A stretch of 64,000 nt of DNA from a virus: the IMG/VR virus record IMGVR_UViG_3300021959_007301, positions 23,243 to 87,242 of that record; one strand, given 5' to 3'. Under the pieces are notes generated by a model. It did no database searches, had not been told where the DNA came from, and saw only the letters and a program-made list of their open reading frames with translations. Numbering within the stretch: the stretch's first letter is position 1; each line of letters opens with the position of its first letter. Position numbers and translations under genes: made by a program. Shown here piece after piece: positions 1 to 64,000 of this stretch.

Positions 1-1
1 A

Positions 2-652
2 CCTGAAGGTTATATCAACGGTACAGTATATAATAGAAGAACTGCTGGAGAGATTATCGCATTGAACGATAACGTGTTCTTCTCATATCCAAGTGTCGTT
101 GCATCAAGAATCAATGAACAGAATGAGATGTCTTCGAACAGGTCATTTAGATGTGCTTTACAATTAGTGTCAGGTAATTCAAACCTTTCACCAGTTGTAG
201 ACTTAAGTTCATTGGGTGCAATTGCAATTGCAAACAGATTAAACGGATTAAATTCAAGTGATGCAGAAACCATTTCAATCTCAACCGATTCAGAAGGTGA
301 AGATAATGCAATGTGTTACATCACTAAGAAAGTTAACTTGAAAGCACCTGCATCAGGATTAAGGGTGACTGCAGATATCTTTAGACCTGCAACGACAGAC
401 GTTAAGGTCATGTATAAGATTATCAAAAACGATGAAGAATCTGCAATCGATGATATCGGTTTTGAATTCTTCAACAGTGATGGTTCACCTGATACAGTAA
501 TTGATGCAGATGCAAGAAACTTTAAAGAGTATGAATTCAGTGTAGATGACCTACCTGAATTTAGTGGGTTCATCATTAAGATTGTAGGAAGAGGATACAA
601 TACATCAACAGTACCATTGGTATCTGCATTGAGATGTATTGCAGTTGCATAA
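2..652 (+). CDS. Baseplate/tail structural protein, C-terminal part (DUF4815-like)
   Basis: The reading frame is open from the left edge of the window, so the N-terminus lies outside. The visible 216 residues are a beta-rich structural protein ending in a compact domain with FSGFIIKIVGRG followed by a STVPLVSALRCIAVA tail. From memory this resembles the end of large DUF4815-type baseplate or fibre proteins of marine T4-like phages. It is followed by a TAATG overlap with the next gene and stands at the head of the fibre module. No catalytic motifs are seen. The role is inferred from position and end similarity only. Confidence 0.6.
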   Translation, partial: PEGYINGTVYNRRTAGEIIALNDNVFFSYPSVVASRINEQNEMSSNRSFRCALQLVSGNSNLSPVVDLSSLGAIAIANRLNGLNSSDAETISISTDSEGEDNAMCYITKKVNLKAPASGLRVTADIFRPATTDVKVMYKIIKNDEESAIDDIGFEFFNSDGSPDTVIDADARNFKEYEFSVDDLPEFSGFIIKIVGRGYNTSTVPLVSALRCIAVA

Positions 653-864
653 TGTCTGATTATATTAAAGTAGAAGGTGCAACACATTTATATAGAGACG
701 ATAGTTCTCAAGCAATCGTGTCTACTGATATTGAACAGTGGAGACTTGCAAAGAAAAGAAAAGAGATTTTTAGGAATCAGGTAAACGAGATAAATACATT
801 AAAAGAAGAGATGGGTGAAATTAAGTCTCTCTTAACTGAACTCATGGGGAAATTAAGTGGCTAG
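652..864 (+). CDS. Small coiled-coil virion-associated protein
   Basis: This is a 70-residue protein starting MSDYIKVEG. The ATG overlaps the upstream stop (TAATG). An in-frame ATG 18 nt further upstream exists but would overlap the structural gene more deeply. The second half (about residues 30-68) is charged and heptad-like with Leu/Ile spacing, suggesting a coiled coil. Small genes of this type are common between baseplate and fibre genes of marine T4-like phages, so a structural or assembly role is likely but unproven. Confidence 0.6.
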   Translation: MSDYIKVEGATHLYRDDSSQAIVSTDIEQWRLAKKRKEIFRNQVNEINTLKEEMGEIKSLLTELMGKLSG

Positions 865-1972
865 AACAGTAGACAATCACAGTACATTAGAAGATTTTAG
901 ACGTAATTATAATGACCTCGCTAATGACGTTGGTGACAGGTCAGGTCTTAGAACTGAAAAACAAAGTACTATCGTAGATGCAATTAATAGTATCGAAGAT
1001 AAGTCGTTCTTCTTTCAGGAGTTTATCTATACTGCTGGAACACATGGTTCTACACTTTCAAGATACGAAGGTGTTGATGCATTCAGCAATACATTATCTT
1101 TTAAACCTAACAGAATTCAAGTCTTTAAAAACACTCAACACTTAATTGAAGGTGATGATTATTCTATTGGGCCTGTGTCAGATGGTCTTGCAGATAGAAT
1201 TGATTTAGTTGTTGCTGCAACTAATGGTGATAAGATTACTGTTTATGCATTCACTGGTTCATACTTAGGTGTTGTCGGTGATGGTGCAACCTCAACATAC
1301 TTTACAGAAACTGCATTAAACACTATTTACAATAATAATGATAACGGTATTATTTTAAATGGTGATGGTGCTGATAAAACCGTTGCACTAGAGACAGGAT
1401 ATACAATTCAATTTGCAGGAAGAGTGTATGGTGAAGATGACCTTACACTTGCAAGTGGAACAACATTCACTTTTGACACTGCAACAAACGGAACACTTAC
1501 TTTAGATGGTGGTGCTATTACAGGTGCAACCTCTATTACATCAACTGCATTTGTTGGTGATGTCACTGGTCAAGTATCAGACATTACTAATCATAGTGTA
1601 AATAGTCTTTCAGACATTAACACCACTGGTGCAACAAACGGTCAGTTATTAATTTATAATGTTTCAACAGGTGATTGGGAAGCAGGTGATGCACCTGCAA
1701 ACTACACAGATGAACAAGCACAAGATGCAGCTGCATCTATGATTACAAGTGCAACTCACAGTAACATAACTGTTACTTATGATGATAATGCAGGAACATT
1801 ATCATTTTCTGCTGCTGCTCAATATGGTGACTCTGATGTAGATGCACACTTAAGTGGTAGTAACGGTGTTAGTTACAGTTCAGGTAGTATTAGTTTAGAT
1901 TATGAGACCACATCTACTGCACCTTCAGGTGTAGGTAGTACTGCAACTGGTCATTTATGGTTTGTGATATGA
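857..1972 (+). CDS. Tail fibre-like structural protein
   Basis: This is a 371-residue protein starting with GTG (MARTVDNHSTLEDFR), overlapping the previous gene by 8 nt. The N-terminus is helical and charged and probably serves for attachment. Residues about 60-130 form a domain with FKPNRIQVFKN and VVAATNGDKITVYAF. The remainder is Thr/Ser/Gly-rich beta repeat typical of phage fibres, including GDVTGQVSDITNHSVNSLSD, a phrase also present in the protein at 9550. It probably binds the baseplate with its N-terminus and projects outward. Confidence 0.6.
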   Translation: MARTVDNHSTLEDFRRNYNDLANDVGDRSGLRTEKQSTIVDAINSIEDKSFFFQEFIYTAGTHGSTLSRYEGVDAFSNTLSFKPNRIQVFKNTQHLIEGDDYSIGPVSDGLADRIDLVVAATNGDKITVYAFTGSYLGVVGDGATSTYFTETALNTIYNNNDNGIILNGDGADKTVALETGYTIQFAGRVYGEDDLTLASGTTFTFDTATNGTLTLDGGAITGATSITSTAFVGDVTGQVSDITNHSVNSLSDINTTGATNGQLLIYNVSTGDWEAGDAPANYTDEQAQDAAASMITSATHSNITVTYDDNAGTLSFSAAAQYGDSDVDAHLSGSNGVSYSSGSISLDYETTSTAPSGVGSTATGHLWFVI

Positions 1973-1973
1973 T

Positions 1974-3188
1974 ATGGCTGATGAAATCTATATAAACACA
2001 GGGTCGAGTTTTCAACAACCGTACCAAGGTCAATCTGTAAGAAATGCTCAATCGCTAGAAGTCAGACAGACTCCTGCACAGACTCCTGCAAACGCAAGAC
2101 AACCTAGTACGTATCAAAACAGACAACCGTTTACCTACAGAAGTCCTGTAAATGCACAGACACCATTTATAAGAAACGCTCAGCAACCCTTTACATACCA
2201 AAACCAAGGTAGAACACCTTTTACCTATAACTATCGTTCTCCGTTCACGTATGCACGTCAGGGACAGACTCCTTTCACGTATGCAAGACAGGGTAGAACA
2301 CCATATGTTGCAAATGCACAACAACCGTATCCTTATATCGCAAATAGTCAGACTCCATACATTGCTAATGCTCAACAACCCTATCCGTACATAGCAAACA
2401 AACAGAGTCCATACATTGCAAATGGTCAGAGTCCATACATTGCAAATGCTCAGTCACCTTATATTGCAAACGCTCAACAACCGTATCCGTACATTGCATC
2501 GTATCAAAGTCCGTTTACCTATAATCATAGACAACCGTTTACCTATGCAAGACAGGGTAGGTCACCATTTACGTATAGTAATCAACAACCTTACCCATAT
2601 ATTGCACAGACACCTTATACGTTTAATGCAACTGGAACACAAAGCATCAGTCCTCTAGACCAATCTTGGGGCCCATCAGGTGCAAGTCCATGGGTTCCTC
2701 GTCAAAGTGTTAACTCTTCAGGATTCCCTGAAGCATTCGCAACAATGGGGTTTAGTTTAGACACTACAAATAACCAAGTCGATGTTAGCTGGAAAGCTGG
2801 TACTTCAGCACAAATGGCAACAGTGTATACCGACTCAATTAATTATCAGTCTCCAGTAACAGATTCTTCAACATTTGAATGTAAATATACAGTATCTCAG
2901 CAATCGTGTTCAGGTAATTGTATGAGTGGTGCATTTGGGCCCACACCAGTTACCGATGGGTATAATTCAGGAACATATTATTCACTCACAACATTTGGTT
3001 GGATGGCAAAGGTTAATCCAAACTATGGTTCGTCCTTTTCAAGGGTTGAAACTGGTATTGGTGGCACATATGGTGTAACATTTACAGTCCGTGCAACTCC
3101 TTCAGGAAGTAGTGACAGTTATATTACAACTTATACTTCAGGTGGAATAGAACTGATTGCATCTACAGGACAGTTTAACGAGAACTAA
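1974..3188 (+). CDS. PFTY/PYIAN-repeat fibre protein with C-terminal globular domain
   Basis: Of its 404 residues, about 15-215 are an almost uninterrupted array of short aromatic/proline repeats: PFTYQNRQ, PFTYARQGQT, PYIANAQQ, PYPYIANAQS. Spacing between successive PFTY or PYIA units alternates mostly between 8 and 10 residues. From about residue 225 a different, non-repetitive beta-rich domain follows, with a CSGNCMSGAFGP segment (two Cys close together). No known family was recognised. The repeats are rich in Pro, Tyr, Gln and Asn and poor in acidic residues. A long extended fibre or adhesin with a terminal binding domain is an inference. Confidence 0.75.
   Translation: MADEIYINTGSSFQQPYQGQSVRNAQSLEVRQTPAQTPANARQPSTYQNRQPFTYRSPVNAQTPFIRNAQQPFTYQNQGRTPFTYNYRSPFTYARQGQTPFTYARQGRTPYVANAQQPYPYIANSQTPYIANAQQPYPYIANKQSPYIANGQSPYIANAQSPYIANAQQPYPYIASYQSPFTYNHRQPFTYARQGRSPFTYSNQQPYPYIAQTPYTFNATGTQSISPLDQSWGPSGASPWVPRQSVNSSGFPEAFATMGFSLDTTNNQVDVSWKAGTSAQMATVYTDSINYQSPVTDSSTFECKYTVSQQSCSGNCMSGAFGPTPVTDGYNSGTYYSLTTFGWMAKVNPNYGSSFSRVETGIGGTYGVTFTVRATPSGSSDSYITTYTSGGIELIASTGQFNEN
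2016..2627 (+). repeat. Coding repeat array 1 (PFTY/PYIAN units)
   Basis: These are degenerate 24- and 30-nt coding units inside the gene at 1974. Codon choice varies between units, so the protein repeat is better conserved than the DNA, which suggests selection on the peptide. Confidence 0.85.
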
Positions 3189-3190
3189 AA

Positions 3191-4006
3191 ATGGCAGAGT
3201 TGCAAACCACACAACAACCGTATCCTTATATTGCACAAGGTCAAACACCTTATGCATTGCAGGGTAGAACGCCTTATATTGCTAATGCACAGCAACCGTA
3301 TCCTTATATTGCGAATGCACAAAGTCCATATATTGCTAATGCAAGACAACCTGTAACCTATGCAAGACAGGGTCAAACACCGTTTACGTATCAGAGTAGA
3401 CAACCATTTACTTATCAGAACAGACAACCGTTTACATATCAAAATAGACAACCTGTTACCTATGCACGTCAAGGTCAAACACCATTTACCTATAGTAACA
3501 GACAACCTGCAACGTATGCTAGACAAGGTAGAACACCTTTCACGTATAACAATCAACAACCTTATCCGTACATTGCAAATGCTCAACAACCCTATCCGTA
3601 CATTGCAAATGCACAGGAACCAAATATTAGGTCTGCACAACAGGCATATCCTTACATTGCAAATGCAAGGAATCCGTTTACCTATCAACATAGGTCACCT
3701 TCTACATATAGAAACCCTGTAAATGCACAGAGTCCGTATATTGCAAATAGTCAAACACCATTTACCTATCAAGTTGCATATCAGATTCCTTATACTATAA
3801 GGTCACCATTTACCTATCAAGTATCCTACCCAACTACAAGAACCGTTGGGCCAGTTGCAAAGGTTAAAGGTGTTTTTGTGAATGATAGTGGAACACTTAG
3901 AAAACTTGATGAAGTATATGTAAACGATGGTGGAACATTAGAAAAAATTCACCAGTCCGTTCCTACTGCAAGATTCTCTAAGAATCCAAGTAACACGAGT
4001 GTATAA
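3191..4006 (+). CDS. PFTY/PYIAN-repeat protein with C-terminal VNDGGTL domain
   Basis: This 271-residue protein starts 2 nt after the previous stop. Residues about 5-215 are the same 8/10-residue repeats as in the neighbour (PYIANAQQ, PYPYIANAQS, PFTYQSRQ, PVTYARQGQT, plus EPNIRSAQ variants). The last 55 residues form a small module with two related strands, GVFVNDSGTLRKL and EVYVNDGGTLEKI, a motif pair seen in many phage tail proteins. Repeat first and module last is the reverse of the arrangement in the protein at 11102. A structural fibre role is inferred. Confidence 0.7.
   Translation: MAELQTTQQPYPYIAQGQTPYALQGRTPYIANAQQPYPYIANAQSPYIANARQPVTYARQGQTPFTYQSRQPFTYQNRQPFTYQNRQPVTYARQGQTPFTYSNRQPATYARQGRTPFTYNNQQPYPYIANAQQPYPYIANAQEPNIRSAQQAYPYIANARNPFTYQHRSPSTYRNPVNAQSPYIANSQTPFTYQVAYQIPYTIRSPFTYQVSYPTTRTVGPVAKVKGVFVNDSGTLRKLDEVYVNDGGTLEKIHQSVPTARFSKNPSNTSV
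3206..3838 (+). repeat. Coding repeat array 2 (PFTY/PYIAN units)
   Basis: This is the second array of 24/30-nt coding units, inside the gene at 3191. It uses the same unit vocabulary as array 1, in a different order. Confidence 0.85.
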
Positions 4007-4009
4007 ATA
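4002..4009 (+). promoter_or_regulatory. T4-type late promoter (TATAAATA), leaderless start
   Basis: A perfect TATAAATA overlaps the end of the preceding gene. The next ATG (4015) lies exactly at the base expected to be +1 from T4 late-promoter spacing, so the mRNA should have no 5' leader. Confidence 0.75.
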
Positions 4010-4014
4010 GTATT

Positions 4015-4347
4015 ATGGCGATAATTGCAAACATATACATAGACCAAGGTACTGATTTTTCCATTACTGTAGACGTTACAGATTCTGCAGGGGAAGTTTT
4101 AGAATTAAGTGGTTACACTGCAACTGCACAAGTGAGAAGAACTTATACCTCATCTACAGTTGCTGCAACCTTTGATACGTCTATTGCAGAATTAGCAGGA
4201 CAGGTGACTATCTCGTTAACCGATACTGTAACTGCAGGACTGGAAGGTGGAAGATACGTGTATGACCTAAATATTGAAAGCAGTGCTGGTCAGAAAACTC
4301 GTGTTATAGAAGGACAAGCAATTGTCACACCAGGCGTAACGAGGTAA
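4015..4347 (+). CDS. Immunoglobulin-like baseplate/fibre protein
   Basis: This is a 110-residue all-beta protein starting MAIIANIYIDQGTDFSITV. The pattern of an N-terminal QG.DF.. strand, a TATAQVRRTY strand and a GRYVYDLNIES strand resembles the small Ig-like domains of phage baseplate-upper (BppU-type) proteins. The ATG sits at the predicted transcription start of the late promoter just upstream. The family call is from fold-like pattern only. Confidence 0.55.
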   Translation: MAIIANIYIDQGTDFSITVDVTDSAGEVLELSGYTATAQVRRTYTSSTVAATFDTSIAELAGQVTISLTDTVTAGLEGGRYVYDLNIESSAGQKTRVIEGQAIVTPGVTR

Positions 4348-4351
4348 TAAA

Positions 4352-4570
4352 ATGGCAGGAAATATTAAAGCAAGAGTATTAACAAACAATACAATTCGTG
4401 CAAAACAGGTTGCAGTTGGTAACTCATCAACTAATGTAAACTTGTCTGCAAAATCTATTAACGAACTTGCAGATGTTAACGTAATTGAAACAGATGAAGG
4501 TGTATTGAAGTATAACGCTACTACAGACAAGTGGGAAACCTCTAATGTTTTAGATGGTGGAACTTTTTAG
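4352..4570 (+). CDS. Small fibre-associated structural protein
   Basis: This 72-residue protein is MAGNIKARV followed by short beta motifs and KSINELADVNV and KWETSNVLDGGTF. The ending DGGTF resembles the endings of the fibre proteins at 5614 (DGGSF) and 9290 (DGGSI), suggesting a shared terminal motif. It follows the Ig-like gene by 4 nt in the same operon. No specific function can be given. Confidence 0.55.
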   Translation: MAGNIKARVLTNNTIRAKQVAVGNSSTNVNLSAKSINELADVNVIETDEGVLKYNATTDKWETSNVLDGGTF

Positions 4571-4586
4571 ATAATTTAAAAAATTT

Positions 4587-5468
4587 ATGTTATGTTCACG
4601 TGACGAGTGGTCTCCACTACGTGAGATTGTTGTAGGGACACTCAAAGGATTTCAAAAACAAGACAATTATTCAGAGTATCATACTACTGAATTCATATAC
4701 GATATATTTGTTGAGGCAGAAGAAGGACTTAACAAATTTGTTAATATTCTAGAATCCAATAATGTAAAGGTTTACAGACCTAATGGAATGTGTTATAATG
4801 TTAGGGATTGTGCTGTCGTCATAGATGATGTTATAGTTGAAGGGTCTATGCGATATGAAAAAGAGTACGGAAATCTATCTACACTTAAAAAAATATTTTT
4901 TGAAAAATGGTCTGAAGGATACACATGGATATCAGGCCCCAAACCTTCTTGGAATTCAGAATTTGATATTATTTTTGATGGTGCAAATATCTGTAGACTG
5001 GGAGATAATCTACTCATTGCAACAAACGAAACTGCAAATCGATATGGAAGATTGTGGTTAGAAAAACAATTTCCTAATAAAAATATTGATTACATTTCTC
5101 TAAGAGATAACATATCACACATAGACACAACTATTGTTCCCATATCAGAGGGTACAGTTATGATTAATGCTAACAGAGTCAACAAAGACAATGTACCAGT
5201 ATTTTTTAAAGATTGGGACATTATTTGGATACATGATGAGGATATCGTAGAGGAGAGACCTGTCATTAAAGACGAGATAGCAGGAAAAATGATTGGTATG
5301 AATACTCTTTCTCTTAATCATAATACACTGTTTGTGAATGAAAGTCAAGTAAAATTAATGGATAAATTGGGTAAGAAAGGATTTAATTGTATACCTGTAC
5401 CTCTAAGATACACACGTGAGTTATCAGGTGGACTACATTGTTGCACTTTAGACCTCGTTAGAGGTTAA
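4587..5468 (+). CDS. Amidinotransferase-family enzyme (glycine amidinotransferase-like)
   Basis: This 293-residue protein has the hallmarks of the AGAT/StrB1 amidinotransferase family. The C-terminal GGLHCCTLDLVR carries the nucleophilic Cys (about C285, in the family's HC.T context). SHIDTTIVPISEG carries the catalytic His (about H178). FDGANICRLGDNL carries the Asp (about D130). Known members move an amidino group from arginine to an amine such as glycine or an aminocyclitol. The length is shorter than eukaryotic AGAT but near bacterial StrB1-like enzymes. It sits between fibre genes and is not a known T4 core gene, so it is a probable auxiliary metabolic or surface-modifying gene. The substrate is unknown. 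Confidence 0.8.
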   Translation: MLCSRDEWSPLREIVVGTLKGFQKQDNYSEYHTTEFIYDIFVEAEEGLNKFVNILESNNVKVYRPNGMCYNVRDCAVVIDDVIVEGSMRYEKEYGNLSTLKKIFFEKWSEGYTWISGPKPSWNSEFDIIFDGANICRLGDNLLIATNETANRYGRLWLEKQFPNKNIDYISLRDNISHIDTTIVPISEGTVMINANRVNKDNVPVFFKDWDIIWIHDEDIVEERPVIKDEIAGKMIGMNTLSLNHNTLFVNESQVKLMDKLGKKGFNCIPVPLRYTRELSGGLHCCTLDLVRG

Positions 5469-5474
5469 AGATGT

Positions 5475-5482
5475 TATAAATA
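5475..5482 (+). promoter_or_regulatory. T4-type late promoter (TATAAATA)
   Basis: A perfect TATAAATA lies 6 nt after the amidinotransferase stop. The predicted +1 is near 5488, giving a 126-nt leader before the fibre gene at 5614. Confidence 0.75.
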
Positions 5483-5487
5483 CTAGT

Positions 5488-5613
5488 ACAAATCAAGGTG
5501 TCATTCAGTGAGACACGACCCACATGGTGAGTGGACAGGTATATAATGGTCTTCTAGGGATATGTGAACTAGAATAAGCTTATTTAAATTAAACACATTT
5601 TAGGAGAAATAAA
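5488..5613 (+). promoter_or_regulatory. Structured 5' leader of the fibre operon
   Basis: This unusually long leader holds several inverted repeats: GTGTC/GACAC (5498-5502 and 5512-5516), TTCTAG/CTAGAA (5552-5557 and 5569-5574) and the palindrome AATAAGCTTATT (5573-5584). It ends in a good Shine-Dalgarno (AGGAG) before the ATG. No known RNA class was recognised. Confidence 0.45.
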
Positions 5614-7029
5614 ATGGCAACAGTAATTCAAATTAAAAGAAGTACTGGGGTTTCTGCACCTACTACGTCAGACCTTTCAGAAGGAGAATTGGCGTATATT
5701 CAGGACAGAAGTAACAGTGGTGCTGGTGCAAAACTTTTCATAGAATCAGTTGACTCCGACAATAGTACTCCATTAATCCATGCGATTGGTGGTAAGTTCT
5801 ATACCGATATTATTGATGGTTCATCTGCTACACCAGCAGATTTCAAAGTCGGTAACGGTTCAACATCAGGTGGTTCTGTAAAGTTTTACGAAGATTCGGA
5901 CAATGGTGTTCACTTCGTTGCACTTAAGTCGCCAGACTCAGTCGCTTCAGACTTAACTTTTGTACTTCCAGCATCAGATGGTAGTGCAAACCAAGTATTA
6001 GGAACAGACGGTTCAGGTAACCTATCTTTCCTTTCAACAACATCAACACTTGCAGGTGCATCTGACTCAGATATCTCTACTCCATCATCAGGACAAATCC
6101 TTGTTCATGACGGTTCAGATTCATTTGACAACGTAACACTAAGTGGAGACGTGACACTTGCATCTAATGGTGCAGTCACAATCGCTTCTAACGCAGTTGA
6201 AGTCGGTATGATTGACTTCTTAGTTGACGAAGATGACATGAACTCTGATTCAGATGTCAAAGTCCCTTCACAACAATCTGTTAAAGCATACGTTGATTCA
6301 CAAGTAACTGCTCAAGATTTAGACGTTGCTGGTGATTCAGGAACAGGTGCAATTGATTTAGATTCACAATCATTAACGATTGCTGGTACATCTAATGAGA
6401 TTGAAACATCTGCTTCAGGACAAACAATAACAATCGGTTTACCTAATGACGTAACAGTAGGAAATGACCTAACAGTTACAGGAAACTTAACAGTTTCAGG
6501 AACAACCACAACTGTAGACTCAACAACAGTATCAATTGCAGACCCTGTATTTGAAATTGGTGACGATTCTGCAGACGACAACCTCGATAGAGGTATTAAA
6601 TTCAAATATAACGATGGATCTGCTAAAGTAGGTTTCTTCGGTATGGACGAATCTAATGAGAAGTTCGTAGCATTACATGATGCAACAGACAGTTCTTCAG
6701 TATTCACAGGTACAGCAATGGATGCAGTATTTGGTGGATTAGAAGCAACAGGTCTTGCATTATCAGGTTCAATTACTTCAGTCGATGGTGCAGCTCCAAC
6801 TGCAGGTCAATTATTAATTGGTAACGGTTCTAACGGAGACATGGAACTTGCAGCTCTAACTGCAGGCTCTAACGGTGTAACAATCACCAACGCAGACGGT
6901 TCTATAACTATTGAAAATGCGATTGCTTCTACATCACAAGTTGGTGTGGCATCATTTGCTTCTTCAGAGTTCTCAGTAACTGGTGCTGGTGAAGTTTCTA
7001 TCTCCAACATAGACGGTGGTTCATTCTAA
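5614..7029 (+). CDS. Tail fibre protein
   Basis: This 471-residue protein has the N-terminal head MATVIQIKRSTGVSAPTTSDLSEGELAY, which recurs in marine T4-like fibre proteins and in the next gene. Long Ser/Thr/Gly/Asp-rich beta repeats follow. The segment TVTGNLTVSGTTTTVDSTTV is shared in variant form with the proteins at 8387 and 9550 and probably marks a conserved shaft or hinge. It ends in SISNIDGGSF. The ATG is 11 nt after an AGGAG ribosome site and is served by the late promoter at 5475. Confidence 0.75.
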   Translation: MATVIQIKRSTGVSAPTTSDLSEGELAYIQDRSNSGAGAKLFIESVDSDNSTPLIHAIGGKFYTDIIDGSSATPADFKVGNGSTSGGSVKFYEDSDNGVHFVALKSPDSVASDLTFVLPASDGSANQVLGTDGSGNLSFLSTTSTLAGASDSDISTPSSGQILVHDGSDSFDNVTLSGDVTLASNGAVTIASNAVEVGMIDFLVDEDDMNSDSDVKVPSQQSVKAYVDSQVTAQDLDVAGDSGTGAIDLDSQSLTIAGTSNEIETSASGQTITIGLPNDVTVGNDLTVTGNLTVSGTTTTVDSTTVSIADPVFEIGDDSADDNLDRGIKFKYNDGSAKVGFFGMDESNEKFVALHDATDSSSVFTGTAMDAVFGGLEATGLALSGSITSVDGAAPTAGQLLIGNGSNGDMELAALTAGSNGVTITNADGSITIENAIASTSQVGVASFASSEFSVTGAGEVSISNIDGGSF

Positions 7030-7058
7030 CAATAATTAATCGTTTATAGGAGTAGCAA

Positions 7059-7883
7059 ATGGCAACAGTAATTCAATTTAAGAGAAGTTCGACTCAAGGT
7101 TCTTCGCCGACCACTGGTGATTTATCACTCGGTGAATTAGCGATTAATACATATCATGGTAGGGTCTATACTGAGGCAGATAATGGAACAGCTTCTATTG
7201 TAGAAGTTGGTTCAAATCCTGCAACTCTTACTGTTAACGATGCGTACTCTTTTCCAACAAGTGATGGTAACTCTAACGAAGCATTAACAACTGATGGTTC
7301 AGGACAGTTAAGTTTCACTGCACTTCCTTCATCAGGAATTGAAACTTTCACCTATTCAATCACATCTACTGGTACAGGTATCAGTGGTGCAGATGATAAT
7401 TCAAACACACTTCAGTACCAAGTAGGTTCTGAACAAGTTTTTATTAATGGTGTTAAGTTAATAAGTGGTTCAGACTATACTGCAACTTCATCAACCGTAA
7501 TAACCCTTGCAGAAAATGCTGTAAATGGTGATACAGTTGAAGTCGTTGCAATAACCGACACACAAAATCTTGTGCAAGGTTATTATACGGCTAACACTTT
7601 CAGTGCAACAACTGCTGACCAAGTTTTATCATCCAATGGAGTCGCAAACAAAGCGATTAAGTATGTTATAAATGCAACTCACGCCTCTGCAGGAACACAT
7701 GCTGCAGAAGTATTGTTGATTAACGATGGTACGAATGCATATTTCATCCAATACGGTGACGTGTATTCATCATCATCATTGTTCTCACTTAGTTCAGATG
7801 TGAATTCAGGTAACATGAGACTTCTCATTACACCTGCAAACACTGACACTACAGTTGATACTTTCCAAATTAGGCATTCATAG
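7059..7883 (+). CDS. Tail fibre protein, shares head with the upstream fibre
   Basis: This 274-residue protein starts MATVIQFKRSSTQGSSPTTGDLSLGELA, paralogous to the head of the protein at 5614. A central DGNSNEALTTDGSGQLSF segment is followed by a C-terminal domain with DGTNAYFIQYGDVYS and NMRLLITPANTDTTV. That end domain recurs in the next two genes (7897 and 8387), so three adjacent proteins carry the same tip-like module. Confidence 0.7.
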   Translation: MATVIQFKRSSTQGSSPTTGDLSLGELAINTYHGRVYTEADNGTASIVEVGSNPATLTVNDAYSFPTSDGNSNEALTTDGSGQLSFTALPSSGIETFTYSITSTGTGISGADDNSNTLQYQVGSEQVFINGVKLISGSDYTATSSTVITLAENAVNGDTVEVVAITDTQNLVQGYYTANTFSATTADQVLSSNGVANKAIKYVINATHASAGTHAAEVLLINDGTNAYFIQYGDVYSSSSLFSLSSDVNSGNMRLLITPANTDTTVDTFQIRHS

Positions 7884-7896
7884 GAGGAGATGAATA

Positions 7897-8307
7897 ATGG
7901 CAAAGACAAAAGCATTTGAAATTGCAGAATTGATTAGACACCTTCGATATGATGCTGATACAGACGAGATTGTAACTGATAAGGTAACTCAAGACAAAAA
8001 CAAAAAGAGGGGTAATGCAACAAAAACCTCTACTGACGAATTTGCTCTTGATACTTTTGCAAAATCAGATTACAGAGCTGGACGATATATCGTTGCAATG
8101 TCTGAAGGATCAAAGTATCACTCAACTGAAATCGTGTTAGTTCACGATGGAAGTAGTGTAACAATGACACAATATGGCACACTTAAATCACACTCGTTAG
8201 CAACCTTTGATGCAGACATTTCAGGATCAGACGTAAGACTGCTCGTGACACCTGCATCCACAAGTTCTACAGTGATTAAATTCGATAGAACAGTAGTCGA
8301 AGCATAA
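7897..8307 (+). CDS. Fibre tip-like protein (stand-alone C-terminal module)
   Basis: In this 136-residue protein, after a charged N-terminus (MAKTKAFEIAELIRHLRYDAD) the second half is the module shared with its neighbours: VHDGSSVTMTQYGTL and DVRLLVTPASTSSTVIKF. It looks like the same domain on a short attachment region rather than on a shaft. A GGAGG ribosome site precedes it. A terminator follows, so it ends a transcription unit. Confidence 0.65.
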   Translation: MAKTKAFEIAELIRHLRYDADTDEIVTDKVTQDKNKKRGNATKTSTDEFALDTFAKSDYRAGRYIVAMSEGSKYHSTEIVLVHDGSSVTMTQYGTLKSHSLATFDADISGSDVRLLVTPASTSSTVIKFDRTVVEA

Positions 8308-8329
8308 AATCAAAAAATGCAATCTAGAT

Positions 8330-8355
8330 GGGGGACTTTATGTCCCCCTTCTTTT
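8330..8355 (+). terminator. Rho-independent terminator
   Basis: The stem is GGGGGAC/GTCCCCC with a 5-nt loop, followed by TTCTTTT. It closes the fibre operon before the next late promoter. Confidence 0.85.
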
Positions 8356-8373
8356 ATATGCACGGTAAAAATG

Positions 8374-8381
8374 ACTAAATA
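8374..8381 (+). promoter_or_regulatory. Late promoter (ACTAAATA), leaderless start
   Basis: A late-type motif follows a terminator. The ATG at 8387 begins exactly 6 nt after the last base, the expected +1. Confidence 0.7.
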
Positions 8382-8386
8382 GTATA

Positions 8387-9220
8387 ATGGCAACGAAACA
8401 TAAACTTATTGCAGACTTGGGACTTGCAACTAACGGTGACTTGAGTGTTGATGGAAACGCAACAATTACAGGAAACTTAACGGTTAATGGTACGACAATT
8501 ACCATTAACTCTACTACCACATCAGTTGAAGACAGTTTATTAGAACTTGCAAATCAGAACACTTCTAGTGACACTATAGATATTGGTTTCTATGGTAACT
8601 ATGATGATGGTTTATCAGATGATGCAAGTGAGTATACAGGTCTATTCAGAGATGCATCAGATTCCACATGGAAACTCTTTGATGGTCTAGAAGTCGAGCC
8701 AGGAACAACGGTAGACACTACAGGTTCAGGATATGCAAAGGCAGCACTAGAAGTTGGTGATTTAACTGCAACGACACTCAATGTATCAAACAGTATCACT
8801 GGTGCAAGTATATCATACCCAACATCAGACGGAACAAGCGGACAGGTTCTTACAACCAATGGCAGTGGAACATTAACATTTCAAGATGCAGGAAGTGGAC
8901 TTAGTGAAGGTAGTGTAACAACTACATCAACTTCTGAAACAAATTTAGATACATGGTCTTCTTCAACGTATCGATCCGTTAAATATACTATATCAATTTC
9001 AGATAGTACTGCAGGTGATTACGAAATGACTGAGATACATGTACTACACGATGGTACAAATGCATATTTCTCTCAATTCGGTACTGTACTTGCAGGAACC
9101 ACGAGTGAATTAGTATCTTTTGGTGTTGATATCAGTGGTGGGGATGTGAGATTAAGAATTACACCTGCTTCTACAAACTCTACTGCAATAAAGTTTAAAA
9201 AAATTGAAATTGGGGTGTAG
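8387..9220 (+). CDS. Tail fibre protein
   Basis: This 277-residue protein starts MATKHKLIADLGLATNGDLSVDG. The shaft motif ITGNLTVNGTTITINSTTT is shared with the fibres at 5614 and 9550. A mid segment reads LFRDASDSTWKLFDGLE, typical of fibre domains. The C-terminal module HDGTNAYFSQFGTV...DVRLRITPASTNSTAIKF is shared with the two upstream proteins. Translation is predicted to begin at the first base of the transcript. Confidence 0.7.
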   Translation: MATKHKLIADLGLATNGDLSVDGNATITGNLTVNGTTITINSTTTSVEDSLLELANQNTSSDTIDIGFYGNYDDGLSDDASEYTGLFRDASDSTWKLFDGLEVEPGTTVDTTGSGYAKAALEVGDLTATTLNVSNSITGASISYPTSDGTSGQVLTTNGSGTLTFQDAGSGLSEGSVTTTSTSETNLDTWSSSTYRSVKYTISISDSTAGDYEMTEIHVLHDGTNAYFSQFGTVLAGTTSELVSFGVDISGGDVRLRITPASTNSTAIKFKKIEIGV

Positions 9221-9237
9221 TTTAAACATCACAAACT

Positions 9238-9245
9238 CATAAATA
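9238..9245 (+). promoter_or_regulatory. Late promoter (CATAAATA)
   Basis: This motif lies 18 nt after the previous stop. The predicted +1 is near 9251 and the leader is about 40 nt to the ATG at 9290. An AAGTGT/ACACTT inverted repeat (9247-9264) overlaps the start region. Confidence 0.65.
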
Positions 9246-9289
9246 CAAGTGTTAAACCACACTTTTAAGTTTTATAGGACACACAAAAC

Positions 9290-9550
9290 ATGGCAACACA
9301 GAATACATTTGTTATAGAGTACGGATTGACAGTGGGTTCTACAGAGGTTATCAATAGTTCAGGTAAACTACAGGCAACTGCATTATCAGAATTAGACACA
9401 GATAGTCTTTCAGAAGGTTCCACGAATCAATACTTTTCAAACACAAGAGCAAGAGGTTCTATATCACTTGCTACTGGAGAATCAAATTTAAGTTATAATT
9501 CATCTACTGGTGAACTTTCATTACCAACAGTTGATGGGGGTAGTATCTAA
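9290..9550 (+). CDS. Short fibre-like protein
   Basis: This 86-residue protein has the head FVIEYGLTVGSTEVINSSGKLQA, paralogous to the start of the next protein (FIIKNGLTVGNVEVIDSSGN). It has the motif SEGSTNQYFSNTRARGSIS, also found in the 9550 protein (SEGSTNLYHTTARARGSIS), and ends VDGGSI. It looks like a minimised fibre: head, one repeat and the end. It overlaps the next gene by one base. Confidence 0.6.
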   Translation: MATQNTFVIEYGLTVGSTEVINSSGKLQATALSELDTDSLSEGSTNQYFSNTRARGSISLATGESNLSYNSSTGELSLPTVDGGSI

Positions 9551-11067
9551 TGGCAGGGGAAAAGAATTTTATAATCAAGAATGGTCTGACCGTTGGTAAC
9601 GTAGAGGTTATCGATAGTTCAGGTAACATCACTGCAAGTGGTGTTGGTGCTGCCGTTCAAGAAGCAATCGCAGACAAAATCGGTGGTATTATTCAGGGTT
9701 CAGGTTCAACCACAGTAACCTATGATGATACAAACGATACTATCACGATTTCATCAACTGGTAAGACAGAAGAAGAGATTCAAGATATAGTTGGTGGTCA
9801 ATTAGTAACCAACGGTTCACATACAAACATTACTGCATCTTACGATGATGCAGGAGACGGTGCAGTTGACCTTGTAATTTCAGATGCAACAATTCAATCT
9901 AAAATTACTGCTGGAACTGGTGTTTCAGTTTCAAGTGGTGAAGTTAGTATCGGTCAGGCAGTAGGAACTTCAGATTCACCTTCATTTGCAGGTATGACAC
10001 TTACAGGTGCATCAACAGTTTCAGGACATATTCTTCCAAGTGCAGATGTTACCTACGACTTAGGTTCAGCATCGTATCAATGGAGAGACGTATATGTCGG
10101 GTCAGGGTCACTTTATGTTAACGGACAAAAAGTATTAGAAGATAGTTCAGGAACAATCGTTGTTTCTGCTGACAGTGACCAAAACCTTCAAATGAAAACT
10201 GCTGGTAGTGGTGACATTGAGTTCAACCCATCAGGTACAGGTATCATTCAAGCAAAAGGTACACTTCAAATGTTGGATGGTGAAACAATCACCAACAGTG
10301 CAGGTAACGATGTAGAGTTTGGAAACAATATCAGTGTAAACCAAATTGCATCAAGAAGTGCAGATACTAACTTAGTATTAAGTGGTAATGGAACAGGTAA
10401 TGTTACACTTAACGATACAGTTGTAATTACTGGAGACCTTACAGTTTCAGGTACAACAACTACTGTTAACTCAGAAACAATCAACCTTGCAGATAACATT
10501 CTAAATTTAAACTCTGATTTCACATCAGGTTCACCTACTCAAGATGCTGGTTTAAGTATCTCAAGAGGTGGTTCAGCTGCAAAAACATTCTTATGGGATG
10601 AGACCAACGATAGATGGACAGTCGGTTCAGAGTCTATGGTTGCAGCAACATTTATTGGTAACTTAACTGGAGATGTAACTGGAACAGTTTCAGATATTTC
10701 AAACCATGATACAGACGATGTTTCTGAAGGCTCAACCAATTTATATCATACTACTGCAAGAGCAAGAGGTTCAATCTCTGCTGGTGGTGATTTATCATAC
10801 AACAGTTCAACTGGTGTAGTATCATTTACTGAAAGAACAGATTCAGAAGTACAAGGATTAATCACTGCAGGAACTGGTGTTTCAGTTTCTTCAGGTCAGG
10901 TAAGTATCGGACAGGCAGTTTCAACATCATCAAACGTAGAGTTTACACAAATTAGTACAAACTATGCCAACAATAGTGGTGCTGTTGCAAGGAATATACA
11001 TCAATCAACTTCTACACCTTCATCAGGTGATGGTGCAGTTGGTGACTTGTGGATTTACTACGCATAA
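9550..11067 (+). CDS. Large tail fibre protein
   Basis: This 505-residue protein has an N-terminal attachment-like segment shared with the 9290 protein. Two near-identical repeats follow, ITAGTGVSVSSG(E/Q)VSIGQAV. Others are GDLTVSGTTTTVNSETINLADNI (shaft motif) and GDVTGTVSDISNHDTDDVSEGSTN. The end HQSTSTPSSGDGAVGDLWIYYA resembles the C-terminus of the protein at 857 (GVGSTATGHLWFVI). A fibre shaft is the best reading; the tip domain is not identified. Confidence 0.75.
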   Translation: MAGEKNFIIKNGLTVGNVEVIDSSGNITASGVGAAVQEAIADKIGGIIQGSGSTTVTYDDTNDTITISSTGKTEEEIQDIVGGQLVTNGSHTNITASYDDAGDGAVDLVISDATIQSKITAGTGVSVSSGEVSIGQAVGTSDSPSFAGMTLTGASTVSGHILPSADVTYDLGSASYQWRDVYVGSGSLYVNGQKVLEDSSGTIVVSADSDQNLQMKTAGSGDIEFNPSGTGIIQAKGTLQMLDGETITNSAGNDVEFGNNISVNQIASRSADTNLVLSGNGTGNVTLNDTVVITGDLTVSGTTTTVNSETINLADNILNLNSDFTSGSPTQDAGLSISRGGSAAKTFLWDETNDRWTVGSESMVAATFIGNLTGDVTGTVSDISNHDTDDVSEGSTNLYHTTARARGSISAGGDLSYNSSTGVVSFTERTDSEVQGLITAGTGVSVSSGQVSIGQAVSTSSNVEFTQISTNYANNSGAVARNIHQSTSTPSSGDGAVGDLWIYYA

Positions 11068-11070
11068 ATA
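11063..11070 (+). promoter_or_regulatory. Late promoter (CATAAATA) inside an inverted repeat
   Basis: The motif overlaps the stop codon of the upstream fibre. It lies between perfect arms TACGCA (11059-11064) and TGCGTA (11073-11078). The predicted +1 is near 11076. Confidence 0.6.
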
Positions 11071-11101
11071 ATTGCGTAGATTAGTGAGGATAAAAACATA
11101 A

Positions 11102-12073
11102 ATGGCGTCAGGTAATCAAAGCGTAAAAACACCTACAGGGTGGAGTGCTACAAGAGGTGCATGGGTAAAAACTGCACAAGGTACTTGGAGTGCTGTAAAA
11201 CAAATTTACATCAAAACTCCTACTGGTTGGAATGACGCTTCAGGTCAAGAGTTAACTCAACAACCTTATCCGTACATTGCAAATGGTCAGTATCCATATA
11301 TTGCTAATGCACAACAACCTTATCCGTACATTGCAAATGGACAAACACCATATATTGCAGATGCACAACAACCTTATCCTTATATAGCAAATGCACAATC
11401 ACCATATATTGCTGATGCACAACAACCTTATCCTTACATTGCAAATGCACAGTCACCTTATATTGCAAATGGTCAGACACCATTTACGTATCAACATAGA
11501 CAACCATTTACATATGCTAGACAAGGTCAGACACCATTTACGTATCAACATAGACAACCTGTAACATATGCTAGACAAGGACAAACTCCTTTCACATATC
11601 AAAACAGACAACCGTTTACCTATCAACATAGGTCACCGTTTACCTATCAACATAGGTCACCGTTTACATACAACCATAGGTCTCCATTTACATACAGAAA
11701 CCCTGTGTCTGCACAAGAACCTAATATTAGAAATGGTCAAACACCGTTCACTTATAGTGCAAGGTATCCTGCAAATGCTCGATATCCAGCAAACGGTCAA
11801 ACACCGTTCACTTATAGTGCAAGGTATCCTGCAAATGCAAGACAACCAGTAGCATTTAGGTCACCGTTTACATATCGTGTACCTTATATTGCTAATGCAA
11901 GACAACCAAACAGTGCAAGGAACCCATTTACCTATCGTGTGCCTTATATTGCAAACGCAAGACAACCAAGTACAGCACAACAACCGTATACGTATAACTT
12001 CAGACAGAATGTTGTATACTTCTACGGTGGTGGTGGCGGCGGTGGCGGTTTCTTCCCACAACAATTGAAATAA
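11102..12073 (+). CDS. PFTY/PYIAN-repeat protein with N-terminal TGW module
   Basis: In this 323-residue protein, residues 1-48 form a module with three related strands (VKTPTGWSATRGAWVKT, AQGTWSAVKQIYIKT, PTGWNDASG), like small domains of phage tail proteins. Residues about 52-300 are repeats: PYPYIANAQS/PYIADAQQ blocks, then PFTYQHRQ/PFTYARQGQT, then YPANAR and PYIANARQ. It ends in a Gly run (GGGGGGGF). The repeat vocabulary is the same as at 1974, 3191 and 12092, so the four genes are paralogues with swapped globular ends. Confidence 0.7.
   Translation: MASGNQSVKTPTGWSATRGAWVKTAQGTWSAVKQIYIKTPTGWNDASGQELTQQPYPYIANGQYPYIANAQQPYPYIANGQTPYIADAQQPYPYIANAQSPYIADAQQPYPYIANAQSPYIANGQTPFTYQHRQPFTYARQGQTPFTYQHRQPVTYARQGQTPFTYQNRQPFTYQHRSPFTYQHRSPFTYNHRSPFTYRNPVSAQEPNIRNGQTPFTYSARYPANARYPANGQTPFTYSARYPANARQPVAFRSPFTYRVPYIANARQPNSARNPFTYRVPYIANARQPSTAQQPYTYNFRQNVVYFYGGGGGGGGFFPQQLK
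11255..11995 (+). repeat. Coding repeat array 3 (PFTY/PYIAN units)
   Basis: This array includes a recent 60-bp tandem duplication. The stretch starting at about 11738 (GGTCAAACACCG...) recurs at about 11798 with more than 40 identical bases. Several 24-bp tandem copies lie near 11620-11660. Confidence 0.85.
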
Positions 12074-12091
12074 TGAGGATTATAAAGTAAA

Positions 12092-12919
12092 ATGGCAACA
12101 GGTTTTTATAGGACGATAACAACAGGAAATGCGAGAAGCACGATAAACGTGCAGACTCCGTTTACCTATAATGCTAGGTATCCTGCATCAGCACAACAAC
12201 CGTTTACGTTCCAAAACCCATTTACGTATTCCAATAGATATCCTGCATCAGCACAACAACCTGTAACTTATCGGTCACCGTTTACATATCGTGTGCCTTA
12301 TATTGCTAATGCAAGACAACCGTTTACCTATAGAGTACCATTTACATATAGGGTTCCTTATATTGCTAATGCAAGACAACCGTTTACATACAACTATAGG
12401 TCACCATTTACCTATAGAAACCCTGTGTCTGCACAAGAACCAAATATAAGGTCTGCACAAGAACCAAATATAAGGTCAGCACAAGAACCTAACATTAGAA
12501 ATGCACAAAGTCCATATATTGCATCAGCACAACAACCGTACCCATATATTGCAAATGCACAATCGCCTTATATTGCTAATGCACAACAACCGTATCCTTA
12601 CATTGCAAATGGACAATACCCATATATTGCTAGTGCAAGACAACCGTTTACATATCAACATAGACAACCAGTGACATATGCAAGACAGGGTCAAACACCT
12701 TTCACCTATCAGCATAGACAACCAGTGACATATGCAAGACAGGGTCAAACACCTTTCACCTATCAAAATAGACAACCATTTACTTATGCACGTCAAGGTC
12801 AAACACCATTTACCTATCAACATAGACAACCGTTTACCTATGCAAGACAGGGTAGAACTCCAGTTGCAAGATGGGATGGTGAATTATCACAACAGTGGCC
12901 TGCAACACCTATTTCCTAG
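12092..12919 (+). CDS. PFTY/PYIAN-repeat protein, nearly all repeat
   Basis: This 275-residue protein has about 15 unique N-terminal residues (MATGFYRTITTGNARS). Repeats then run almost to the end: YPASAQQ, PFTYRVPYIANARQ, three consecutive EPNIRSAQ-type units, PYPYIANAQS, and 18-residue PFTYQHRQPVTYARQGQT doublets. The short tail is ARWDGELSQQWPATPIS. It lacks a clear globular domain, unlike its three paralogues, so it may be a fibre spacer or work with another protein. Confidence 0.7.
   Translation: MATGFYRTITTGNARSTINVQTPFTYNARYPASAQQPFTFQNPFTYSNRYPASAQQPVTYRSPFTYRVPYIANARQPFTYRVPFTYRVPYIANARQPFTYNYRSPFTYRNPVSAQEPNIRSAQEPNIRSAQEPNIRNAQSPYIASAQQPYPYIANAQSPYIANAQQPYPYIANGQYPYIASARQPFTYQHRQPVTYARQGQTPFTYQHRQPVTYARQGQTPFTYQNRQPFTYARQGQTPFTYQHRQPFTYARQGRTPVARWDGELSQQWPATPIS
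12150..12870 (+). repeat. Coding repeat array 4 with exact 54-bp tandem copies
   Basis: The sequence beginning at 12659 recurs at 12713 with a 54-bp period and essentially no differences over about 53 bases. This indicates recent repeat expansion. 54 bp equals one 8+10 residue doublet. Confidence 0.85.
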
Positions 12920-12921
12920 TG

Positions 12922-12929
12922 ACTAAATA
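12922..12929 (+). promoter_or_regulatory. Late promoter (ACTAAATA)
   Basis: The motif is just after the repeat-protein stop. The predicted +1 is near 12935, 24 nt before the ATG at 12959. Confidence 0.65.
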
Positions 12930-12958
12930 CTAGTAAGTTTAACAATTCGGTTTATATT

Positions 12959-14512
12959 ATGTTTATTGATTTAAAGGAATACGATATTGCAAAAGAAATC
13001 CTCTCAAAGGTTGAGGATTTCAGTGGTAAGTATTATCATCTAGGACAAATTGACATAGACAGAGATTACTCTGAAAAAGAATCGTATAAGATTCTGAAGT
13101 ATGTCATGGAAGAAATCATTCCACCAATTAAGATTTTTAAATGGGGTGATTTTGAAAAGGAACGCAAATCATCTAAGTGGTCACTGTTCAACGGTCTCAA
13201 AAATGAAGCACCATGTTATCATAAATTCCTACCTTTAGGATACACCACCAAACCAAGAAATGAAGAGAAAGGTGTCGCAGGTATGGACACCATTACACTT
13301 GATGGTGAGTACATAGATATTGAAAACGAAGTCACATGGAATGATGGATACACTCCTACAGAAAGTGATGCAGAGTCATTACATTCAATGTATTACCATG
13401 CTGCAAAAGCACACTGGTTAACTCAAAGTATTCAAAAAGAAGGTCTTTGGGCACCAATTCAAGGTAAAGTGGTAGAACTTGTTAAAGATAGCAGATATCA
13501 ATTAAGAATACATCCAGGCTCTGTTAGGTCAGGAGTATTTGAAGAAATGGGTGACCCTGATATGGAGTTATGTATCATAGATAAGTATGATGCAATCGAT
13601 TCCCCTGCTGTTACTGTAGATGAACTTATAGAGTATTGGAAAACCAAACTTGATGCAAGACCTGAATTAAATAAAGACAATGGACACTATAATGTTTCCT
13701 TTACACTTATTGAAGGTGCATTAGAGTATAATACAAACTTAATGAACGTAGGTATGTTTCGTCCAGTTGTATATGAATTCAATAAAAAGGTTACAGAACT
13801 TGCAAAAGGTAAACCATTCAATATCTATATTGGATACGACAGTAGACACAGAGACCTGCCTGAGATTGCAAAAAAATCTATATTAGACACCATCGAAAAG
13901 GACACTGGTAATGGTCACTGTATTGAACAGGTAAAATTTAAACCTGAAGTTAAGTTCTTAGATGTTTCAAAGATACCTGAATACACTAGAGAGTATGCAA
14001 ATCAATCAACTGAGTTTACTTACAGTAGATTTTTAATTCCATACTTAGAGAACTATGAAGGATTCAGTATGTTCATTGATGATGACTTCATCTTTCAAAA
14101 AAGTTTATTACCTATGTTCTATTATTTAAATCCTGATGATGCTGTTGCATGTATTCAGTATCCACAATACAAACATGATGGCACTAAGTTTAAAGGTGAG
14201 GTAAATATCGATTACCCCAAAAAACTGTGGTCAAGTCTAATGATATTTAACAATGGACATGAAGATTGTAAAAAATTAACACCTGAAGTGGTTAACACTT
14301 GGACAGGAAAACAACTCCATCAATTTGAATGGACGGACAAAATCAGTAAGATTCCTGAACGATATATATTTACAGAAGGGTATGATGACCCTGAAACTAA
14401 ATGGGATTTCAACGGTATTCATTACACAAGGGGTGGGCCTTGGGTAGAAAGTATGGATTATTCCCACATAAATAATTTAGATATTTACAAAAGATGGGAA
14501 ATTTTAGTTTGA
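12959..14512 (+). CDS. Glycosyltransferase-like protein with N-terminal extension
   Basis: In this 517-residue protein the C-terminal half (from about 280) looks like a GT-A glycosyltransferase of GT8-like type. It has PFNIYIGYDSRHRDLPEIAKKS (nucleotide-sugar binding start), a YSRFLIPYLENYEGFSMFIDDDFIF block containing the DxD metal site, and a late HYTRGGPW segment. The N-terminal half is unassigned; it contains LRIHPGSVRSG followed by an acidic stretch. It sits after the repeat-fibre genes, so it might glycosylate virion or host-surface components. The substrate is unknown. Confidence 0.65.
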   Translation: MFIDLKEYDIAKEILSKVEDFSGKYYHLGQIDIDRDYSEKESYKILKYVMEEIIPPIKIFKWGDFEKERKSSKWSLFNGLKNEAPCYHKFLPLGYTTKPRNEEKGVAGMDTITLDGEYIDIENEVTWNDGYTPTESDAESLHSMYYHAAKAHWLTQSIQKEGLWAPIQGKVVELVKDSRYQLRIHPGSVRSGVFEEMGDPDMELCIIDKYDAIDSPAVTVDELIEYWKTKLDARPELNKDNGHYNVSFTLIEGALEYNTNLMNVGMFRPVVYEFNKKVTELAKGKPFNIYIGYDSRHRDLPEIAKKSILDTIEKDTGNGHCIEQVKFKPEVKFLDVSKIPEYTREYANQSTEFTYSRFLIPYLENYEGFSMFIDDDFIFQKSLLPMFYYLNPDDAVACIQYPQYKHDGTKFKGEVNIDYPKKLWSSLMIFNNGHEDCKKLTPEVVNTWTGKQLHQFEWTDKISKIPERYIFTEGYDDPETKWDFNGIHYTRGGPWVESMDYSHINNLDIYKRWEILV

Positions 14513-14537
14513 CAAATCCCACATTATAGTTTATAAT
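14509..14537 (+). promoter_or_regulatory. sigma70-like promoter (TTGACA-17-TATAAT)
   Basis: Both boxes match the bacterial consensus perfectly with a 17-bp spacer. The -35 box lies between TGGGA and TCCCA arms (about 14494-14522). It should drive the 14554-17406 genes early by host polymerase. Confidence 0.85.
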
Positions 14538-14553
14538 ATGAAAGAGGTAACTT

Positions 14554-15120
14554 ATGAAAAGTGAATTAATATATACAGAAAATGGTGAATTGAGAATCAC
14601 CAAACCTAATGGTCTCTCATACAGTTTTGAAAATGTAGATGCACCTGAGTTAGGTTTTGAATATGACATGCTGGTGTATTCAGACATCGAAGTCAAGGTT
14701 CTTAAATGGGACGATAGTTTAGGGTTTGATAGTCAAGACCACATAAAACTTAATGACGAAGAGAAAGATGCTATTGAGTTATACATAGAAAACTCTGAAC
14801 CTCCTATAGGTTATTCTTTAAACAACCAATTCCTAAAACGTCTTAATGACATGTGTCATGAAAATGTTAATAATCAATGTAATGCATATGGTTTTGATAA
14901 TGAAGTTGAAGTTCTTATTGCAGGTAGAGAGGGTTCAGCACATCCTGCAAGGTCACCTGCAAGACGTGTTTTAGAGTACATAGATGCCCTTTGGTGTTGT
15001 TATCAACAAGTAGAAGAAGAGATTTTAAATACTAGAGAAGACTTCTTAAAAGACTTCGAAGAGTATCTTAGTGTAATTCCACAACCTTTACAGGCACCTG
15101 ATAGTCAAGCCAGGACTTAG
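14554..15120 (+). CDS. Conserved phage protein of unknown function
   Basis: This 188-residue protein starts MKSELIYTENGELRI and follows a perfect sigma70-type promoter and an AGAGGT ribosome site. The N-terminal half is beta-rich. The C-terminal half is helical, with HPARSPARRVLEYIDALWCCYQ and an acidic tail. No family was recognised. It starts an operon that continues with oxygenase genes (1-nt spacing), so it may belong to that pathway or be a fibre-related protein. Confidence 0.55.
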   Translation: MKSELIYTENGELRITKPNGLSYSFENVDAPELGFEYDMLVYSDIEVKVLKWDDSLGFDSQDHIKLNDEEKDAIELYIENSEPPIGYSLNNQFLKRLNDMCHENVNNQCNAYGFDNEVEVLIAGREGSAHPARSPARRVLEYIDALWCCYQQVEEEILNTREDFLKDFEEYLSVIPQPLQAPDSQART

Positions 15121-15121
15121 T

Positions 15122-15844
15122 ATGTCTGATTTTGATATTGTGTACTTGGATGAACCATTCAAGGTCACAGAACTACCACTTAAAAAAATCTATGTAATTG
15201 ATGACTATCTATGTACAGAATTACATCATCATATAGATAAAATTTTAACCAATAGTTCTATATGGTCTAAGACCAATCAAGTAAGCAGTAGAAATCCCAC
15301 AGGATTACCACATCATAGTTTTTGGGGTGCAAGTTTTCTTAGAGAGGATGAAAGATTAGAACAAGGTCAAGATGAATATCACTCCTATATACCTTTATGG
15401 TTTAACCGAAGAATCCAAACTGACTTTCAATTTAAGTGGATTAGATTTCAATACATGGGATTGAATAGTCAGACACAAGGATTACATGGAACCACTCACT
15501 CTGATTGTGCTGACCATGATGAATGGAATCTATCTTTTTTATATTACTATAATAGATTTTGGAACAAGGAGTGGGGTGGAAATTTAAGATTTTATGATGA
15601 ACCACAGTTTGGACTTCAAGGTAGAGACGAACACATTAAAAACCATCAGATAGGTGAAGTTGAATTCAAACCTAATAGGTTATTAATGTTTGATGGTAGA
15701 ATACCACATGGTGCAGATGCACCAACACCTAAAGCAAAATATGTAGACAGAAGGTCAATTGTTCTTAGAGGTGACGAGGTTCAATTAATAGATAGTGAGG
15801 AAATGTTTAGTGCCAACGATAGAGTTCACAACATACGATACTGA
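15122..15844 (+). CDS. 2OG-Fe(II) dioxygenase (prolyl-4-hydroxylase-like)
   Basis: This 240-residue protein has the double-stranded beta-helix iron motif. HGTTHSDCADHDEWN holds the first His and Asp, WGGNLRFYDE is the typical mid-barrel strand, and IPHGADAP holds the distal His. An Arg in the following YVDRRSIVLRG binds 2-oxoglutarate in this family. Known members hydroxylate proteins or small molecules using O2 and 2-oxoglutarate. Related enzymes are frequent in marine T4-like phages. The substrate is unknown. Confidence 0.8.
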   Translation: MSDFDIVYLDEPFKVTELPLKKIYVIDDYLCTELHHHIDKILTNSSIWSKTNQVSSRNPTGLPHHSFWGASFLREDERLEQGQDEYHSYIPLWFNRRIQTDFQFKWIRFQYMGLNSQTQGLHGTTHSDCADHDEWNLSFLYYYNRFWNKEWGGNLRFYDEPQFGLQGRDEHIKNHQIGEVEFKPNRLLMFDGRIPHGADAPTPKAKYVDRRSIVLRGDEVQLIDSEEMFSANDRVHNIRY

Positions 15845-16712
15845 AACAACAAAAAACTTTAGACCTGTTTTAGCAAGAAAATACCAACCACATTGGTGGA
15901 AACGTGCTAAAGTTGGAATGGACGTTAGAAATAAGAAGACGACTACTATTCGTGCATGTCCTGCTATGGATGATTGGTTAAAGAGTGGGTGGTATTTAAT
16001 TGCAAATAGAGATTTGCATGTTAAGTTTGGAAGAACTCCTGAAACTAATGATGACCATTCTAGAGGTCATGTTGTAGATAATGGTGATTATGCATCACCT
16101 TCGCACCCCTCAGAACAAATGGCAGGTGCATTTCAATACTTAGATAATGAAGGCCCGATTAAAGATGCCTTTAAAATGAGAAATCCATGGAACGTAGTTA
16201 CACCTCCAGGCTATTCTTGTTTTTACTTAGACCCCTTTCTTTTTCAAAATAGATACTTTGCAACTTGGCAAGGAATTATAGATACCGATAAATTCAATAA
16301 GAATATGGACAATGCACAGATAATCTTTTATCCAAAGGTGAATCATTCATTTACTATAAAAGAAGGAACTCCTTTGTGTCAAGTGATTCCATATAAAAGA
16401 GAAGAGTGGAATGCAAGTTATATTCAATACGACCACAAATCATTCACAGAAAATAGGTCATCCGTTACATCACATCATTCACAAGAAGATGGAACAGGTG
16501 CAACAATGGATGAGTGGGTTAGAAAACCAGGCCTATCTGAATCAGATAGAGCAGAAAATTTAACTAGTGGTGGATATAGAAAAGGTGAATATTGGACACC
16601 TAAAGGCAAGTTTTATAAAGAAGAATCTCCACCACCTGAGTGTCCATTTCATGTAAGCGAAAACGATGATAGTGGAGAACATCAACTGGAGTTAGATTTA
16701 GATGGCAGTTAG
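15810..16712 (+). CDS. DUF6065-like protein
   Basis: This 300-residue protein starts at GTG 15810 (MPTIEFTTYDTE), because GAGG lies 9 nt upstream; a GTG at 15795 in the same frame is the alternative. The pattern RACPAMDDWLKSGWYLIANRDLHV, then FKMRNPWNVVTPPGYSCFYLDP, then HSFTIKEGTPLCQVIPYKREEW matches, from memory, the DUF6065 family often found beside 2OG oxygenases. It overlaps oxygenase genes at both ends (35 nt and 11 nt), suggesting a shared pathway. The function of the family is unknown. Confidence 0.6.
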   Translation: MPTIEFTTYDTETTKNFRPVLARKYQPHWWKRAKVGMDVRNKKTTTIRACPAMDDWLKSGWYLIANRDLHVKFGRTPETNDDHSRGHVVDNGDYASPSHPSEQMAGAFQYLDNEGPIKDAFKMRNPWNVVTPPGYSCFYLDPFLFQNRYFATWQGIIDTDKFNKNMDNAQIIFYPKVNHSFTIKEGTPLCQVIPYKREEWNASYIQYDHKSFTENRSSVTSHHSQEDGTGATMDEWVRKPGLSESDRAENLTSGGYRKGEYWTPKGKFYKEESPPPECPFHVSENDDSGEHQLELDLDGS

Positions 16713-17406
16713 ATTACTATTTCCTAATTTTGTATTTGAAAGAAACTTATTAGACCCAAACTTGGATAAAAGAAGAGGAATAACTAATGAGTATCTTCAA
16801 CAGTGTGTAGATGCAATAGATGGTATGAGAAGAAAAGACCCTGAAGGTAGAAGAGTATCTAATGCATATACTGGTTGGCAATCAAACGATGGGTGTGAAT
16901 CAAATCCAATTTTACAACAGTTAATGAGAAAAATAGAACAACTTTTTAAAGATGAAGTATTTCCTTTTCATGGATTAGACCAAACAAAAACATCGATACA
17001 TATTGGTAACTCTTGGGCTAACGTAAACGATTTCTCTGCATGGAATAAACCACATATGCATAATGGATGTTGGTATAGTGGTGTGTTTTATATAAAGGGA
17101 GACGGTGATGAAGGTTGCATAGATATGGTCGATAAAGATGTTAAGGTTGTGTCTGATTTTCCACATTCACCTCGGGCGCCAGGTTCTATGAGTTATGCAC
17201 CCACATCAGGTATGTTAATTTTATTTCCTAGTGGATTGATGCATATGGTAGAACCCAACATGACAGATAAAGACCGATACAGCATTTCATTCAATATGGT
17301 AGTTAAATACCATGGTGATGGAGGTCAATTTGGTGAACCACAAAACTACCATCCTGATGAATTTCTTTTTGAAATAGACGAAAACGGTGACCCTATAATG
17401 GGTTGA
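16702..17406 (+). CDS. Putative 2OG-Fe(II) oxygenase
   Basis: In this 234-residue protein the iron-site pattern is weaker than in its upstream neighbour but visible. KPHMHNGCWYSGVFYI is the first-His region. MLILFPSGLMHMVEPN holds a distal His followed by RYSISFNMV, with Arg in the cosubstrate position. It overlaps the DUF6065-like gene by 11 nt and ends the operon. It resembles small phage oxygenases acting near tail or surface genes. Whether the first ligand pair is complete is uncertain. Confidence 0.7.
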   Translation: MAVRLLFPNFVFERNLLDPNLDKRRGITNEYLQQCVDAIDGMRRKDPEGRRVSNAYTGWQSNDGCESNPILQQLMRKIEQLFKDEVFPFHGLDQTKTSIHIGNSWANVNDFSAWNKPHMHNGCWYSGVFYIKGDGDEGCIDMVDKDVKVVSDFPHSPRAPGSMSYAPTSGMLILFPSGLMHMVEPNMTDKDRYSISFNMVVKYHGDGGQFGEPQNYHPDEFLFEIDENGDPIMG

Positions 17407-17410
17407 TTTT

Positions 17411-17418
17411 CATAAATA
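17411..17418 (+). promoter_or_regulatory. Late promoter (CATAAATA), leaderless start
   Basis: The ATG at 17424 is exactly 6 nt downstream, at the predicted +1. This also decides the start: a TTG in frame at 17403 lies upstream of the promoter. Confidence 0.7.
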
Positions 17419-17423
17419 CTCGT

Positions 17424-17684
17424 ATGGAAATCACAGTAGACCCAACCTTTCTTTGGAACTTCTTTATAACAGTGGTGTTAGTGCCATTGGGATTCTTAGT
17501 ACGTTCAGTTTTATCTGAACAAAAAAGAATTGATATTCTTCTCAATAAAACACGTGAAGAGATAGCAAAAGATTATGTTACAAGAGAACAAATCGAAGCA
17601 GATTTCCAACGTTTAATGAATACAATTGAACGTATCGATGAAAAGATAGACAGATTACAGTCTAGAACTTACTTCCAAGATTAA
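17424..17684 (+). CDS. Small membrane protein with coiled coil
   Basis: This 86-residue protein has an N-terminal hydrophobic segment (about residues 8-26, FLWNFFITVVLVPLGFLV) followed by a highly charged helix (about 32-82) with heptad spacing. It has the same architecture as the proteins at 51624 and 51938. It sits directly before the neck gene 13 as in other marine T4-like phages. A role in lysis control or envelope association is possible but not shown. Confidence 0.6.
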   Translation: MEITVDPTFLWNFFITVVLVPLGFLVRSVLSEQKRIDILLNKTREEIAKDYVTREQIEADFQRLMNTIERIDEKIDRLQSRTYFQD

Positions 17685-17690
17685 AATTCA

Positions 17691-17698
17691 CATAAATA
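17691..17698 (+). promoter_or_regulatory. Late promoter (CATAAATA) upstream of gene 13
   Basis: The predicted +1 is near 17704. A perfect ATAGTAGT (17696-17703) / ACTACTAT (17724-17731) inverted repeat spans the start site. Its 3' arm contains the first two bases of the gene 13 ATG, but the 5' arm would lie upstream of +1. Confidence 0.65.
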
Positions 17699-17729
17699 GT
17701 AGTAGAACATTTATTAATGGAACACTACT

Positions 17730-18545
17730 ATGGCAGAACCAAATTCAAAAGCATCATTAAAAGAGTATATCAAACGTAAGTTAGGGGCGCCTGTTCTCGA
17801 AATTAACGTGGATGATGACCAATTTGATGACAGAATCGATGAAGCACTTCAGTACTTCAGAGAGTATCACTATGATGGTTCAATCAAAACATATCTAAAA
17901 CACAGAATAACTGATGCTAAAAAGACTGCAATGAAAACAAATGAGTCTTTTACAGAGAGTGCAGCTGGTACACATGCATATGACGATGAGGTTGTATATC
18001 AACAACAGAATTACATCGTGTTACCTGAACATGTCCTTGCAGTTATAAACATATTCCCATTTAATGATAAACATAACATGAATATGTTTGACCTTAGATA
18101 TCAATTAAGATTGAATGATTTATGGGATTTAACATCAACAAACATCTTATACTACGAACAAGTACAACAACACATCAACTTACTAGACAACATTTTAGTG
18201 GGTAGAACTCCTATCAGATACAACACACACATGAATAGATTGTATCTAGATATGGATGTGGATTCAATCTATGACAATGAGTATATTCTCATTGAGTGTT
18301 ATAGAAAATTAGACCCAACAGATTTCACAGATATTTACAACGACATGTGGTTGAAAAAGTATGCAACCTCATTAGTGAAGTATCAATGGGGAGAAAACTT
18401 ATCTAAGTTCTCAGGTATTCAATTGCCAGGCGGTGTAACACTTGATGGTTCTGCAATGAAACAAGAAGCACAGGAAGAGATACGTAGATTAGAAGAAGAG
18501 TCTCGATTGAACTTTGAAATGCCTGTGATGGATATGATAGGTTAA
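17730..18545 (+). CDS. 13: Neck protein gp13
   Basis: This 271-residue protein starts MAEPNSKASLKEYIKRKLGAPVLEINV. The N-terminal helix-rich DDRIDEALQYFREYHYDGS and later LIECYRKLDPTDFTDIYNDMWLKKYATSLVKYQWGENLSKF are characteristic of gp13 of T4-like phages. gp13 with gp14 closes the filled head and makes the tail docking site. Gene order 13-14-15-16-17 supports the call. It was translated from an ATG in a weak ribosome-site context. Confidence 0.9.
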   Translation: MAEPNSKASLKEYIKRKLGAPVLEINVDDDQFDDRIDEALQYFREYHYDGSIKTYLKHRITDAKKTAMKTNESFTESAAGTHAYDDEVVYQQQNYIVLPEHVLAVINIFPFNDKHNMNMFDLRYQLRLNDLWDLTSTNILYYEQVQQHINLLDNILVGRTPIRYNTHMNRLYLDMDVDSIYDNEYILIECYRKLDPTDFTDIYNDMWLKKYATSLVKYQWGENLSKFSGIQLPGGVTLDGSAMKQEAQEEIRRLEEESRLNFEMPVMDMIG

Positions 18546-18547
18546 TT

Positions 18548-19402
18548 ATGCCAACAAATGTATATTTCAATCATGCAGTATCGACTGAACAACATCTATA
18601 CGAAGATTTAGTTGTTGAGTCTTTACGATTCTATGGGCATGAATGTTTCTATTTACCTAGAGAGATAGTCGAAGAAGACAGTATCTTAGGTGAAGACATT
18701 CAGTCTACATTTGGTGATGCATACAGTGTTGAAATGTACATTGAAAACACAGAAGGTTTTGAAGGAGAGGGAGACCTCTTCAGTAAGTTTGGTGTTCAAG
18801 TAAGAGACCAAGCAACATTTGTTTTATCACTGAGAAGTTGGGAAAGATTTATTTCGTTAGACAGCAACCTTGCAACAAGTCTAAGACCAAATGAGGGTGA
18901 TCTCATATATTTCCCACTTTCAGGTTCTTTATTTGAAATCAAATTTGTTGAACACGAAAACCCATTCTATCAAGTTGGTAAACTCTTTGTATTCAAGATG
19001 CAGTGTGAACTGTTTGAATACAGTGGTGAAGACTTTGATACAGATATCACTAACATTGACTTGGTTGAAGACCAACAAGCATATACTATTGAATTAACAA
19101 TGGCAGATGGTGGAAGTGGTCAATACTATGTTAATGAAAATGTGTCATTAAACGAAACCGTAGTTGGTGAAGTGGTTTCATGGGATGGTGGTGCAAATAG
19201 AAAACTTACCATTAAAGATAACACTACTACACTTCAAGTCGGTGATACACTGGTTGGTGCAAACGGTGCCTCTTATGACATTGCATCAATCACAGATATA
19301 CTTACATTTGCAAACGATGGTAATGCACAGAACAAAGAGTTTGAAGATTCTGAAACATCATACCTAGACTTCAGTGAAACTAATCCATTTGGAGAACCCT
19401 AA
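18548..19402 (+). CDS. 14: Neck protein gp14
   Basis: This 284-residue protein has MPTNVYFNHAVSTEQHLYEDLVVESLRFYGHECFYLPRE at its start, split by eye into the conserved gp14 pattern of an early E.Q.L..D...E.I...G....YLPR. The C-terminal part (ENVSLNETVVGEVVSWDG) is a beta insertion or extension. It starts 2 nt after gp13 and shares one base with gp15. It forms the head-tail connector with gp13. Confidence 0.9.
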   Translation: MPTNVYFNHAVSTEQHLYEDLVVESLRFYGHECFYLPREIVEEDSILGEDIQSTFGDAYSVEMYIENTEGFEGEGDLFSKFGVQVRDQATFVLSLRSWERFISLDSNLATSLRPNEGDLIYFPLSGSLFEIKFVEHENPFYQVGKLFVFKMQCELFEYSGEDFDTDITNIDLVEDQQAYTIELTMADGGSGQYYVNENVSLNETVVGEVVSWDGGANRKLTIKDNTTTLQVGDTLVGANGASYDIASITDILTFANDGNAQNKEFEDSETSYLDFSETNPFGEP

Positions 19403-20448
19403 TGTTTGGTACATATTTTTATAATGAGACAATCAAAAGGTCAATATCAATCTTTGGTACACTCTTCAATAATCTGACTGTAAAGAAGACTAAGTCAGAC
19501 GGTACAGTATTGTCATCACAAAAGGTTCCGATTTCATATGGCCCAAAACAAAAGTTTCTACAGAGACTTGCAGAAGAACCTAATCTAACAGATGGAAACA
19601 GAACTGCAATCTCTCTACCACGTATGACATTCCAGTTAAGTGGTTTTGAATACGATGCAACAAGACAACAGAATAAAATTATTCGTCATTCTAAGACAGT
19701 ATTAGAAGACGGTAATCTAACAAGAGGTTATCAGTATCAACCTGCACCTTACAATCTAAACTTTACATTGAGTGTTCTTGCAAAGAACGCTGCTGATGGT
19801 TTACAGATTGTAGAACAGATAATACCATATTTCCAACCTGAATACACAGTCACAATGAAGATGATTGATGATATGTCAGATGTAAGAGATGTTCCTATTA
19901 CACTTACTAGTGTCACAATGGATGACCAGTTTGAAGGAACATTCGAAGAACGTAGAGTGCTCGAATATACACTAGAGTTTTCTATGAAGATATACTTCTT
20001 CGGGCCTGTGTCTACTGGAAATGTTATCAAGAATGTTATTGAAAGAGACTATATCAGTGACAGTACAGGACAGTTTACCTCAACACAAATCGATGGTGCA
20101 GGTCTTATCAAAGAAGTTAAACACTATGAACCTGCATTCGGTGAGACTGCAAACGCAGTATCTAACTCAACATCAGTGACATTTGCCACTGCAATAAATA
20201 GTAAGATAAGTGTGGGAGATGAAGTATTTGGAACAAATTTATCAACAAATCCAACTATCTCATCTATTGCATCAGATAGATTAGCAATCGTATTAAGTAA
20301 TGCAATTACTATCGATGCAAACACTACACTCAAGTTTGTTGGTTCAGTAGACCCATCAGATTCATTTGTAATTGCAGAGACAGTTACATTCTATGATGAC
20401 GGCACTACATCAACATTTGAAGAAGATAAAACAAGTGATGCAAGTTAA
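19402..20448 (+). CDS. 15: Tail sheath stabiliser gp15
   Basis: This 348-residue protein starts MFGTYFYNETIKRSISIFGTLFNNL, the classic gp15 opening. LPRMTFQLSGFEYDATRQ and YNLNFTLSVLAKNAADGLQIVEQI are conserved gp15 blocks. It is longer than T4 gp15 (272 residues), with the extra length in a C-terminal beta extension from about residue 240 (TANAVSNSTSVTF...). gp15 caps the tail tube and sheath and binds the neck. Confidence 0.9.
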   Translation: MFGTYFYNETIKRSISIFGTLFNNLTVKKTKSDGTVLSSQKVPISYGPKQKFLQRLAEEPNLTDGNRTAISLPRMTFQLSGFEYDATRQQNKIIRHSKTVLEDGNLTRGYQYQPAPYNLNFTLSVLAKNAADGLQIVEQIIPYFQPEYTVTMKMIDDMSDVRDVPITLTSVTMDDQFEGTFEERRVLEYTLEFSMKIYFFGPVSTGNVIKNVIERDYISDSTGQFTSTQIDGAGLIKEVKHYEPAFGETANAVSNSTSVTFATAINSKISVGDEVFGTNLSTNPTISSIASDRLAIVLSNAITIDANTTLKFVGSVDPSDSFVIAETVTFYDDGTTSTFEEDKTSDAS

Positions 20449-20450
20449 TT

Positions 20451-20843
20451 ATGACAGACAAAGTAGACCAACAGTTAAATGACCTGTTAGATATTAGTAC
20501 AGATATAAAGAAGGAGACTGATATAGTAAAACTTCCTTCTCGTTCTGATAATATCGAAACAGATTACAAATATGCCCGTGAGAACCTCTACAACCTCGTA
20601 GAACGAGGACAAGATGCAATCGATGGTATCCTTGAACTTTCCAAAGAAACCGAACACCCACGTGCCTACGAAGTCGCAGGACAGTTAATTAAAACTGTGG
20701 GGGAGACTGCAGAAAAACTAATTGACTTACAAAACAAACTTAAAAAATTAGAAGGTGAAGATGCACCTAAGACTCAACACAATCATTTATATGTGGGGTC
20801 AACTTCGGAATTACAGAAGTTTTTGAAAAAAAATAAAGACTAA
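20451..20843 (+). CDS. 16: Small terminase subunit gp16
   Basis: This 130-residue protein is helical, with DYKYARENLYNLVERGQDAIDGILELSKETEHPRAYEV, the conserved centre of T4-type gp16, followed by a coiled coil (LIDLQNKLKKLEG) and a C-terminal tail. It recognises phage DNA and regulates the large subunit. It lies 2 nt after gp15. It is separated from the large subunit by a methyltransferase gene, unlike T4 where 16 and 17 are adjacent. Confidence 0.88.
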   Translation: MTDKVDQQLNDLLDISTDIKKETDIVKLPSRSDNIETDYKYARENLYNLVERGQDAIDGILELSKETEHPRAYEVAGQLIKTVGETAEKLIDLQNKLKKLEGEDAPKTQHNHLYVGSTSELQKFLKKNKD

Positions 20844-20846
20844 ATT

Positions 20847-21554
20847 ATGGACAAATTTGGTTACACACACTTAATGTGTGCATATGACTATTATAGGACT
20901 AATGCATATGAGAGTTGGATTCGTGACAATGTGAAAGATAAAGTCGTCTGTGACTTAGGTGCAGGGACTGGAATCTTAATGTGGCTTGCATACATAAATG
21001 GTGCAAAAAAGGTCATTGGTATAGAAAGAGAAGTGGAGACTTTGAAACTACTACATTATCGTTTCGATAACATACCTGAGATGGAGATTATTGAAGGAGA
21101 CATCCATGAGATGGATTATCCTGAGAGTGACATCTACCTACAGGAAAATATAGGAGCACAGTTTATACAAGAGCGTGTTGATTTGCTCTTTGAAAACTGC
21201 AGAAGACAAGGTATTATAGATAAAGTATACCCAAACAGGTATAAAATTTTAGAGGGTATATGCGAAGAAGAAACCTTTATTCGAATAGAATCTGATAAAA
21301 ATTTTATGGAAGGGGGTAAAGATTTTTTTAGAAAGCACAATTTAACACCAAAACAGACATTGGTAGACAGTAAGACTAAAGTGTTAAATACTAAACATGA
21401 AGGACACATATCAGAATTTAAGGTGGAGATGTTAAAAGGAGATGCTAATCATATGTTATGGGAAATGAGTTTTGATGGTGATTTTGTAATATCTAACTAT
21501 CTAACTCCATCTCATTGGAAAGCAAGTTGGGGGTTTTTAGATGGTACAACCTAA
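20847..21554 (+). CDS. SAM-dependent methyltransferase, protein-arginine-type core
   Basis: This 235-residue protein has the Rossmann motif I VVCDLGAGTGILMWLA (about residues 33-48) and the acidic end of strand 2 (VIGIERE), as in class I methyltransferases. The context GAKKVIGIE followed by DIYLQENIGAQFIQE loosely recalls protein arginine methyltransferases, but their double-E loop is only partly present. It is inserted between terminase genes 16 and 17 and overlaps gene 17 by 14 nt, suggesting co-expression with packaging. The substrate is unknown. Confidence 0.65.
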   Translation: MDKFGYTHLMCAYDYYRTNAYESWIRDNVKDKVVCDLGAGTGILMWLAYINGAKKVIGIEREVETLKLLHYRFDNIPEMEIIEGDIHEMDYPESDIYLQENIGAQFIQERVDLLFENCRRQGIIDKVYPNRYKILEGICEEETFIRIESDKNFMEGGKDFFRKHNLTPKQTLVDSKTKVLNTKHEGHISEFKVEMLKGDANHMLWEMSFDGDFVISNYLTPSHWKASWGFLDGTT

Positions 21555-23121
21555 AAACGAAGGTTACTTAGGTAACACACTCATTAAACGTGCTGGTATA
21601 GACCACCAGTACGATGAAAAAGAGTTAAAAGAATACATAAAGTGTTCCAAAGACCCCTGTTACTTTATCGAATCTTACACTCAAATTATCTCACTTGACG
21701 AAGGCTTAGTTCCATTTAAACTACGTGGTTATCAGTCAGGACTAATAGAACACTACAATGCAAATAGATTTAATGTAGTACTTGCATCACGTCAGAGTGG
21801 TAAGTCCATCACATCCTGTGCATATTTACTGTGGTTTTTACTCTTTCATCCTGAAGTAAACGTTGCTATCCTTGCAAACAAAGGTGCAATTGCAAGAGAG
21901 ATGATTGCACGTCTCGTAACTATGTTAGAGTCTGTACCATTCTTTTTACAGCCTGGAGTTAAGATTCTTAACAAAGGTTCAATTGAATTTGCAAACGATT
22001 CTAAAGTCGTTGCAGCTGCAACATCTTCATCATCCATTCGTGGTATGTCAATCAACCTACTATACCTCGATGAGTTTGCATTCGTTGAAGGTGCAGAAGA
22101 GTTCTACACATCAACATATCCTGTGGTAACCTCAGGTAAAGATTCTAAGGTTATTATTACCTCAACTGCAAACGGTGTGGGTAATATGTTTCATAAGATA
22201 TACGAAAGTGCAGTACATAGTCAATCAGAGTACAAACACTTCACTATTAACTGGTATGATGTCCCTGATAGAGATGAAGAATGGAAGAAAATGACCATTG
22301 CAAACACCTCAGAGGCACAGTTTGAACAGGAATATGGTAATAGTTTCTTAGGTACTGGTTCTACACTTATCAACTCAGATACCCTACTAGGAATGCGTGC
22401 TGTGGACTGTGAGTGGGGTCGTGACGGTGTTTCTGTCTATGAACTACCCCAACCTGACCACAACTATGTATGCACCGTAGACGTGTCCTCAGGACGTGGA
22501 TTAGACTATTCATCGTTCACTGTTATAGACGTATCAGTCAAACCATTTAGACAAGTGCTATGTTATAGGGACAATATGATATCAAGTATGTTGTTACCTG
22601 ACATAATTAATAAATACGTTAGACCTTACAACGAAGCATTAGTTATTATTGAAAATAATGCAGAAGGTTCCATGGTTGCAACACAATTACACTATGATAT
22701 AGAGTATCCAAATGTGTTTGCACAAGGGTTACAAAAGGCGTCTGATATAGGTGTAACTATGAACAGACGTATTAAAAGAGTTGGTTGTTCTACTCTCAAA
22801 GAATTATTAGAAGAGAATAGACTATCAATAGTTGACCGTGCAACTATAACTGAATTGATGACGTTTGTTATCAAAGGAAACAGTTATGAAGCAGACCGTG
22901 GATATAATGATGACACTGTTATGAATCTAGTGTTGTTTAGTTGGTTTGTGACAACAGAACAGTTCACATACCTTACAGACCGTGCAGTAAAGGATTTATT
23001 GTATGCAGAACAACAAAAAATGATTGAAGACGACCTTTTACCTCCAGGCTTCTTCCACCAAGAAGAAGAAAGTACAAGTTTTGTAGACCCTAATGGAGAT
23101 AGATGGTTCATTGAACAATAA
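21541..23121 (+). CDS. 17: Large terminase subunit gp17
   Basis: This 526-residue protein is a packaging ATPase and nuclease. The N-terminal ATPase has Walker A ASRQSGKS (82-89) and Walker B LLYLDEFAF (D177-E178), followed by the coupling motif SKVIITSTANG. The C-terminal RNase H-like nuclease has acidic residues in TVDVSSGRGLDYS (about D314), IIENNAEGS (about 369) and GYNDDTVMN (about 456). All expected catalytic groups are present. It starts inside the end of the methyltransferase gene. Confidence 0.95.
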   Translation: MVQPKNEGYLGNTLIKRAGIDHQYDEKELKEYIKCSKDPCYFIESYTQIISLDEGLVPFKLRGYQSGLIEHYNANRFNVVLASRQSGKSITSCAYLLWFLLFHPEVNVAILANKGAIAREMIARLVTMLESVPFFLQPGVKILNKGSIEFANDSKVVAAATSSSSIRGMSINLLYLDEFAFVEGAEEFYTSTYPVVTSGKDSKVIITSTANGVGNMFHKIYESAVHSQSEYKHFTINWYDVPDRDEEWKKMTIANTSEAQFEQEYGNSFLGTGSTLINSDTLLGMRAVDCEWGRDGVSVYELPQPDHNYVCTVDVSSGRGLDYSSFTVIDVSVKPFRQVLCYRDNMISSMLLPDIINKYVRPYNEALVIIENNAEGSMVATQLHYDIEYPNVFAQGLQKASDIGVTMNRRIKRVGCSTLKELLEENRLSIVDRATITELMTFVIKGNSYEADRGYNDDTVMNLVLFSWFVTTEQFTYLTDRAVKDLLYAEQQKMIEDDLLPPGFFHQEEESTSFVDPNGDRWFIEQ

Positions 23122-23146
23122 ATAACGATGTTAAAAGTATTAAACT

Positions 23147-23154
23147 TATAAATA
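23147..23154 (+). promoter_or_regulatory. Late promoter (TATAAATA) with 5'-end hairpin
   Basis: The predicted +1 is near 23160. A TGTAAGAA/TTTTTACA hairpin (23159-23177, one G-U pair, 3-nt loop) starts at the transcript end. An AGGAG site precedes gene 18. Confidence 0.75.
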
Positions 23155-23194
23155 AAACTGTAAGAAAACTTTTTACATTAACAGGAGAAAAAGT

Positions 23195-25192
23195 ATGGCA
23201 TTTCAAGTATCACCAGGCGTACAGGTCTCAGAGATAGACCTTACAAATGTTGTGCCAGCAGTTTCATCTACTACAGGTGCATTCGCTGGTTCATTTCAAT
23301 GGGGCCCTGTTGATGAAGTAGTAACAGTTTCAGATGCGAAAAGTTTAGTCGATACATTCTACGAACCTGAAAATAGTGACGCTGGAGCTGAAGACTTTTA
23401 TTCAGCAGAGTCGTTCCTAAGATATGGTTCGTCACTTCGAGTAGTGAGAGTAAACAAATCAGGTTTACTAAACGCTAACCAAAGTGGTGGGACTCAACTA
23501 ATCAAAAATGAATCTAATTACCAAGATATTGCAAGAGATGGTTCTCTAAACGGTACAATCGGTAAATGGGCAGCAAGATATGCTGGTGCTTTAGGTAATT
23601 CACTTAAAGTTTCAGTATGTGCTAGTTCAGACGCTTACTTTAATGATAGCGAGACAACTGTTTCCTCAGAAGAGGTTTCAGGTCAAACTACAATTTCAAT
23701 GACTTCATCCGATGGGTTTGCAGTCAGAGATATCATTAAGTTCGCAAACCATAGTACTAGTTATAGAGTAACTTCAGTTGATACAGATGCAGACACAGTT
23801 GTTGTCGAAGCATTAAATCAACCTGCAGGAACAGGTCTAACAGAGACAGTACCTGCATTAACATCTGTTGACAGATATTGGGAGTTCTACAGATTATTCA
23901 ACAAAGCTCCAGGCAAATCTGCATCTGCCCTCGCAGCAGGTGGTTCAGATGACGAGATTCATGTAGTCGTAGTTGACGAAGACGGAAGTATTTCAGGAAC
24001 TGCAAACACAGTCTTAGAAACATTTGGTTTCGTATCACTCGCATCGGATTCAAAAGATTCAAACGGTAACTCAAATTACTATAGAGATGTAATCGAAAGA
24101 TTGTCTCAATGGGTATGGTGGTCAGGTCATTCAACTGCAATGGTCACAACCGCTAACGAACATAGAACACACTTAGTTTCAGCAACAACTGCATTCTTAA
24201 GACCTTCAACACCTGAAAACTCATCATTGAGTGCTGGTTCAGATGGTAGTGCAATGACTGCTGGAGAAAAATATGGTGCATGGCAAGACCACTTTGAGGA
24301 TGCAGAGTCAGTAGACATCTCATTCTTGATTATGGGTTCAGTTGCAGGTGACACACTTGCAGATTGGACATCAATTGTCAACCAAGGTATCTTAGTATGT
24401 GAAAACAGAAAAGATTGTATGTTAGTTGCATCACCTTTAAGAAAGGACTGCATCGGAACTGCAAATGGTGAAACTAATCACTTTGCACCAACTTCAGAGT
24501 CTAATAGAAATACTAACGTTGTAGAAACAGTAAATACTGCAAGTTCATCATCTTATGTTGTGTTTGACTCAACATGGGTGTATCAGTACGATAGATTCAA
24601 CGATAGATACGTATGGATTCCTGCAAACCCCCATACTGCAGGTATTATGTCAAGATCAGACCTTCTTAGAGACCCATGGTTCTCACCTGCAGGTTTCTCA
24701 AGAGGACAGTATCTAGGAATTACAAAACTTGCTCACAATCCAAAACAAGCATCAAGAGATGACCTATACCGTGCAAGGGTTAACCCTGTGGTTACATTCC
24801 CTGGCCAAGGTACAGTGTTATTTGGTGACAAAACTGGATTAACAACAACAAGTGCATTTGACAGAATTAACGTCAGAAGATTATTCATTGTACTTGAGAA
24901 AGCAATTGCAACTGCTGCTAAAGCACAACTCTTTGAATTCAACGATGCATTCACAAGAGCACAATTTAGAAGTGCAGTAGAACCTTTCTTAAGAGACGTG
25001 AAGAATAGAAGAGGACTAGTAGATTACTCAGTAGTTTGTGACGAAACAAACAACACTGATTCAGTGATTGATAGAAACGAATTTGTTTGTTCAATCTTTG
25101 TGAAACCTGCTAAGTCTATTAACTTTGTAACTTTAAACTTTGTTGCCACAAGAAGTGGTGTACAGTTTGAAGAAGTATACAGTGCAGTTTAA
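23195..25192 (+). CDS. 18: Tail sheath protein gp18
   Basis: This 665-residue protein starts MAFQVSPGVQVSEIDLTNVVPAV, the conserved sheath opening (.SPGV...E.D...). FQWGPVDEV and the C-terminal block (INVRRLFIVLEKAIATAAKAQLFEFND, split here) with NPVVTFPGQGTVLFGDKT are the conserved sheath core that carries strand exchange between subunits. It contracts to drive tube penetration. It is similar in length to T4 gp18 (659). Confidence 0.95.
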   Translation: MAFQVSPGVQVSEIDLTNVVPAVSSTTGAFAGSFQWGPVDEVVTVSDAKSLVDTFYEPENSDAGAEDFYSAESFLRYGSSLRVVRVNKSGLLNANQSGGTQLIKNESNYQDIARDGSLNGTIGKWAARYAGALGNSLKVSVCASSDAYFNDSETTVSSEEVSGQTTISMTSSDGFAVRDIIKFANHSTSYRVTSVDTDADTVVVEALNQPAGTGLTETVPALTSVDRYWEFYRLFNKAPGKSASALAAGGSDDEIHVVVVDEDGSISGTANTVLETFGFVSLASDSKDSNGNSNYYRDVIERLSQWVWWSGHSTAMVTTANEHRTHLVSATTAFLRPSTPENSSLSAGSDGSAMTAGEKYGAWQDHFEDAESVDISFLIMGSVAGDTLADWTSIVNQGILVCENRKDCMLVASPLRKDCIGTANGETNHFAPTSESNRNTNVVETVNTASSSSYVVFDSTWVYQYDRFNDRYVWIPANPHTAGIMSRSDLLRDPWFSPAGFSRGQYLGITKLAHNPKQASRDDLYRARVNPVVTFPGQGTVLFGDKTGLTTTSAFDRINVRRLFIVLEKAIATAAKAQLFEFNDAFTRAQFRSAVEPFLRDVKNRRGLVDYSVVCDETNNTDSVIDRNEFVCSIFVKPAKSINFVTLNFVATRSGVQFEEVYSAV

Positions 25193-25203
25193 GGGAGAAA
25201 TAA

Positions 25204-25701
25204 ATGGCAACTATAGACCAATTTAAAGCACAATTAATCGGAGGTGGCCCACGTGCTAACCGATTTAGAGTGTTCTTACCTCGTGCAGGTAATAAGATAG
25301 AATTCCTGTGTAAAGCTGCACAAATACCACCTGCAACAATCGGAGTAGTACCTGTAAACTTTAGAGGTCACATTCTGAAACTTGCTGGAGATAGAACCTT
25401 CGAACCATGGAGTGTTACTATCATCAATGACGTTGAGTTCTCTGCAAGAACTGCTCTTGAAGCATGGCAAACAGAAATTCAAGCATTAGATAGTGGTGAA
25501 GGTGCAACAGACACTGATTACTTATTATCACGTGCATACGTAGAACAATTAAACAAAGACGATTCAGTCCTAGCGAGATATGAGTTCTTCAACATGTTCC
25601 CAACTTCAATTGGTGCAATCGAACTTTCTTACGAGACAGTAGATGCATTAGAAGAGTTTACAGTTGATTTTGAATTCTCTCACTGGGAAAGAGTAGTCTA
25701 A
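25204..25701 (+). CDS. 19: Tail tube protein gp19
   Basis: This 165-residue protein starts MATIDQFKAQLIGGGPRANRFRVFLP. IEFLCKAAQIPPATIG and LAGDRTFEPWSVTIINDVEF are the hallmark gp19 blocks. It ends with FEFSHWERVV. It polymerises into the inner tube inside the sheath. It follows gene 18 by 11 nt with its own GGGAG ribosome site. The length is close to T4 gp19 (163). Confidence 0.95.
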   Translation: MATIDQFKAQLIGGGPRANRFRVFLPRAGNKIEFLCKAAQIPPATIGVVPVNFRGHILKLAGDRTFEPWSVTIINDVEFSARTALEAWQTEIQALDSGEGATDTDYLLSRAYVEQLNKDDSVLARYEFFNMFPTSIGAIELSYETVDALEEFTVDFEFSHWERVV

Positions 25702-25729
25702 AAAGTGAATAACATCTCTTTTGGGGTGT

Positions 25730-25737
25730 TATAAATA
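25730..25737 (+). promoter_or_regulatory. Late promoter (TATAAATA), leaderless gene 20
   Basis: The ATG at 25743 lies at the predicted +1. The motif overlaps the 3' arm of an inverted repeat ATAACATC (25709-25716) / GGTGTTAT (25725-25732), which may also end gene 19 transcripts. Confidence 0.75.
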
Positions 25738-25742
25738 TCAGT

Positions 25743-27272
25743 ATGGAATTATTTGGGTTTGAAATATCTCGTAAGAAAGACGAGTTAAGAACAACGGAGG
25801 TCAAAGGGCCTTCGTTTGTTCCACCTGTAGACGATGACGGAACACCTGTCATACAGACACAACCAGGCGGTTTTATCACTGGTGGTGCCTATGGGTCTTT
25901 TGTAGATTTTGATGGCAACATTAGGAATGAGGCAGAACTCATTCGTAGGTACAGAGAAGTCTCATTAGTACCTGAGTGTGACTCTGCCATCGAAGACATT
26001 ATTAATGAGTGTATCACATCTGATTCAGCCGATAGGATTGTTTCACTCGATCTCAGAGATGTTAAACTCTCTGATGGTATCAAGAGAAAGATACAAGACG
26101 AGTTTGCTTACATCCTATCCTTAATGAAGTTCAATCAGAACTCTCATGAAATTTTCAGAAAGTGGTACGTTGACGGAAGAATCTATCTGCATAAGGTAGT
26201 GAATTCGTCACGTGAGAAAGCTGGTATTGTAGATTTACGAATCATTGACCCTTTAAAAATTAAAAAGGTTCGTAACGTAGAGAAAGAAAAAGACAAAAAG
26301 GGTATAGAAAAGATTACGAAGATTGAAGAGTACTTCATCTTCAACGACAAAGGTTTTGACAAAACAGGGAGTGCAGGTGAAGGTGCAACCCTGAAAATTG
26401 CACCTGAGGCAGTAACATATACGACTTCAGGTCTGTTAGATTACACTAAGAATGTTGTAATCGGATACCTTCACAAAGCATTGAAGACTGCAAACCAGTT
26501 ATCAATGATGGAAGATGCACTTGTTATCTATAGGATTTCAAGGGCACCTGAAAGAAGAATTTTCTACATTGATGTAGGTAACCTTCCAAAGGCAAAGGCA
26601 GAACAATATCTTGCTGATGTTATGAACAAGTACAGAAACAAACTTGTTTATAATGCACAAACAGGTGAGATAAAAGATGACCGTAAACATATGTCTATGA
26701 TGGAAGACTTTTGGTTACCACGTAGAGAAGGTGGAAGAGGTACAGAAATTAGTACACTTCCAGGCGGACAGAATCTTTCAGAGATTGAAGATATAGAATA
26801 CTTCAAGAAGAAACTATATCAGTCTCTGAATGTTCCTAGAAGTCGAATGGAGGCAGACAATGGTTTTAACATGGGTCGTGCTTCTGAGATATCTAGGGAC
26901 GAATTGAAGTTTAATAAGTTTACGAATAGACTTCAAAAGAAATTTGCAAGAGTGTTTATTGATGTATTAAAAACACAACTTGTACTTAAAGAGATAGTCT
27001 CTGCAGAAGAATTTGATACAATCAAAGACTTCATGCAGTTTGATTATGCAACTGACAACCACTTTACAGAGTTGAAAGATGCAGAAATCATGAGAGAAAG
27101 ACTAGATACTTTAAGTCAAGCACAAGAATACATTGGTAAATACTTTAGTCATGAGTATGTACGTAAATACATACTTAGACAAACAGAAGATGAAATGATC
27201 GTCCTCAATAAACAGATTGAAACTGAAAAAGAGGAAGGTGGTGATGACGAAGATGACTTCGGAGGATTTTAA
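25743..27272 (+). CDS. 20: Portal protein gp20
   Basis: This 509-residue protein has [24 protein letters not shown], then [26 protein letters not shown]-type and [18 protein letters not shown] blocks (here EDALVIYR...), the diagnostic gp20 sequences used in marine phage surveys. It forms the dodecameric DNA channel at the head vertex and initiates prohead assembly. The C-terminus is acidic ([11 protein letters not shown]). Translation is predicted to be leaderless. Confidence 0.95.
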   Translation: [509 protein letters not shown]

Positions 27273-27275
27273 TAA

Positions 27276-27455
27276 ATGAACGATGTAAGTAGAAAAGTTG
27301 TAGACCAAATCGAACAAGGTCAATGGAACGATGCAAAGGAAACTGCTTTTGATGGTATCAAACAGAAAGCTGCAGAAGTTGTTGACATGAAAAGAGTTGA
27401 AATGCAACTAGATTGGATAAACAATCCAACACAAATAGGTGACGATTCCGAATGA
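27276..27455 (+). CDS. Small prohead core protein (gp67-like position)
   Basis: This 59-residue protein, MNDVSRKVVDQIEQGQWNDA..., is helical and charged, starting 3 nt after gene 20 and overlapping the next gene by ATGA. Position between 20 and 21 and the pattern of an N-terminal I..GQW..A followed by KQKAAEVVDMKRVEMQ match the gp67-type prohead core proteins of T4-like phages. Sequence identity to T4 gp67 is not evident by eye. Confidence 0.65.
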   Translation: MNDVSRKVVDQIEQGQWNDAKETAFDGIKQKAAEVVDMKRVEMQLDWINNPTQIGDDSE

Positions 27456-27760
27456 AAACGTTTGCATCAATGTCAAAAGAGTTGAACGAATCAAAGTTCA
27501 AAGCACCTCGTGACCAAAAAGAGGTTAAGAGAGACATTGAGAAAGTCGGTGGAAAGAAGATTGAAATAGTCTTCACACAAGACAAGAAAGGGAAGATTCA
27601 TGTCTACCTAAACGGTGATGATTTCACTGGAGGTAACCCTTATAAAGACATGAAACAGGCAGAAAAAGAAACAAAGGACATGAAGAAAATTATGTTACAA
27701 ATGTCCTATGATGGAATCAATACTGGAGATATATTAGATGAAATTAATATCAGAATTTAA
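27452..27760 (+). CDS. Prohead core protein (gp68-like)
   Basis: This 102-residue protein starts MKTFASMSKELNE, an N-terminus resembling the capsid-targeting leader of T4 internal head proteins. It continues with a basic middle (KKIEIVFTQDKKGKIHVYLNG) and helical C-terminus. It overlaps gene 21 by 23 nt. Position and leader suggest the gp68-type core component, cleaved by gp21 during maturation. Confidence 0.65.
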   Translation: MKTFASMSKELNESKFKAPRDQKEVKRDIEKVGGKKIEIVFTQDKKGKIHVYLNGDDFTGGNPYKDMKQAEKETKDMKKIMLQMSYDGINTGDILDEINIRI

Positions 27761-28391
27761 CGATTACGCTGTATCACCTATTATCGTTGAAGAAAACGAA
27801 GATGGTAAAAAGGATTACTTCATCGAAGGTATCTTCATGCAGTCTGAAATAAAGAACAGAAATGGACGTGTTTACCCTAAAGATGTAATGGAAAAAGAGG
27901 TAAAACGTTACGTAAAAGAATTCGTTGAGAAAGGTAGAGCATTTGGTGAGTTGGGACATCCTGACGGGCCAACTATCAATCTTGACAAAGTGTCACACTT
28001 AATTACCAAGTTAGAAGCTGACGGTAATAATTATGTGGGGCGTGCAAAAATTTTAAGTACACCAAACGGTCAAATCGTAAGAAATTTAATCGATGATGGT
28101 GCAAAATTGGGTGTTTCTTCTAGAGGTCTAGGTTCACTAGAACAAAAGGGTGGCGCTCAATACGTGAAAAGTGACTTCCAACTTGCAACTGCAGGTGATA
28201 TTGTTGCTGACCCATCCGCTCCTGAGGCATTTGTCGAAGGTATTATGGAAGGTGTTGAATGGATATATGAAAATGGTATCCTGAAAGCACGTGAAGTAGA
28301 AGAGATGAGAGAAACAATTAAGTCTGCAAAACTCAATAAATTGCAGGAAGTTAAATTAAATGCATGGAAAAGGTTTGTTGAAAACCTTTAA
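27738..28391 (+). CDS. 21: Prohead maturation protease gp21
   Basis: This 217-residue protein is a herpesvirus-protease-fold serine protease of T4-like heads. EIKNRNGRVYPKDVMEKEV is the conserved N-terminal block. FGELGHPDGP holds the catalytic His (about H74). LGVSSRGLGS holds the nucleophile Ser. It cleaves scaffold and core proteins inside the prohead. The length equals T4 gp21 (about 212). Confidence 0.95.
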   Translation: MKLISEFNDYAVSPIIVEENEDGKKDYFIEGIFMQSEIKNRNGRVYPKDVMEKEVKRYVKEFVEKGRAFGELGHPDGPTINLDKVSHLITKLEADGNNYVGRAKILSTPNGQIVRNLIDDGAKLGVSSRGLGSLEQKGGAQYVKSDFQLATAGDIVADPSAPEAFVEGIMEGVEWIYENGILKAREVEEMRETIKSAKLNKLQEVKLNAWKRFVENL

Positions 28392-28393
28392 CA

Positions 28394-28401
28394 TATAAAT
28401 A
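28394..28401 (+). promoter_or_regulatory. Late promoter (TATAAATA) upstream of gene 22
   Basis: The perfect motif lies 2 nt after gene 21. The predicted +1 is near 28407, with a 25-nt leader containing AGGAG. Confidence 0.75.
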
Positions 28402-28431
28402 AATAATATAAAACTCAAACAGGAGAAAAGA

Positions 28432-29796
28432 ATGGCAGAGTTAGATAAAAACCTAGAAACAGTTGAAGAAACTGTGGAGGCTATTGAGGAAGGTCAACAA
28501 CCTGATTCAAAAGCAGAAAAGGGTGACAAAGCGCCTGTAAAACAAGGTTCATCTGATGCCGCTAAAATAGAAAGTGGTAAAGGTGAAGTCGTCAAACCTG
28601 AAGAAAATCCTGTTGACAAAGCAGTTGCATCCGTCAAGTCTGCTGAGAAAGGTACTAAAGAAGTTAGTAATGATTCTCAACAGAAAGGTGAGGGTAAACC
28701 TGATGCACAACCTAAATTGAAAAAAGTTTCAGAGGGCGAAGATTCTGAAAAGGATTCACCATCTAAGATGGAAACAATTAAGGCAATGGTCAACGCAATG
28801 AAGGGTATGGATAAAGAAAAACTTCAGGCAATGTTCTCTAAAGTCAAGGATGACGAAGAGGAAGTTGACGAATCCTTAACAAAGGCAGAAATCGCTCGAA
28901 ACATCGTTGAACTTATGAAAAAGAAAGAAGACGATGATGTTAAAAAAGTTATGTCTGAAATGGAAGATGAAGACGAAGTCGAAGACGAAGATGATGAGGA
29001 AGAAAAAGTAGATGAGCAATTGTCTGCTGACCTCGAATCAGAGTTAGTAGAGATGGAAATAGATGACGACCTATCTGCAATCTCAGAAGCTCTTGACTTA
29101 TCAGAAGAAAACACTGAAAAAGCAAGAACTATCTTTAAAGCTGCAGTGTCTTCTAAAGTCTCAGAAATCAAGACAGAACTTGAAGAACAATACAACGAAC
29201 AACTAAAAACCTCGACAGAAGAAGTCAAGAACGACCTTGCAGAAGCAGTGGACAAGTACATGACTTATTGTGCAGAAGAGTGGACGAAAGAAAACGAACT
29301 TGCAATCGAAAGAGGTTTGAGGTCAGAAATGACAGAAAACTTTATTGAAGGTCTAAAAACATTATTCGTAGAACACTACGTTGATGTTCCTGAAGACAAG
29401 TACGATGTCATTGACGAACTCGCAAATCGTCTCGATGAGATGGAAGCAAAACTTGACAGTGAAGTCCAAAAAAATATGGAAATAGCTGAAGAGAATGATT
29501 CACTCAAGAGAAGTAACGTGATCAGAGAAGCCTGCAAAGACTTAACTGAATCACAAAAAGAGAAGATGGTTTCATTATCAAATGGTGTAGACTTCACAGA
29601 TATCGAAGACTTTAGTGATAAAGTTAACGAACTCAAAGAAGCATACTTTCCAGTTGAAGGTGAAACAATTGCAGAAGAAACAAGGGTAGAGGAAGGAACA
29701 GGAACTTTAGAAGAAGAAGCATCTTCAGATAAAGTCACTAACCCAACAATGTCTAAGTATGCTACTGCAATATCTAAATTAAAACCATTAGGTTAA
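28432..29796 (+). CDS. 22: Prohead scaffold protein gp22
   Basis: This 454-residue protein is highly acidic. A disordered Lys/Glu-rich N-terminal half includes DEDEVEDEDDEEE (about residue 183). Then come long coiled-coil helices (EKARTIFKAAVSSKVSEIKTE; LDEMEAKLDSEVQ, each as part) and a C-terminal YATAISKLKPLG, a conserved gp22 tail. It is much longer than T4 gp22 (269) because of the acidic N-terminal region. It forms the core around which gp23 assembles and is degraded by gp21. Confidence 0.92.
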   Translation: MAELDKNLETVEETVEAIEEGQQPDSKAEKGDKAPVKQGSSDAAKIESGKGEVVKPEENPVDKAVASVKSAEKGTKEVSNDSQQKGEGKPDAQPKLKKVSEGEDSEKDSPSKMETIKAMVNAMKGMDKEKLQAMFSKVKDDEEEVDESLTKAEIARNIVELMKKKEDDDVKKVMSEMEDEDEVEDEDDEEEKVDEQLSADLESELVEMEIDDDLSAISEALDLSEENTEKARTIFKAAVSSKVSEIKTELEEQYNEQLKTSTEEVKNDLAEAVDKYMTYCAEEWTKENELAIERGLRSEMTENFIEGLKTLFVEHYVDVPEDKYDVIDELANRLDEMEAKLDSEVQKNMEIAEENDSLKRSNVIREACKDLTESQKEKMVSLSNGVDFTDIEDFSDKVNELKEAYFPVEGETIAEETRVEEGTGTLEEEASSDKVTNPTMSKYATAISKLKPLG

Positions 29797-29817
29797 TTTA
29801 AAGGGGAAACTTAAAAA

Positions 29818-31122
29818 ATGTTTTTATCAGAAAACTTACAAGAAAAGTGGCAGCCGATTCTAGAACACTCTGATCTTCCTGAGATCAAAGACAACTACAA
29901 GAAAGCAGTCACAGCAGTAATCCTTGAAAACCAAGAGAAAGCTCTAAACGAAGATAGAGCATCTCTTCAAGAAGCTGCACCTTTAAATGCTACTGGTAGT
30001 TCTGCAATTTCTAACTGGGATCCAATCTTGATCTCATTAGTACGTAGAGCTATGCCAAATCTCGTTGCTTACGACATTTGTGGTGTTCAACCAATGACAG
30101 GCCCAACAGGTCTTATCTTTGCCATGAAGGCAAGATATAATGACTATCCTTCTGCTGGAAGAGAAAGTCAATCTGAAGCTATGGGTATCAACGAAGTTAG
30201 AACTGGGAACTCCGCTACAAACGGCCCAAATAGTTCAGCTGGTGTTGATGCTGATCCATCAAACGACCCATTCGCAGGTGGATATGATACAGATACAGTC
30301 GGTGGTATGAGTACTGCAACTGCAGAAGCATTAGGTGATTCATCATCTAACGCATTCAACGAGATGTCATTCACAATTGAAAAAGCAACTGTGACTGCCA
30401 AATCCAGAGCATTAAAAGCAGAGTACACACTCGAACTTGCACAAGACCTTAAAGCAATCCACGGTCTAGATGCAGAATCAGAACTTGCAAACATTCTTTC
30501 ATCAGAAATCCTTGCAGAAATCAACAGAGAAGTTGTTAGAGAAGTAAACCTTCAAGCTAAAACAGGTGCCTCAGGTACTGCTTCAGCTGGTACTTTCAAC
30601 TTAGACGTTGATGCAAACGGTAGATGGTCAGTAGAGAAGTTTAAAGGATTGTTATTCCAAATCGAAAGAGAATCAAACGTAATCGCTAAAGAATCAAGAA
30701 GAGGTAAAGGTAACTTTATCCTTTGTTCTTCAGACGTAGCGTCTGCTCTTTCAATGGCTGGTGTATTAGATTACGCACCTGCATTATCAACTAACTTAAA
30801 CGTTGACGACACAGGCAATACTTTTGCTGGTGTATTAAACGGTAGAGTTAAAGTATACATCGACCCATATGCTGGTGTTGATTACTTAACAGTTGGTTAC
30901 AGAGGGTCTAACCCTTATGATGCTGGTATGTTCTATTGCCCATACGTTCCATTACAAATGGTACGTGCCGTTGGTGAGAATACATTCCAACCAAAAATTG
31001 GTTTCAAAACAAGATACGGTATGGTGTCTAATCCATTCGTGGGTTCAACTCCAACAAGCGGTCTTGCTACCAATGGGACAAACTTCTACTACAGAAAGAT
31101 GGCAGTGTCCAACATTCTGTAA
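29818..31122 (+). CDS. 23: Major capsid protein gp23
   Basis: This 434-residue HK97-fold capsid protein has LISLVRRAMPNLVAYDICGVQPMTGPTGLIFAMKARY near residue 67-104 (quoted as two adjacent blocks in the family: RRAMPNLVAYD and GVQPMTGPTG). GKGNFILCSSDVASAL and YCPYVPLQMVRAV also appear. The N-terminus to about residue 50 is a helical, charged segment removed by gp21 in this family. A strong terminator follows. Confidence 0.95.
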   Translation: MFLSENLQEKWQPILEHSDLPEIKDNYKKAVTAVILENQEKALNEDRASLQEAAPLNATGSSAISNWDPILISLVRRAMPNLVAYDICGVQPMTGPTGLIFAMKARYNDYPSAGRESQSEAMGINEVRTGNSATNGPNSSAGVDADPSNDPFAGGYDTDTVGGMSTATAEALGDSSSNAFNEMSFTIEKATVTAKSRALKAEYTLELAQDLKAIHGLDAESELANILSSEILAEINREVVREVNLQAKTGASGTASAGTFNLDVDANGRWSVEKFKGLLFQIERESNVIAKESRRGKGNFILCSSDVASALSMAGVLDYAPALSTNLNVDDTGNTFAGVLNGRVKVYIDPYAGVDYLTVGYRGSNPYDAGMFYCPYVPLQMVRAVGENTFQPKIGFKTRYGMVSNPFVGSTPTSGLATNGTNFYYRKMAVSNIL

Positions 31123-31153
31123 GACGAAAGTCTCGTTCCTTAATCGGAACACT

Positions 31154-31182
31154 AAAAAGGTCTCTCACGAGACCTTTTTTTT
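31154..31182 (+). terminator. Strong Rho-independent terminator after gene 23
   Basis: The stem is AAAAAGGTCTC/GAGACCTTTTT with a 4-nt loop and 8 T. A second small hairpin GTTCC/GGAAC (31135-31150) lies just upstream. Confidence 0.9.
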
Positions 31183-31184
31183 GA

Positions 31185-31192
31185 CCTAAATA
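31185..31192 (+). promoter_or_regulatory. Late promoter (CCTAAATA) with 5'-end hairpin
   Basis: The predicted +1 is near 31198. A perfect TGTATCC/GGATACA hairpin (31197-31214, 4-nt loop) starts at the transcript end. An AGGAG site precedes the ATG at 31243. Confidence 0.72.
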
Positions 31193-31242
31193 AAAGTGTA
31201 TCCAAGTGGATACAATTACACATACACACACAGGAGAAAAAT

Positions 31243-31458
31243 ATGAGTAATACTAAATCAGGGTACGAAATCCGTGCCGACCTATTATCTCTCGCAGAGG
31301 GAATCATCATCAACAACATCGAAAATGAAAGACAGACCATTCATTCGTGGAATGATAATCATGCTGAATCTAAAAAGGAATTGCCTTTAAGGACTTATTC
31401 AGTGCAAGATGTTATTGACAATGCAAAACAATTAAACGATTTTGTAAACGAGAAATAA
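31243..31458 (+). CDS. Conserved small phage protein
   Basis: This 71-residue protein starts MSNTKSGYEIRADLLSLAEGIIINN, a helical opening shared, as I recall, with small proteins next to gene 23 in many marine T4-like phages. It has its own promoter, 5' hairpin and AGGAG site, so it is likely made in quantity late in infection. The function is unknown. It may be virion-associated given its place. Confidence 0.65.
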   Translation: MSNTKSGYEIRADLLSLAEGIIINNIENERQTIHSWNDNHAESKKELPLRTYSVQDVIDNAKQLNDFVNEK

Positions 31459-31466
31459 CATAAATA
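31459..31466 (+). promoter_or_regulatory. Late promoter (CATAAATA) with 5' hairpin and mini-frame
   Basis: The predicted +1 is the A of an ATG at 31472 that opens a two-codon frame (ATG GGG TAG). This lies within a perfect hairpin TGGGGTAG/CTACCCCA (31473-31493) followed by TTTTC. The next gene starts at 31511. Confidence 0.65.
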
Positions 31467-31510
31467 GTATTATGGGGTAGATTTACTACCCCATTTTCAG
31501 AGGAATAATT

Positions 31511-31735
31511 ATGTCAGAATATGCAAAAAATGTGAAAGTGTTAGAAGGCCCATGGGAGAGAGAAGCATTCCCTGATGGTGTCGAAACAACCAATGTATTG
31601 AGTAGAACTATTACTACAACATACATTCAAGATGGGTATCTTTGTGAAAAGATTGTTACTAGAGAATATCGTGGTGACGACTATCAAGATACAACATCGA
31701 CAAAAAGGATTATAAAACTTGGCAACAATCAATAA
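31511..31735 (+). CDS. Small protein of unknown function
   Basis: This 74-residue protein is beta-rich, with NVLSRTITTTYIQDGYLCEKIVTREYRGDD. It is preceded by an AGAGGAA ribosome site and a late promoter with a 5' hairpin. It overlaps the next gene by 17 nt. It sits in the virion-structural block, so a minor structural role is likely but unproven. Confidence 0.6.
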   Translation: MSEYAKNVKVLEGPWEREAFPDGVETTNVLSRTITTTYIQDGYLCEKIVTREYRGDDYQDTTSTKRIIKLGNNQ

Positions 31736-32255
31736 GTCTATACTCAACAAGAACAATTTTAGATTGTTAGTAGACAAAGTACCCACAGTGGAGTACTATG
31801 TAAAGTCTGTTAACATTCCAGGCATGTCATTCTCAGAAACTACATCTGCTGCAGGTGTGGGTTTGGATGCATATTTTCCTGGCGACAAAGTGTCATTCGA
31901 TACACTTGATGTCACGTTCTTGGTAGACGAAGACTTAGAAAACTTTAAAGAAATCTACGATTGGATGGATGCAATTGTTCCTATTGCAAATCCTGAAGCA
32001 TACTCTGCATACGTAGATTCCATCAAAACTGGTTCAGGTACTTACAGTTCAGTAGAAAATGACCTAAACCAATACAGTGACATTACACTAGTAATGAACA
32101 CTAACAAAAACGTTCCCAATAGATTCTTCAGATTCCATGACTGTTTCCCTATCTCATTAGGTGCATTAGAATTGGAATCAGGTGCAGAAGCAGAAGCAGT
32201 ATCGACCACAGTGTCATTCAGATTCACATATTACGAGATAGAATCCACTTCCTAA
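31719..32255 (+). CDS. Tail tube-fold protein, candidate gp3 tail completion protein
   Basis: In this 178-residue protein the start is TTG at 31719 (MATINKSILNKNNFRLLVDK) with AAAGGA upstream; no ATG fits. It has the order of gp19-type tube proteins: NNFRLLVDKVP, an early VKSVNIPGMSF, a central PGDKVSFDTLDVTFLVDEDL, and a terminal VSFRFTYYEIE. Its place between 23 and uvsY is where marine T4-like phages carry gene 3, whose product ends the tail tube. It is either gp3 or a second tube-like protein. Confidence 0.65.
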   Translation: MATINKSILNKNNFRLLVDKVPTVEYYVKSVNIPGMSFSETTSAAGVGLDAYFPGDKVSFDTLDVTFLVDEDLENFKEIYDWMDAIVPIANPEAYSAYVDSIKTGSGTYSSVENDLNQYSDITLVMNTNKNVPNRFFRFHDCFPISLGALELESGAEAEAVSTTVSFRFTYYEIESTS

Positions 32256-32260
32256 AACAC

Positions 32261-32268
32261 CATAAATA
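32261..32268 (+). promoter_or_regulatory. Late promoter (CATAAATA) with 5' hairpin upstream of uvsY
   Basis: The predicted +1 is near 32274. A perfect AATAGTAG/CTACTATT hairpin (32275-32296, 6-nt loop) begins at the second base of the transcript. Confidence 0.7.
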
Positions 32269-32309
32269 TGGTATAATAGTAGAAAATACTACTATTGGAT
32301 TTTTATATT

Positions 32310-32753
32310 ATGAATTTAGATGAAATTAAAGAGATGTGGAAAGTCGATTGTGAAATCGATGATATTGAATTAGATAAGTCCTCACTAGAAGTCCCAAGAC
32401 TTCATGCAAAATACTCAGACTTACTATCCAGTAAGCTCATACTCTTAAAACAATATCAGATGAAATACGATACACTACTTAAAGATAAGTGGTTATGGTA
32501 TAACGGAAAGATGGATGAGAATCGTATCAAAGAACTGGGATGGAATCCTGACCCATTTGATGGACTCAAAGTCATGAAGAATGACATGAACATTTTTTAC
32601 AATTCTGATGAAGATTTACAAAAACTAAACGTCAAACTTGAATACCTTAAAATTACCATTGAGTTTCTAAAAGAGTGTATGCAAAACATCACATGGAGAC
32701 ATCAAACTATTAAGAATACAATTGATTGGCGTAAATTTATGAGTGGTGCATAA
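32310..32753 (+). CDS. uvsY: UvsY recombination mediator
   Basis: This 147-residue protein uses ATG 32310 (MNLDEIKEMW), since an in-frame start at 32295 would fall in the leader hairpin. It is helical, with the UvsY pattern: SLEVPRLHAKYSDLLS at the N-terminus, LKDKWLWYNGKM in the middle, and a C-terminal LEYLKITIEFLKECMQNI. UvsY loads the UvsX recombinase onto gp32-coated ssDNA. It shares one base with the next gene. Confidence 0.8.
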   Translation: MNLDEIKEMWKVDCEIDDIELDKSSLEVPRLHAKYSDLLSSKLILLKQYQMKYDTLLKDKWLWYNGKMDENRIKELGWNPDPFDGLKVMKNDMNIFYNSDEDLQKLNVKLEYLKITIEFLKECMQNITWRHQTIKNTIDWRKFMSGA

Positions 32754-33433
32754 TGATATTAAATAACTACTGTACATTTATAACAGAATTCTTCACAGAT
32801 GAAGAAGTTGCTCTAATTCACAAATCTGCAGATAAGATACCTGTAGATTACGGTAGAGTTGGTTTTGCAGAAAGTGACCCTGATGGTCTTGAAGAAGATT
32901 TCAATGTTAAAAATGAAATACGTCAATCTGAAATCAAATGGTTTGGTAAAAATGGACATGAAATGCCTGAATCTATAGTAAACAAAATTCATGAAGGTGT
33001 TGGAGTGATGGTACAAGATGCAGGGTGGAGTAATTGGGAATATGATTACTTAGAACCCCTTCAATACACAATCTATAAACACAGACCTGATGCACCTACA
33101 GGAGACTTTTACACATGGCACACAGATGCAGGGCCTGAAGTGTATAGAGAAGGTGGAATGAGAAAGTTGAGTTTTAGTATTCAGTTATCTCATCCTGATG
33201 ATTATGAGGGTGGTCATTTTGAATATATTGATTCAAAACGTGCTTTTGATACATTGAAATTAAATCAACAAACAATTGATGTTGATAACATCATTCAACC
33301 TTTGCCATTCTCTGCAAAGGAAAAGGGTAGCATGATTGTATTCCCCTCATTCGTACATCACCAAGTCAAACCTGTTACAAGTGGTACACGAATCTCATTA
33401 GTAGGATGGTTAGTAGGTAAACCATACGTTTAA
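32753..33433 (+). CDS. 2OG-Fe(II) dioxygenase
   Basis: This 226-residue protein has FYTWHTDAGPEV (iron ligands His and Asp), a mid-barrel YEGGHFEYID, a distal His in FPSFVHHQVKPV, and an Arg in GTRISLVGW for 2-oxoglutarate. This arrangement is that of PiuC/P4H-like phage oxygenases. It is placed between uvsY and uvsW, overlapping uvsY by one base. The substrate is unknown. Confidence 0.85.
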   Translation: MILNNYCTFITEFFTDEEVALIHKSADKIPVDYGRVGFAESDPDGLEEDFNVKNEIRQSEIKWFGKNGHEMPESIVNKIHEGVGVMVQDAGWSNWEYDYLEPLQYTIYKHRPDAPTGDFYTWHTDAGPEVYREGGMRKLSFSIQLSHPDDYEGGHFEYIDSKRAFDTLKLNQQTIDVDNIIQPLPFSAKEKGSMIVFPSFVHHQVKPVTSGTRISLVGWLVGKPYV

Positions 33434-33434
33434 T

Positions 33435-34895
33435 ATGGAAAGAGTAACGGTTCGTAAAGTCGATGATGTCTTTATGCAAGTTAATTGTGATGACTCTCTT
33501 GCACGTGACCTTTACGACTTCTTTTCTTTTACAGTGCCAGGCGCAAAGTTTATGCCGTCCTATAAAAATAAATTTTGGGATGGTAAGGTACGACTCTTCT
33601 CTCTAAAAACTAAAAAGATTTATATCGGACTACTACCATACGTTGATGAGTTCTGCAGAGAACGTGGATTTGAGTTTGGTGGTATTGAAGATGTCATAGG
33701 TGAAAAGACACTCCTTACAGATGAGGATGTTGATTTCTTTATTAACGGTGATGACCTAATTCCAGGCTTGGGTCTTCCATTTGAACCACGTGATTATCAA
33801 ATAGATGCATTTAAAACTGCAGTGCAATATGGTAGACAACTTCTACTATCACCAACTGCAAGTGGTAAATCACTTATTATATACATGTTGTGTAGGTGGT
33901 TTGAGGGAGAAATGTCTTTACCTAACTGTAAGACCGTTATAATCGTTCCTACGACATCTCTAGTGGAACAGATGAGTAAAGACTTTGAGGAGTATGGATA
34001 CAAAGAAAAAATTTGTAAGATATACCATGGACAAGAAGTGTTTGATGCACCTATTACCATTACCACATGGCAGAGTTTCGCTAAAGCACCTAAAGAAACA
34101 TTACAGTCATTCGATGTAGTCATCGGAGACGAAGCACACTTATTCAAAGCACAAACACTTAAGAGTATACTAGAGAAGATGTCTTCCACTGGTTTCCGTA
34201 TAGGTACTACAGGTACACTTGATGGAACTGAAGTTCATAGACTACAACTTGAAGGATTATTTGGGCCTGTCAAAAAAGTTATATCAACTGCAAAACTAAT
34301 TGAAGACGGAACGATTGCAAATCTTTCTATCGATTGTGTCATACTTCGTCATACTAAACAGAAAAAAATGTCGTATCAAGATGAGATGGATTACTTAGTA
34401 TCTCATGAAAAACGTAATGAATTCATCTGTAATCTAGTGTACAGTTTAAAAGGCAATACACTTGTACTTTTTCAATATGTCGAAAAACATGGAGTTCTTC
34501 TACACGATAAAATGTCATGTCGATTGGGTGAACAATTACACTATGTCTATGGTGGAACCGATACCAAGGATAGGGAGAACGTAAGGGAAATCGTTGAGAA
34601 AGCAAATGACAACGTCATACTGGCGTCATACGGTACCTTTTCAACTGGTGTTAACATTAAGAAGATTGATAATGTAGTCTTTGCATCTCCTTCCAAATCA
34701 CGAATAAGAAACCTACAGTCTATTGGTAGGGGTTTACGTAAGACTGAAGGGAAGGATAAAATGAGATTATTTGATATTGCCGATGATCTACAATGTGAGA
34801 ACTTTACGTTGAGTCACCTCAAAGAAAGAATAAATATATACAATGAGGAACAATTTCCATATGAGATTCAACAGTTCGAACTGAAAGATGACTAG
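33435..34895 (+). CDS. uvsW: UvsW RNA-DNA / DNA branch-migration helicase
   Basis: This 486-residue superfamily 2 helicase has an N-terminal domain (FMPSYKNKFWDGKVRLF) typical of UvsW. Walker A is SPTASGKS (about 139-146) and Walker B is GDEAH (about 231-235). Motif III is GTTGTLDG and motif VI is QSIGRGLRKTEG. It unwinds R-loops and branched DNA and shifts replication from origin- to recombination-dependent mode in T4. The length matches T4 UvsW (503). Confidence 0.93.
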   Translation: MERVTVRKVDDVFMQVNCDDSLARDLYDFFSFTVPGAKFMPSYKNKFWDGKVRLFSLKTKKIYIGLLPYVDEFCRERGFEFGGIEDVIGEKTLLTDEDVDFFINGDDLIPGLGLPFEPRDYQIDAFKTAVQYGRQLLLSPTASGKSLIIYMLCRWFEGEMSLPNCKTVIIVPTTSLVEQMSKDFEEYGYKEKICKIYHGQEVFDAPITITTWQSFAKAPKETLQSFDVVIGDEAHLFKAQTLKSILEKMSSTGFRIGTTGTLDGTEVHRLQLEGLFGPVKKVISTAKLIEDGTIANLSIDCVILRHTKQKKMSYQDEMDYLVSHEKRNEFICNLVYSLKGNTLVLFQYVEKHGVLLHDKMSCRLGEQLHYVYGGTDTKDRENVREIVEKANDNVILASYGTFSTGVNIKKIDNVVFASPSKSRIRNLQSIGRGLRKTEGKDKMRLFDIADDLQCENFTLSHLKERINIYNEEQFPYEIQQFELKDD

Positions 34896-35427
34896 CCCAA
34901 GAGATTTAAGTCTAATCCCAACAAAGTATGAAATACTTCGTCTTGATACAGGTCAAGAAGTGATAGGTATGACTCGACAAAATGGTAACATTGTTGAAGT
35001 AACTCTACCTATGATTTGTCATTTATCAGTAACAATGAGAGGTAAAACTCTTGCAACATTCTATCCATACTCACCTCTAACCTCAGATACAGTTGTAAAA
35101 ATTCCTGAAGAAATGATTCTTCATAGAAACAAAGTTAATCCTCAAGTTGTGCCGTTGTATGACAATGCATCCACCAGTTGGTTAACTATGTTAGAAAACA
35201 AAAGTATACCACTTGCAAATAAGTTATCAAAAGATGATAACGTAGATGTACGAAACAATGTAGACGAACTTTTAAGACAACTCTATGAAGATAAACATAT
35301 GGCAACAGAAGAGGAGTTTTTAGAAATGATGGAACAGGAATTTCTCAATAGTGAAAAAGACTCTGAAGACCCATATAAGAAATTTAAAAGATTGACTCCA
35401 CCAAAAGACAAGAAAAAAATTCACTAA
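34888..35427 (+). CDS. Conserved phage protein with Sm-like N-terminal region
   Basis: In this 179-residue protein, residues 15-90 (KYEILRLDTGQEVIGM...ITLPM-like VEVTLPMICHLSV...TLATFYPYSPLT) have the alternating pattern of small LSm-like barrels. The C-terminal half is acidic then basic (PPKDKKKIH). It overlaps uvsW by 8 nt. A homologue follows uvsW in other marine T4-like phages, as I recall. The function is unknown. Confidence 0.55.
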   Translation: MTSPRDLSLIPTKYEILRLDTGQEVIGMTRQNGNIVEVTLPMICHLSVTMRGKTLATFYPYSPLTSDTVVKIPEEMILHRNKVNPQVVPLYDNASTSWLTMLENKSIPLANKLSKDDNVDVRNNVDELLRQLYEDKHMATEEEFLEMMEQEFLNSEKDSEDPYKKFKRLTPPKDKKKIH

Positions 35428-35452
35428 ACTATTTTGTTAGAACTGAAAGTTT

Positions 35453-35460
35453 TATAAATA
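35453..35460 (+). promoter_or_regulatory. Late promoter (TATAAATA) with 5' hairpin
   Basis: The predicted +1 is near 35466. A perfect GTATAAC/GTTATAC hairpin (35468-35486, 5-nt loop) opens the transcript of three small membrane proteins. Confidence 0.72.
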
Positions 35461-35515
35461 TCCACGTGTATAACTTGGTGTTATACCATATTATTAATGG
35501 AGTTTATAAAAGAAA

Positions 35516-35638
35516 GTGACCGAGTTAGTCAAAAAATTAAAAAAAGTAGATGGTCAAACAATTGTGGAGGGAATGGAAATAGGTATTCTCGTATCTGTAT
35601 TTTTTATCTGTACAATGGCAATTGCACCTATCGTATAA
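35516..35638 (+). CDS. Small membrane protein (40 aa)
   Basis: The start is GTG (MTELVKKLKKVDGQTIVEG). A basic N-terminus precedes one hydrophobic segment (EIGILVSVFFICTMAIAPIV) reaching the C-terminus. This frame is chosen over the overlapping ATG frame at 35498 because it forms a coherent amphipathic-plus-membrane protein and joins the next gene by 1 nt. It has a single-pass membrane topology. The function is unknown. Confidence 0.5.
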   Translation: MTELVKKLKKVDGQTIVEGMEIGILVSVFFICTMAIAPIV

Positions 35639-35639
35639 C

Positions 35640-35795
35640 ATGGAAGAAATAGCAATATCAGTTTTATCGATAATCGTTAGTTATTTTTATTTGAAGTATG
35701 CGCCTATGAATGATATCAGAGGTGCAATTTATTATGCAGAACACATTGCAAATCAGAAACACAAAAATGAATCAGTTGGAAATACCACTAAATAA
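35640..35795 (+). CDS. Small membrane protein (51 aa)
   Basis: It starts 1 nt after the previous stop: MEEIAISVLSIIVSYFYLKYAPMNDIRGAIYY as an N-terminal hydrophobic helix, then a polar tail rich in Lys and Asn. It overlaps the following gene by 29 nt in another frame. It is likely a late, inner-membrane peptide. No family was recognised. Confidence 0.45.
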   Translation: MEEIAISVLSIIVSYFYLKYAPMNDIRGAIYYAEHIANQKHKNESVGNTTK

Positions 35796-35964
35796 ACCAA
35801 AGGATGCAACTCCTGAAGAGGTTGTAGAATGGAGGGAAACGGATTTCTTTTCAAAAGGTGATTTCGATGTCATGAAACTGTTTGTCGTCATTCCTGCTGT
35901 TGTTCAGGTTGTCATGTTTAGTTTCATGTTAGGTGTATTTTATATAAACAATCTCTTTATATAA
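35767..35964 (+). CDS. Small membrane protein (65 aa)
   Basis: The start ATG 35767 (MNQLEIPLNKPKDATPEEVVEW) is preferred over an in-frame 35710 start deep in the previous gene. A polar N-terminus is followed by one C-terminal membrane helix (VMKLFVVIPAVVQVVMFSFML). It is the third small membrane protein in this late operon. The group resembles lysis or envelope-modifying cassettes, but no holin motif is definite. Confidence 0.5.
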   Translation: MNQLEIPLNKPKDATPEEVVEWRETDFFSKGDFDVMKLFVVIPAVVQVVMFSFMLGVFYINNLFI

Positions 35965-36037
35965 TATATTCCCTGTGGGACATAATCATTTTATCATAGA
36001 TTTCTGAAAACACAAGGGGTTTTTTAAAAAAACTTCA

Positions 36038-36045
36038 TATAAATA
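36038..36045 (+). promoter_or_regulatory. Late promoter (TATAAATA), near-leaderless iscA
   Basis: The ATG at 36053 lies 2 nt after the predicted +1 (36051), leaving no room for a ribosome-binding site. Confidence 0.65.
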
Positions 36046-36052
36046 CTAGATA

Positions 36053-36376
36053 ATGGTAGAACTCAGCAACGAAGCAATTACTCAAATTTTGTCGTTACAA
36101 GAAAAGGATGCATTTAATTACATCAGAGTTGGTGTTACTGGTGGTGGTTGTGCTGGTTTTGAATACATCTTTGATAGCAGTTTAGATGCTAACTTAGATG
36201 ATACAGTAATTGATTATGGAAAATTCTCTATCCTAATTGATAATCATAGTGTACAATATATAGAAGGGATGACACTAGATTATGTCAAAGAAGGACTGAA
36301 CTCTTTCTTCAAATTCATAAACCCTAAAGAGGCAGCATCATGTGGATGTGGGGTTTCAGTAAACTTTAATATTTGA
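36053..36376 (+). CDS. iscA: A-type Fe-S cluster carrier (IscA/HesB family)
   Basis: This 107-residue protein has the three conserved cysteines of A-type carriers: C33 in GGGCAGFEY and C97/C99 in the terminal SCGCGVSV. The length is typical (107). Family members receive Fe-S clusters and pass them to apo-enzymes. With the IscU homologue at 56341 the phage carries both scaffold and carrier. It lies directly upstream of sigma factor gene 55. Confidence 0.9.
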   Translation: MVELSNEAITQILSLQEKDAFNYIRVGVTGGGCAGFEYIFDSSLDANLDDTVIDYGKFSILIDNHSVQYIEGMTLDYVKEGLNSFFKFINPKEAASCGCGVSVNFNI

Positions 36377-36385
36377 AAAAACCCC

Positions 36386-36414
36386 TTGTAGAATGGGGGG
36401 TTATGGTGTATAGT
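36386..36414 (+). promoter_or_regulatory. sigma70-like promoter (TTGTAG-17-TATAGT) in hairpin loop
   Basis: The -35 box lies in the loop of an AACCCC/GGGGTT stem (36380-36385 / 36397-36402). The gene 55 ATG (36421) is 7 nt after the -10 box, so this transcript may also be leaderless. Confidence 0.6.
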
Positions 36415-36420
36415 ATACGT

Positions 36421-36978
36421 ATGACTACGAAAAAACAATCTGAACACTACGTTAATAACAAAGAGTTCACACAAGCAGTCTCCGATTATAACGAATCCGT
36501 TAGACTCGCAGAATCAAAGGGGAAAACCCCACCAAAGATGACAGAGTACATAGGGGAGTGCATTTATAAGATTGCTACTCGTTTATCTACACGTCCAAAC
36601 TTTATCAACTATACGTACAGAGACGAAATGATTTGTGATGCAATCGAAAATTGCATTCAGTATATTCGTAATTTCAATGCAGAAAAATCTAACAATGCAT
36701 TCGCATATATCACACAGATTTGTTACTATGCATTCCTAAGGCGTATTCAAAAGGAAAAGAAACAAGTTTTCATCAAACAACAAGCTATCGATGCAACAAA
36801 CATTACTATGGATGCATACGATACAATTGATGGTGTTCACAACCCTGAATTCACTAATACAAACATTGAGTGGATGCAAGAGAACATGAACAGGGTTGCA
36901 TACGAACCAAGAAAATCAAAGAGAACGAAAACAACAACTACAACCAAAAAATCATCATTAGATAAATTTACTGAATGA
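36421..36978 (+). CDS. 55: Late-transcription sigma factor gp55
   Basis: The start ATG 36421 (MTTKKQSEHYVNNKEFTQAV) is chosen because the promoter lies between it and upstream in-frame starts. At 185 residues it matches T4 gp55. The region YRDEMICDAIENCIQYIRNFNAEKSNNAFAYITQICYYAFLRRI is the sigma region 2-like core (YR..M..DA...C......F......NAFAY.T.....AF.RRI). It directs RNA polymerase to TATAAATA promoters, of which this window has many. It overlaps gene 47 by 4 nt. Confidence 0.92.
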   Translation: MTTKKQSEHYVNNKEFTQAVSDYNESVRLAESKGKTPPKMTEYIGECIYKIATRLSTRPNFINYTYRDEMICDAIENCIQYIRNFNAEKSNNAFAYITQICYYAFLRRIQKEKKQVFIKQQAIDATNITMDAYDTIDGVHNPEFTNTNIEWMQENMNRVAYEPRKSKRTKTTTTTKKSSLDKFTE

Positions 36979-38042
36979 AAATAGCACTATTGAACGATAC
37001 CCACTGTGGTGTTCGTGGTGACATGATTGAAATGTCCAAATACCAAGGACGCTTCTATAACGAAGTGTTCTTTCCATACTTAGATAAACATGATATTAAA
37101 CACATCATCCATCTAGGGGATTACTTTGACCGAAGAAAGTACATCAACTTTGCTTCGATGAAAGCAAACATCAAACATTTTATTGAACCTATGAATGAAC
37201 GTGGTATCACCATGGACTTAATCATTGGTAATCACGACACTTATTATAAGAACACTAACGAAGTAAATGCACCTGAGTTATTACTCTACAATCAACCTAA
37301 TGTCAATGTGATTTCCGAATGTGAAGTCAAAGAGTACGATGGGTTCAACATTGCATTGGTTCCTTGGATTAACTCTGAGAACTATGCTGATTCAGTAGAG
37401 TTTTTACAATCTGCAAATGCAAGTTGGTGTATGGGTCACTTTGAATTTGAAGGTGCATTGATGATGCCAGGCATGACATGTCAACACGGACTTGACCATT
37501 CATACGTCAAACGATTTGACAAAGTATTGAGTGGACACTTCCATCAGAAGTCAGAGTTTGCAAACATCAGATACCTTGGTTCACAAATGCAGTTCACATG
37601 GTCAGATTATGGTGATGGAAAACACTTCCACATCTTTGATACTGAGAAGGTTGAATTACTTCCAGTACATAATCCAATCACCATGTTTGAGAAAGCATTC
37701 TATGATGATACTAAAGAAACCTTTGAGACAATTAGTAATGCTGATTATAGTAAGTATGATGGAAAGTTCACAAAGATTGTAGTAGTTAATAAAGAAAATC
37801 CATATTGGTTTGATACCTTCTTAGATAAGATTCATGGAGTCAATCCATTACATGTATCAGTAGTCGATGACAACAAGCACATGGACTTTATGGATGACGA
37901 AGATATGGGGGATGTTGAAGATACTTTAACAATCCTAACAAACTATATCGAAGGTCTTGACATTCAAGGGAAGAAAAAACCCCTTACAGAATTGATGACC
38001 TCATTATATAATGAAGCACTTGACCAACATAACTATCTATGA
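36975..38042 (+). CDS. 47: Recombination endonuclease subunit gp47 (Mre11/SbcD family)
   Basis: This 355-residue metallophosphoesterase has LLNDTHCGVRG, HLGDYFDRR and IIGNHDTYY as the phosphodiesterase motifs with Asp/His metal ligands. Later come WCMGHFEFEG and LSGHFHQKS. It works with gp46 to resect DNA ends for recombination-dependent replication. ATGA overlaps exist at both ends of the 55-47-46 cluster. Confidence 0.95.
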   Translation: MKIALLNDTHCGVRGDMIEMSKYQGRFYNEVFFPYLDKHDIKHIIHLGDYFDRRKYINFASMKANIKHFIEPMNERGITMDLIIGNHDTYYKNTNEVNAPELLLYNQPNVNVISECEVKEYDGFNIALVPWINSENYADSVEFLQSANASWCMGHFEFEGALMMPGMTCQHGLDHSYVKRFDKVLSGHFHQKSEFANIRYLGSQMQFTWSDYGDGKHFHIFDTEKVELLPVHNPITMFEKAFYDDTKETFETISNADYSKYDGKFTKIVVVNKENPYWFDTFLDKIHGVNPLHVSVVDDNKHMDFMDDEDMGDVEDTLTILTNYIEGLDIQGKKKPLTELMTSLYNEALDQHNYL

Positions 38043-39754
38043 TTATATTTAAGAAAGTAAGATATAAAAATTTATTATCATCAGGTAACAAGTTTACCGA
38101 AATTCAATTAGATTCCCACCAAACAACTTTGATTTTGGGAGAGAATGGTGCAGGTAAGTCTACCTTATTAGATGCACTGTGCTTTGGACTCTATGGTAAA
38201 GGGTTCAGAAATCTTAAGAAAGACCTTCTTATAAACTCTATCAATGGACGTGACCTTATAGTTGAGGTTGAGTTTGATATTGGTAGGAAATCATATAAAG
38301 TAATTCGTGGTGCAAAACCAAATAAGTTTGAGTTGTACGTCAATGACACACTCATTAATCAAGATGCAACCATGAAGGACTATCAAGAACACTTAGAGAA
38401 GAACGTACTCAAAATGAGTTACCGTTCCTTTACTCAAGTTGCAATTTTAGGTTCTGCAAACTTTACACCTTTTATGCAGTTAAAGGCAGTAGAAAGACGT
38501 AAACTCGTAGAAGACCTATTGGATATCTCTATCTTTACAACTATGTCTGACATATTAAAGACGAAGATTTCCGAACATAAGATTGACGTGAATGAAAATA
38601 ATCATGAAATTGAAATACTAGAAGAACGTATCAACGGATTGAATGGACAACTTAATGCACTTCGTGAAAATCGTGAAAAGAAAATAAAACAATATGAATC
38701 CACCGTTGATGAAACTCAAACAAACATCGACAAACTTTTAGGAGAGGTGGATGAAAAGACGGAAAATGTGGTGGAGAAAAAATCCACCATCAAGGATAAA
38801 GACCCTCAGGGCGATAGACTCAAAAAAGCAACAGAACTGGAGAGACAGTTGCAAGATGCTAGAAGGAAAGCAATTAAGGATGTCGAATTCTATGAGGAAA
38901 ATGATGACTGTCCAACATGTAAACAGGGATTAGATGATGAACATAAAAAGAAACACATTGCAGAAAGACAAGCTAAAGCAGATGAAATCAGGACTGCTTT
39001 GGTTGAAATTGAGAAGACAATCAACGAGTCCAATGGAAGACTTGAAGAAATCTCCAAGGTACAATCCGAAATCGATGATATTCAGAGAGGAATTGGTCTT
39101 CTTCAAGCAGAAGTGGTTTCAAATCAAAAATTCATTAAAAAGATTCAGGGAGAGATTACTAAGTTAGAACAGGAACAGACTAGTAATAATAATGTTCAAG
39201 AACTCATTGACAGTGAAGAGGATACATTAGACATTCTCCATACAAAAAAAGGAACACTTGTTGAACAGAAACATTATCATGACATTGCTGTGACACTACT
39301 ACGAGACCAAGGTGTCAGACAAAAGATTATCAAACAGTATGTTCCAGTCATGAATAAATTAATCAACAAGTATCTTGCACAACTTGAATTCTATGTTGGG
39401 TTTGAACTTAACGAATCTTTTGAAGAAACAATCAAGTCACGATTCAGAGACGTATTCAAATACGATAACTTCTCACAAGGTGAAAAGATGAGAATCGATT
39501 TATCATTATTATTTACTTGGAGAAGTGTAGCACGTATGAAGAACTCAGTGAATACCAATCTACTCATACTAGACGAAGTGTTTGACAGTTCATTAGACAC
39601 TAATGGTACAGATGACTTCCTAAAATTATTAAATACCTTGACAGAAAAGACAAATGCATTTATCATATCTCATAAAGGAGACGTGCTTTACGACAAGTTT
39701 GAAAATGTTATTCGATTTGAGAAACATAAAAACTTCAGTCGCATTGCAGAATAG
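38039..39754 (+). CDS. 46: Recombination endonuclease subunit gp46 (Rad50/SbcC family)
   Basis: This 571-residue SMC-type ATPase has Walker A LGENGAGKST (about 33-42). The coiled-coil arms are interrupted by the zinc hook DDCPTCKQG (about 289-297). C-terminal signature and Walker B follow: FSQGEKMRIDLSLLFTW and LLILDEVFDSSLD, then the D-loop and a His switch in FIISHKG. It tethers ends and powers gp47. The length matches T4 gp46 (560). Confidence 0.95.
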   Translation: MIIFKKVRYKNLLSSGNKFTEIQLDSHQTTLILGENGAGKSTLLDALCFGLYGKGFRNLKKDLLINSINGRDLIVEVEFDIGRKSYKVIRGAKPNKFELYVNDTLINQDATMKDYQEHLEKNVLKMSYRSFTQVAILGSANFTPFMQLKAVERRKLVEDLLDISIFTTMSDILKTKISEHKIDVNENNHEIEILEERINGLNGQLNALRENREKKIKQYESTVDETQTNIDKLLGEVDEKTENVVEKKSTIKDKDPQGDRLKKATELERQLQDARRKAIKDVEFYEENDDCPTCKQGLDDEHKKKHIAERQAKADEIRTALVEIEKTINESNGRLEEISKVQSEIDDIQRGIGLLQAEVVSNQKFIKKIQGEITKLEQEQTSNNNVQELIDSEEDTLDILHTKKGTLVEQKHYHDIAVTLLRDQGVRQKIIKQYVPVMNKLINKYLAQLEFYVGFELNESFEETIKSRFRDVFKYDNFSQGEKMRIDLSLLFTWRSVARMKNSVNTNLLILDEVFDSSLDTNGTDDFLKLLNTLTEKTNAFIISHKGDVLYDKFENVIRFEKHKNFSRIAE

Positions 39755-39761
39755 ATAAATA
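39754..39761 (+). promoter_or_regulatory. Late promoter (GATAAATA), leaderless start
   Basis: It overlaps the gene 46 stop. The ATG at 39767 begins at the predicted +1. Confidence 0.7.
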
Positions 39762-39766
39762 GTATT

Positions 39767-41164
39767 ATGAAAAGTTTTTCAGAGTTCACAGGATTAGACA
39801 CTACAACGAACACTAAGAGAGTTATCTCTGAGTTAACTGTGAGTCCTGATTATCAACGAAAGGGTGTATTTAATCCCTATTATGTTTTAGATACTAAGAT
39901 GGAACCCATCACTAATATAGTAGGTGATGGTGAAATCAAATTCAAGTGTACCAACACCCCAGCAGGAGAAGAGTTACTTACATTAGGTAATGGTAAATTC
40001 TTTTTCCAAATCGAGAAGGATGGGGTAGACCAACCCTATTATATAAGAACAACTAAGTCTGCAGTTAAAGACCACCTCGGTGGGGGTACACGTAAAAACT
40101 CTACCGCTTCATCTAACGTAAATGAATTCTTATCTCTTTACTTTGTTGCACATCCTGAAGAAGGAAACATGGACAGTGTAGACTGGGAGAAAGAGGTTGG
40201 TGGACGTACAGGTAAGACTGGAGTTTTTGATGGTGAAGGAAATGCAGTTACATACGAAGACCTAGTTGCATTATTAGATGCAGACGAAACTGCACAACGT
40301 GATATCAAGATTGGTATGGCAAACGGAGTTGCAGTAAGGAATGACCTCAAAGGCAGAAAGATTAAAAAACTCTACTGGACACCAAGAGGTAAACCTGCAG
40401 GAATCAGTGGTAGGAATCCATCAGACGTGATAGTAGAACTAGACGATGGTTTTATAGGATACTCTAATAAAATTTCTTCAGGTAAAGATGCAACGCCAAA
40501 GATGAATTCATCTATTACTGCACAATATAAAAAACTTGGAGACTCAAAACAACTTAAAACAGTAATGGGATTTATTGATAAATCTTTAAAACATGCATTT
40601 GATTCTATCAACAATTCTGAACTCAAAAAGACAATTACACCACTATTAAAAAAAGTTGCAAAGGACGATTACACAGAAGGTGGTTCGAAATCTTCTTTCC
40701 CTAAAATTGCAAGAGAGTTTAACAAACATGCACTGAATTTTTATCAAGATGGGTTTTATTATCCTTTTAGAAATAAACTTATTAACTTTTTCAAAAATCA
40801 TCTTGGAAAGAGAGACGGAAAAAACTTACAGTACATGTTAAACACTATGGGGTACTACACTTACCCTGATGCTGACTCAACACCATGTCCATACAAGATG
40901 TTAATTGGTGCAGAGTCCAAGTCTGTTGTTAAAGACATTGCAGATAACATAGAATTAAAATCTATCGTATTAGAAAAAACCCCTAGTAATTATACAGGAA
41001 TTAAAGTAGAATATAAGGAAGGTCAACAATCGTTTAAGGTACATTTCAAATATAAACCATTAAACAAGAATTGCACTTTACCGATTACGTTGAGAACAAG
41101 AGCATCAGGAGGTTGGCAAGGCAAATCACTTTATATGTCATCCTCAGGTTTAATAGTAAAATAA
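39767..41164 (+). CDS. Putative capsid-targeted internal protein of unknown function
   Basis: This 465-residue protein is late-expressed and leaderless. The first residues MKSFSEFTGLD resemble the capsid-targeting leader of T4 internal proteins (MKTYQEF-like) and the start of the gp68-like protein here. The rest is basic, with WTPRGKPAG, YSNKISSGKDATPKMNSSI and NHLGKRDGKNLQYMLNTMGYYTYPDADSTPC (quoted in parts), a pattern that faintly recalls restriction-endonuclease-fold phage proteins. I do not recognise a family. A protein packaged with DNA and injected is an inference. Confidence 0.5.
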   Translation: MKSFSEFTGLDTTTNTKRVISELTVSPDYQRKGVFNPYYVLDTKMEPITNIVGDGEIKFKCTNTPAGEELLTLGNGKFFFQIEKDGVDQPYYIRTTKSAVKDHLGGGTRKNSTASSNVNEFLSLYFVAHPEEGNMDSVDWEKEVGGRTGKTGVFDGEGNAVTYEDLVALLDADETAQRDIKIGMANGVAVRNDLKGRKIKKLYWTPRGKPAGISGRNPSDVIVELDDGFIGYSNKISSGKDATPKMNSSITAQYKKLGDSKQLKTVMGFIDKSLKHAFDSINNSELKKTITPLLKKVAKDDYTEGGSKSSFPKIAREFNKHALNFYQDGFYYPFRNKLINFFKNHLGKRDGKNLQYMLNTMGYYTYPDADSTPCPYKMLIGAESKSVVKDIADNIELKSIVLEKTPSNYTGIKVEYKEGQQSFKVHFKYKPLNKNCTLPITLRTRASGGWQGKSLYMSSSGLIVK

Positions 41165-41165
41165 T

Positions 41166-41804
41166 ATGTATCAATTAATAGACGAAGCATCAAAGGTGTT
41201 AAGAACACCTCCACTACCTTTTGATTTTGAAAACCCACCACACGACCCTAAAGAACTTGAGAAGTTACTTGCAGAGGCAATGGAAAAGTTTGGTGGTATC
41301 GGTCTTTCTGCAAACCAAGTAGGAGTAGATGCAAGAGTTTTTGTAATGAGAACAGCAGATTCAGGTATTGTTGCATTCTTCAATCCTGAACTCACCAAGG
41401 TCTCACAAGAAACAGATTTAATGAAAGAGGGGTGTTTATCATTCCCTGACCTTTATTTAATGATTAAAAGGTCTAAAGTAGTAGAACTAAAATATCAAGA
41501 CAGTGATGGTGAAGAACATATCATTACACTAGATGGATTAGGTGCAAGATGTGTCCAACATGAAATCGACCACTTAAACGGAATAGTATTCTTACAACGT
41601 GCATCTAGATTGAAACTTGAACGTGCTCTCAAGTCTAGACCAAAAGAGAGACAACGGAGAATTAACTATGAACGAAATCAAGCCATTGCAAGAGCAATCA
41701 AAGATTTACAGTCCAAAAAAGATTCCGAATCTACTGGAGAAACCAGTAGCGAAGGACTTGATACTGTGGATGAAAGAACACACACACTTGAGAACAGTGG
41801 GTGA
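41166..41804 (+). CDS. def: Peptide deformylase
   Basis: This 212-residue protein has all three catalytic motifs: GIGLSANQVG (45-54), EGCLSFP (89-95, metal Cys90) and QHEIDHLNG (131-139, H132, E133, H136). It removes the N-formyl group from nascent proteins. The family core ends near residue 165. The remaining basic/acidic tail is unusual and overlaps the following oxygenase gene by 137 nt in another frame. Phage deformylases are known from marine T4-like phages. Confidence 0.95.
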   Translation: MYQLIDEASKVLRTPPLPFDFENPPHDPKELEKLLAEAMEKFGGIGLSANQVGVDARVFVMRTADSGIVAFFNPELTKVSQETDLMKEGCLSFPDLYLMIKRSKVVELKYQDSDGEEHIITLDGLGARCVQHEIDHLNGIVFLQRASRLKLERALKSRPKERQRRINYERNQAIARAIKDLQSKKDSESTGETSSEGLDTVDERTHTLENSG

Positions 41805-42318
41805 TGGTTCAGATTATACTGCAGTAAATAAAGTACACATTCACAAACAAAGTGTCAGAGACTGTCTCAATGCAATTGAGTATAATCTAGTTGGTGAGAT
41901 TCGTAAAATCTGTGATGCAGTTGTATTCCCTGAAATGACCATTCTCACTGAATGGGCGATTGGTTCTCTACAAGAACCTCATGTTGACCTTTACAGTAAT
42001 CATGATGTTAAAGTAGGAGACGATGCTCCAAGTTTTTCTAGAGGGTGGACATGTATCATCAATCTAAATGATGACTTCAGGGATGGACGTACATACTTCC
42101 CACCATCTGAACACAATCCTAAATTAATAGAAGTTCAACCTGAAGTTGGAGCTGGTCTTCTGTTTCAAGGTATTCACCATTTACATGGGGTTGAAAAAAT
42201 TAGAGGTTGTCCACGATACACTATTGCAATATGGTTTACCACAGACTTAGGTAAAATCATGTACGATTCCCCCATCAAAGACCTCAACATAGACCACGTA
42301 CAGGCTAGACTTACGTAG
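41668..42318 (+). CDS. 2OG-Fe(II) dioxygenase
   Basis: In this 216-residue protein the start ATG 41668 (MNEIKPLQEQSKIY) has a CGGAG site 10 nt upstream, inside the deformylase gene. The iron motif LQEPHVDLYSN (His, Asp) is followed by WTCIINLNDDFRDGRTYFPPS, then FQGIHHLHGVEKI (distal His) and an Arg in CPRYTIAIWF. It is a standard small phage oxygenase. A 41-bp repeat begins at its last codons. Confidence 0.85.
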   Translation: MNEIKPLQEQSKIYSPKKIPNLLEKPVAKDLILWMKEHTHLRTVGDGSDYTAVNKVHIHKQSVRDCLNAIEYNLVGEIRKICDAVVFPEMTILTEWAIGSLQEPHVDLYSNHDVKVGDDAPSFSRGWTCIINLNDDFRDGRTYFPPSEHNPKLIEVQPEVGAGLLFQGIHHLHGVEKIRGCPRYTIAIWFTTDLGKIMYDSPIKDLNIDHVQARLT

Positions 42319-42348
42319 GCCTTGACAATGCCCCCAACTTTTTGATAC
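42308..42348 (+). repeat. 41-bp direct repeat, copy 1
   Basis: It matches 42549-42589 at 36 of 41 positions. It covers the end of the oxygenase gene, the -35 box and the T-rich tract. Confidence 0.85.
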
Positions 42349-42351
42349 ACT
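42322..42351 (+). promoter_or_regulatory. sigma70-like promoter (TTGACA-18-TACACT)
   Basis: It has a consensus -35 and a weak -10, 24 nt before the 42375 start. The -35 sits between GGC and GCC followed by CCCAACTTTTT, which looks like a terminator remnant. Confidence 0.65.
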
Positions 42352-42374
42352 AGTATCATCAATTGGAGGTAAAT

Positions 42375-42566
42375 ATGTCAATTAAGTACCTGAAAGAAAT
42401 CACCAAGTGGGATGGGGATATCCCCAACCACACTTATATGGTGGATGAAAAAGGTAACCTTGTTGGTTACATCAAAACTGGAACTAAGGAGGAGATTATC
42501 TTTAAATCTCCAATGAAACAGTTCTCCAAATCTCATAGAAAATTCATAGACTTACGTAGGGGTTGA
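42375..42566 (+). CDS. Small protein of unknown function
   Basis: This 63-residue protein, MSIKYLKEITKWDGDIPNHTYMV..., is preceded by GGAGG. Beta-rich middle GNLVGYIKTGTKEEIIF precedes a basic end. Its stop codon lies within the -35 box of the next promoter. It is bracketed by the two 41-bp repeats, so it is a self-contained promoter-gene cassette that could have arrived or moved as a unit. No family was recognised. Confidence 0.55.
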   Translation: MSIKYLKEITKWDGDIPNHTYMVDEKGNLVGYIKTGTKEEIIFKSPMKQFSKSHRKFIDLRRG

Positions 42567-42589
42567 CAAAGCCCCTCACTTTTTGATAC
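42549..42589 (+). repeat. 41-bp direct repeat, copy 2
   Basis: It repeats 42308-42348 and covers the end of the small gene in a different reading frame plus the next promoter. Confidence 0.85.
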
Positions 42590-42592
42590 CAT
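42563..42592 (+). promoter_or_regulatory. sigma70-like promoter in AGGGG/CCCCT hairpin
   Basis: TTGACA lies in the loop of AGGGG (42558-42562) / CCCCT (42572-42576), followed by CACTTTTT. The -10 is weak (TACCAT). The gene at 42599 starts 7 nt after it. Confidence 0.6.
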
Positions 42593-42598
42593 ATACAC

Positions 42599-44929
42599 AT
42601 GACTGAGAAATTAAGAACCCAAAAAGACACTCTTGCGAAACTGATGGCTACTGAAGACATCACTGTTGTTCATAAGAGAATTCCAACTGCATACTTTGAT
42701 GTTAAGAACAGGATTCTTGCCTGTCCTATTTTCAAAGAAGATATCTCACCTGAACTCTATGACTTGTTCATGGGTCATGAGGTGGGTCATGCATTAAACA
42801 CACCTTACGAAGGACTACACTCCACTCTTAAAGAGAACAGAACTCTTAAGGGTTACCTTAACGTTATCGAAGACGTGAGGATTGAGTCTGCAATTAAAAA
42901 CAAATACCAAGGACTAAGAAAGTCTTTCTTCAAAGCATACAATGAGTTGATGGAAAAAGACTTCTTTGGTATCAGTAAAAGAAACTTACAAGAACTTTCA
43001 TTGATTGACAAAATCAACTTGATTACTAAAGTTGGTTCAAGGGTCAACATCAAACTGACTGATGAAGAAGAATCATTCCTTGACATGGCATATGCATGTA
43101 AGACTTGGGATGATGTTGTGGTTTGTGCTCAATCAATCTACGACTGGTCTAAAGAGAATGAGACTAGGGATGAGAATGATGAATCTATCGTTCCTTCTTC
43201 TTATCAGTATGAAGAGTCAGACTTTGAAGATGAAGACTTCGATGACTTTGGTGGTGATGAAGGTGAGTACGAAGACGAAGATGGTGACCACGGTGACGAA
43301 AGTGGGTCTGAAGAGTCTGAAGACACTCTTCCTGATTTAGAAACAGTAGAGGGTGATAAACCTGCTGATGCAATCTCTTCAGAAGAATCTGAAGAAGAGG
43401 ATGATGACACTAAAGACACTGGTACTAAAGTTGCTGGTAGAAACGGTGGTGGTTCTTACGATGATGAAAACGGTGCAAGGGAGTCAATTACTGAACACAA
43501 TGCACACAACAACGAAGACCAATATCTTTCTGATGCAAACATTATCAAAACTCAGTTCACTCCTCCTATCAAAGAATTGACCACTGACGAAATGCTAGTG
43601 TCATGGTCTCAGGTTAAAAAAGACTGGACTGAATATCTTTCAACGAAAGATACACCTAAAGCAGAATTGATGGGTGAACACACTGCAAAGAAACTAGAAC
43701 AAAAGTCTAGGAAGATTGTCTCTCACATGGCAAAAGAATTTGACATGAGACAGACTGCACAAAGAAGTAAACATGCATTCACTGGTAAGACTGGTAAGTT
43801 GGATATGAATAGACTTGCCAAGTATCAGATTGTTGATGATGTTTTCAAAAGAGCAGTCTACCTTCCTGAAGGTAAGAACCATGGTCTAAACGTAATGTTA
43901 GACTGGTCAGGTTCTATTGCTAATGAAGTGAAGGACTTGTTAGAACAGTCTCTAATTCTTGCAGAGTTTTGTAGAAAAGTTCAAATCCCTTACAGGGTTT
44001 ACCTGTTCTCAGACTCTTATGGAAGAGACGGTTGGGACAGTAGGGATGCTAGACTGATTGAGTTGTTGTCTAATGAACAATCAAACAGAGACCACAAACT
44101 TGCATGTAAGTACATCGGATGTATCTACAATGAGTATTTCCTAAGAGAGTTTTCATTTAGAAATTATGAGAAAGCAGAAAAAGCATACAACGAATGGTTC
44201 TCACCTATTGATGAACACTTTGGTGGTTACCTTTACATGCCTTCTTCCGCTCCAAATGGTTATGGTTTAGGTGGTACACCACTTGACCAAACACTAGGAT
44301 ACATGAGAGTGTTGCTTCCTGCTTTCAACAAGAAGTATGGTATTGAGAAATCAATCCTCACTGTCATCACTGATGGATACTCTCACACTGGTAACTTGTA
44401 TGATAAATCAGTTTCTGAACATGACGACTGGGACAAACAATGGAAGTCGATTGAAGAAGATAATGAGTATGTCTATAGAAGTGGTGTGACTCAGTCAAGA
44501 GAATTGATTGACCCTTTCACTAAAAAGGTTTACACTTTCGCCATTGAAAAGGGTTGGGATAGAAATGAGTTCAAAAGAACTCAGAACATTCTCAACTGGA
44601 TTGCTGACACTACAGGTGTCATAGTCACTGGTTACTTTGTTGTTGGAAAGAAACACGAAGCAATGAATGTCCTTCATGATGCAACTGGAAAACATCATGA
44701 CGAAGATTGGGCAGAAATCAGAAAGACTGGTAAGGTTTACTCAGTCCACGGATATAACAAATTGTTCATCACTTCATCGAATGCATTAAGAGTCGATGGA
44801 ACTGATGAACTTGACGAAGAACTTGTCGATGCAAAGAAGGTTAGAATCTTGGCTGCATTCAAGAAAAATCAGAAATCTAAAACTACTTCTAGATTTCTAA
44901 CTAATGAATTTATTAAGGAGATAGCATAA
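42599..44929 (+). CDS. VWA-domain protein with HExxH motif (CobT-like partner of AAA ATPase)
   Basis: This 776-residue protein has an N-terminal region with HEVGH (60-64) in the context of a zinc metallopeptidase, and EDVRIES about 30 residues later as a possible third-ligand helix. Residues about 200-290 are a very acidic linker. A von Willebrand A domain starts near 430, with MIDAS sequence LDWSGSIA and later VITDGYSHTG. This is the layout of CobT/VWA proteins that act with MoxR/CobS AAA ATPases, one of which is at 45265. Complex remodelling or protein processing is inferred; cobalt chelation is not implied. Confidence 0.8.
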   Translation: MTEKLRTQKDTLAKLMATEDITVVHKRIPTAYFDVKNRILACPIFKEDISPELYDLFMGHEVGHALNTPYEGLHSTLKENRTLKGYLNVIEDVRIESAIKNKYQGLRKSFFKAYNELMEKDFFGISKRNLQELSLIDKINLITKVGSRVNIKLTDEEESFLDMAYACKTWDDVVVCAQSIYDWSKENETRDENDESIVPSSYQYEESDFEDEDFDDFGGDEGEYEDEDGDHGDESGSEESEDTLPDLETVEGDKPADAISSEESEEEDDDTKDTGTKVAGRNGGGSYDDENGARESITEHNAHNNEDQYLSDANIIKTQFTPPIKELTTDEMLVSWSQVKKDWTEYLSTKDTPKAELMGEHTAKKLEQKSRKIVSHMAKEFDMRQTAQRSKHAFTGKTGKLDMNRLAKYQIVDDVFKRAVYLPEGKNHGLNVMLDWSGSIANEVKDLLEQSLILAEFCRKVQIPYRVYLFSDSYGRDGWDSRDARLIELLSNEQSNRDHKLACKYIGCIYNEYFLREFSFRNYEKAEKAYNEWFSPIDEHFGGYLYMPSSAPNGYGLGGTPLDQTLGYMRVLLPAFNKKYGIEKSILTVITDGYSHTGNLYDKSVSEHDDWDKQWKSIEEDNEYVYRSGVTQSRELIDPFTKKVYTFAIEKGWDRNEFKRTQNILNWIADTTGVIVTGYFVVGKKHEAMNVLHDATGKHHDEDWAEIRKTGKVYSVHGYNKLFITSSNALRVDGTDELDEELVDAKKVRILAAFKKNQKSKTTSRFLTNEFIKEIA

Positions 44930-45201
44930 TGGAACCATTGAAAATTGATGAACAATTCTATTGGGGTACTATGAACACTAGTCCAATGTCTAAACTTGCT
45001 GATGCAATTATGGAGATTGGGCCTTCACCCTGCATGAAGTTTGAATGTGAGAGGAAAGACTTATGTGCCACAGAAGGTGTTGAGTGTAAGGCATTCAGAT
45101 TTTGGGTGAACAACGGTGCAATGGAAACTTGGTCTAAGAAGGAAGGCAAAATGGTTTCCATTGAAAAGGATGTGACTAGAATTTTAAGGATTATAGAATA
45201 A
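44929..45201 (+). CDS. Small Cys-containing protein between VWA and AAA genes
   Basis: This 90-residue protein shares one base with the VWA gene. Four cysteines lie in the middle (CMKFECERKDLCATEGVEC, spacing C-x4-C-x5-C-x6-C), which might bind metal. An aromatic segment FRFWVNNGAMETW follows. It lies inside the VWA/ATPase module and may be an accessory subunit. No family was recognised. Confidence 0.55.
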   Translation: MEPLKIDEQFYWGTMNTSPMSKLADAIMEIGPSPCMKFECERKDLCATEGVECKAFRFWVNNGAMETWSKKEGKMVSIEKDVTRILRIIE

Positions 45202-45206
45202 TGGGG

Positions 45207-45236
45207 TTGACAAAGCCCCTCACTTTTTTATATAAT
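45207..45236 (+). promoter_or_regulatory. sigma70-like promoter (TTGACA-18-TATAAT) in hairpin loop
   Basis: Both boxes are perfect. TTGACA is the loop of GGGG/CCCC (45203-45206 / 45216-45219) followed by TCACTTTTTT. This shares its -35/spacer sequence with the promoter at 42563. Confidence 0.8.
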
Positions 45237-45264
45237 ATAAACTGATGATGAATAAGGAGACTAC

Positions 45265-46509
45265 ATGAATAAAAGATCATATGACAGGTCAGAGTCAATT
45301 TCGATTGACGGCAAACCCTTCCACTTTACCCCTGACAGGAAGGAATTTTTGGACTCACTTCAGAAGAAGTATCCAAATCAAACCTCTTTTACTAAAGAGG
45401 ATTTCGAGAATCTAGGACATTTCCCCTACTGGGTGAAACATACTAGGTATAACTTTAAACAAGGTTCGGTGTTTAATCTCCAACCTATTTTGGGTGGTGG
45501 TTCCACTGCTAAGGTTGTTGAAATGAAAACTCCAACTCCTGCACCTCAGGTGACAGTCATGCCGACACAACAAGTGTCAAACATGCCAGTTGCTGCTGCA
45601 ACTGAGTCTGTCAATTCTGACAACTTCAAAATCATTCCTGAGAAAATGTCGAACTATGTTCCCTTTGGACACTTCAAAGATGTTGAGAACATCATCAAGT
45701 CCAAAATCTTCTTTCCAGTATTTGTGACTGGTCTTTCAGGTAATGGTAAAACATTGATGATTGAACAAGTGTGTGCAAAACTGAAGAGAGAACTCTTCAG
45801 AGTTAACATCACCATCGAAACCGATGAAGATGATTTGATGGGTGGACATACTTTAGTCAATGGTAACATTGTCTTCAGAGAAGGCCCTGTCATCAAGGCA
45901 ATGAGGAAAGGTGCTGTCCTTCTTCTTGACGAAGTTGACTTGGGTTCTAACAAGATGATGTGTCTGCAATCAGTTCTTGAAGGTAAAGGATACCTTATCA
46001 AGAAAACTGGTGAGTGGGTGACACCTGCAGAAGGTTTCACAGTTCTTGCAACTGCAAACACTAAAGGACAGGGTTCAGAAGATGGAAAGTTCATTGGAAC
46101 TCAAATCATGAACGAGGCAATGTTAGAAAGATTTGCAATCACTATGCAACAGGAATATCCTCCAGTGACTACTGAGAGAAAAATCCTTGCAAAGGAAATG
46201 GAATTGACTGGTTCGGTTGACCAAGAATTCGTTGAGAAACTTGTCGACTGGGCAGACGTTATCAGAAAGACTTTCTACGAAGGTGCAATCGATGATGTCA
46301 TCACTACTAGAAGGTTAGTTCACATCGTGAATGCCTACAGAATGTTTGGTGACAAACTCAAGTCCATTCAAATGTGTATCTCTAGGTTCGATGAAGAAAC
46401 TAGGAATGCAGTTCTTGACCTCTACACTAAGATTGATGCAGGGGTCAGTTTGACTGATGAAGATAATTCTGAAAACCCCATTGACGAATCAGGTACTGAA
46501 GAGGTATAA
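45265..46509 (+). CDS. MoxR/CobS-like AAA+ ATPase
   Basis: In this 414-residue protein the N-terminal DNA- or partner-binding region (RKEFLDSLQKKYPNQTSFTKEDF) is followed by the AAA core: Walker A TGLSGNGKT (about 155-163), Walker B VLLLDEVDLG (about 218-227), sensor 1 VLATANT, and arginine-finger region MLERFAIT. It is the family of CobS and MoxR ATPases, which pair with VWA proteins such as the one at 42599. It was driven by its own strong promoter with an AAGGAG site. CobS-like genes are known in marine T4-like phages. Confidence 0.9.
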   Translation: MNKRSYDRSESISIDGKPFHFTPDRKEFLDSLQKKYPNQTSFTKEDFENLGHFPYWVKHTRYNFKQGSVFNLQPILGGGSTAKVVEMKTPTPAPQVTVMPTQQVSNMPVAAATESVNSDNFKIIPEKMSNYVPFGHFKDVENIIKSKIFFPVFVTGLSGNGKTLMIEQVCAKLKRELFRVNITIETDEDDLMGGHTLVNGNIVFREGPVIKAMRKGAVLLLDEVDLGSNKMMCLQSVLEGKGYLIKKTGEWVTPAEGFTVLATANTKGQGSEDGKFIGTQIMNEAMLERFAITMQQEYPPVTTERKILAKEMELTGSVDQEFVEKLVDWADVIRKTFYEGAIDDVITTRRLVHIVNAYRMFGDKLKSIQMCISRFDEETRNAVLDLYTKIDAGVSLTDEDNSENPIDESGTEEV

Positions 46510-46805
46510 TGGTGTCAATGTTTGGTAAAAAGATTAACTACAAGTACAACGAGGGTGAACTCCTAAAGGAGTTTGCCCAGTACATCGACAAAACGTATGA
46601 CCAACATTACAGTTTGAACAAATACCAATCCACTGAATTTATTATTGACAGTGGACATGGTGAAGGTTTTTGTATCGGAAATATTTTAAAGTATGCACAA
46701 CGATACGGAAAAAAAGATGGGAAGAATAGGGCAGACATCCTTAAAGTGTTGCACTATGCTTTGTTTATGTTATATGTGCATGATAAGGAGACTAAATCAA
46801 AATGA
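46509..46805 (+). CDS. DUF3310-like protein
   Basis: This 98-residue protein has STEFIIDSGHGEGFCIGNILKYAQRYGKKDGKNRADILKVLHYALFML (in parts), the DUF3310 pattern of an N-terminal acidic helix, GN..KY..R.GKK and a terminal hydrophobic helix. These small phage proteins are often found beside replication genes; their activity is not established. It shares one base with the AAA gene and 4 nt with gene 45. Confidence 0.7.
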   Translation: MVSMFGKKINYKYNEGELLKEFAQYIDKTYDQHYSLNKYQSTEFIIDSGHGEGFCIGNILKYAQRYGKKDGKNRADILKVLHYALFMLYVHDKETKSK

Positions 46806-47473
46806 TGAAAATAAGTGATAATACGAGGAGCATCCTCAAAAACTTTGCTACCATTAACAGTGGTATTAAAGTTGGAACTGGAAACCAACTGAAGACTATT
46901 TCAAATATGAAAAATATTCTTGCAGTTGCAACTGTGAATGAATCCTTTCCTAAGGATTTTTCAATCTACAATCTACCTGAGTTCTTAGGTGCAACTTCCT
47001 TATTGGATGACCCTGAGTTTAACTTTGGTGATGCAAGTCTGACGATTGCAGACACGAATACAACCATGTCTTACTTCTATGCAAGTGAGGGAATGGTAAA
47101 CTCACCTGAGAAAATGGTGACAATGCCTGATGCAGAAATCAAAATTGATTTATCATCTACACTTCTTTCTGAGTTGCAGAAAGCATCAAGTGTATTGGGT
47201 GTGAATGACTTGGTACTTGAATCAGATGGTACTAAGATTACACTTACTGTAAAGGATAAAAAGAATGCTACCTCTAATACATTCTCAAGAACTGTAGGAG
47301 AGAACACTACAGGTGTTAAGTATTCAATGAACTTCAAGATTGAGAACTTGAAAGTTCTAGATGGGAACTACGAAGTATTTGTTTCTTCGAAGGGTATTTC
47401 AAACTTCAAGAACAAAGATGTAGACTTAGAGTATTTTATTGCACTGGAACCTGATTCAAAATACAATGTTTGA
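46802..47473 (+). CDS. 45: DNA polymerase sliding clamp gp45
   Basis: In this 223-residue protein the start has two ATG codons in tandem; either is possible. SILKNFATINSGIKVGTGNQLKTIS is the conserved opening of T4-type clamps, with NLPEFLGATSLLDDPEF and a C-terminal VDLEYFIALEPDSKY. The trimeric ring tethers polymerase to DNA and, in T4, also activates gp55-dependent late promoters. It thus links replication to the late promoters seen here. Confidence 0.93.
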   Translation: MMKISDNTRSILKNFATINSGIKVGTGNQLKTISNMKNILAVATVNESFPKDFSIYNLPEFLGATSLLDDPEFNFGDASLTIADTNTTMSYFYASEGMVNSPEKMVTMPDAEIKIDLSSTLLSELQKASSVLGVNDLVLESDGTKITLTVKDKKNATSNTFSRTVGENTTGVKYSMNFKIENLKVLDGNYEVFVSSKGISNFKNKDVDLEYFIALEPDSKYNV

Positions 47474-47587
47474 CCTATATATTGATGTGAGGATTGTGCC
47501 AGTCTCTGCAAATCTCACGGGAGCTTTCCAATCTCATCATCCTTCAAGGGTGGAAGGCACTGTGAACTCGGTGGGGGGTTCACACCT
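47474..47587 (+). promoter_or_regulatory. Structured leader of gene 44 with masked start region
   Basis: This is 114 nt between genes 45 and 44. The TGTGAAC/GTTCACA hairpin (47561-47567 / 47578-47584) ends 3 nt before the gene 44 ATG and holds the only G-rich ribosome-site-like stretch in its loop. Upstream are CCTTC/GGAAGG-type and GTGAG/CTCAC pairings. It is a likely translational control element; the RNA class was not recognised. Confidence 0.55.
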
Positions 47588-48529
47588 ATGAAAGAAGAAT
47601 TTCTTTATGTAGAAAAGTATCGTCCTCAAACCATTGAGGATACGATACTTCCTGCAAGACTTAAAAAAACTTTCCAAGAATTTGTAAAAAACGGTGAGAT
47701 TCCAAATCTCATGTTATGTGGTTCTGCAGGTATCGGTAAGACCACAGTTGCAAAAGCACTCTGTAATGAAATGGGTGCAGACTTCATTGTCATCAATGGT
47801 TCGGATGAAGGAAGATTAATTGATACACTCAGAACCAAAATCAAAAACTTTGCATCTACAGTGTCACTTAGTGGTGGTGCAAAGGTTGTTATACTTGATG
47901 AGGCAGATTACATTTCTGCAGAGTCAGTTCAACCTGCATTGAGAAACTTCATCGAAGAGTTCTCTTCTAACTGTAGATTCATTTTCACCTGTAACTATAA
48001 GAACAGGATTATTCCACCACTACATTCAAGAACAACTGTTATAGATTTTTCACTAACACCAACTGACAAGCAGAAACTTGCTGGTATCTTTCATAAGAGA
48101 CTATGTGATATCTGTGATGCAGAGAACATCAAGTACGACACTAAAGTGTTGGTTGAACTTATTGTTAAGTTCTTCCCTGACTTCAGACGTTGTCTGAACG
48201 AAGTACAACGATATGGTGTCGGTGGTGAAATCGATAGTGGTCTTCTCTCTACACTTAATGAAGAGAAACTCACACCATTGATTGATATGCTACAAGACAA
48301 GAACTGGGGTGGAATGAGAAAGTGGGTTGGTCAGAACTCTGACAACGACTTCAACACTCTGTATAGAAAACTATTCAATACACTTGAGGTGAGGTTAGAA
48401 CCAACTTCGATTCCTGCTGCAGTCTTGTTAATCGCAGACTATCAATACAAGTCTGCATTTGCAATGGATAGTGAGATTAACTTTGTTGCATGTCTCACTG
48501 AAATAATGTCGGAGTGTAAATTCAAATGA
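47588..48529 (+). CDS. 44: Clamp loader ATPase gp44
   Basis: This 313-residue AAA+ protein starts MKEEFLYVEKYRPQTIEDTIL. Walker A is CGSAGIGKTTVA (about 43-54). Walker B is VVILDEADYIS. SNCRFIFTCNYKNRIIPPLHSR holds sensor 1 and the arginine finger (SRC-like HSR). It opens gp45 rings together with gp62. The length is close to T4 gp44 (319). Confidence 0.95.
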   Translation: MKEEFLYVEKYRPQTIEDTILPARLKKTFQEFVKNGEIPNLMLCGSAGIGKTTVAKALCNEMGADFIVINGSDEGRLIDTLRTKIKNFASTVSLSGGAKVVILDEADYISAESVQPALRNFIEEFSSNCRFIFTCNYKNRIIPPLHSRTTVIDFSLTPTDKQKLAGIFHKRLCDICDAENIKYDTKVLVELIVKFFPDFRRCLNEVQRYGVGGEIDSGLLSTLNEEKLTPLIDMLQDKNWGGMRKWVGQNSDNDFNTLYRKLFNTLEVRLEPTSIPAAVLLIADYQYKSAFAMDSEINFVACLTEIMSECKFK

Positions 48530-48606
48530 AAATTAATAGACTAAGAGTTTTAACCATGATGTTTTGTTGGTTCGTCATTGGATTTTGGGTTGGTGCAACA
48601 TTATAA
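48526..48606 (+). CDS. Tiny membrane protein (26 aa)
   Basis: MKINRLRVLTMMFCWFVIGF... starts by ATGA overlap with gene 44 and ends TAATG into the next gene. A basic N-terminus and one hydrophobic helix make a plausible small membrane peptide. The gapless coupling on both sides supports translation. Confidence 0.45.
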   Translation: MKINRLRVLTMMFCWFVIGFWVGATL

Positions 48607-48731
48607 TGGGTAAGATTAGACAATGGATAGCAAGATGGTTTGATTACCATTTAGAGAGAAGTCTACAAAGACAAGCAGACAAACTGTTCATGAAACATCA
48701 AGCCAAAACTACAGACGGAGATAATACTTGA
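48606..48731 (+). CDS. Small basic protein (41 aa)
   Basis: MGKIRQWIARWFDYHLERSL... is an amphipathic, Arg/Trp-rich N-terminal helix then a polar tail. It overlaps the neighbours by one base (TAATG) and 4 nt (TTGA). It might associate with membrane or nucleic acid. No family was recognised. Confidence 0.5.
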   Translation: MGKIRQWIARWFDYHLERSLQRQADKLFMKHQAKTTDGDNT

Positions 48732-49606
48732 GAGAAAAGGAGTACAATCAATTGCTTCCTTTTGACCCAAATAAAAAGGTATTAGACCAATTTGGTTGGA
48801 ACCCTGTATCAGTTATAAAACCAACTAAGTCATCTAAAAAGATGTGGAGTCGTGCCTATCTAGACAATGTCGAATATAGAAGAGGGGAAGACATTGAGTA
48901 TCTTGCAGGATTAAAGTTTAGTGAATTTCATGCTGGTATGGCAGAAAACATTATTCACTATTGGTCAATGAAAGGTGCAAAAGTTGTCGACCCATTTGCA
49001 GGAAGACTAACACGTGCATATGTAACTTCAAGTCTCGGTAGAACTTATGAAGGGTACGATGTCGTTCAAAGAACCGTAGATGAATCTAATAAAGTTTTAA
49101 CTGAAGACAACTTAAATGGAATCATCCATGTTGGAAATGGATGTGTCATGGAAAAGACTGAATCAGAAACTGCAGACTTAGTGTTCACTTGCCCACCTTA
49201 TCATCAATTAGAAAAATATGAATCTGTCGATTCCCAATTATCAGACATAGGAAGTTATGATGATTTTCTAACTGAGATAGAGTTATGTGCAGAAAACTGT
49301 CACAGAGTGATGAAAGAAGGTGCATTTTGTGTATGGGTTGTAGGTGATTGGAGAGAGAAAGGTATTTACAGGTCTTTCCACTCTGACCTTATTACTATCA
49401 TGCAAAATAAAAAACTAAAACATCATGACACTATAATTATGGAGAACCAGTCACCCTTTGCATCCCTTCAACTAGGAAAGGTTGCAGCCAATCGTTATAC
49501 AAGTAAGATACATGAATTCATACTTGTATTTAAAAAAGAGGGTGTACTAAACCCTGTATCCTATGATATAATGGATACTATAACTTTGGAGGATTTTTTA
49601 TCATAA
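48728..49606 (+). CDS. DNA methyltransferase (N4/N6 amino type)
   Basis: In this 292-residue protein the TTG start 48728 (MREKEYNQLLPFDP) has GGAG 8 nt upstream. Motif I is VVDPFAGRLTRAY (about 84-96). Motif IV is FTCPPYHQLEKYES (about 153-166), the TxPPY catalytic loop of amino-methyltransferases. Motif I precedes IV. No restriction partner is visible nearby, so it is an orphan enzyme, perhaps protecting phage DNA. The sequence specificity is unknown. Confidence 0.85.
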   Translation: MREKEYNQLLPFDPNKKVLDQFGWNPVSVIKPTKSSKKMWSRAYLDNVEYRRGEDIEYLAGLKFSEFHAGMAENIIHYWSMKGAKVVDPFAGRLTRAYVTSSLGRTYEGYDVVQRTVDESNKVLTEDNLNGIIHVGNGCVMEKTESETADLVFTCPPYHQLEKYESVDSQLSDIGSYDDFLTEIELCAENCHRVMKEGAFCVWVVGDWREKGIYRSFHSDLITIMQNKKLKHHDTIIMENQSPFASLQLGKVAANRYTSKIHEFILVFKKEGVLNPVSYDIMDTITLEDFLS

Positions 49607-49905
49607 TGGGACAATATAAAGATAAAGTAGAGAGACAAAGACTTTTGTTGGAAGCAGAGAAATGGGCAGAGGGTATTAAAGATATCCACATACATTCAAT
49701 GAGCAGTATGTGGTATGATGATAAACCTGAAGACACTACAAACAACAAAAACGTAACTGACACTACATACAACAATGGTCTTATCAAAAGAGAACAGGAT
49801 GGTAAAGTTCTCAGATACTTTGGTGAACAACTTACAGGTGATGCTCTTATAGATGACTATGTTAGAAAAGTTTCACCCTCTGTTACACAATCCATTCTTA
49901 GTTAA
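49606..49905 (+). CDS. Small protein of unknown function
   Basis: In this 99-residue protein a charged helical N-terminus (MGQYKDKVERQRLLLEAEKWAEG) is followed by an Asn/Thr/Asp-rich middle and LRYFGEQLTGDALIDDYVRK. It has one-base overlaps with the methyltransferase and gene 62. Its place within the clamp-loader operon suggests replication timing only. No family was recognised. Confidence 0.55.
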   Translation: MGQYKDKVERQRLLLEAEKWAEGIKDIHIHSMSSMWYDDKPEDTTNNKNVTDTTYNNGLIKREQDGKVLRYFGEQLTGDALIDDYVRKVSPSVTQSILS

Positions 49906-50294
49906 TGACTAAAACCAATCCATTTGATTTTGTTAAATCAGTCTCGTCTACCAAAAAAGATATCATGGTGGATGAGATTGATGAGAAGTCATACCAACCA
50001 TATCTTGCAAACAAATCACTATCTTACCACCAAGATGCGATTCTGCTTACTAATGAAATGAACCTTAAGCACGGTCTCGACAACCGTCTTCAGTACCTTT
50101 TTTTCCTAAATACTCTTAGGAAAAGACAACGGTTTTCTAAATGGGAGAAACCCAACATTAGTAAAAAACTCGATGTCGTAAAAGAGTATTATCAGATATC
50201 AACTAAAGAAGCACAGGAATATGTCAAACTTCTATCTGATAAACAACTACGTGAGTTGAAAAACAGAATGAACATTGGTGGTACAAATGGATGA
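49905..50294 (+). CDS. 62: Clamp loader small subunit gp62
   Basis: This 129-residue protein has FDFVKSVSSTKKDIM and a conserved middle in which MNLKHGLDNRLQYLFFLNTLRKRQRFSKWEK (read in two parts) fits the gp62 pattern (N....LDN..QY.FL.N..R...RF.KW). It is shorter than T4 gp62 (187), as in other marine T4-like phages. It completes the gp44/62 loader. It is followed by regA with an 8-nt overlap, the T4 order. Confidence 0.85.
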   Translation: MTKTNPFDFVKSVSSTKKDIMVDEIDEKSYQPYLANKSLSYHQDAILLTNEMNLKHGLDNRLQYLFFLNTLRKRQRFSKWEKPNISKKLDVVKEYYQISTKEAQEYVKLLSDKQLRELKNRMNIGGTNG

Positions 50295-50697
50295 ATTAGA
50301 ACATATAACAAAAGACCTAGTAGAGGTCACATTCCCTCAAAAAGACGATTTCTTAAAGATACGTGAAACACTTTCACGTATTGGTGTTGCTTCACGAAAA
50401 GAACAAGAATTATTCCAGTCATGTCATATACTTCATAAAAGAGGTAAATACTATATCGTACATTTTAAAGAATTGTTTCGGTTAGATGGGAAACCAACTA
50501 ACTTTGATGAATCGGATGTTGCAAGACGTAACACCATTATTGATTTATTAAAACAATGGAACTTATTGAGTGTTGTTGACACTTCCAAAATTGAGGAACC
50601 TAAGGCTCCTCTATCTCAAATTAAGGTGATTCCTTTTAAGGAAAAATCGGAGTGGAAATTGACAACTAAATACTCAATTGGTAGTTCAAATACCTAA
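50287..50697 (+). CDS. regA: Translational repressor RegA
   Basis: This 136-residue protein starts at ATG 50287 (MDELEHITKDLVEV). LKIRETLSRIGVASRKEQELFQSCHILHKRGKYYIVHFKE (as separate blocks ETLSRIGVASRKE and QSCHILHKRGKYYIVHFKE) is the RegA signature. RegA binds start regions of early mRNAs, including 44 and 45 in T4, which makes the structured gene 44 leader here a natural target. Confidence 0.95.
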   Translation: MDELEHITKDLVEVTFPQKDDFLKIRETLSRIGVASRKEQELFQSCHILHKRGKYYIVHFKELFRLDGKPTNFDESDVARRNTIIDLLKQWNLLSVVDTSKIEEPKAPLSQIKVIPFKEKSEWKLTTKYSIGSSNT

Positions 50698-50700
50698 ATA
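50693..50700 (+). promoter_or_regulatory. Late promoter (CCTAAATA) with 5' hairpin
   Basis: It overlaps the regA stop. The predicted +1 is near 50706. A CGTTA/TAACG hairpin (50705-50721) opens the transcript, followed by CGGAGGAAAG. Confidence 0.7.
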
Positions 50701-50731
50701 CTATCGTTAAATAAACTAACGGAGGAAAGCT

Positions 50732-50938
50732 ATGTTCTCAGGAATTATAGACTTTGTTATGGGAATTTGGAACCTATTGATGATTGTCCCTGTGATAATC
50801 TCAATTTGTAGTGTTGTAGTAGCACTTACACCAACACCTGCTGACGATAAGTTGTGGGCAAAAGTGTATAAATACTTGGAGGTTCTTGCTCTTGCAATTG
50901 GTAAGGCAAAGGACAAAAATCCATTATTGGATAAATAA
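50732..50938 (+). CDS. Small membrane protein
   Basis: In this 68-residue protein, residues 5-33 (IIDFVMGIWNLLMIVPVIISICSVVVA, in parts) span one or two membrane segments. The rest is polar with basic ends. It is preceded by a strong GGAGG site and a late promoter with a 5' hairpin, so high late expression is expected. It could be a holin or virion membrane-contact peptide; there is no decisive motif. Confidence 0.6.
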   Translation: MFSGIIDFVMGIWNLLMIVPVIISICSVVVALTPTPADDKLWAKVYKYLEVLALAIGKAKDKNPLLDK

Positions 50939-50962
50939 CTAATATATTAGTAGGAGTAAATT

Positions 50963-51238
50963 ATGGAAATTTTTGTGATAGCACTAGTTGTATTAGGTGT
51001 CGCATTTTTCGTTTTGGAAAAGAGAAAAGGTGGTAACACTTCTTCTTCAACTTCCAGTCCTGCACCAGCACCTGCTCCAGTAGCAGATGCAAATGGTAAT
51101 GGTGTCACTTCTAAAGCAGAGCTTAAGAAGTTAACCAAAAACCAACTGATTGAATTTGCTGAAAAGAGAAATCTTAAAGTGAAGAAGTCAGGTACTAAGG
51201 CTGCAGTGATTAACGAAATCCACACACAGTTAAAATAA
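50963..51238 (+). CDS. Membrane-anchored protein with SAP/HeH-like domain
   Basis: This 91-residue protein has an N-terminal membrane helix (MEIFVIALVVLGVAFFVLE), a Ser/Pro/Ala linker (about 25-43), then ELKKLTKNQLIEFAEKRNLKVKKSGTKAAVINEI (in parts), the helix-extended-helix pattern of SAP/Rho-N-like nucleic-acid-binding domains. It might tether DNA or the transcription apparatus to the membrane. A terminator follows at 51265. Confidence 0.6.
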   Translation: MEIFVIALVVLGVAFFVLEKRKGGNTSSSTSSPAPAPAPVADANGNGVTSKAELKKLTKNQLIEFAEKRNLKVKKSGTKAAVINEIHTQLK

Positions 51239-51264
51239 GTACAAACAATAATAACAATTGTTAG

Positions 51265-51291
51265 AAGGGGTCTTACGACCCCTTTTTTTTT
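51265..51291 (+). terminator. Terminator between converging genes
   Basis: The stem is AAGGGGTC/GACCCCTT with a 4-nt loop and T run on the + strand. It lies 3 nt from the end of the minus-strand gene and may limit transcription from both sides. Confidence 0.9.
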
Positions 51292-51294
51292 ATC

Positions 51295-51444
51295 TTAAGG
51301 ATAGAAAGGATTCTCTCTGATATAATGAGGTAATTCTATTTTCTTATTTTCCCTTACAGTGTTCTTGACACTAGATGTAAGGTGTTTTTCCCTAAGAGAT
51401 TTTTTGACTGCTCTTATAAAGAGCAAAGTTTGATATTTAGTCAT
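51295..51444 (-). CDS. Riboswitch-controlled basic small protein (49 aa)
   Basis: This is the only convincing minus-strand gene. MTKYQTLLFIRAVKKSLREK begins it; it has 11 Lys/Arg against 4 acidic residues and the N-terminal half forms an amphipathic helix. Start: ATG at 51444-51442 with GGAG 6 nt upstream. The leader contains two tandem glutamine-riboswitch-like aptamers and a late-promoter motif. Known glutamine riboswitches in cyanobacteria and marine metagenomes control nitrogen-assimilation genes or short proteins, so a role in manipulating host nitrogen regulation is plausible. No homologue was recognised. Confidence 0.7.
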   Translation of the reverse strand: MTKYQTLLFIRAVKKSLREKHLTSSVKNTVRENKKIELPHYIRENPFYP

Positions 51445-51446
51445 GT

Positions 51447-51464
51447 CAATCTCCGAAAAGATTG
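51447..51464 (-). promoter_or_regulatory. Shine-Dalgarno hairpin (riboswitch expression platform)
   Basis: Reading the minus strand, CAATCT and AGATTG pair around TTTCGG, trapping the GGAG ribosome site. The CAAT part is also the distal strand of P1 of the proximal aptamer. The two structures should be mutually exclusive, so glutamine binding would be expected to free the site. Confidence 0.6.
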
Positions 51465-51518
51465 CGTTCCTTCAGCACCATTGCCTACTTCCGTCTATTA
51501 CTAGATGAACGTAACAAT
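51461..51518 (-). ncRNA. Glutamine (glnA-class) riboswitch, gene-proximal aptamer
   Basis: On the minus strand the core order is ACGTTCATC, short hairpin CTA-GTAA-TAG, GACGGAAGTAGG, hairpin GCA-ATGG-TGC, GAAGGAACGC. P1 is CGTTC/GAACG. This matches the glnA RNA core as I remember it (CGUUCA...GACGGAAGUAGG...GAAGGAACGC). It lies immediately after the first aptamer and overlaps the expression platform. Confidence 0.88.
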
Positions 51519-51580
51519 GCGTTCCTTCGTCACAATTGACTACTTCCGTCTATACTTCAGATAAAGTATAAATGAACGTA
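51516..51580 (-). ncRNA. Glutamine (glnA-class) riboswitch, promoter-proximal aptamer
   Basis: It has the same core: ACGTTCATT, a longer hairpin TATACTT/AAGTATA, GACGGAAGTAG, hairpin GTCA-ATTG-TGAC, GAAGGAACGC. Compared with the second copy, the variable hairpins differ in sequence but stay paired (TCA/TGA against GCA/TGC), which is compensatory change. The aptamer starts one base after the predicted +1. Confidence 0.85.
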
Positions 51581-51584
51581 CAAT

Positions 51585-51592
51585 TATTTAGG
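51585..51592 (-). promoter_or_regulatory. Minus-strand late promoter (CCTAAATA) for the riboswitch gene
   Basis: The predicted +1 is 51579, directly before the CGTTC of the first aptamer. It is divergent from the + strand late promoter at 51611. Confidence 0.65.
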
Positions 51593-51610
51593 TTACAACC
51601 AGTCCATTTC

Positions 51611-51618
51611 CATAAATA
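51611..51618 (+). promoter_or_regulatory. Late promoter (CATAAATA) of the curli-like operon, leaderless
   Basis: The ATG at 51624 lies exactly at the predicted +1. No further promoter is seen before 55430, so it should transcribe the two membrane proteins, csgF, csgG, the curlin and the FecR gene. Confidence 0.72.
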
Positions 51619-51623
51619 AGTGT

Positions 51624-51917
51624 ATGGATTTCTTTGAATTTATAGGCGATGTCGGAACACCAATCGCAGGTGCGATAGTGATGGGTATTTTTATCTTCAT
51701 CGTTCTAAAACAGATTCTTGAGGGTATAGTGGATAACATTAAAACCCTGACAACATTCTGTTCCTCATTAGAGAACAGAGCAAGAACTATGTCAAATGAA
51801 ATGATAAAAATTGATTTGTTAGTATCAAGCGCACTAGACTTGAGACCTGACATCGAAAGAATCTCTCGTGCAGAAAACTTTATCGAAGACGGTAAACTGG
51901 ATGTGAGGAGAGACTAG
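51624..51917 (+). CDS. Small membrane protein with coiled coil, first gene of curli-like operon
   Basis: This 97-residue protein has a membrane helix at residues about 13-35 (TPIAGAIVMGIFIFIVLKQIL), then a long helical polar tail. The pattern MDFFEFIGDVGTPIAGAIVMG resembles the next protein (MDFTEIAQVVKDYGFPVVMS), so the two are likely paralogues and may form a complex. It is transcribed leaderless. Holin-like or secretion-accessory roles are both possible. Confidence 0.6.
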   Translation: MDFFEFIGDVGTPIAGAIVMGIFIFIVLKQILEGIVDNIKTLTTFCSSLENRARTMSNEMIKIDLLVSSALDLRPDIERISRAENFIEDGKLDVRRD

Positions 51918-51937
51918 CGGAGAGGACACAAAAGACA

Positions 51938-52249
51938 ATGGATTTTACTGAAATCGCACAAGTAGTCAAGGACTATGGATTTCCAGTTGTTATGAGTGTC
52001 GGTATGGGATACTTCATATACTTTATATGGAGTTTTATTTCTAATCAAATAGAACCTGAAATTGAGAAAATGCATATGGCGTTGATACGTGTTATTGACC
52101 AAACTCGTATGTTAGATCAGGACATGATTAGATTACAACAAAAAGTGAACGTGGTTCTTGAGTACAGAAAACGTGATGAATTGATTGAAGAGGCAAAAGA
52201 AGACGAATTACTCAAGGAATATAAACAAAGGGAACATACACATGAATGA
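51938..52249 (+). CDS. Small membrane protein with coiled coil, paralogue of upstream gene
   Basis: This 103-residue protein has a membrane helix at residues about 15-35 (FPVVMSVGMGYFIYFIWSFI), followed by a charged coiled-coil tail (LDQDMIRLQQKVNVVLEYRKRDELIEE, in parts). It overlaps csgF by 8 nt. The same architecture as 17424 and 51624 suggests a family of phage envelope proteins in this genome. Confidence 0.6.
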   Translation: MDFTEIAQVVKDYGFPVVMSVGMGYFIYFIWSFISNQIEPEIEKMHMALIRVIDQTRMLDQDMIRLQQKVNVVLEYRKRDELIEEAKEDELLKEYKQREHTHE

Positions 52250-52739
52250 CAGAGATTGGAAAGTAGTGTTATTTACACTTCTTTTGTCAATGAATGCAAA
52301 TGCAACTGAGATAGTACATAAGTTTAAAAACCCATCCTTTAGTGGGATAGGTACTGGTTCTCATTATCTCACGATTGAGAACCAAGAACATTCTCGTAAG
52401 AAAGCGATAGAGGATGCTTTGGAGGCAGCACGTAAAGCTGCAGAACGTGAGGCAGATAACACTACACTTGCAAAGTTTATTAGAAACTTGGAGAGTAGAA
52501 TTTATGCACAGATGGCAAAACAACTGGTAGAGTCAATGTTTCAAAATGACAATCCAGTAAGGTTTGGTTCATTTGTGTTAGAAGGTTCAACGATAACGTA
52601 TGAAGTGATTACCAACGAAGACGGTACAGAGTATATTAAGATGACGATTGTTGCAGAAGATGGTTCAACAACAGAAATACAGATTCCAATTGGAACAGGA
52701 TACTTTGGTAGTGACTATGGCACGAACCCTGACGGTTAG
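52242..52739 (+). CDS. csgF: CsgF-like curli assembly protein
   Basis: This 165-residue protein starts at ATG 52242 (MNDRDWKVVLFTLLLSMNANA), a cleavable signal peptide ending ANA. The mature N-terminus TEIVHKFKNPSFSGIGTGSHYL matches the CsgF start, which in curli systems inserts into the CsgG pore (pattern L.Y.F.NP.FGG). A helical Ala/Arg-rich stretch and a C-terminal beta region follow. It overlaps csgG by 23 nt. The role as a CsgG partner is inferred from both sequence and adjacency. Confidence 0.75.
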   Translation: MNDRDWKVVLFTLLLSMNANATEIVHKFKNPSFSGIGTGSHYLTIENQEHSRKKAIEDALEAARKAAEREADNTTLAKFIRNLESRIYAQMAKQLVESMFQNDNPVRFGSFVLEGSTITYEVITNEDGTEYIKMTIVAEDGSTTEIQIPIGTGYFGSDYGTNPDG

Positions 52740-53610
52740 TCTAATATTTGGATTGTTATTAACATCATGTGCATCAGTCCCACAGTGGTCTGATGATCCT
52801 GCTGATTGCGCTTATGAAACTGGAAGGTTTGATGAGGGTTTCGGTAGAGATGTAGTTACAGGTGTTGCAAAACAAGTTACACGAAATTATATTTGTGTTG
52901 AGAGTCCACACGTAGTAGACCTACCATCTTATTTACAATTATTAGATTTACCGCCTGCAGAAACAAAACCTGTAGTTGCAGTGTACAACTTTGCAGACTT
53001 AACAGGACAAAGAAAGTACAGAGAGAATCTTGCAGATTTCTCAACTGCAGTTACACAAGGTAGTACTGCAATGTTAATCGATGCATTGAAAACTGCAGGA
53101 GGTGGAACTTGGTTTAGAGTCGTAGAAAGACAAGGACTTGATAACCTAGTAAGAGAAAGACAGATTATTCGTTCTGCAAGACAAGAATATGCAGACGAAG
53201 AGTCACAAGGAATTGCACCCATGTTATTCGCAGGAATGATTATTGAGGGTGGAATAATTGGTTATGATACTAACATTGAATCAGGTGGACGAGGCGCACG
53301 GACACTTGGAATCGGATTTAGTAAACAGTATCGACAAGATATTGTTACAGTCTCAATCAGAGCAGTTTCTGTTTTGACTGGGGAGATATTATTAAACGTC
53401 CAAACTACTAAAACAATTTTGTCATATGGTAGTGGGGGTGATGTGTTCAGGTTCATTGAACAGGGAACACAATTGGTTGAATATGAAGACGGTGTGGGAA
53501 AAAACGAGTCTGTCACTTATGCAGTGAGAACTGCAATAGAGGCAGGAGTATTAGAAATAATTAATCAAGGCCACTCACGTGGTTATTGGAAAATAGAGGG
53601 AAGAGAATAA
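52717..53610 (+). CDS. csgG: CsgG-like outer-membrane secretion lipoprotein
   Basis: This 297-residue protein starts at ATG 52717. The signal peptide has lipobox LLTSC, so it should be lipidated at Cys18 or so and sent to the outer membrane. CsgG blocks are PVVAVYNFADLTGQRK, WFRVVERQGLDNLVRERQIIRSAR (in parts), MLFAGMIIEGGIIGYDTN, RQDIVTVSIRAVSVLTGEIL and an FRFIEQG tail. CsgG forms the nonameric pore that exports curlin subunits. The length is close to E. coli CsgG (277). Confidence 0.92.
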   Translation: MARTLTVSLIFGLLLTSCASVPQWSDDPADCAYETGRFDEGFGRDVVTGVAKQVTRNYICVESPHVVDLPSYLQLLDLPPAETKPVVAVYNFADLTGQRKYRENLADFSTAVTQGSTAMLIDALKTAGGGTWFRVVERQGLDNLVRERQIIRSARQEYADEESQGIAPMLFAGMIIEGGIIGYDTNIESGGRGARTLGIGFSKQYRQDIVTVSIRAVSVLTGEILLNVQTTKTILSYGSGGDVFRFIEQGTQLVEYEDGVGKNESVTYAVRTAIEAGVLEIINQGHSRGYWKIEGRE

Positions 53611-54335
53611 TGTTAAAATATTTATTAGGCCTAAGCATGTTATTTTCGTCTTTCATGTTCGCACAAGCGTCTGACGATAATGAAATTAATATTAGTCAAA
53701 CTGGTGACACTTTGACACTATACATCGACCAAGTCGGTTATGGTAACAAAATAGGGTTGAATGACTTTTCATCAAGTTCATCGGCAATGCCTATCACTGG
53801 TACTAGTTTAACTTTTGATATCGATCAGATTGGTAATAGTAATTTACTATATGGTACCCTTACTGCAAACTCCTCAACATATAACATGTTGTTTACTGGA
53901 GATTCAAACGTATGGGATTGGTTGATAGGGGACACAGGAAGTTCTGACAGTTCTGCATTTGATGTTGACATCACAGGTAGTTCTAACACAATGGATTTAG
54001 ATCAAGGAAGTTTGTTCCAAGCAGAAAGACTGGATTTTGATTTAACAGTTATAGGTGATTCAAACGTATTTGATGTTGACGTAGAAGCAGACGATGTTAT
54101 TTGGAACTTTGATATTACAGGTGGTTCAAATAACATTAACACTTTACAAAAAGATGGTGCATATCAAGAAATCAATTTCACATTGAGTGGTGATAGTGCA
54201 GACGTAGACATAAACCAATTAAGTGGTACATGTCCTACAAACGTGTCTTCATGTAAAGGTATAATCACTTTGGATGTAACAAGTGACAATGCAACTATTC
54301 AAATCAATCAGAAAGACTCAAATAACGATTCTTAG
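53610..54335 (+). CDS. Curlin-repeat protein 1 (CsgA/CsgB-like)
   Basis: This 241-residue protein starts at ATG 53610, overlapping the csgG stop. The signal peptide ends in FMFAQA. The mature part has imperfect beta repeats with the curlin pattern of paired I.Q.G..N: NEINISQTGDTLTLYIDQVGYGNKIG, LTFDIDQIGNSNLLYG and VTSDNATIQINQKDSN (in parts). It is likely exported through the CsgG-like pore. Amyloid formation is inferred, not shown. The 3' end overlaps the FecR gene by 47 nt. Confidence 0.78.
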   Translation: MLKYLLGLSMLFSSFMFAQASDDNEINISQTGDTLTLYIDQVGYGNKIGLNDFSSSSSAMPITGTSLTFDIDQIGNSNLLYGTLTANSSTYNMLFTGDSNVWDWLIGDTGSSDSSAFDVDITGSSNTMDLDQGSLFQAERLDFDLTVIGDSNVFDVDVEADDVIWNFDITGGSNNINTLQKDGAYQEINFTLSGDSADVDINQLSGTCPTNVSSCKGIITLDVTSDNATIQINQKDSNNDS

Positions 54336-55434
54336 TATTGTACTTCTATCGGTGTCTGTTCATGCAGACACCATAGGAGACATAGTAGAGTCCACTGGAG
54401 TCGGTGCAATCTTTCGTTCAAACGAAGAGATACCCTCATCCACCAATTTAGGAATCAACCTATACGATGAGGCAAAAACACAAAACGGTAGAATGCTCAT
54501 TGAGTTTCTCGATGAAGAGGAACTTGCATTAACTGAACACACTATAGTGTACATCGATGAGGCATACTACGACCCTGACCCATCGAAATCCAAAATGGCA
54601 ATTCGAATGGCAAGGGGAACTGCACGATTCGCTTCAGGTGCAGGAAACAAAATCAAAAAAAGAAACATAAGTGTCACAACACCTACGGCACAAATTGCAA
54701 TCAACGGAACAGATTTTACAACAACCATAGATGAACTTGGACGTTCACTTGTGGTACTTTTGCCAGATGCATTTGGTGATGCATCAGGTGAAATAGTAGT
54801 GTCAAATGAAGGTGGTCAAGTGACACTTACAGAAGCATATTCTGCAACAATGGTATCGTCATTAGCAACACCACCTACACCAACAGTCACAATACAAAAT
54901 GTAACCCCCTCAATGATTGATAATATGTTCATTGTAAACCCCCCTAAGGAGGTCTCAGATGCGATACAAGAACAGGCACAGGATGACTTAGACCAAGACC
55001 AAGGGTTATTGGATGTAGATTTTTTAGAATTTAATGATTTAGAACAAGATGCATTAGAAGATACTGGAAGAGACTTAGAATACTCTGCATTAGATGTAGA
55101 TTTCTTAGATGTAGACTTCCTTGTTGACTTACTAGATGTAGTGGAAGAACTTATAAAAACCACAAAACAACTTGCTGACCAACAAGAAACTTCAGGTGGT
55201 TCAGGTGAGTTTGTTATCAAAGGTGCAAACTTTGGTAAGAACGATAATTCACAGTATAACATCTTCATCGAAGATGGTGGTATTGTCTTTTATCGTGATG
55301 TTAACGGTGTGATATCGTTAAAATTTGCAGCTGGTGCCAATATAACACTAGATACAATAGTTGATGGATATGAAGGTATCATCACCACAAATAGTGGAGA
55401 TAGTATAGATGTTCGGATACGTCAAGTTAACTAA
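54289..55434 (+). CDS. Secreted FecR-domain protein
   Basis: In this 381-residue protein the start is ATG 54289 (MQLFKSIRKTQITILSIVLLSVSVHA), a signal peptide. Residues about 30-180 form a FecR domain: VGAIFRSNEEIP, GRMLIEFLDEEELALTEHT, GTARFASG and ISVTTPTAQIAINGTDFTT. The C-terminal half has acidic Leu/Asp-rich repeats (DVDFLDVDFLVDLLD) and a terminal beta domain. FecR domains outside TonB systems occur in exported surface proteins. Here it is embedded between two curlin genes and may anchor or nucleate the polymer. Confidence 0.75.
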   Translation: MQLFKSIRKTQITILSIVLLSVSVHADTIGDIVESTGVGAIFRSNEEIPSSTNLGINLYDEAKTQNGRMLIEFLDEEELALTEHTIVYIDEAYYDPDPSKSKMAIRMARGTARFASGAGNKIKKRNISVTTPTAQIAINGTDFTTTIDELGRSLVVLLPDAFGDASGEIVVSNEGGQVTLTEAYSATMVSSLATPPTPTVTIQNVTPSMIDNMFIVNPPKEVSDAIQEQAQDDLDQDQGLLDVDFLEFNDLEQDALEDTGRDLEYSALDVDFLDVDFLVDLLDVVEELIKTTKQLADQQETSGGSGEFVIKGANFGKNDNSQYNIFIEDGGIVFYRDVNGVISLKFAAGANITLDTIVDGYEGIITTNSGDSIDVRIRQVN

Positions 55435-55437
55435 ATA
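55430..55437 (+). promoter_or_regulatory. Late promoter (ACTAAATA) of the second envelope operon
   Basis: It overlaps the FecR gene stop. The predicted +1 is near 55443, and GGAGG precedes the ATG at 55467. Confidence 0.65.
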
Positions 55438-55466
55438 TAATACCTAACCAATATGGAGGAAAAGGT

Positions 55467-55616
55467 ATGTTAAAACACCTAGAAAAACTCCGTGACTGGC
55501 ATGAGGACAGATTGTTCTCACTGCAGAAGTCACTAAGACTGGATGACTACCACATGTTGTGGATTTCATTCGGAGAAGGAGTTCTAGTCGGTATGTTTTT
55601 GCTATGGATATTTTAA
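55467..55616 (+). CDS. Small membrane protein (49 aa)
   Basis: MLKHLEKLRDWHEDRLFSLQ... is a charged helical N-terminus followed by a C-terminal membrane helix (WISFGEGVLVGMFLLWIF). It has a strong GGAGG site. It overlaps the second curlin gene by 13 nt, indicating translational coupling. No family was recognised. Confidence 0.55.
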   Translation: MLKHLEKLRDWHEDRLFSLQKSLRLDDYHMLWISFGEGVLVGMFLLWIF

Positions 55617-56341
55617 ATAATAAAAAAACTAAGGATAAACCACTCTTAATCATAGGGTGGTTAATCCTACTTTCATATTGTTCAGTTGCATTCGCAGACA
55701 ATGAAATTACCATTGACCAAACTGGTGGGGATAACTTCAATCTCACAATCAATCAATTTGGTGCAAACAATGTTATCAAGATGTATGATGCATATTCTTA
55801 TGTCAATGGTGCAGATATGACTCTTACACTCATTCAGCAAAATGATACAACTACAAATAATGTTATAGAACTATGGCATCTTGATGGACAAGACAACATT
55901 GTCCGTTGGGGTCAAGGTGTTGCATGGGATGGTGCAACATCTACTACATACTCATATGATGGTGACGAAGGTGGTGGTCATTATGCAAGATTAGATATAC
56001 ATGGTGACAATAATCATATGCAAGGTCATCAAACAAATCAAGGAAGCACTAGTGGTCATACATTCACAAGTATTATCTATAGTGATTATAATGATATTTG
56101 GGTGAGACAACAACATGACGGTGCAAAGACAATCAATCTAACAACATGGGTAGATGGTAATGACATCACACTCAGACAAAAAGGTAGTGGCGCTAACCAT
56201 ACTGCATACATCTCATTATCAGGTTCAGACCCAACCACATTAAATCTTTTACAACAAGGTACAACTACACAATCATATTCACTTTCACAAAACTGTGTTA
56301 CAGTTGGTGGTTGTTCAGTCACAGTAACACAAGGTAACTAA
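55604..56341 (+). CDS. Curlin-repeat protein 2 (CsgA/CsgB-like)
   Basis: This 245-residue protein starts at ATG 55604. A basic start and hydrophobic segment (LLIIGWLILLSYCSVAFA) form a signal peptide. The mature part begins DNEITIDQTGGDNFNLTINQFGANN, the curlin I.Q.G..N pattern, with further weaker repeats (NNVIELWHLDGQDNIVRWGQG, and the end TLNLLQQGTTTQ). A Cys pair lies near the end (NCVTVGGC). Two different subunits suggests a CsgA/CsgB-like major and nucleator pair. It shares one base with iscU. Confidence 0.75.
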   Translation: MDILNNKKTKDKPLLIIGWLILLSYCSVAFADNEITIDQTGGDNFNLTINQFGANNVIKMYDAYSYVNGADMTLTLIQQNDTTTNNVIELWHLDGQDNIVRWGQGVAWDGATSTTYSYDGDEGGGHYARLDIHGDNNHMQGHQTNQGSTSGHTFTSIIYSDYNDIWVRQQHDGAKTINLTTWVDGNDITLRQKGSGANHTAYISLSGSDPTTLNLLQQGTTTQSYSLSQNCVTVGGCSVTVTQGN

Positions 56342-56739
56342 TGCCATATTCACAAAAAGTAATCGATAGATTCGAAGGTGTTCTCAATGCACCTGAACAA
56401 TTCTCAGTTGGTAGATTCGACCCCAACGACCCAAACGTTGCAACAGGAATGACAGGAGCACCTGCTTGTGGTGATGTAATGAAACTGCAACTTAAACTTG
56501 ACGAGAACGAAATGATAGTAGACGTGAAGTTTAAGACTTATGGTTGTGGAAGTGCAATCGCAAGTAGTTCACTATTCGTAGATTTACTCAAAGGTAAAAC
56601 CATAGAAGAAGCAAAACAAATTAAAGATAAAGAGATTGCAGAAATTTTAGAACTACCACCAATCAAATTACACTGCTCAGTTCTTGCAGAAGACTCAATC
56701 AGAAAGGCAATAGAGGATTGGGAATCAAAACGTGTATAG
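56341..56739 (+). CDS. iscU: Fe-S cluster scaffold (IscU family)
   Basis: This 132-residue protein has every cluster-binding residue: C43 and D45 in PACGDVM, C69 in YGCGSAIASSS, and H111 and C112 in IKLHCSVLAED. The length is typical of IscU (128). It assembles Fe-S clusters that carriers such as the IscA homologue at 36053 deliver. It is overlapped by the adenylate cyclase gene (8 nt). No phage cysteine desulfurase is visible here, so it would borrow host sulfur donors. Confidence 0.93.
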   Translation: MPYSQKVIDRFEGVLNAPEQFSVGRFDPNDPNVATGMTGAPACGDVMKLQLKLDENEMIVDVKFKTYGCGSAIASSSLFVDLLKGKTIEEAKQIKDKEIAEILELPPIKLHCSVLAEDSIRKAIEDWESKRV

Positions 56740-58573
56740 TTGGAAAACAGTCTTAGTAACTATTGCGTTACTAGTCGGACTCAAAGTTTGGAATCCATAC
56801 ATCGTAGAAAACATTCAGTGGTCATGGTTCGATTTCTTACACCAACAACAAGAAAAGATTCACAGTAATGATATTGTCTTAGTAGACATAGACGAAAGGT
56901 CACTAGAAGAGTTCGGACAATATCCATTCAAGAGAGGTATCTACACTGATTTACTTCTCAACTCTCATTACACTAACACTCATGTGTTTACACAACTCTT
57001 TGCAAAACCTGATAGACAACCTGAGGAAGATTTAAAACTTGCAGAGGGACTAATCAACAGACTTACAATTTTATCTGCAGCTCCATCTGCACAAATACAA
57101 AAAGGTTCTGCGCCATTTGTTAACACTTCAGTGTTCGGTGGTGGAGACATAAAAAATTCTGCGTGGAATTTTACAGGAATCGTTGCACCTCTTCCTATCT
57201 TACAAGAGAACACATACGGTGTAGGAGTCACAACTGCAACTCCACCATTTAGTGGTACACCAAACTTTGACGGAACGGTGCGTAGTGCGCCGTTGATTGT
57301 TACTGCAAACGATGAGATTTACCCATCGATAGTGTTAGAAGTGTTACGTGCATATTACGACCAACCAAATTATCAGACAAGAGTCACAGAAGACGTAGGT
57401 ATTGAATGGATTCGTATGGGGAGAGAAGACCCTATAGAAACGACTCCAACAGGAGACATATTAATCTCCTATTGGAATCACTTTGAGAGAATCTCAGCAG
57501 TTGACCTTACGCAGTCAGATATTCAGGATAAGATTCTAATTTGGGGTCTAACGGCAGAGGGTCTGAATAATCCAGTTTCAACTCCAGTGGGTACAATGTA
57601 TCCCCACGAAGTTCAAGCCTCAATTCTCCAAACCGTCTTACAAGAAGTTCAAATACAACAATCCTACTATCTTGAATTTTTAGAAATTGTTCTTCTTCTG
57701 TCAGTCCTTCTAATAACGTTGGTAATGGTCTACAAACTTCCCACAACTCTTGGGGTGTTAGGTTGTCTAAGTGTTGTAGGATTTCAGGTGGGTGGGGGTT
57801 TATATTTGTGGACTTCAAGTCTCGTTCTTTTCGATACCTTCTACTCATCTATCGCCTCCTTGATAGTTTTCGGTCACGCATCATATAATCAATACTATAA
57901 GACTTATCAACTCAAGGAACAGATTAGAAAACAGTTCCAAAAGTATTTATCTCCTGACATGGTCAAACAATTACAAGACAACCCTGACATGTTAGTGTTA
58001 GGTGGACAAAGAAAGGAGATGACATTCTTGTTCATGGACATCTGTGGGTTTACTCCAGTGTCAGAATACTACAAAAACAACAATGACCCTGAAGGTTTAG
58101 TCGAACTTATTAATAAATACTTAGACACAATGACCAAAATTATACTTGCAAACGGTGGAACCATCGACAAGTATATGGGAGATTGTATCATGGCGTTTTG
58201 GAATGCTCCCTTAGACTGTGAAAATCACGCAGGTATGGCAGTTAAATCTGCAAGGGAAATTTCAGAAAAAGCAGATGAACTTATTACAGAACTTGAAGAG
58301 ATGGGTCTTCCTAGGATTGATGTTGGTATCGGTATCAACACAGGCGAATGCATTGTCGGAAACATGGGGTCAGAACTTAGATTTGACTATTCCGTCATTG
58401 GAGACGCCGTCAACTTGGCATCTAGACTCGAAGGACAGACTCGCAATTACGAGGGGGTACGAGTGTTGCTATCATCCACAACTGCTGGAAAGTGTCAAGA
58501 TGGATTCTTTACAAGAGTCGATTCGATTAAAGTTAAAGGAAAATCCGAATCAATTGAGGTCTATACCCTTTGA
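56732..58573 (+). CDS. Membrane CHASE2 sensor with class III adenylate cyclase
   Basis: This 613-residue protein has a GTG start. An N-terminal membrane helix (about 5-20) is followed by a CHASE2-type extracytoplasmic sensor (about 30-305, with IVLVDIDERSLEEFGQYPFKR). Two or three membrane helices span about 313-383, and the class III cyclase domain is at about 425-610. The metal Asp residues are present in FLFMDICGFT (about 434) and GDCIMAF (about 482), with Lys in GGTIDKYMGD, the adenine-selective Asp and transition-state Asn/Arg in VIGDAVNLASRLE (about 555-567). All catalytic groups are intact, so cAMP production is expected. This is very unusual for a phage. Confidence 0.9.
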   Translation: MYSWKTVLVTIALLVGLKVWNPYIVENIQWSWFDFLHQQQEKIHSNDIVLVDIDERSLEEFGQYPFKRGIYTDLLLNSHYTNTHVFTQLFAKPDRQPEEDLKLAEGLINRLTILSAAPSAQIQKGSAPFVNTSVFGGGDIKNSAWNFTGIVAPLPILQENTYGVGVTTATPPFSGTPNFDGTVRSAPLIVTANDEIYPSIVLEVLRAYYDQPNYQTRVTEDVGIEWIRMGREDPIETTPTGDILISYWNHFERISAVDLTQSDIQDKILIWGLTAEGLNNPVSTPVGTMYPHEVQASILQTVLQEVQIQQSYYLEFLEIVLLLSVLLITLVMVYKLPTTLGVLGCLSVVGFQVGGGLYLWTSSLVLFDTFYSSIASLIVFGHASYNQYYKTYQLKEQIRKQFQKYLSPDMVKQLQDNPDMLVLGGQRKEMTFLFMDICGFTPVSEYYKNNNDPEGLVELINKYLDTMTKIILANGGTIDKYMGDCIMAFWNAPLDCENHAGMAVKSAREISEKADELITELEEMGLPRIDVGIGINTGECIVGNMGSELRFDYSVIGDAVNLASRLEGQTRNYEGVRVLLSSTTAGKCQDGFFTRVDSIKVKGKSESIEVYTL

Positions 58574-58883
58574 TTCAAGACCACGTGTAGACACATACAC
58601 AATGTCTGCATTTTGGTTATTACAATTTGCAGATGTTTGGACAACTGACAGAGGGATGGATTATGATTGTGTCTTTGAAGCAAATCCCCTTTTACCTGAA
58701 GTACCTAGTTTTGATAGACTGATATTACACAAGACATTATTTTTATCACCATTCTATACTCTAGAGGAAGAAGACTCACTTACATATGGAGATATGGTTC
58801 TGCCCTTTGTATTGACTGCATACGTAGTACATAACAACTTACAGGTAATTGACCGTGCATCACAACGTTGTAAAAAACGATAA
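58500..58883 (+). CDS. DUF5658-like membrane protein
   Basis: This 127-residue protein contains SAFWLLQFADVWTTDRGMDYDCVFEANPLL (in parts), the DUF5658 pattern of a membrane helix with D..TT then EANPL, and a second hydrophobic helix GDMVLPFVLTAYVVHNN. Start 58500 has GGAAAG 7 nt upstream. The frame stays open far upstream to a signal-peptide-like start at 58275, and an internal ATG lies at 58602. It overlaps the cyclase gene by 74 nt. The function of the family is unknown. Confidence 0.6.
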   Translation: MDSLQESIRLKLKENPNQLRSIPFDSRPRVDTYTMSAFWLLQFADVWTTDRGMDYDCVFEANPLLPEVPSFDRLILHKTLFLSPFYTLEEEDSLTYGDMVLPFVLTAYVVHNNLQVIDRASQRCKKR

Positions 58884-58886
58884 ATA
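58879..58886 (+). promoter_or_regulatory. Late promoter (GATAAATA)
   Basis: It overlaps the upstream stop. The predicted +1 is near 58892, with TGGAG before the ATG at 58916. Confidence 0.6.
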
Positions 58887-58915
58887 AAATCATAATAATA
58901 ATAATGGAGTAAATC

Positions 58916-59122
58916 ATGCCCGTGAAATTTGGAAAAACTACTATACAGATTGATAGAAACACAAAAAAGAAATCTATCTCTCATGAATACATGAAGCAGA
59001 AAACAATTGATGAGTTAGTTGAGTTCTACAATGAGAACAAAAAACCTAAACTCAGACGTAAAGTAAAAATAGAAATCGAAAGAAGAAACAAACTTGGAAA
59101 ATCAAACATAGTATTCTCCTAA
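58916..59122 (+). CDS. Small basic protein of unknown function
   Basis: This 68-residue protein is MPVKFGKTTIQIDRNTKKKSI then helical, with KLRRKVKIEIERRNKLGK near the end. It is strongly basic, so nucleic-acid contact is possible. It has its own late promoter and GGAG site. It is similar in style to conserved small proteins of marine T4-like phages. No family was recognised. Confidence 0.6.
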   Translation: MPVKFGKTTIQIDRNTKKKSISHEYMKQKTIDELVEFYNENKKPKLRRKVKIEIERRNKLGKSNIVFS

Positions 59123-59125
59123 ATA
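59118..59125 (+). promoter_or_regulatory. Late promoter (CCTAAATA)
   Basis: It overlaps the preceding stop. It would give a leader of about 90 nt to the ATG at 59221 with a weak GTTAC/GTGAC hairpin. Confidence 0.55.
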
Positions 59126-59220
59126 GTATTGTTACAATTATGTGACAGTTCAATGACAAGTAGGTCACAACCGAAGAAGTCAAAGAATCACAGAACGTAA
59201 CAATAACATAGGAGATTAAA

Positions 59221-59343
59221 ATGCAAAATTTAGCATCATGGTCTGCCAATGTGGGACACTTTCTCATTGACAGATTCAAAGCATACGACAAGCTAATGAA
59301 ACGGAATCAGTTTCATAAAGTTTGTAATAGATTTTTAAAATAA
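59221..59343 (+). CDS. Small protein (40 aa)
   Basis: MQNLASWSANVGHFLIDRFK... is an amphipathic helix with a basic C-terminal half. It is preceded by a strong AGGAG site and the late promoter at 59118, which supports translation. No family was recognised. Confidence 0.5.
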   Translation: MQNLASWSANVGHFLIDRFKAYDKLMKRNQFHKVCNRFLK

Positions 59344-59357
59344 TTTAAAAAAACCAC

Positions 59358-59387
59358 TTGAAAAAATAGTATTTGATACTATATAAT
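59358..59387 (+). promoter_or_regulatory. sigma70-like promoter (TTGAAA-18-TATAAT) of hsp20
   Basis: The spacer holds a perfect ATAGTAT/ATACTAT palindrome. The 5' leader begins with a 9-bp hairpin TAGTGCATA/TATGCACTA (59390-59420). The AAGGAG site is about 20 nt further down and unpaired. Confidence 0.75.
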
Positions 59388-59450
59388 AGTAGTGCATATG
59401 CGAATAATCGGTATGCACTATTTTAACTTGCTTAATAAAGGAGAAAAGTA

Positions 59451-59870
59451 ATGACTATCTTTGATGATATCTATGGGAGATCATTCCCATTCGCAATTGG
59501 GTTCGACAGAACTCTTCAACTGTTAGAGAAGGCTGCAACAGTCCCATCTAATGTTTCCTATCCACCTTACAACATTGTTAAGATTGACGATGAATCTTAC
59601 AGTGTAGAACTTGCAGTCGCAGGATTCAAGAGGGACGAAATCTCAATCTCAAAAGAGGCAGAGACTTTGACTATTGAAGGTAAGGTAGATTCTAAGGAAG
59701 AAAAGGAGTTCGTTCATAAAGGACTTGCTTCTCGTGCATTCAAGAGAACTTTCACACTCGCAGAAGAAATTGTTGTAGAGGGTGCAAAACTTGAGGATGG
59801 TATTTTAAGTGTTTCACTTAAGAGAGTAATTCCTGAAGAAAAGAAACCAGTTTCTATCGAAATTTCTTAA
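59451..59870 (+). CDS. hsp20: Small heat-shock protein (Hsp20)
   Basis: This 139-residue protein has an alpha-crystallin domain from about residue 38: NIVKIDDESYSVELAVAGFKRDEISIS, then FKRTFTLAEEIVVEGAKLEDGILSVSLKR with the conserved A...DG.L pattern. The C-terminal SIEIS acts as the IxI-type tail motif. It is an ATP-independent chaperone and a known accessory gene of marine T4-like phages. It has its own early-type promoter and a structured leader. Confidence 0.93.
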   Translation: MTIFDDIYGRSFPFAIGFDRTLQLLEKAATVPSNVSYPPYNIVKIDDESYSVELAVAGFKRDEISISKEAETLTIEGKVDSKEEKEFVHKGLASRAFKRTFTLAEEIVVEGAKLEDGILSVSLKRVIPEEKKPVSIEIS

Positions 59871-59877
59871 AAACCCC

Positions 59878-59907
59878 TAGACAGGACGTTACCCCTTGTT
59901 GTATAAT
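59878..59907 (+). promoter_or_regulatory. sigma70-like promoter (TAGACA-18-TATAAT) with -10 in hairpin loop
   Basis: The -10 box is in the loop of a perfect GTTACCCCT/AGGGGTAAC stem (59888-59896 / 59909-59917). It drives the peroxiredoxin gene and could be an operator or a terminator remnant. Confidence 0.7.
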
Positions 59908-59939
59908 GAGGGGTAACATAAATCTAGGAGAATTATATT

Positions 59940-60443
59940 ATGTTTAACCCTGAAATAGGTACACAAGTACCTGACGTTATTCTACCTATCAGAGTTGCAG
60001 GTGAGTGGCAGAATCTGAGTACTGGTGCCCAGTTTGCAGGAAAAAGAGTAGTGTTGTTTGGATTGCCAGGCGCATTTACCCCAACCTGTTCAACTAACCA
60101 AGTACCAGCATTTGATAAACTTGCTGACCAATTCTTTGCAAAAGGTATTAATGAAATTTATTGTGTATCAGTAAATGATACATTTGCAATGAACAAGTGG
60201 TTTGAAGATTTAAAAGTTCAGAACATCTTCCCATTACCTGATGGTAACGGAGAGTTCACAGAACTATTTGGTGCATCCGTAGAGAAAGCAAATCTAGGAT
60301 TTGGTATCAGGTCTTGGAGATATGCAGTTGTACTGAATGATGGTAAAGTAGAGAAAGTATTCTCAGAGGAAGGTTTTGGTGATAACATCGAGACTGACCC
60401 ATATGAGGTATCTACACCTGAGAATGTATTAGCAAATCTCTAA
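59940..60443 (+). CDS. Peroxiredoxin (Prx5-type)
   Basis: This 167-residue protein has VVLFGLPGAFTPTCSTNQVPAFDKLAD with peroxidatic Cys50 in PGAFTPTCS, the Prx5 signature. CVSVNDTFAMNKW and FGIRSWRYAVVLNDGKVEKVF follow. No second conserved Cys is obvious at the usual resolving position, so it may be a 1-Cys enzyme using host thiols. It reduces peroxides. It is near Hsp20, suggesting a stress-protection pair. Confidence 0.93.
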   Translation: MFNPEIGTQVPDVILPIRVAGEWQNLSTGAQFAGKRVVLFGLPGAFTPTCSTNQVPAFDKLADQFFAKGINEIYCVSVNDTFAMNKWFEDLKVQNIFPLPDGNGEFTELFGASVEKANLGFGIRSWRYAVVLNDGKVEKVFSEEGFGDNIETDPYEVSTPENVLANL

Positions 60444-60459
60444 AAACCCACTTACCTAA

Positions 60460-60499
60460 ACCACTCTTTTATAGTATAATGAAAGAGTGGTTTTTTTTG
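60460..60499 (+). terminator. Terminator with TATAAT in its loop
   Basis: A perfect 11-bp stem AACCACTCTTT/AAAGAGTGGTT has a 12-nt loop containing TATAAT and is followed by 8 T in total. It ends the peroxiredoxin unit and may also carry a promoter for the next gene, though its -35 (TTACCT) is poor. Confidence 0.85.
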
Positions 60500-60506
60500 A
60501 GCATTT

Positions 60507-61619
60507 ATGGAACTAACTAAACAAGACACAATTCAAGTTGCAACGAAAGTTATGGAATACTTCCATGACTTTAATCGTATTGATGATTATTTTCGTGTAA
60601 GAAAAATTGAAAGGGTGAAAGACTTACCTGCACCATTGCTTGGTTTTGGACTTGAAGATGACATGTTCCAACAACATAATATGCATCCTATGGACATGAA
60701 TTTCGAAGTTGCAAAACTTCCTAATGAAACCTTTGATGCAATGATTGAAAAGGTTGCATCATTTTCACCTGATGAAAATCCAGGCAAGACTTTAAAACTT
60801 GTGGTGAAAGAAACCAACACTAATACTGTAGTTGGGTTCATTCGTTTTGGTTCACCACTAATTAACTCAAAACCACGTAATGTCTATCTTGGTCAGACAC
60901 CTGACTTAGATATCTTCAACAAACGTGCAATCATGGGATTTAATATTGTCCCTGTACAACCATTCGGATTTAATTATCTTGGTGGTAAACTTCTTGCGGC
61001 TGTGTGTTGTTCTCATGCAAGTCGTAGAATGTTAAATGAGAAATATAATACAGAGTTTTGTTTATTTGAAACTACATCTTTGTATGGTAACATCAAAGGT
61101 GCAAGTATGTACGATGGTATGAGACCGTATCTAAGATATAAAGGAGATACACAAAGTCAATTTCTTCTGACACTTGGCGAAGAAATATACTTTGAATTAA
61201 GAGATTGGTTTGAAACACGAAATGATAGCGAACCATTGATTCATAAAGGTGCATCATCACGTAAACTTAAAATGCAGACCAAGATGGTGGGTATTATTAA
61301 GTCAAATCTTAAAAAATATGACACTACTGCATATGAACACTTTTGTAAAGTGATGAATACTGCACAAGATGTAACGACACAGAAACGATTCTACATGTCA
61401 GAGTATGGTTACACAAATGTACGTGATGTATTATTGGGTAAAACAGAAACGCTAAATAAAGCTGAGAACTTTGATAGATTTGAATTTGAAAATGTCATTG
61501 CATGGTGGAAGAAACATGCATCGAAAAGATATGACAATGTTAAACAACAAGGTAGACTGAGAACAGAGTTAGAAGTATGGAATCAGGAAACCATGAACAA
61601 GATAGATATAATAAGATGA
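60507..61619 (+). CDS. Conserved phage protein of unknown function
   Basis: This 370-residue protein has a middle block GFIRFGSPLINSKPRNVYLG, then IMGFNIVPVQPFGFNYLGGKLLAAVCCSH, then FETTSLYGNIKG, a layout faintly like DUF4338/DruA-type proteins (N-terminal G.I.FG, a loading-style V.PW region and a late TS.YG). The C-terminus is basic and helical (ending AWWKKHASKRYDNVKQQGRLR). No clear ribosome site precedes it. I give no firm family. Confidence 0.55.
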   Translation: MELTKQDTIQVATKVMEYFHDFNRIDDYFRVRKIERVKDLPAPLLGFGLEDDMFQQHNMHPMDMNFEVAKLPNETFDAMIEKVASFSPDENPGKTLKLVVKETNTNTVVGFIRFGSPLINSKPRNVYLGQTPDLDIFNKRAIMGFNIVPVQPFGFNYLGGKLLAAVCCSHASRRMLNEKYNTEFCLFETTSLYGNIKGASMYDGMRPYLRYKGDTQSQFLLTLGEEIYFELRDWFETRNDSEPLIHKGASSRKLKMQTKMVGIIKSNLKKYDTTAYEHFCKVMNTAQDVTTQKRFYMSEYGYTNVRDVLLGKTETLNKAENFDRFEFENVIAWWKKHASKRYDNVKQQGRLRTELEVWNQETMNKIDIIR

Positions 61620-62008
61620 CAATAGGATTTACATGTGGTGCATTTGACCTCTTACATGCAGGTCATGTGGTTATGTTAAAACAGGCAAAAGAAAACTGTG
61701 ACCATCTTATTGTAGGATTACAGACAGACCCATCTATCGACAGACAAGAAAAGAATCAACCAGTACAATCTGTCTACGAGAGATTTGTACAATTAAATGC
61801 AGTGAAATATGTAGACGAAGTGATACCATATGACACTGAACAAAGTCTATTAGACTTGCTTGAGTCGACACCTATAGATGTTAGATTTGTAGGTGAAGAC
61901 TATAAAGACAAACACTTCACAGGTGAGGAACTACCGATTAAAGTGTTCTACACTAACAGAAAACATTCATTTTCAACATCATCGTTGAGGGATAGAATTA
62001 AGTTATAA
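61616..62008 (+). CDS. Cytidylyltransferase (TagD/glycerol-3-phosphate type)
   Basis: This 130-residue protein starts at ATG 61616 by ATGA overlap. GFTCGAFDLLHAGHVVML contains the nucleotide-binding HAGH (14-17). VGLQTDPSI and the C-terminal HSFSTSSLRDRI replace the family's RT.GISTT.L motif. The length equals TagD-like enzymes (about 130). These transfer CMP (or AMP) to sugar or polyol phosphates. It could feed the nearby glycosyltransferase. The substrate is unknown. A tRNA gene starts on the next base. Confidence 0.88.
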   Translation: MTIGFTCGAFDLLHAGHVVMLKQAKENCDHLIVGLQTDPSIDRQEKNQPVQSVYERFVQLNAVKYVDEVIPYDTEQSLLDLLESTPIDVRFVGEDYKDKHFTGEELPIKVFYTNRKHSFSTSSLRDRIKL

Positions 62009-62083
62009 GCGGATATAGTATAACGGTTATTACTCCTGTTTACCAAACAGGGAATGTGAGTTCGATTCTCACTATCCGCTCCA
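62009..62083 (+). tRNA. tRNA-Gly (anticodon ACC)
   Basis: The cloverleaf is complete: acceptor GCGGATA/TATCCGC, D arm with GG, anticodon stem CCTGT/ACAGG with loop TTACCAA (anticodon ACC), T arm GTGAG-TTCGATT-CTCAC, discriminator T and encoded CCA. U73 and C35/C36 are glycine identity elements. ACC is rare among bacterial tRNA-Gly. It reads GGU, the glycine codon these genes use most. It starts directly after the upstream stop codon, so it must be cut out of a larger transcript. Confidence 0.93.
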
Positions 62084-62090
62084 TTTTATT

Positions 62091-63431
62091 ATGCTAGATA
62101 AATTTTATACAGACCAAGAGATTGCAAAAACAATTAGGATTTTAGTGTATCCTAACATCACATGGCAGAAAGATTTGGAAAAAGATTCTTACGTTCAAGT
62201 GTTAAAGAATATGATTCGTGAAACACAAGGACATAATTTCTTTTGGCATATTATTTCTCCTGAGTATATTGATGGGTTGACCTTCGACAACACAGAACAA
62301 ATGTTTGCATCTTTACCGACTTATCCTCCTGCAATGAGAAGTCATTTTGATGTAATGCACATGAAAACTTTGCTTAGTCATGATAAAGATTTTGATATCG
62401 TGATGTCGCATTTACCTGAACATACACATCAACTAGTTAACACAATGTATAATCTAACACATCATACACCTAAGGTTATGGGGTATTCTCATTGGTTTGA
62501 CTTTGACCATATTGTTGCATGGTTTAAGGGCGCATTTAATCAGAATATGCTTGGTCTCTTAGAATACGAGAAGTGTTACATCAACACACAAGAACAAAAG
62601 AGGATGGTACTAGAACAAGCAAAACAAAGGTTTAATGAGTCTACAATAACTGATTTGGATAAGATACTACAAGTACAGCATCTAGGTGTTAGAGAAGAGG
62701 AGATTGTAGAACCAAATGACTCACCTGACAGGGTTATTGTATTCAATCATAGATGTGAAGCATACAAACACTTTGACCATTTTGTCTCATTGATGGATAA
62801 ACTATATACACAAAGACAAGACTTTAAAGTGTGGATACCTTTGTTTGAAGGTGATGTACCACGTGAGTACATGACAAATGAAAAGTTTGACAAAAGAGGA
62901 TACTATAACAAACTTAGAAATTGTTTGGTTGGATTTGCACCACAACAAAAGTATGGTGGTTGGAGTGTAGCTGCAACTGATGGTTTGATGAATGGGTGCC
63001 CTTATATTTTTTATGATGGTGCTTATTACCATGAACTACAGGGTAATGCAGAATTTTTTACAACAGATGAAGACGCCTTAACACTACTCAACAAACACTT
63101 GGATGATGGACAACATAGAAATGAACGTTCACGAATAGGTCAACAATGGTTAAAGGACAATCTATTATATAAGAATGAAATGGAAAAGATGATTGAAGAT
63201 ATTGAAATTATTGTTGACGACACTCATAGAATGAGTGAAACTGAAAAACTAGAAGAACTTATTGAAATTGTAAAAACACATGGTTCTATAACCAAATCAG
63301 AACTTTTTGGACATATGGGATGGGGTAGAGGAATTAAATGGACTCCTTACAGAAGTGCTTTAATGTCACACCCAAACATATTTGACTCTACCACATCTGA
63401 ACCTACTTATATTTGGAGAGAAATCCTATGA
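62091..63431 (+). CDS. GT-B type glycosyltransferase
   Basis: In this 446-residue protein the C-terminal half looks like a GT-B donor domain: DRVIVFNHRCEAYKHFDHFV, KVWIPLFEGD, then VGFAPQQKYGGWSVAATDGLMNGCPYIFYDG, where G(G/A)...A..DG...GCP is the typical nucleotide-sugar loop. Residues about 380-446 add a winged-helix-like tail (GSITKSELFGHMGWGRG). Possible targets are phage DNA bases or surface glycans. The adjacent cytidylyltransferase may supply a CDP-activated donor. Confidence 0.7.
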   Translation: MLDKFYTDQEIAKTIRILVYPNITWQKDLEKDSYVQVLKNMIRETQGHNFFWHIISPEYIDGLTFDNTEQMFASLPTYPPAMRSHFDVMHMKTLLSHDKDFDIVMSHLPEHTHQLVNTMYNLTHHTPKVMGYSHWFDFDHIVAWFKGAFNQNMLGLLEYEKCYINTQEQKRMVLEQAKQRFNESTITDLDKILQVQHLGVREEEIVEPNDSPDRVIVFNHRCEAYKHFDHFVSLMDKLYTQRQDFKVWIPLFEGDVPREYMTNEKFDKRGYYNKLRNCLVGFAPQQKYGGWSVAATDGLMNGCPYIFYDGAYYHELQGNAEFFTTDEDALTLLNKHLDDGQHRNERSRIGQQWLKDNLLYKNEMEKMIEDIEIIVDDTHRMSETEKLEELIEIVKTHGSITKSELFGHMGWGRGIKWTPYRSALMSHPNIFDSTTSEPTYIWREIL

Positions 63432-63739
63432 CCGAATTATTTGACACTGGAGTGTACAGAGTTGTCGACAATGATAAACTCAACATGACAGGAATAGAAA
63501 TCACACAGGCACCCTACGAGGGTGTCATTTTTGTATATGGTAAAGTTCAATTTGTTGAAGGTAAACAACATTTAAATTTTCAACGAAACATTGTTAAAGC
63601 GCCAGAAAGTGCAGACATAGATGAACTAAATAAAGATGCAAACTTACAAAAACTTATGGGTGACATTTTAGTGGAACTCATACAACATCAAGTGGAGAAA
63701 GATGATGCAGGAACAAGTGCAGATAACATGGACGATTGA
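63428..63739 (+). CDS. Small protein of unknown function
   Basis: This 103-residue protein starts at ATG 63428 by ATGA overlap: MTELFDTGVYRVVDNDKLNM. Beta-rich middle GVIFVYGKVQFVEGKQHLNF is followed by an acidic helical C-terminus. It is part of the operon leading to lysozyme. No family was recognised. Confidence 0.6.
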   Translation: MTELFDTGVYRVVDNDKLNMTGIEITQAPYEGVIFVYGKVQFVEGKQHLNFQRNIVKAPESADIDELNKDANLQKLMGDILVELIQHQVEKDDAGTSADNMDD

Positions 63740-63839
63740 TGGGGAAGAATTTTCCGAATGGACGATTATTGAGTATTCTTCAGAAGAAGATAAAGCGTCT
63801 AAAATCCAAGAACAAATCGATTTACGACAAGGAAGTTAA
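63702..63839 (+). CDS. Small acidic protein (45 aa)
   Basis: MMQEQVQITWTIDGEEFSEW... overlaps the previous gene by 38 nt and ends 1 nt before the lysozyme start. Two beta strands then a charged helix are suggested. The exact operon fit supports it, but no family was recognised. Confidence 0.5.
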   Translation: MMQEQVQITWTIDGEEFSEWTIIEYSSEEDKASKIQEQIDLRQGS

Positions 63840-63840
63840 C

Positions 63841-64000
63841 ATGAACAGAGAAGCAGTATTCGAACAACTTAAAATAGATGAGGGAGTAGTAAATGAAATC
63901 TACCTTGACCACCTCGGTTACCCAACATTTGGAGTTGGTCACCTTGTCCTCGAAAGTGACGAGGAACATGGACAACCAGTGGGAACTCCAGTCAATGAAG
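63841..64000 (+). CDS. T4-type lysozyme (GH24), N-terminal part
   Basis: The first 53 residues are visible before the window ends. The catalytic triad of T4 lysozyme is spaced exactly right: E14 (KIDEG), D23 (IYLDHLGY) and T29 (YPTFGVGHL). It cleaves peptidoglycan for lysis, or acts at the tail tip if fused as in gp5. With no fusion visible at its N-terminus an endolysin is likely. Confidence 0.88.
   Translation, partial: MNREAVFEQLKIDEGVVNEIYLDHLGYPTFGVGHLVLESDEEHGQPVGTPVNE

Follow-up and report, generated by a model that had tools for sequence, protein, structure and literature searches.

What does a leader that opposes nearly all other genes of a marine phage respond to, and what does the small gene behind it do? 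The window, i.e., the whole stretch of 64,000 nt analyzed here, is a part of the IMG/VR record IMGVR_UViG_3300021959_007301 (virus record of 87 kb). Plus-strand ORFs make up 94% of it, and no supporting evidence was found for the remaining minus-strand ORFs in the gaps of the window, so that the description of this gene as the only minus-strand one, given by an earlier sequence-only reading, stands in a weak sense. The phage is marine and T4-like, with the major capsid protein most closely related to that of Methylophilales phage Melnitz (67% identity) and 63–65% identical to those of Pelagibacter phages HTVC008M and Mosig, all three being T4-like Kyanoviridae.

The window also encodes a CsgG protein, a NifU-like protein, HSP20, a peroxiredoxin and a CHASE2-cyclase protein. 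CsgG, FecR-domain and CHASE2-cyclase proteins of this T4-like phage are found at 52648–53610, 54283–55434 and 56732–58573, and several proteins built from YIANAQ/PFTYQ-like repeat units, probably structural, at 1974–4006 and 11102–12919.

The elements of the locus are the following:

51585–51591, minus strand: T4-type late-promoter-like element CTAAATA (core TAAATA at 51590–51585), identified by sequence, 12 nt ahead of P1 of the upstream aptamer
51516–51580, minus strand: upstream glutamine-I aptamer (RF01739) with a long P2 hairpin; cmscan 50.5 bits, E 4.1e-8
51461–51513, minus strand: gene-proximal glutamine-I aptamer (RF01739); cmscan 55.6 bits, E 1.5e-9
51447–51464, minus strand: hairpin CAATCTT-TTCG-GAGATTG with the Shine-Dalgarno sequence (SD) GGAG at 51454–51451, from the predicted fold and covariation in 55 distinct leaders
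51295–51444, minus strand: 49-aa basic protein of family A (MTKYQ..RAVKK..LPxYIxxNPFYP), pI about 10.2, 5.9 kDa
51267–51282, no strand assigned: hairpin GGGGTC-GTAA-GACCCC right behind the stop codon of the 49-aa ORF, identified by sequence

Hence, the leader order from 5′ to 3′ is CTAAATA, the first aptamer, an 8-nt spacer, the second aptamer, the SD hairpin, and the ATG of the ORF at 51444, behind the GGAG. The hairpin at 51267–51282 is followed by a T run on the plus strand and looks like the terminator of the converging plus-strand gene.

The two tandem sequences are confirmed as glutamine-I riboswitch aptamers at the level of the covariance model (cmscan, Rfam 15, gathering cutoff of 35 bits for RF01739). 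Two adjacent glnA-class copies on the minus strand had been proposed, with the Rfam glutamine model suggested as a check, and this search indeed yields exactly two RF01739 matches in the window, both on the minus strand and well above the cutoff, and none elsewhere in the 87-kb record. Both aptamers keep the conserved core (GACGGAAGTA, GAAGGAACGC) and intact P1, P2 and P3, with no non-standard pair marked. The compensatory changes described for the variable hairpins are also seen, as P2 (TATACTT/AAGTATA vs. TCTA/TAGA) and P3 (GTCA/TGAC vs. GGCA/TGCT) differ between the copies and remain paired in both.

The five bases after P1 form all five pairs with the arm adjoining the SD in 52 of the 55 distinct phage and bacterial leaders, which were picked for having an SD and an ATG. 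On average 4.95 pairs are formed, vs. 4.34 with the arms re-dealt among the leaders (maximum of 4.56 in 10,000), a control that ignores relatedness. While these statistics do not account for kinship, the compensatory changes span unrelated protein families: position 3 is C–G in 25 leaders, T–A in 25 and A–T in five, and position 4 is C–G in 43 and T–A in 12. The C right after P1 pairs with G in all 55 leaders. In the window it is C51464, the first base of the hairpin and the equivalent of aptamer C60, which pairs with G23 on glutamine binding, stabilizing P1 (PMC11477058). Since the ligand-engaged C60 lies inside the SD stem, binding should open the base of the hairpin and turn translation on. 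We favor a translation-ON switch with putative glutamine binding, a reading that agrees with the behavior of cyanobacterial glutamine riboswitches, which have been described as ON switches (PMC6316151, PMC6698751).

The sequence-only reading had placed the overlap between aptamer and hairpin in the CAAT strand of P1. The SD hairpin holds, being supported by covariation in the 55 leaders, but the ATTG/CAAT extension of P1 does not: it is present in the window and its close relatives, and absent or unpaired in most tandem loci. Among the compared leaders, the conserved shared nucleotide is the C right after P1 instead of the CAAT strand. The predicted minimum-energy fold of the unliganded leader contains the SD hairpin and lacks the canonical second aptamer, so that the fold by itself is no proof for or against the switch.

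The late-promoter motif ahead of the leader recurs as well. Of the 65 distinct tandem phage loci, 64 have TAAATA in the 40 nt ahead of the first aptamer, with about seven expected from shuffles. Its position is mostly –12/–13, and a second group is observed at –27 to –31, with an extra hairpin intervening. The full TATAAATA is present in 30 of the 65 distinct upstream regions; the window has the CTAAATA variant, with the core at –12, which recurs in other tandem loci.

The tandem-aptamer pattern search in IMG/VR yielded 110 stretches, 99 of them evaluable, i.e., with the second aptamer complete and the downstream sequence long enough. In all 99, an SD and an ATG 18–31 nt past P1 open an ORF of 32–65 aa. 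The tandem loci encode 61 distinct small proteins. All have pI >9, and they belong to several unrelated families: A (35 proteins), B (WTxYC, 10), C (4), D (RPRA, 5), E (3), and four others. Family C, with its YRGV repeats, is the only phage family matching DUF4278 by Pfam. Each of the 18 larger tandem contigs has exactly two RF01739 aptamers, and among the matches listed for single-aptamer viral loci most also lead into a tiny ORF. As an exception to this microprotein rule, the aptamer of three single-aptamer viral loci has a different tail (CCAGACAAGGCT) and precedes a protein of 195–196 aa. A cyanophage origin was considered and rejected: psbA was found in none of the 18 large tandem contigs and in both cyanophage controls, hence the tandem-phage records do not look like typical cyanophages.

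The 49-codon gene proposed by the sequence-only reading proves to be real. Homologues of its product occur in 13 IMG/VR contigs (73–100% identity; 25 sequences in the family A alignment), and by sequence comparison the ORF is under purifying selection, with dN/dS of about 0.2–0.4 against relatives divergent enough to measure, two nearly identical pairs giving too few changes to use. Family A has no match in PHROG, Pfam or NCBIfam, no convincing match in PDB, and no sequence link to any GS- or PII-binding protein; the window protein itself matches neither DUF4278 nor any other known family, IF7/IF17 included, by Pfam and NCBIfam. With members of families A, B and C as queries, tblastn gave no match in named phages. 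The AlphaFold model is mostly helical and of moderate confidence (pLDDT 78, pTM 0.40). Some phage proteins of family A (four loci) have a YRGV-like linker motif recalling the DUF4278 repeats, with no Pfam match. The leading guess for the function is a regulator of nitrogen assimilation analogous to cyanobacterial IF17; it draws on how the gene is regulated, on the protein being small and basic, and on the DUF4278 assignment of another phage family, and not on homology.

Tandem glutamine-I pairs have been described previously (PMC2864571), including 157 doublets (PMC9481103). The window aptamers are similar to the RF01739 glutamine-I (glnA) class in scoring well above the cutoff and in the known tandem form; unlike the known tandems, the window and the other phage loci have a putative late-promoter setting and, as near-exclusive targets, tiny basic proteins. 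In cyanobacteria, a glutamine switch controls the GS inactivator IF17 (gifB) (PMC6316151, PMC6698751), and DUF4278 is located at the N-terminus of IF17, while further genes controlled by glutamine switches in cyanobacteria have this domain as well (PMC6316151). The likeness of the phage module to this system is a glutamine ON switch before a small-protein gene, as well as the DUF4278 assignment of family C, whereas no match to DUF4278 or IF is seen for family A. Glutamine-II (Downstream-peptide, RF01704) also controls short ORFs, in marine picocyanobacteria, but differs in the RNA architecture, and cmscan gave no match to it in the window at the gathering threshold. One review restricts glutamine riboswitches to cyanobacteria (PMC6316151), and another one names Pseudomonadota (PMC12452182).

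The cultured phages Melnitz and Mosig, with published riboswitches (PMC9004378), are likewise T4-like marine phages having RF01739 with a small basic ORF behind it, with a single aptamer each vs. the tandem in the window phage. In Mosig, the aptamer is followed by a 51-aa family D protein, annotated as hypothetical; family D is also present in three Pelagibacter phages, with no riboswitch nearby in the two inspected. In Melnitz, the aptamer overlaps the end of the annotated tmRNA; next come an SD hairpin (CACTT/GAGTG) and a 32-aa ORF that resembles family B, the region concerned lying at about 46398–46593 of MZ577097.1. This plus-strand ORF, MTLYQQWCYLKAQKEYRRRQKILMYFRIRLKG, is unannotated, and the record has a minus-strand hypothetical ORF there instead. 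The published target of the Melnitz riboswitch is the tmRNA, with riboswitch-mediated lysis timing offered as a speculation (PMC9004378); judging by the arrangement, the 32-aa ORF may be a simpler target.

The tandem pattern was also found in bacteria, in 71 stretches with one genome per species, some of them chance matches without the second aptamer; SAR86 records dominate. The family A protein is located behind the switch in four SAR86 genomes. Its neighbors there, ilvBHC-like genes or those of a TonB receptor and an oxidoreductase, indicate on inspection a chromosomal setting. The family is more varied in phages than in these four genomes. The family A profile search retrieved six of 199 genomes of the SAR86 order (four strongly) and none of 368 other Gammaproteobacteria, while RF01739 scores above the cutoff in 79 of the 199 sampled genomes of the order. 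Moreover, the switch is accompanied by family B in Burkholderiales records, by the MTYxxYxWK family in SAR116 and other alphaproteobacteria, and by DUF4278-like proteins with YRGV repeats in SAR92. The SAR86 family A, Burkholderiales family B and SAR116/alphaproteobacterial counterparts have the same expression platform as the phage loci.

Other targets are observed, too. Eight loci in records of SAR86 and other gammaproteobacteria have tandem glutamine switches ahead of glutamine-synthetase-like genes, with a platform unlike the SD hairpin; in SAR86, such tandem switches also lie before TonB-receptor-like genes (five loci) and a porin-like outer membrane gene (three loci). In seven SAR86 loci, the same switch and SD hairpin as in the phages precede another small-protein family, which ends in FFPYYL; its layout, a basic helix and an aromatic tail, recalls family A.

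Bacteria with the chromosomal module are probably the hosts of the module-bearing phages, and the SAR86 homologues make SAR86 the host lead for the window phage, at perhaps even odds. Host assignment by the tetranucleotide profile was abandoned, as it gave no discrimination and the controls, Mosig and Melnitz, missed their own host groups. The window tRNA-Gly has no match in 121 SAR86-order genomes, a comparison that is uninformative as run without a positive control.

Taken together, the comparative data favor and support the core of the sequence-only reading, a minus-strand tandem glutamine-I switch of the translation-ON type behind a putative late phage promoter, and we estimate the probability that the element turns on translation of the 49-aa basic protein in late infection at roughly 0.72. 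The breadth of the module, its near-constant coupling to tiny basic proteins and its close relatives in bacterial chromosomes had escaped that reading. Phage late factors would redirect the host RNA polymerase to start near 51579, as the conserved late box suggests. Without glutamine, the 3′ tail of the gene-proximal aptamer, from C51464, would form the SD-occluding hairpin indicated by covariation. With glutamine bound, G23 would pair with C51464 and stabilize P1, so that the hairpin base opens and the SD is freed, as expected from published structures of this riboswitch class. The second aptamer may steepen the response, tandem glutamine switches having been described as pseudo-cooperative (PMC9481103). 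Finally, the small protein may act on host nitrogen assimilation, e.g., on glutamine synthetase or a PII-type partner, like IF17; this step, suggested by the regulation, is the least certain one. Against the overall reading count the facts that the hairpin and the aptamer have mainly one conserved base in common, that the canonical second aptamer is missing from the unliganded minimum-energy fold, that the late box of the window, CTAAATA, falls short of the full TATAAATA, and that family A shows no sequence relation to GS- or PII-binding proteins.

If the tandem RNA were a glutamine OFF switch, or worked by transcription termination, it would have parallels among other glutamine-I leaders, which do differ: the SAR86 switch before glnA has a tail without an SD hairpin, and OFF regulation would make sense there. 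In the window, however, the platform is an SD hairpin that no T run follows, 18–31 nt from the ATG; the ligand-engaged base inside the sequestering stem predicts opening on binding, and the cyanobacterial glutamine riboswitches tested are ON (PMC6316151), making this variant improbable. Even more so, by far, is a transcript acting mainly as antisense RNA against the converging plus-strand genes, with an incidental ORF: the element indeed opposes the surrounding window genes, but the ORF is under purifying selection and lies within a 385-nt gap between plus-strand genes, and the module is co-oriented with its neighbors in 60 of the 69 scored phage loci.

The role of the protein is a closer matter. 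It may be a phage late function, such as lysis timing or host takeover, for which glutamine is merely a cue of the cell state, with no role in nitrogen assimilation. The late-type promoter, the curli-like CsgG gene nearby in the window, the lysis-timing speculation of the Melnitz paper (PMC9004378) and the absence of a functional family for family A fit this possibility. On the other hand, homologous genes behind the same switch in SAR86, Burkholderiales and SAR116 chromosomes argue for a cellular role, and one phage family is DUF4278, the domain of IF17 and of cyanobacterial switch targets (PMC6316151). We consider a purely late function a serious candidate, at somewhat less than even chances.

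Neither the aptamer class nor its tandem arrangement is new, and its occurrence in marine phages is known as well. New are the same switch with homologous small proteins in the chromosomes of SAR86 (family A), Burkholderiales and SAR116, the DUF4278 counterpart in SAR92, and the small ORFs directly behind the known riboswitches of Melnitz and Mosig. The literature searched, which left most subscription papers outside, contains no description of a conserved phage module with microproteins or of heterotroph chromosomal counterparts.

With these observations, phage glutamine riboswitches, so far the subject of scattered reports, become a general module whose targets can be named: tiny basic proteins, which have no annotation in the libraries searched, except for one DUF4278 family. 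They provide a testable mechanism, with C60 competing with the SD hairpin, and show that glutamine-I switches reach further than was known, into many genomes of marine heterotrophs (as in the sampled SAR86 order). The module also gives a clue to the hosts of phages not yet cultured, and is available in cultured phage–host pairs, Mosig/SAR11 and Melnitz/OM43. A bolder idea, which we regard as tentative and rather unlikely as a whole, is that phages of marine heterotrophs have nitrogen regulators of the host type. These glutamine-switched microproteins would have been exchanged with the chromosomes of SAR86, Burkholderiales and SAR116, and would adjust glutamine synthetase or its signaling in late infection as a non-cyanobacterial counterpart of IF17. 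More generally, the module suggests that phages read, and perhaps steer, the nitrogen status of their hosts.
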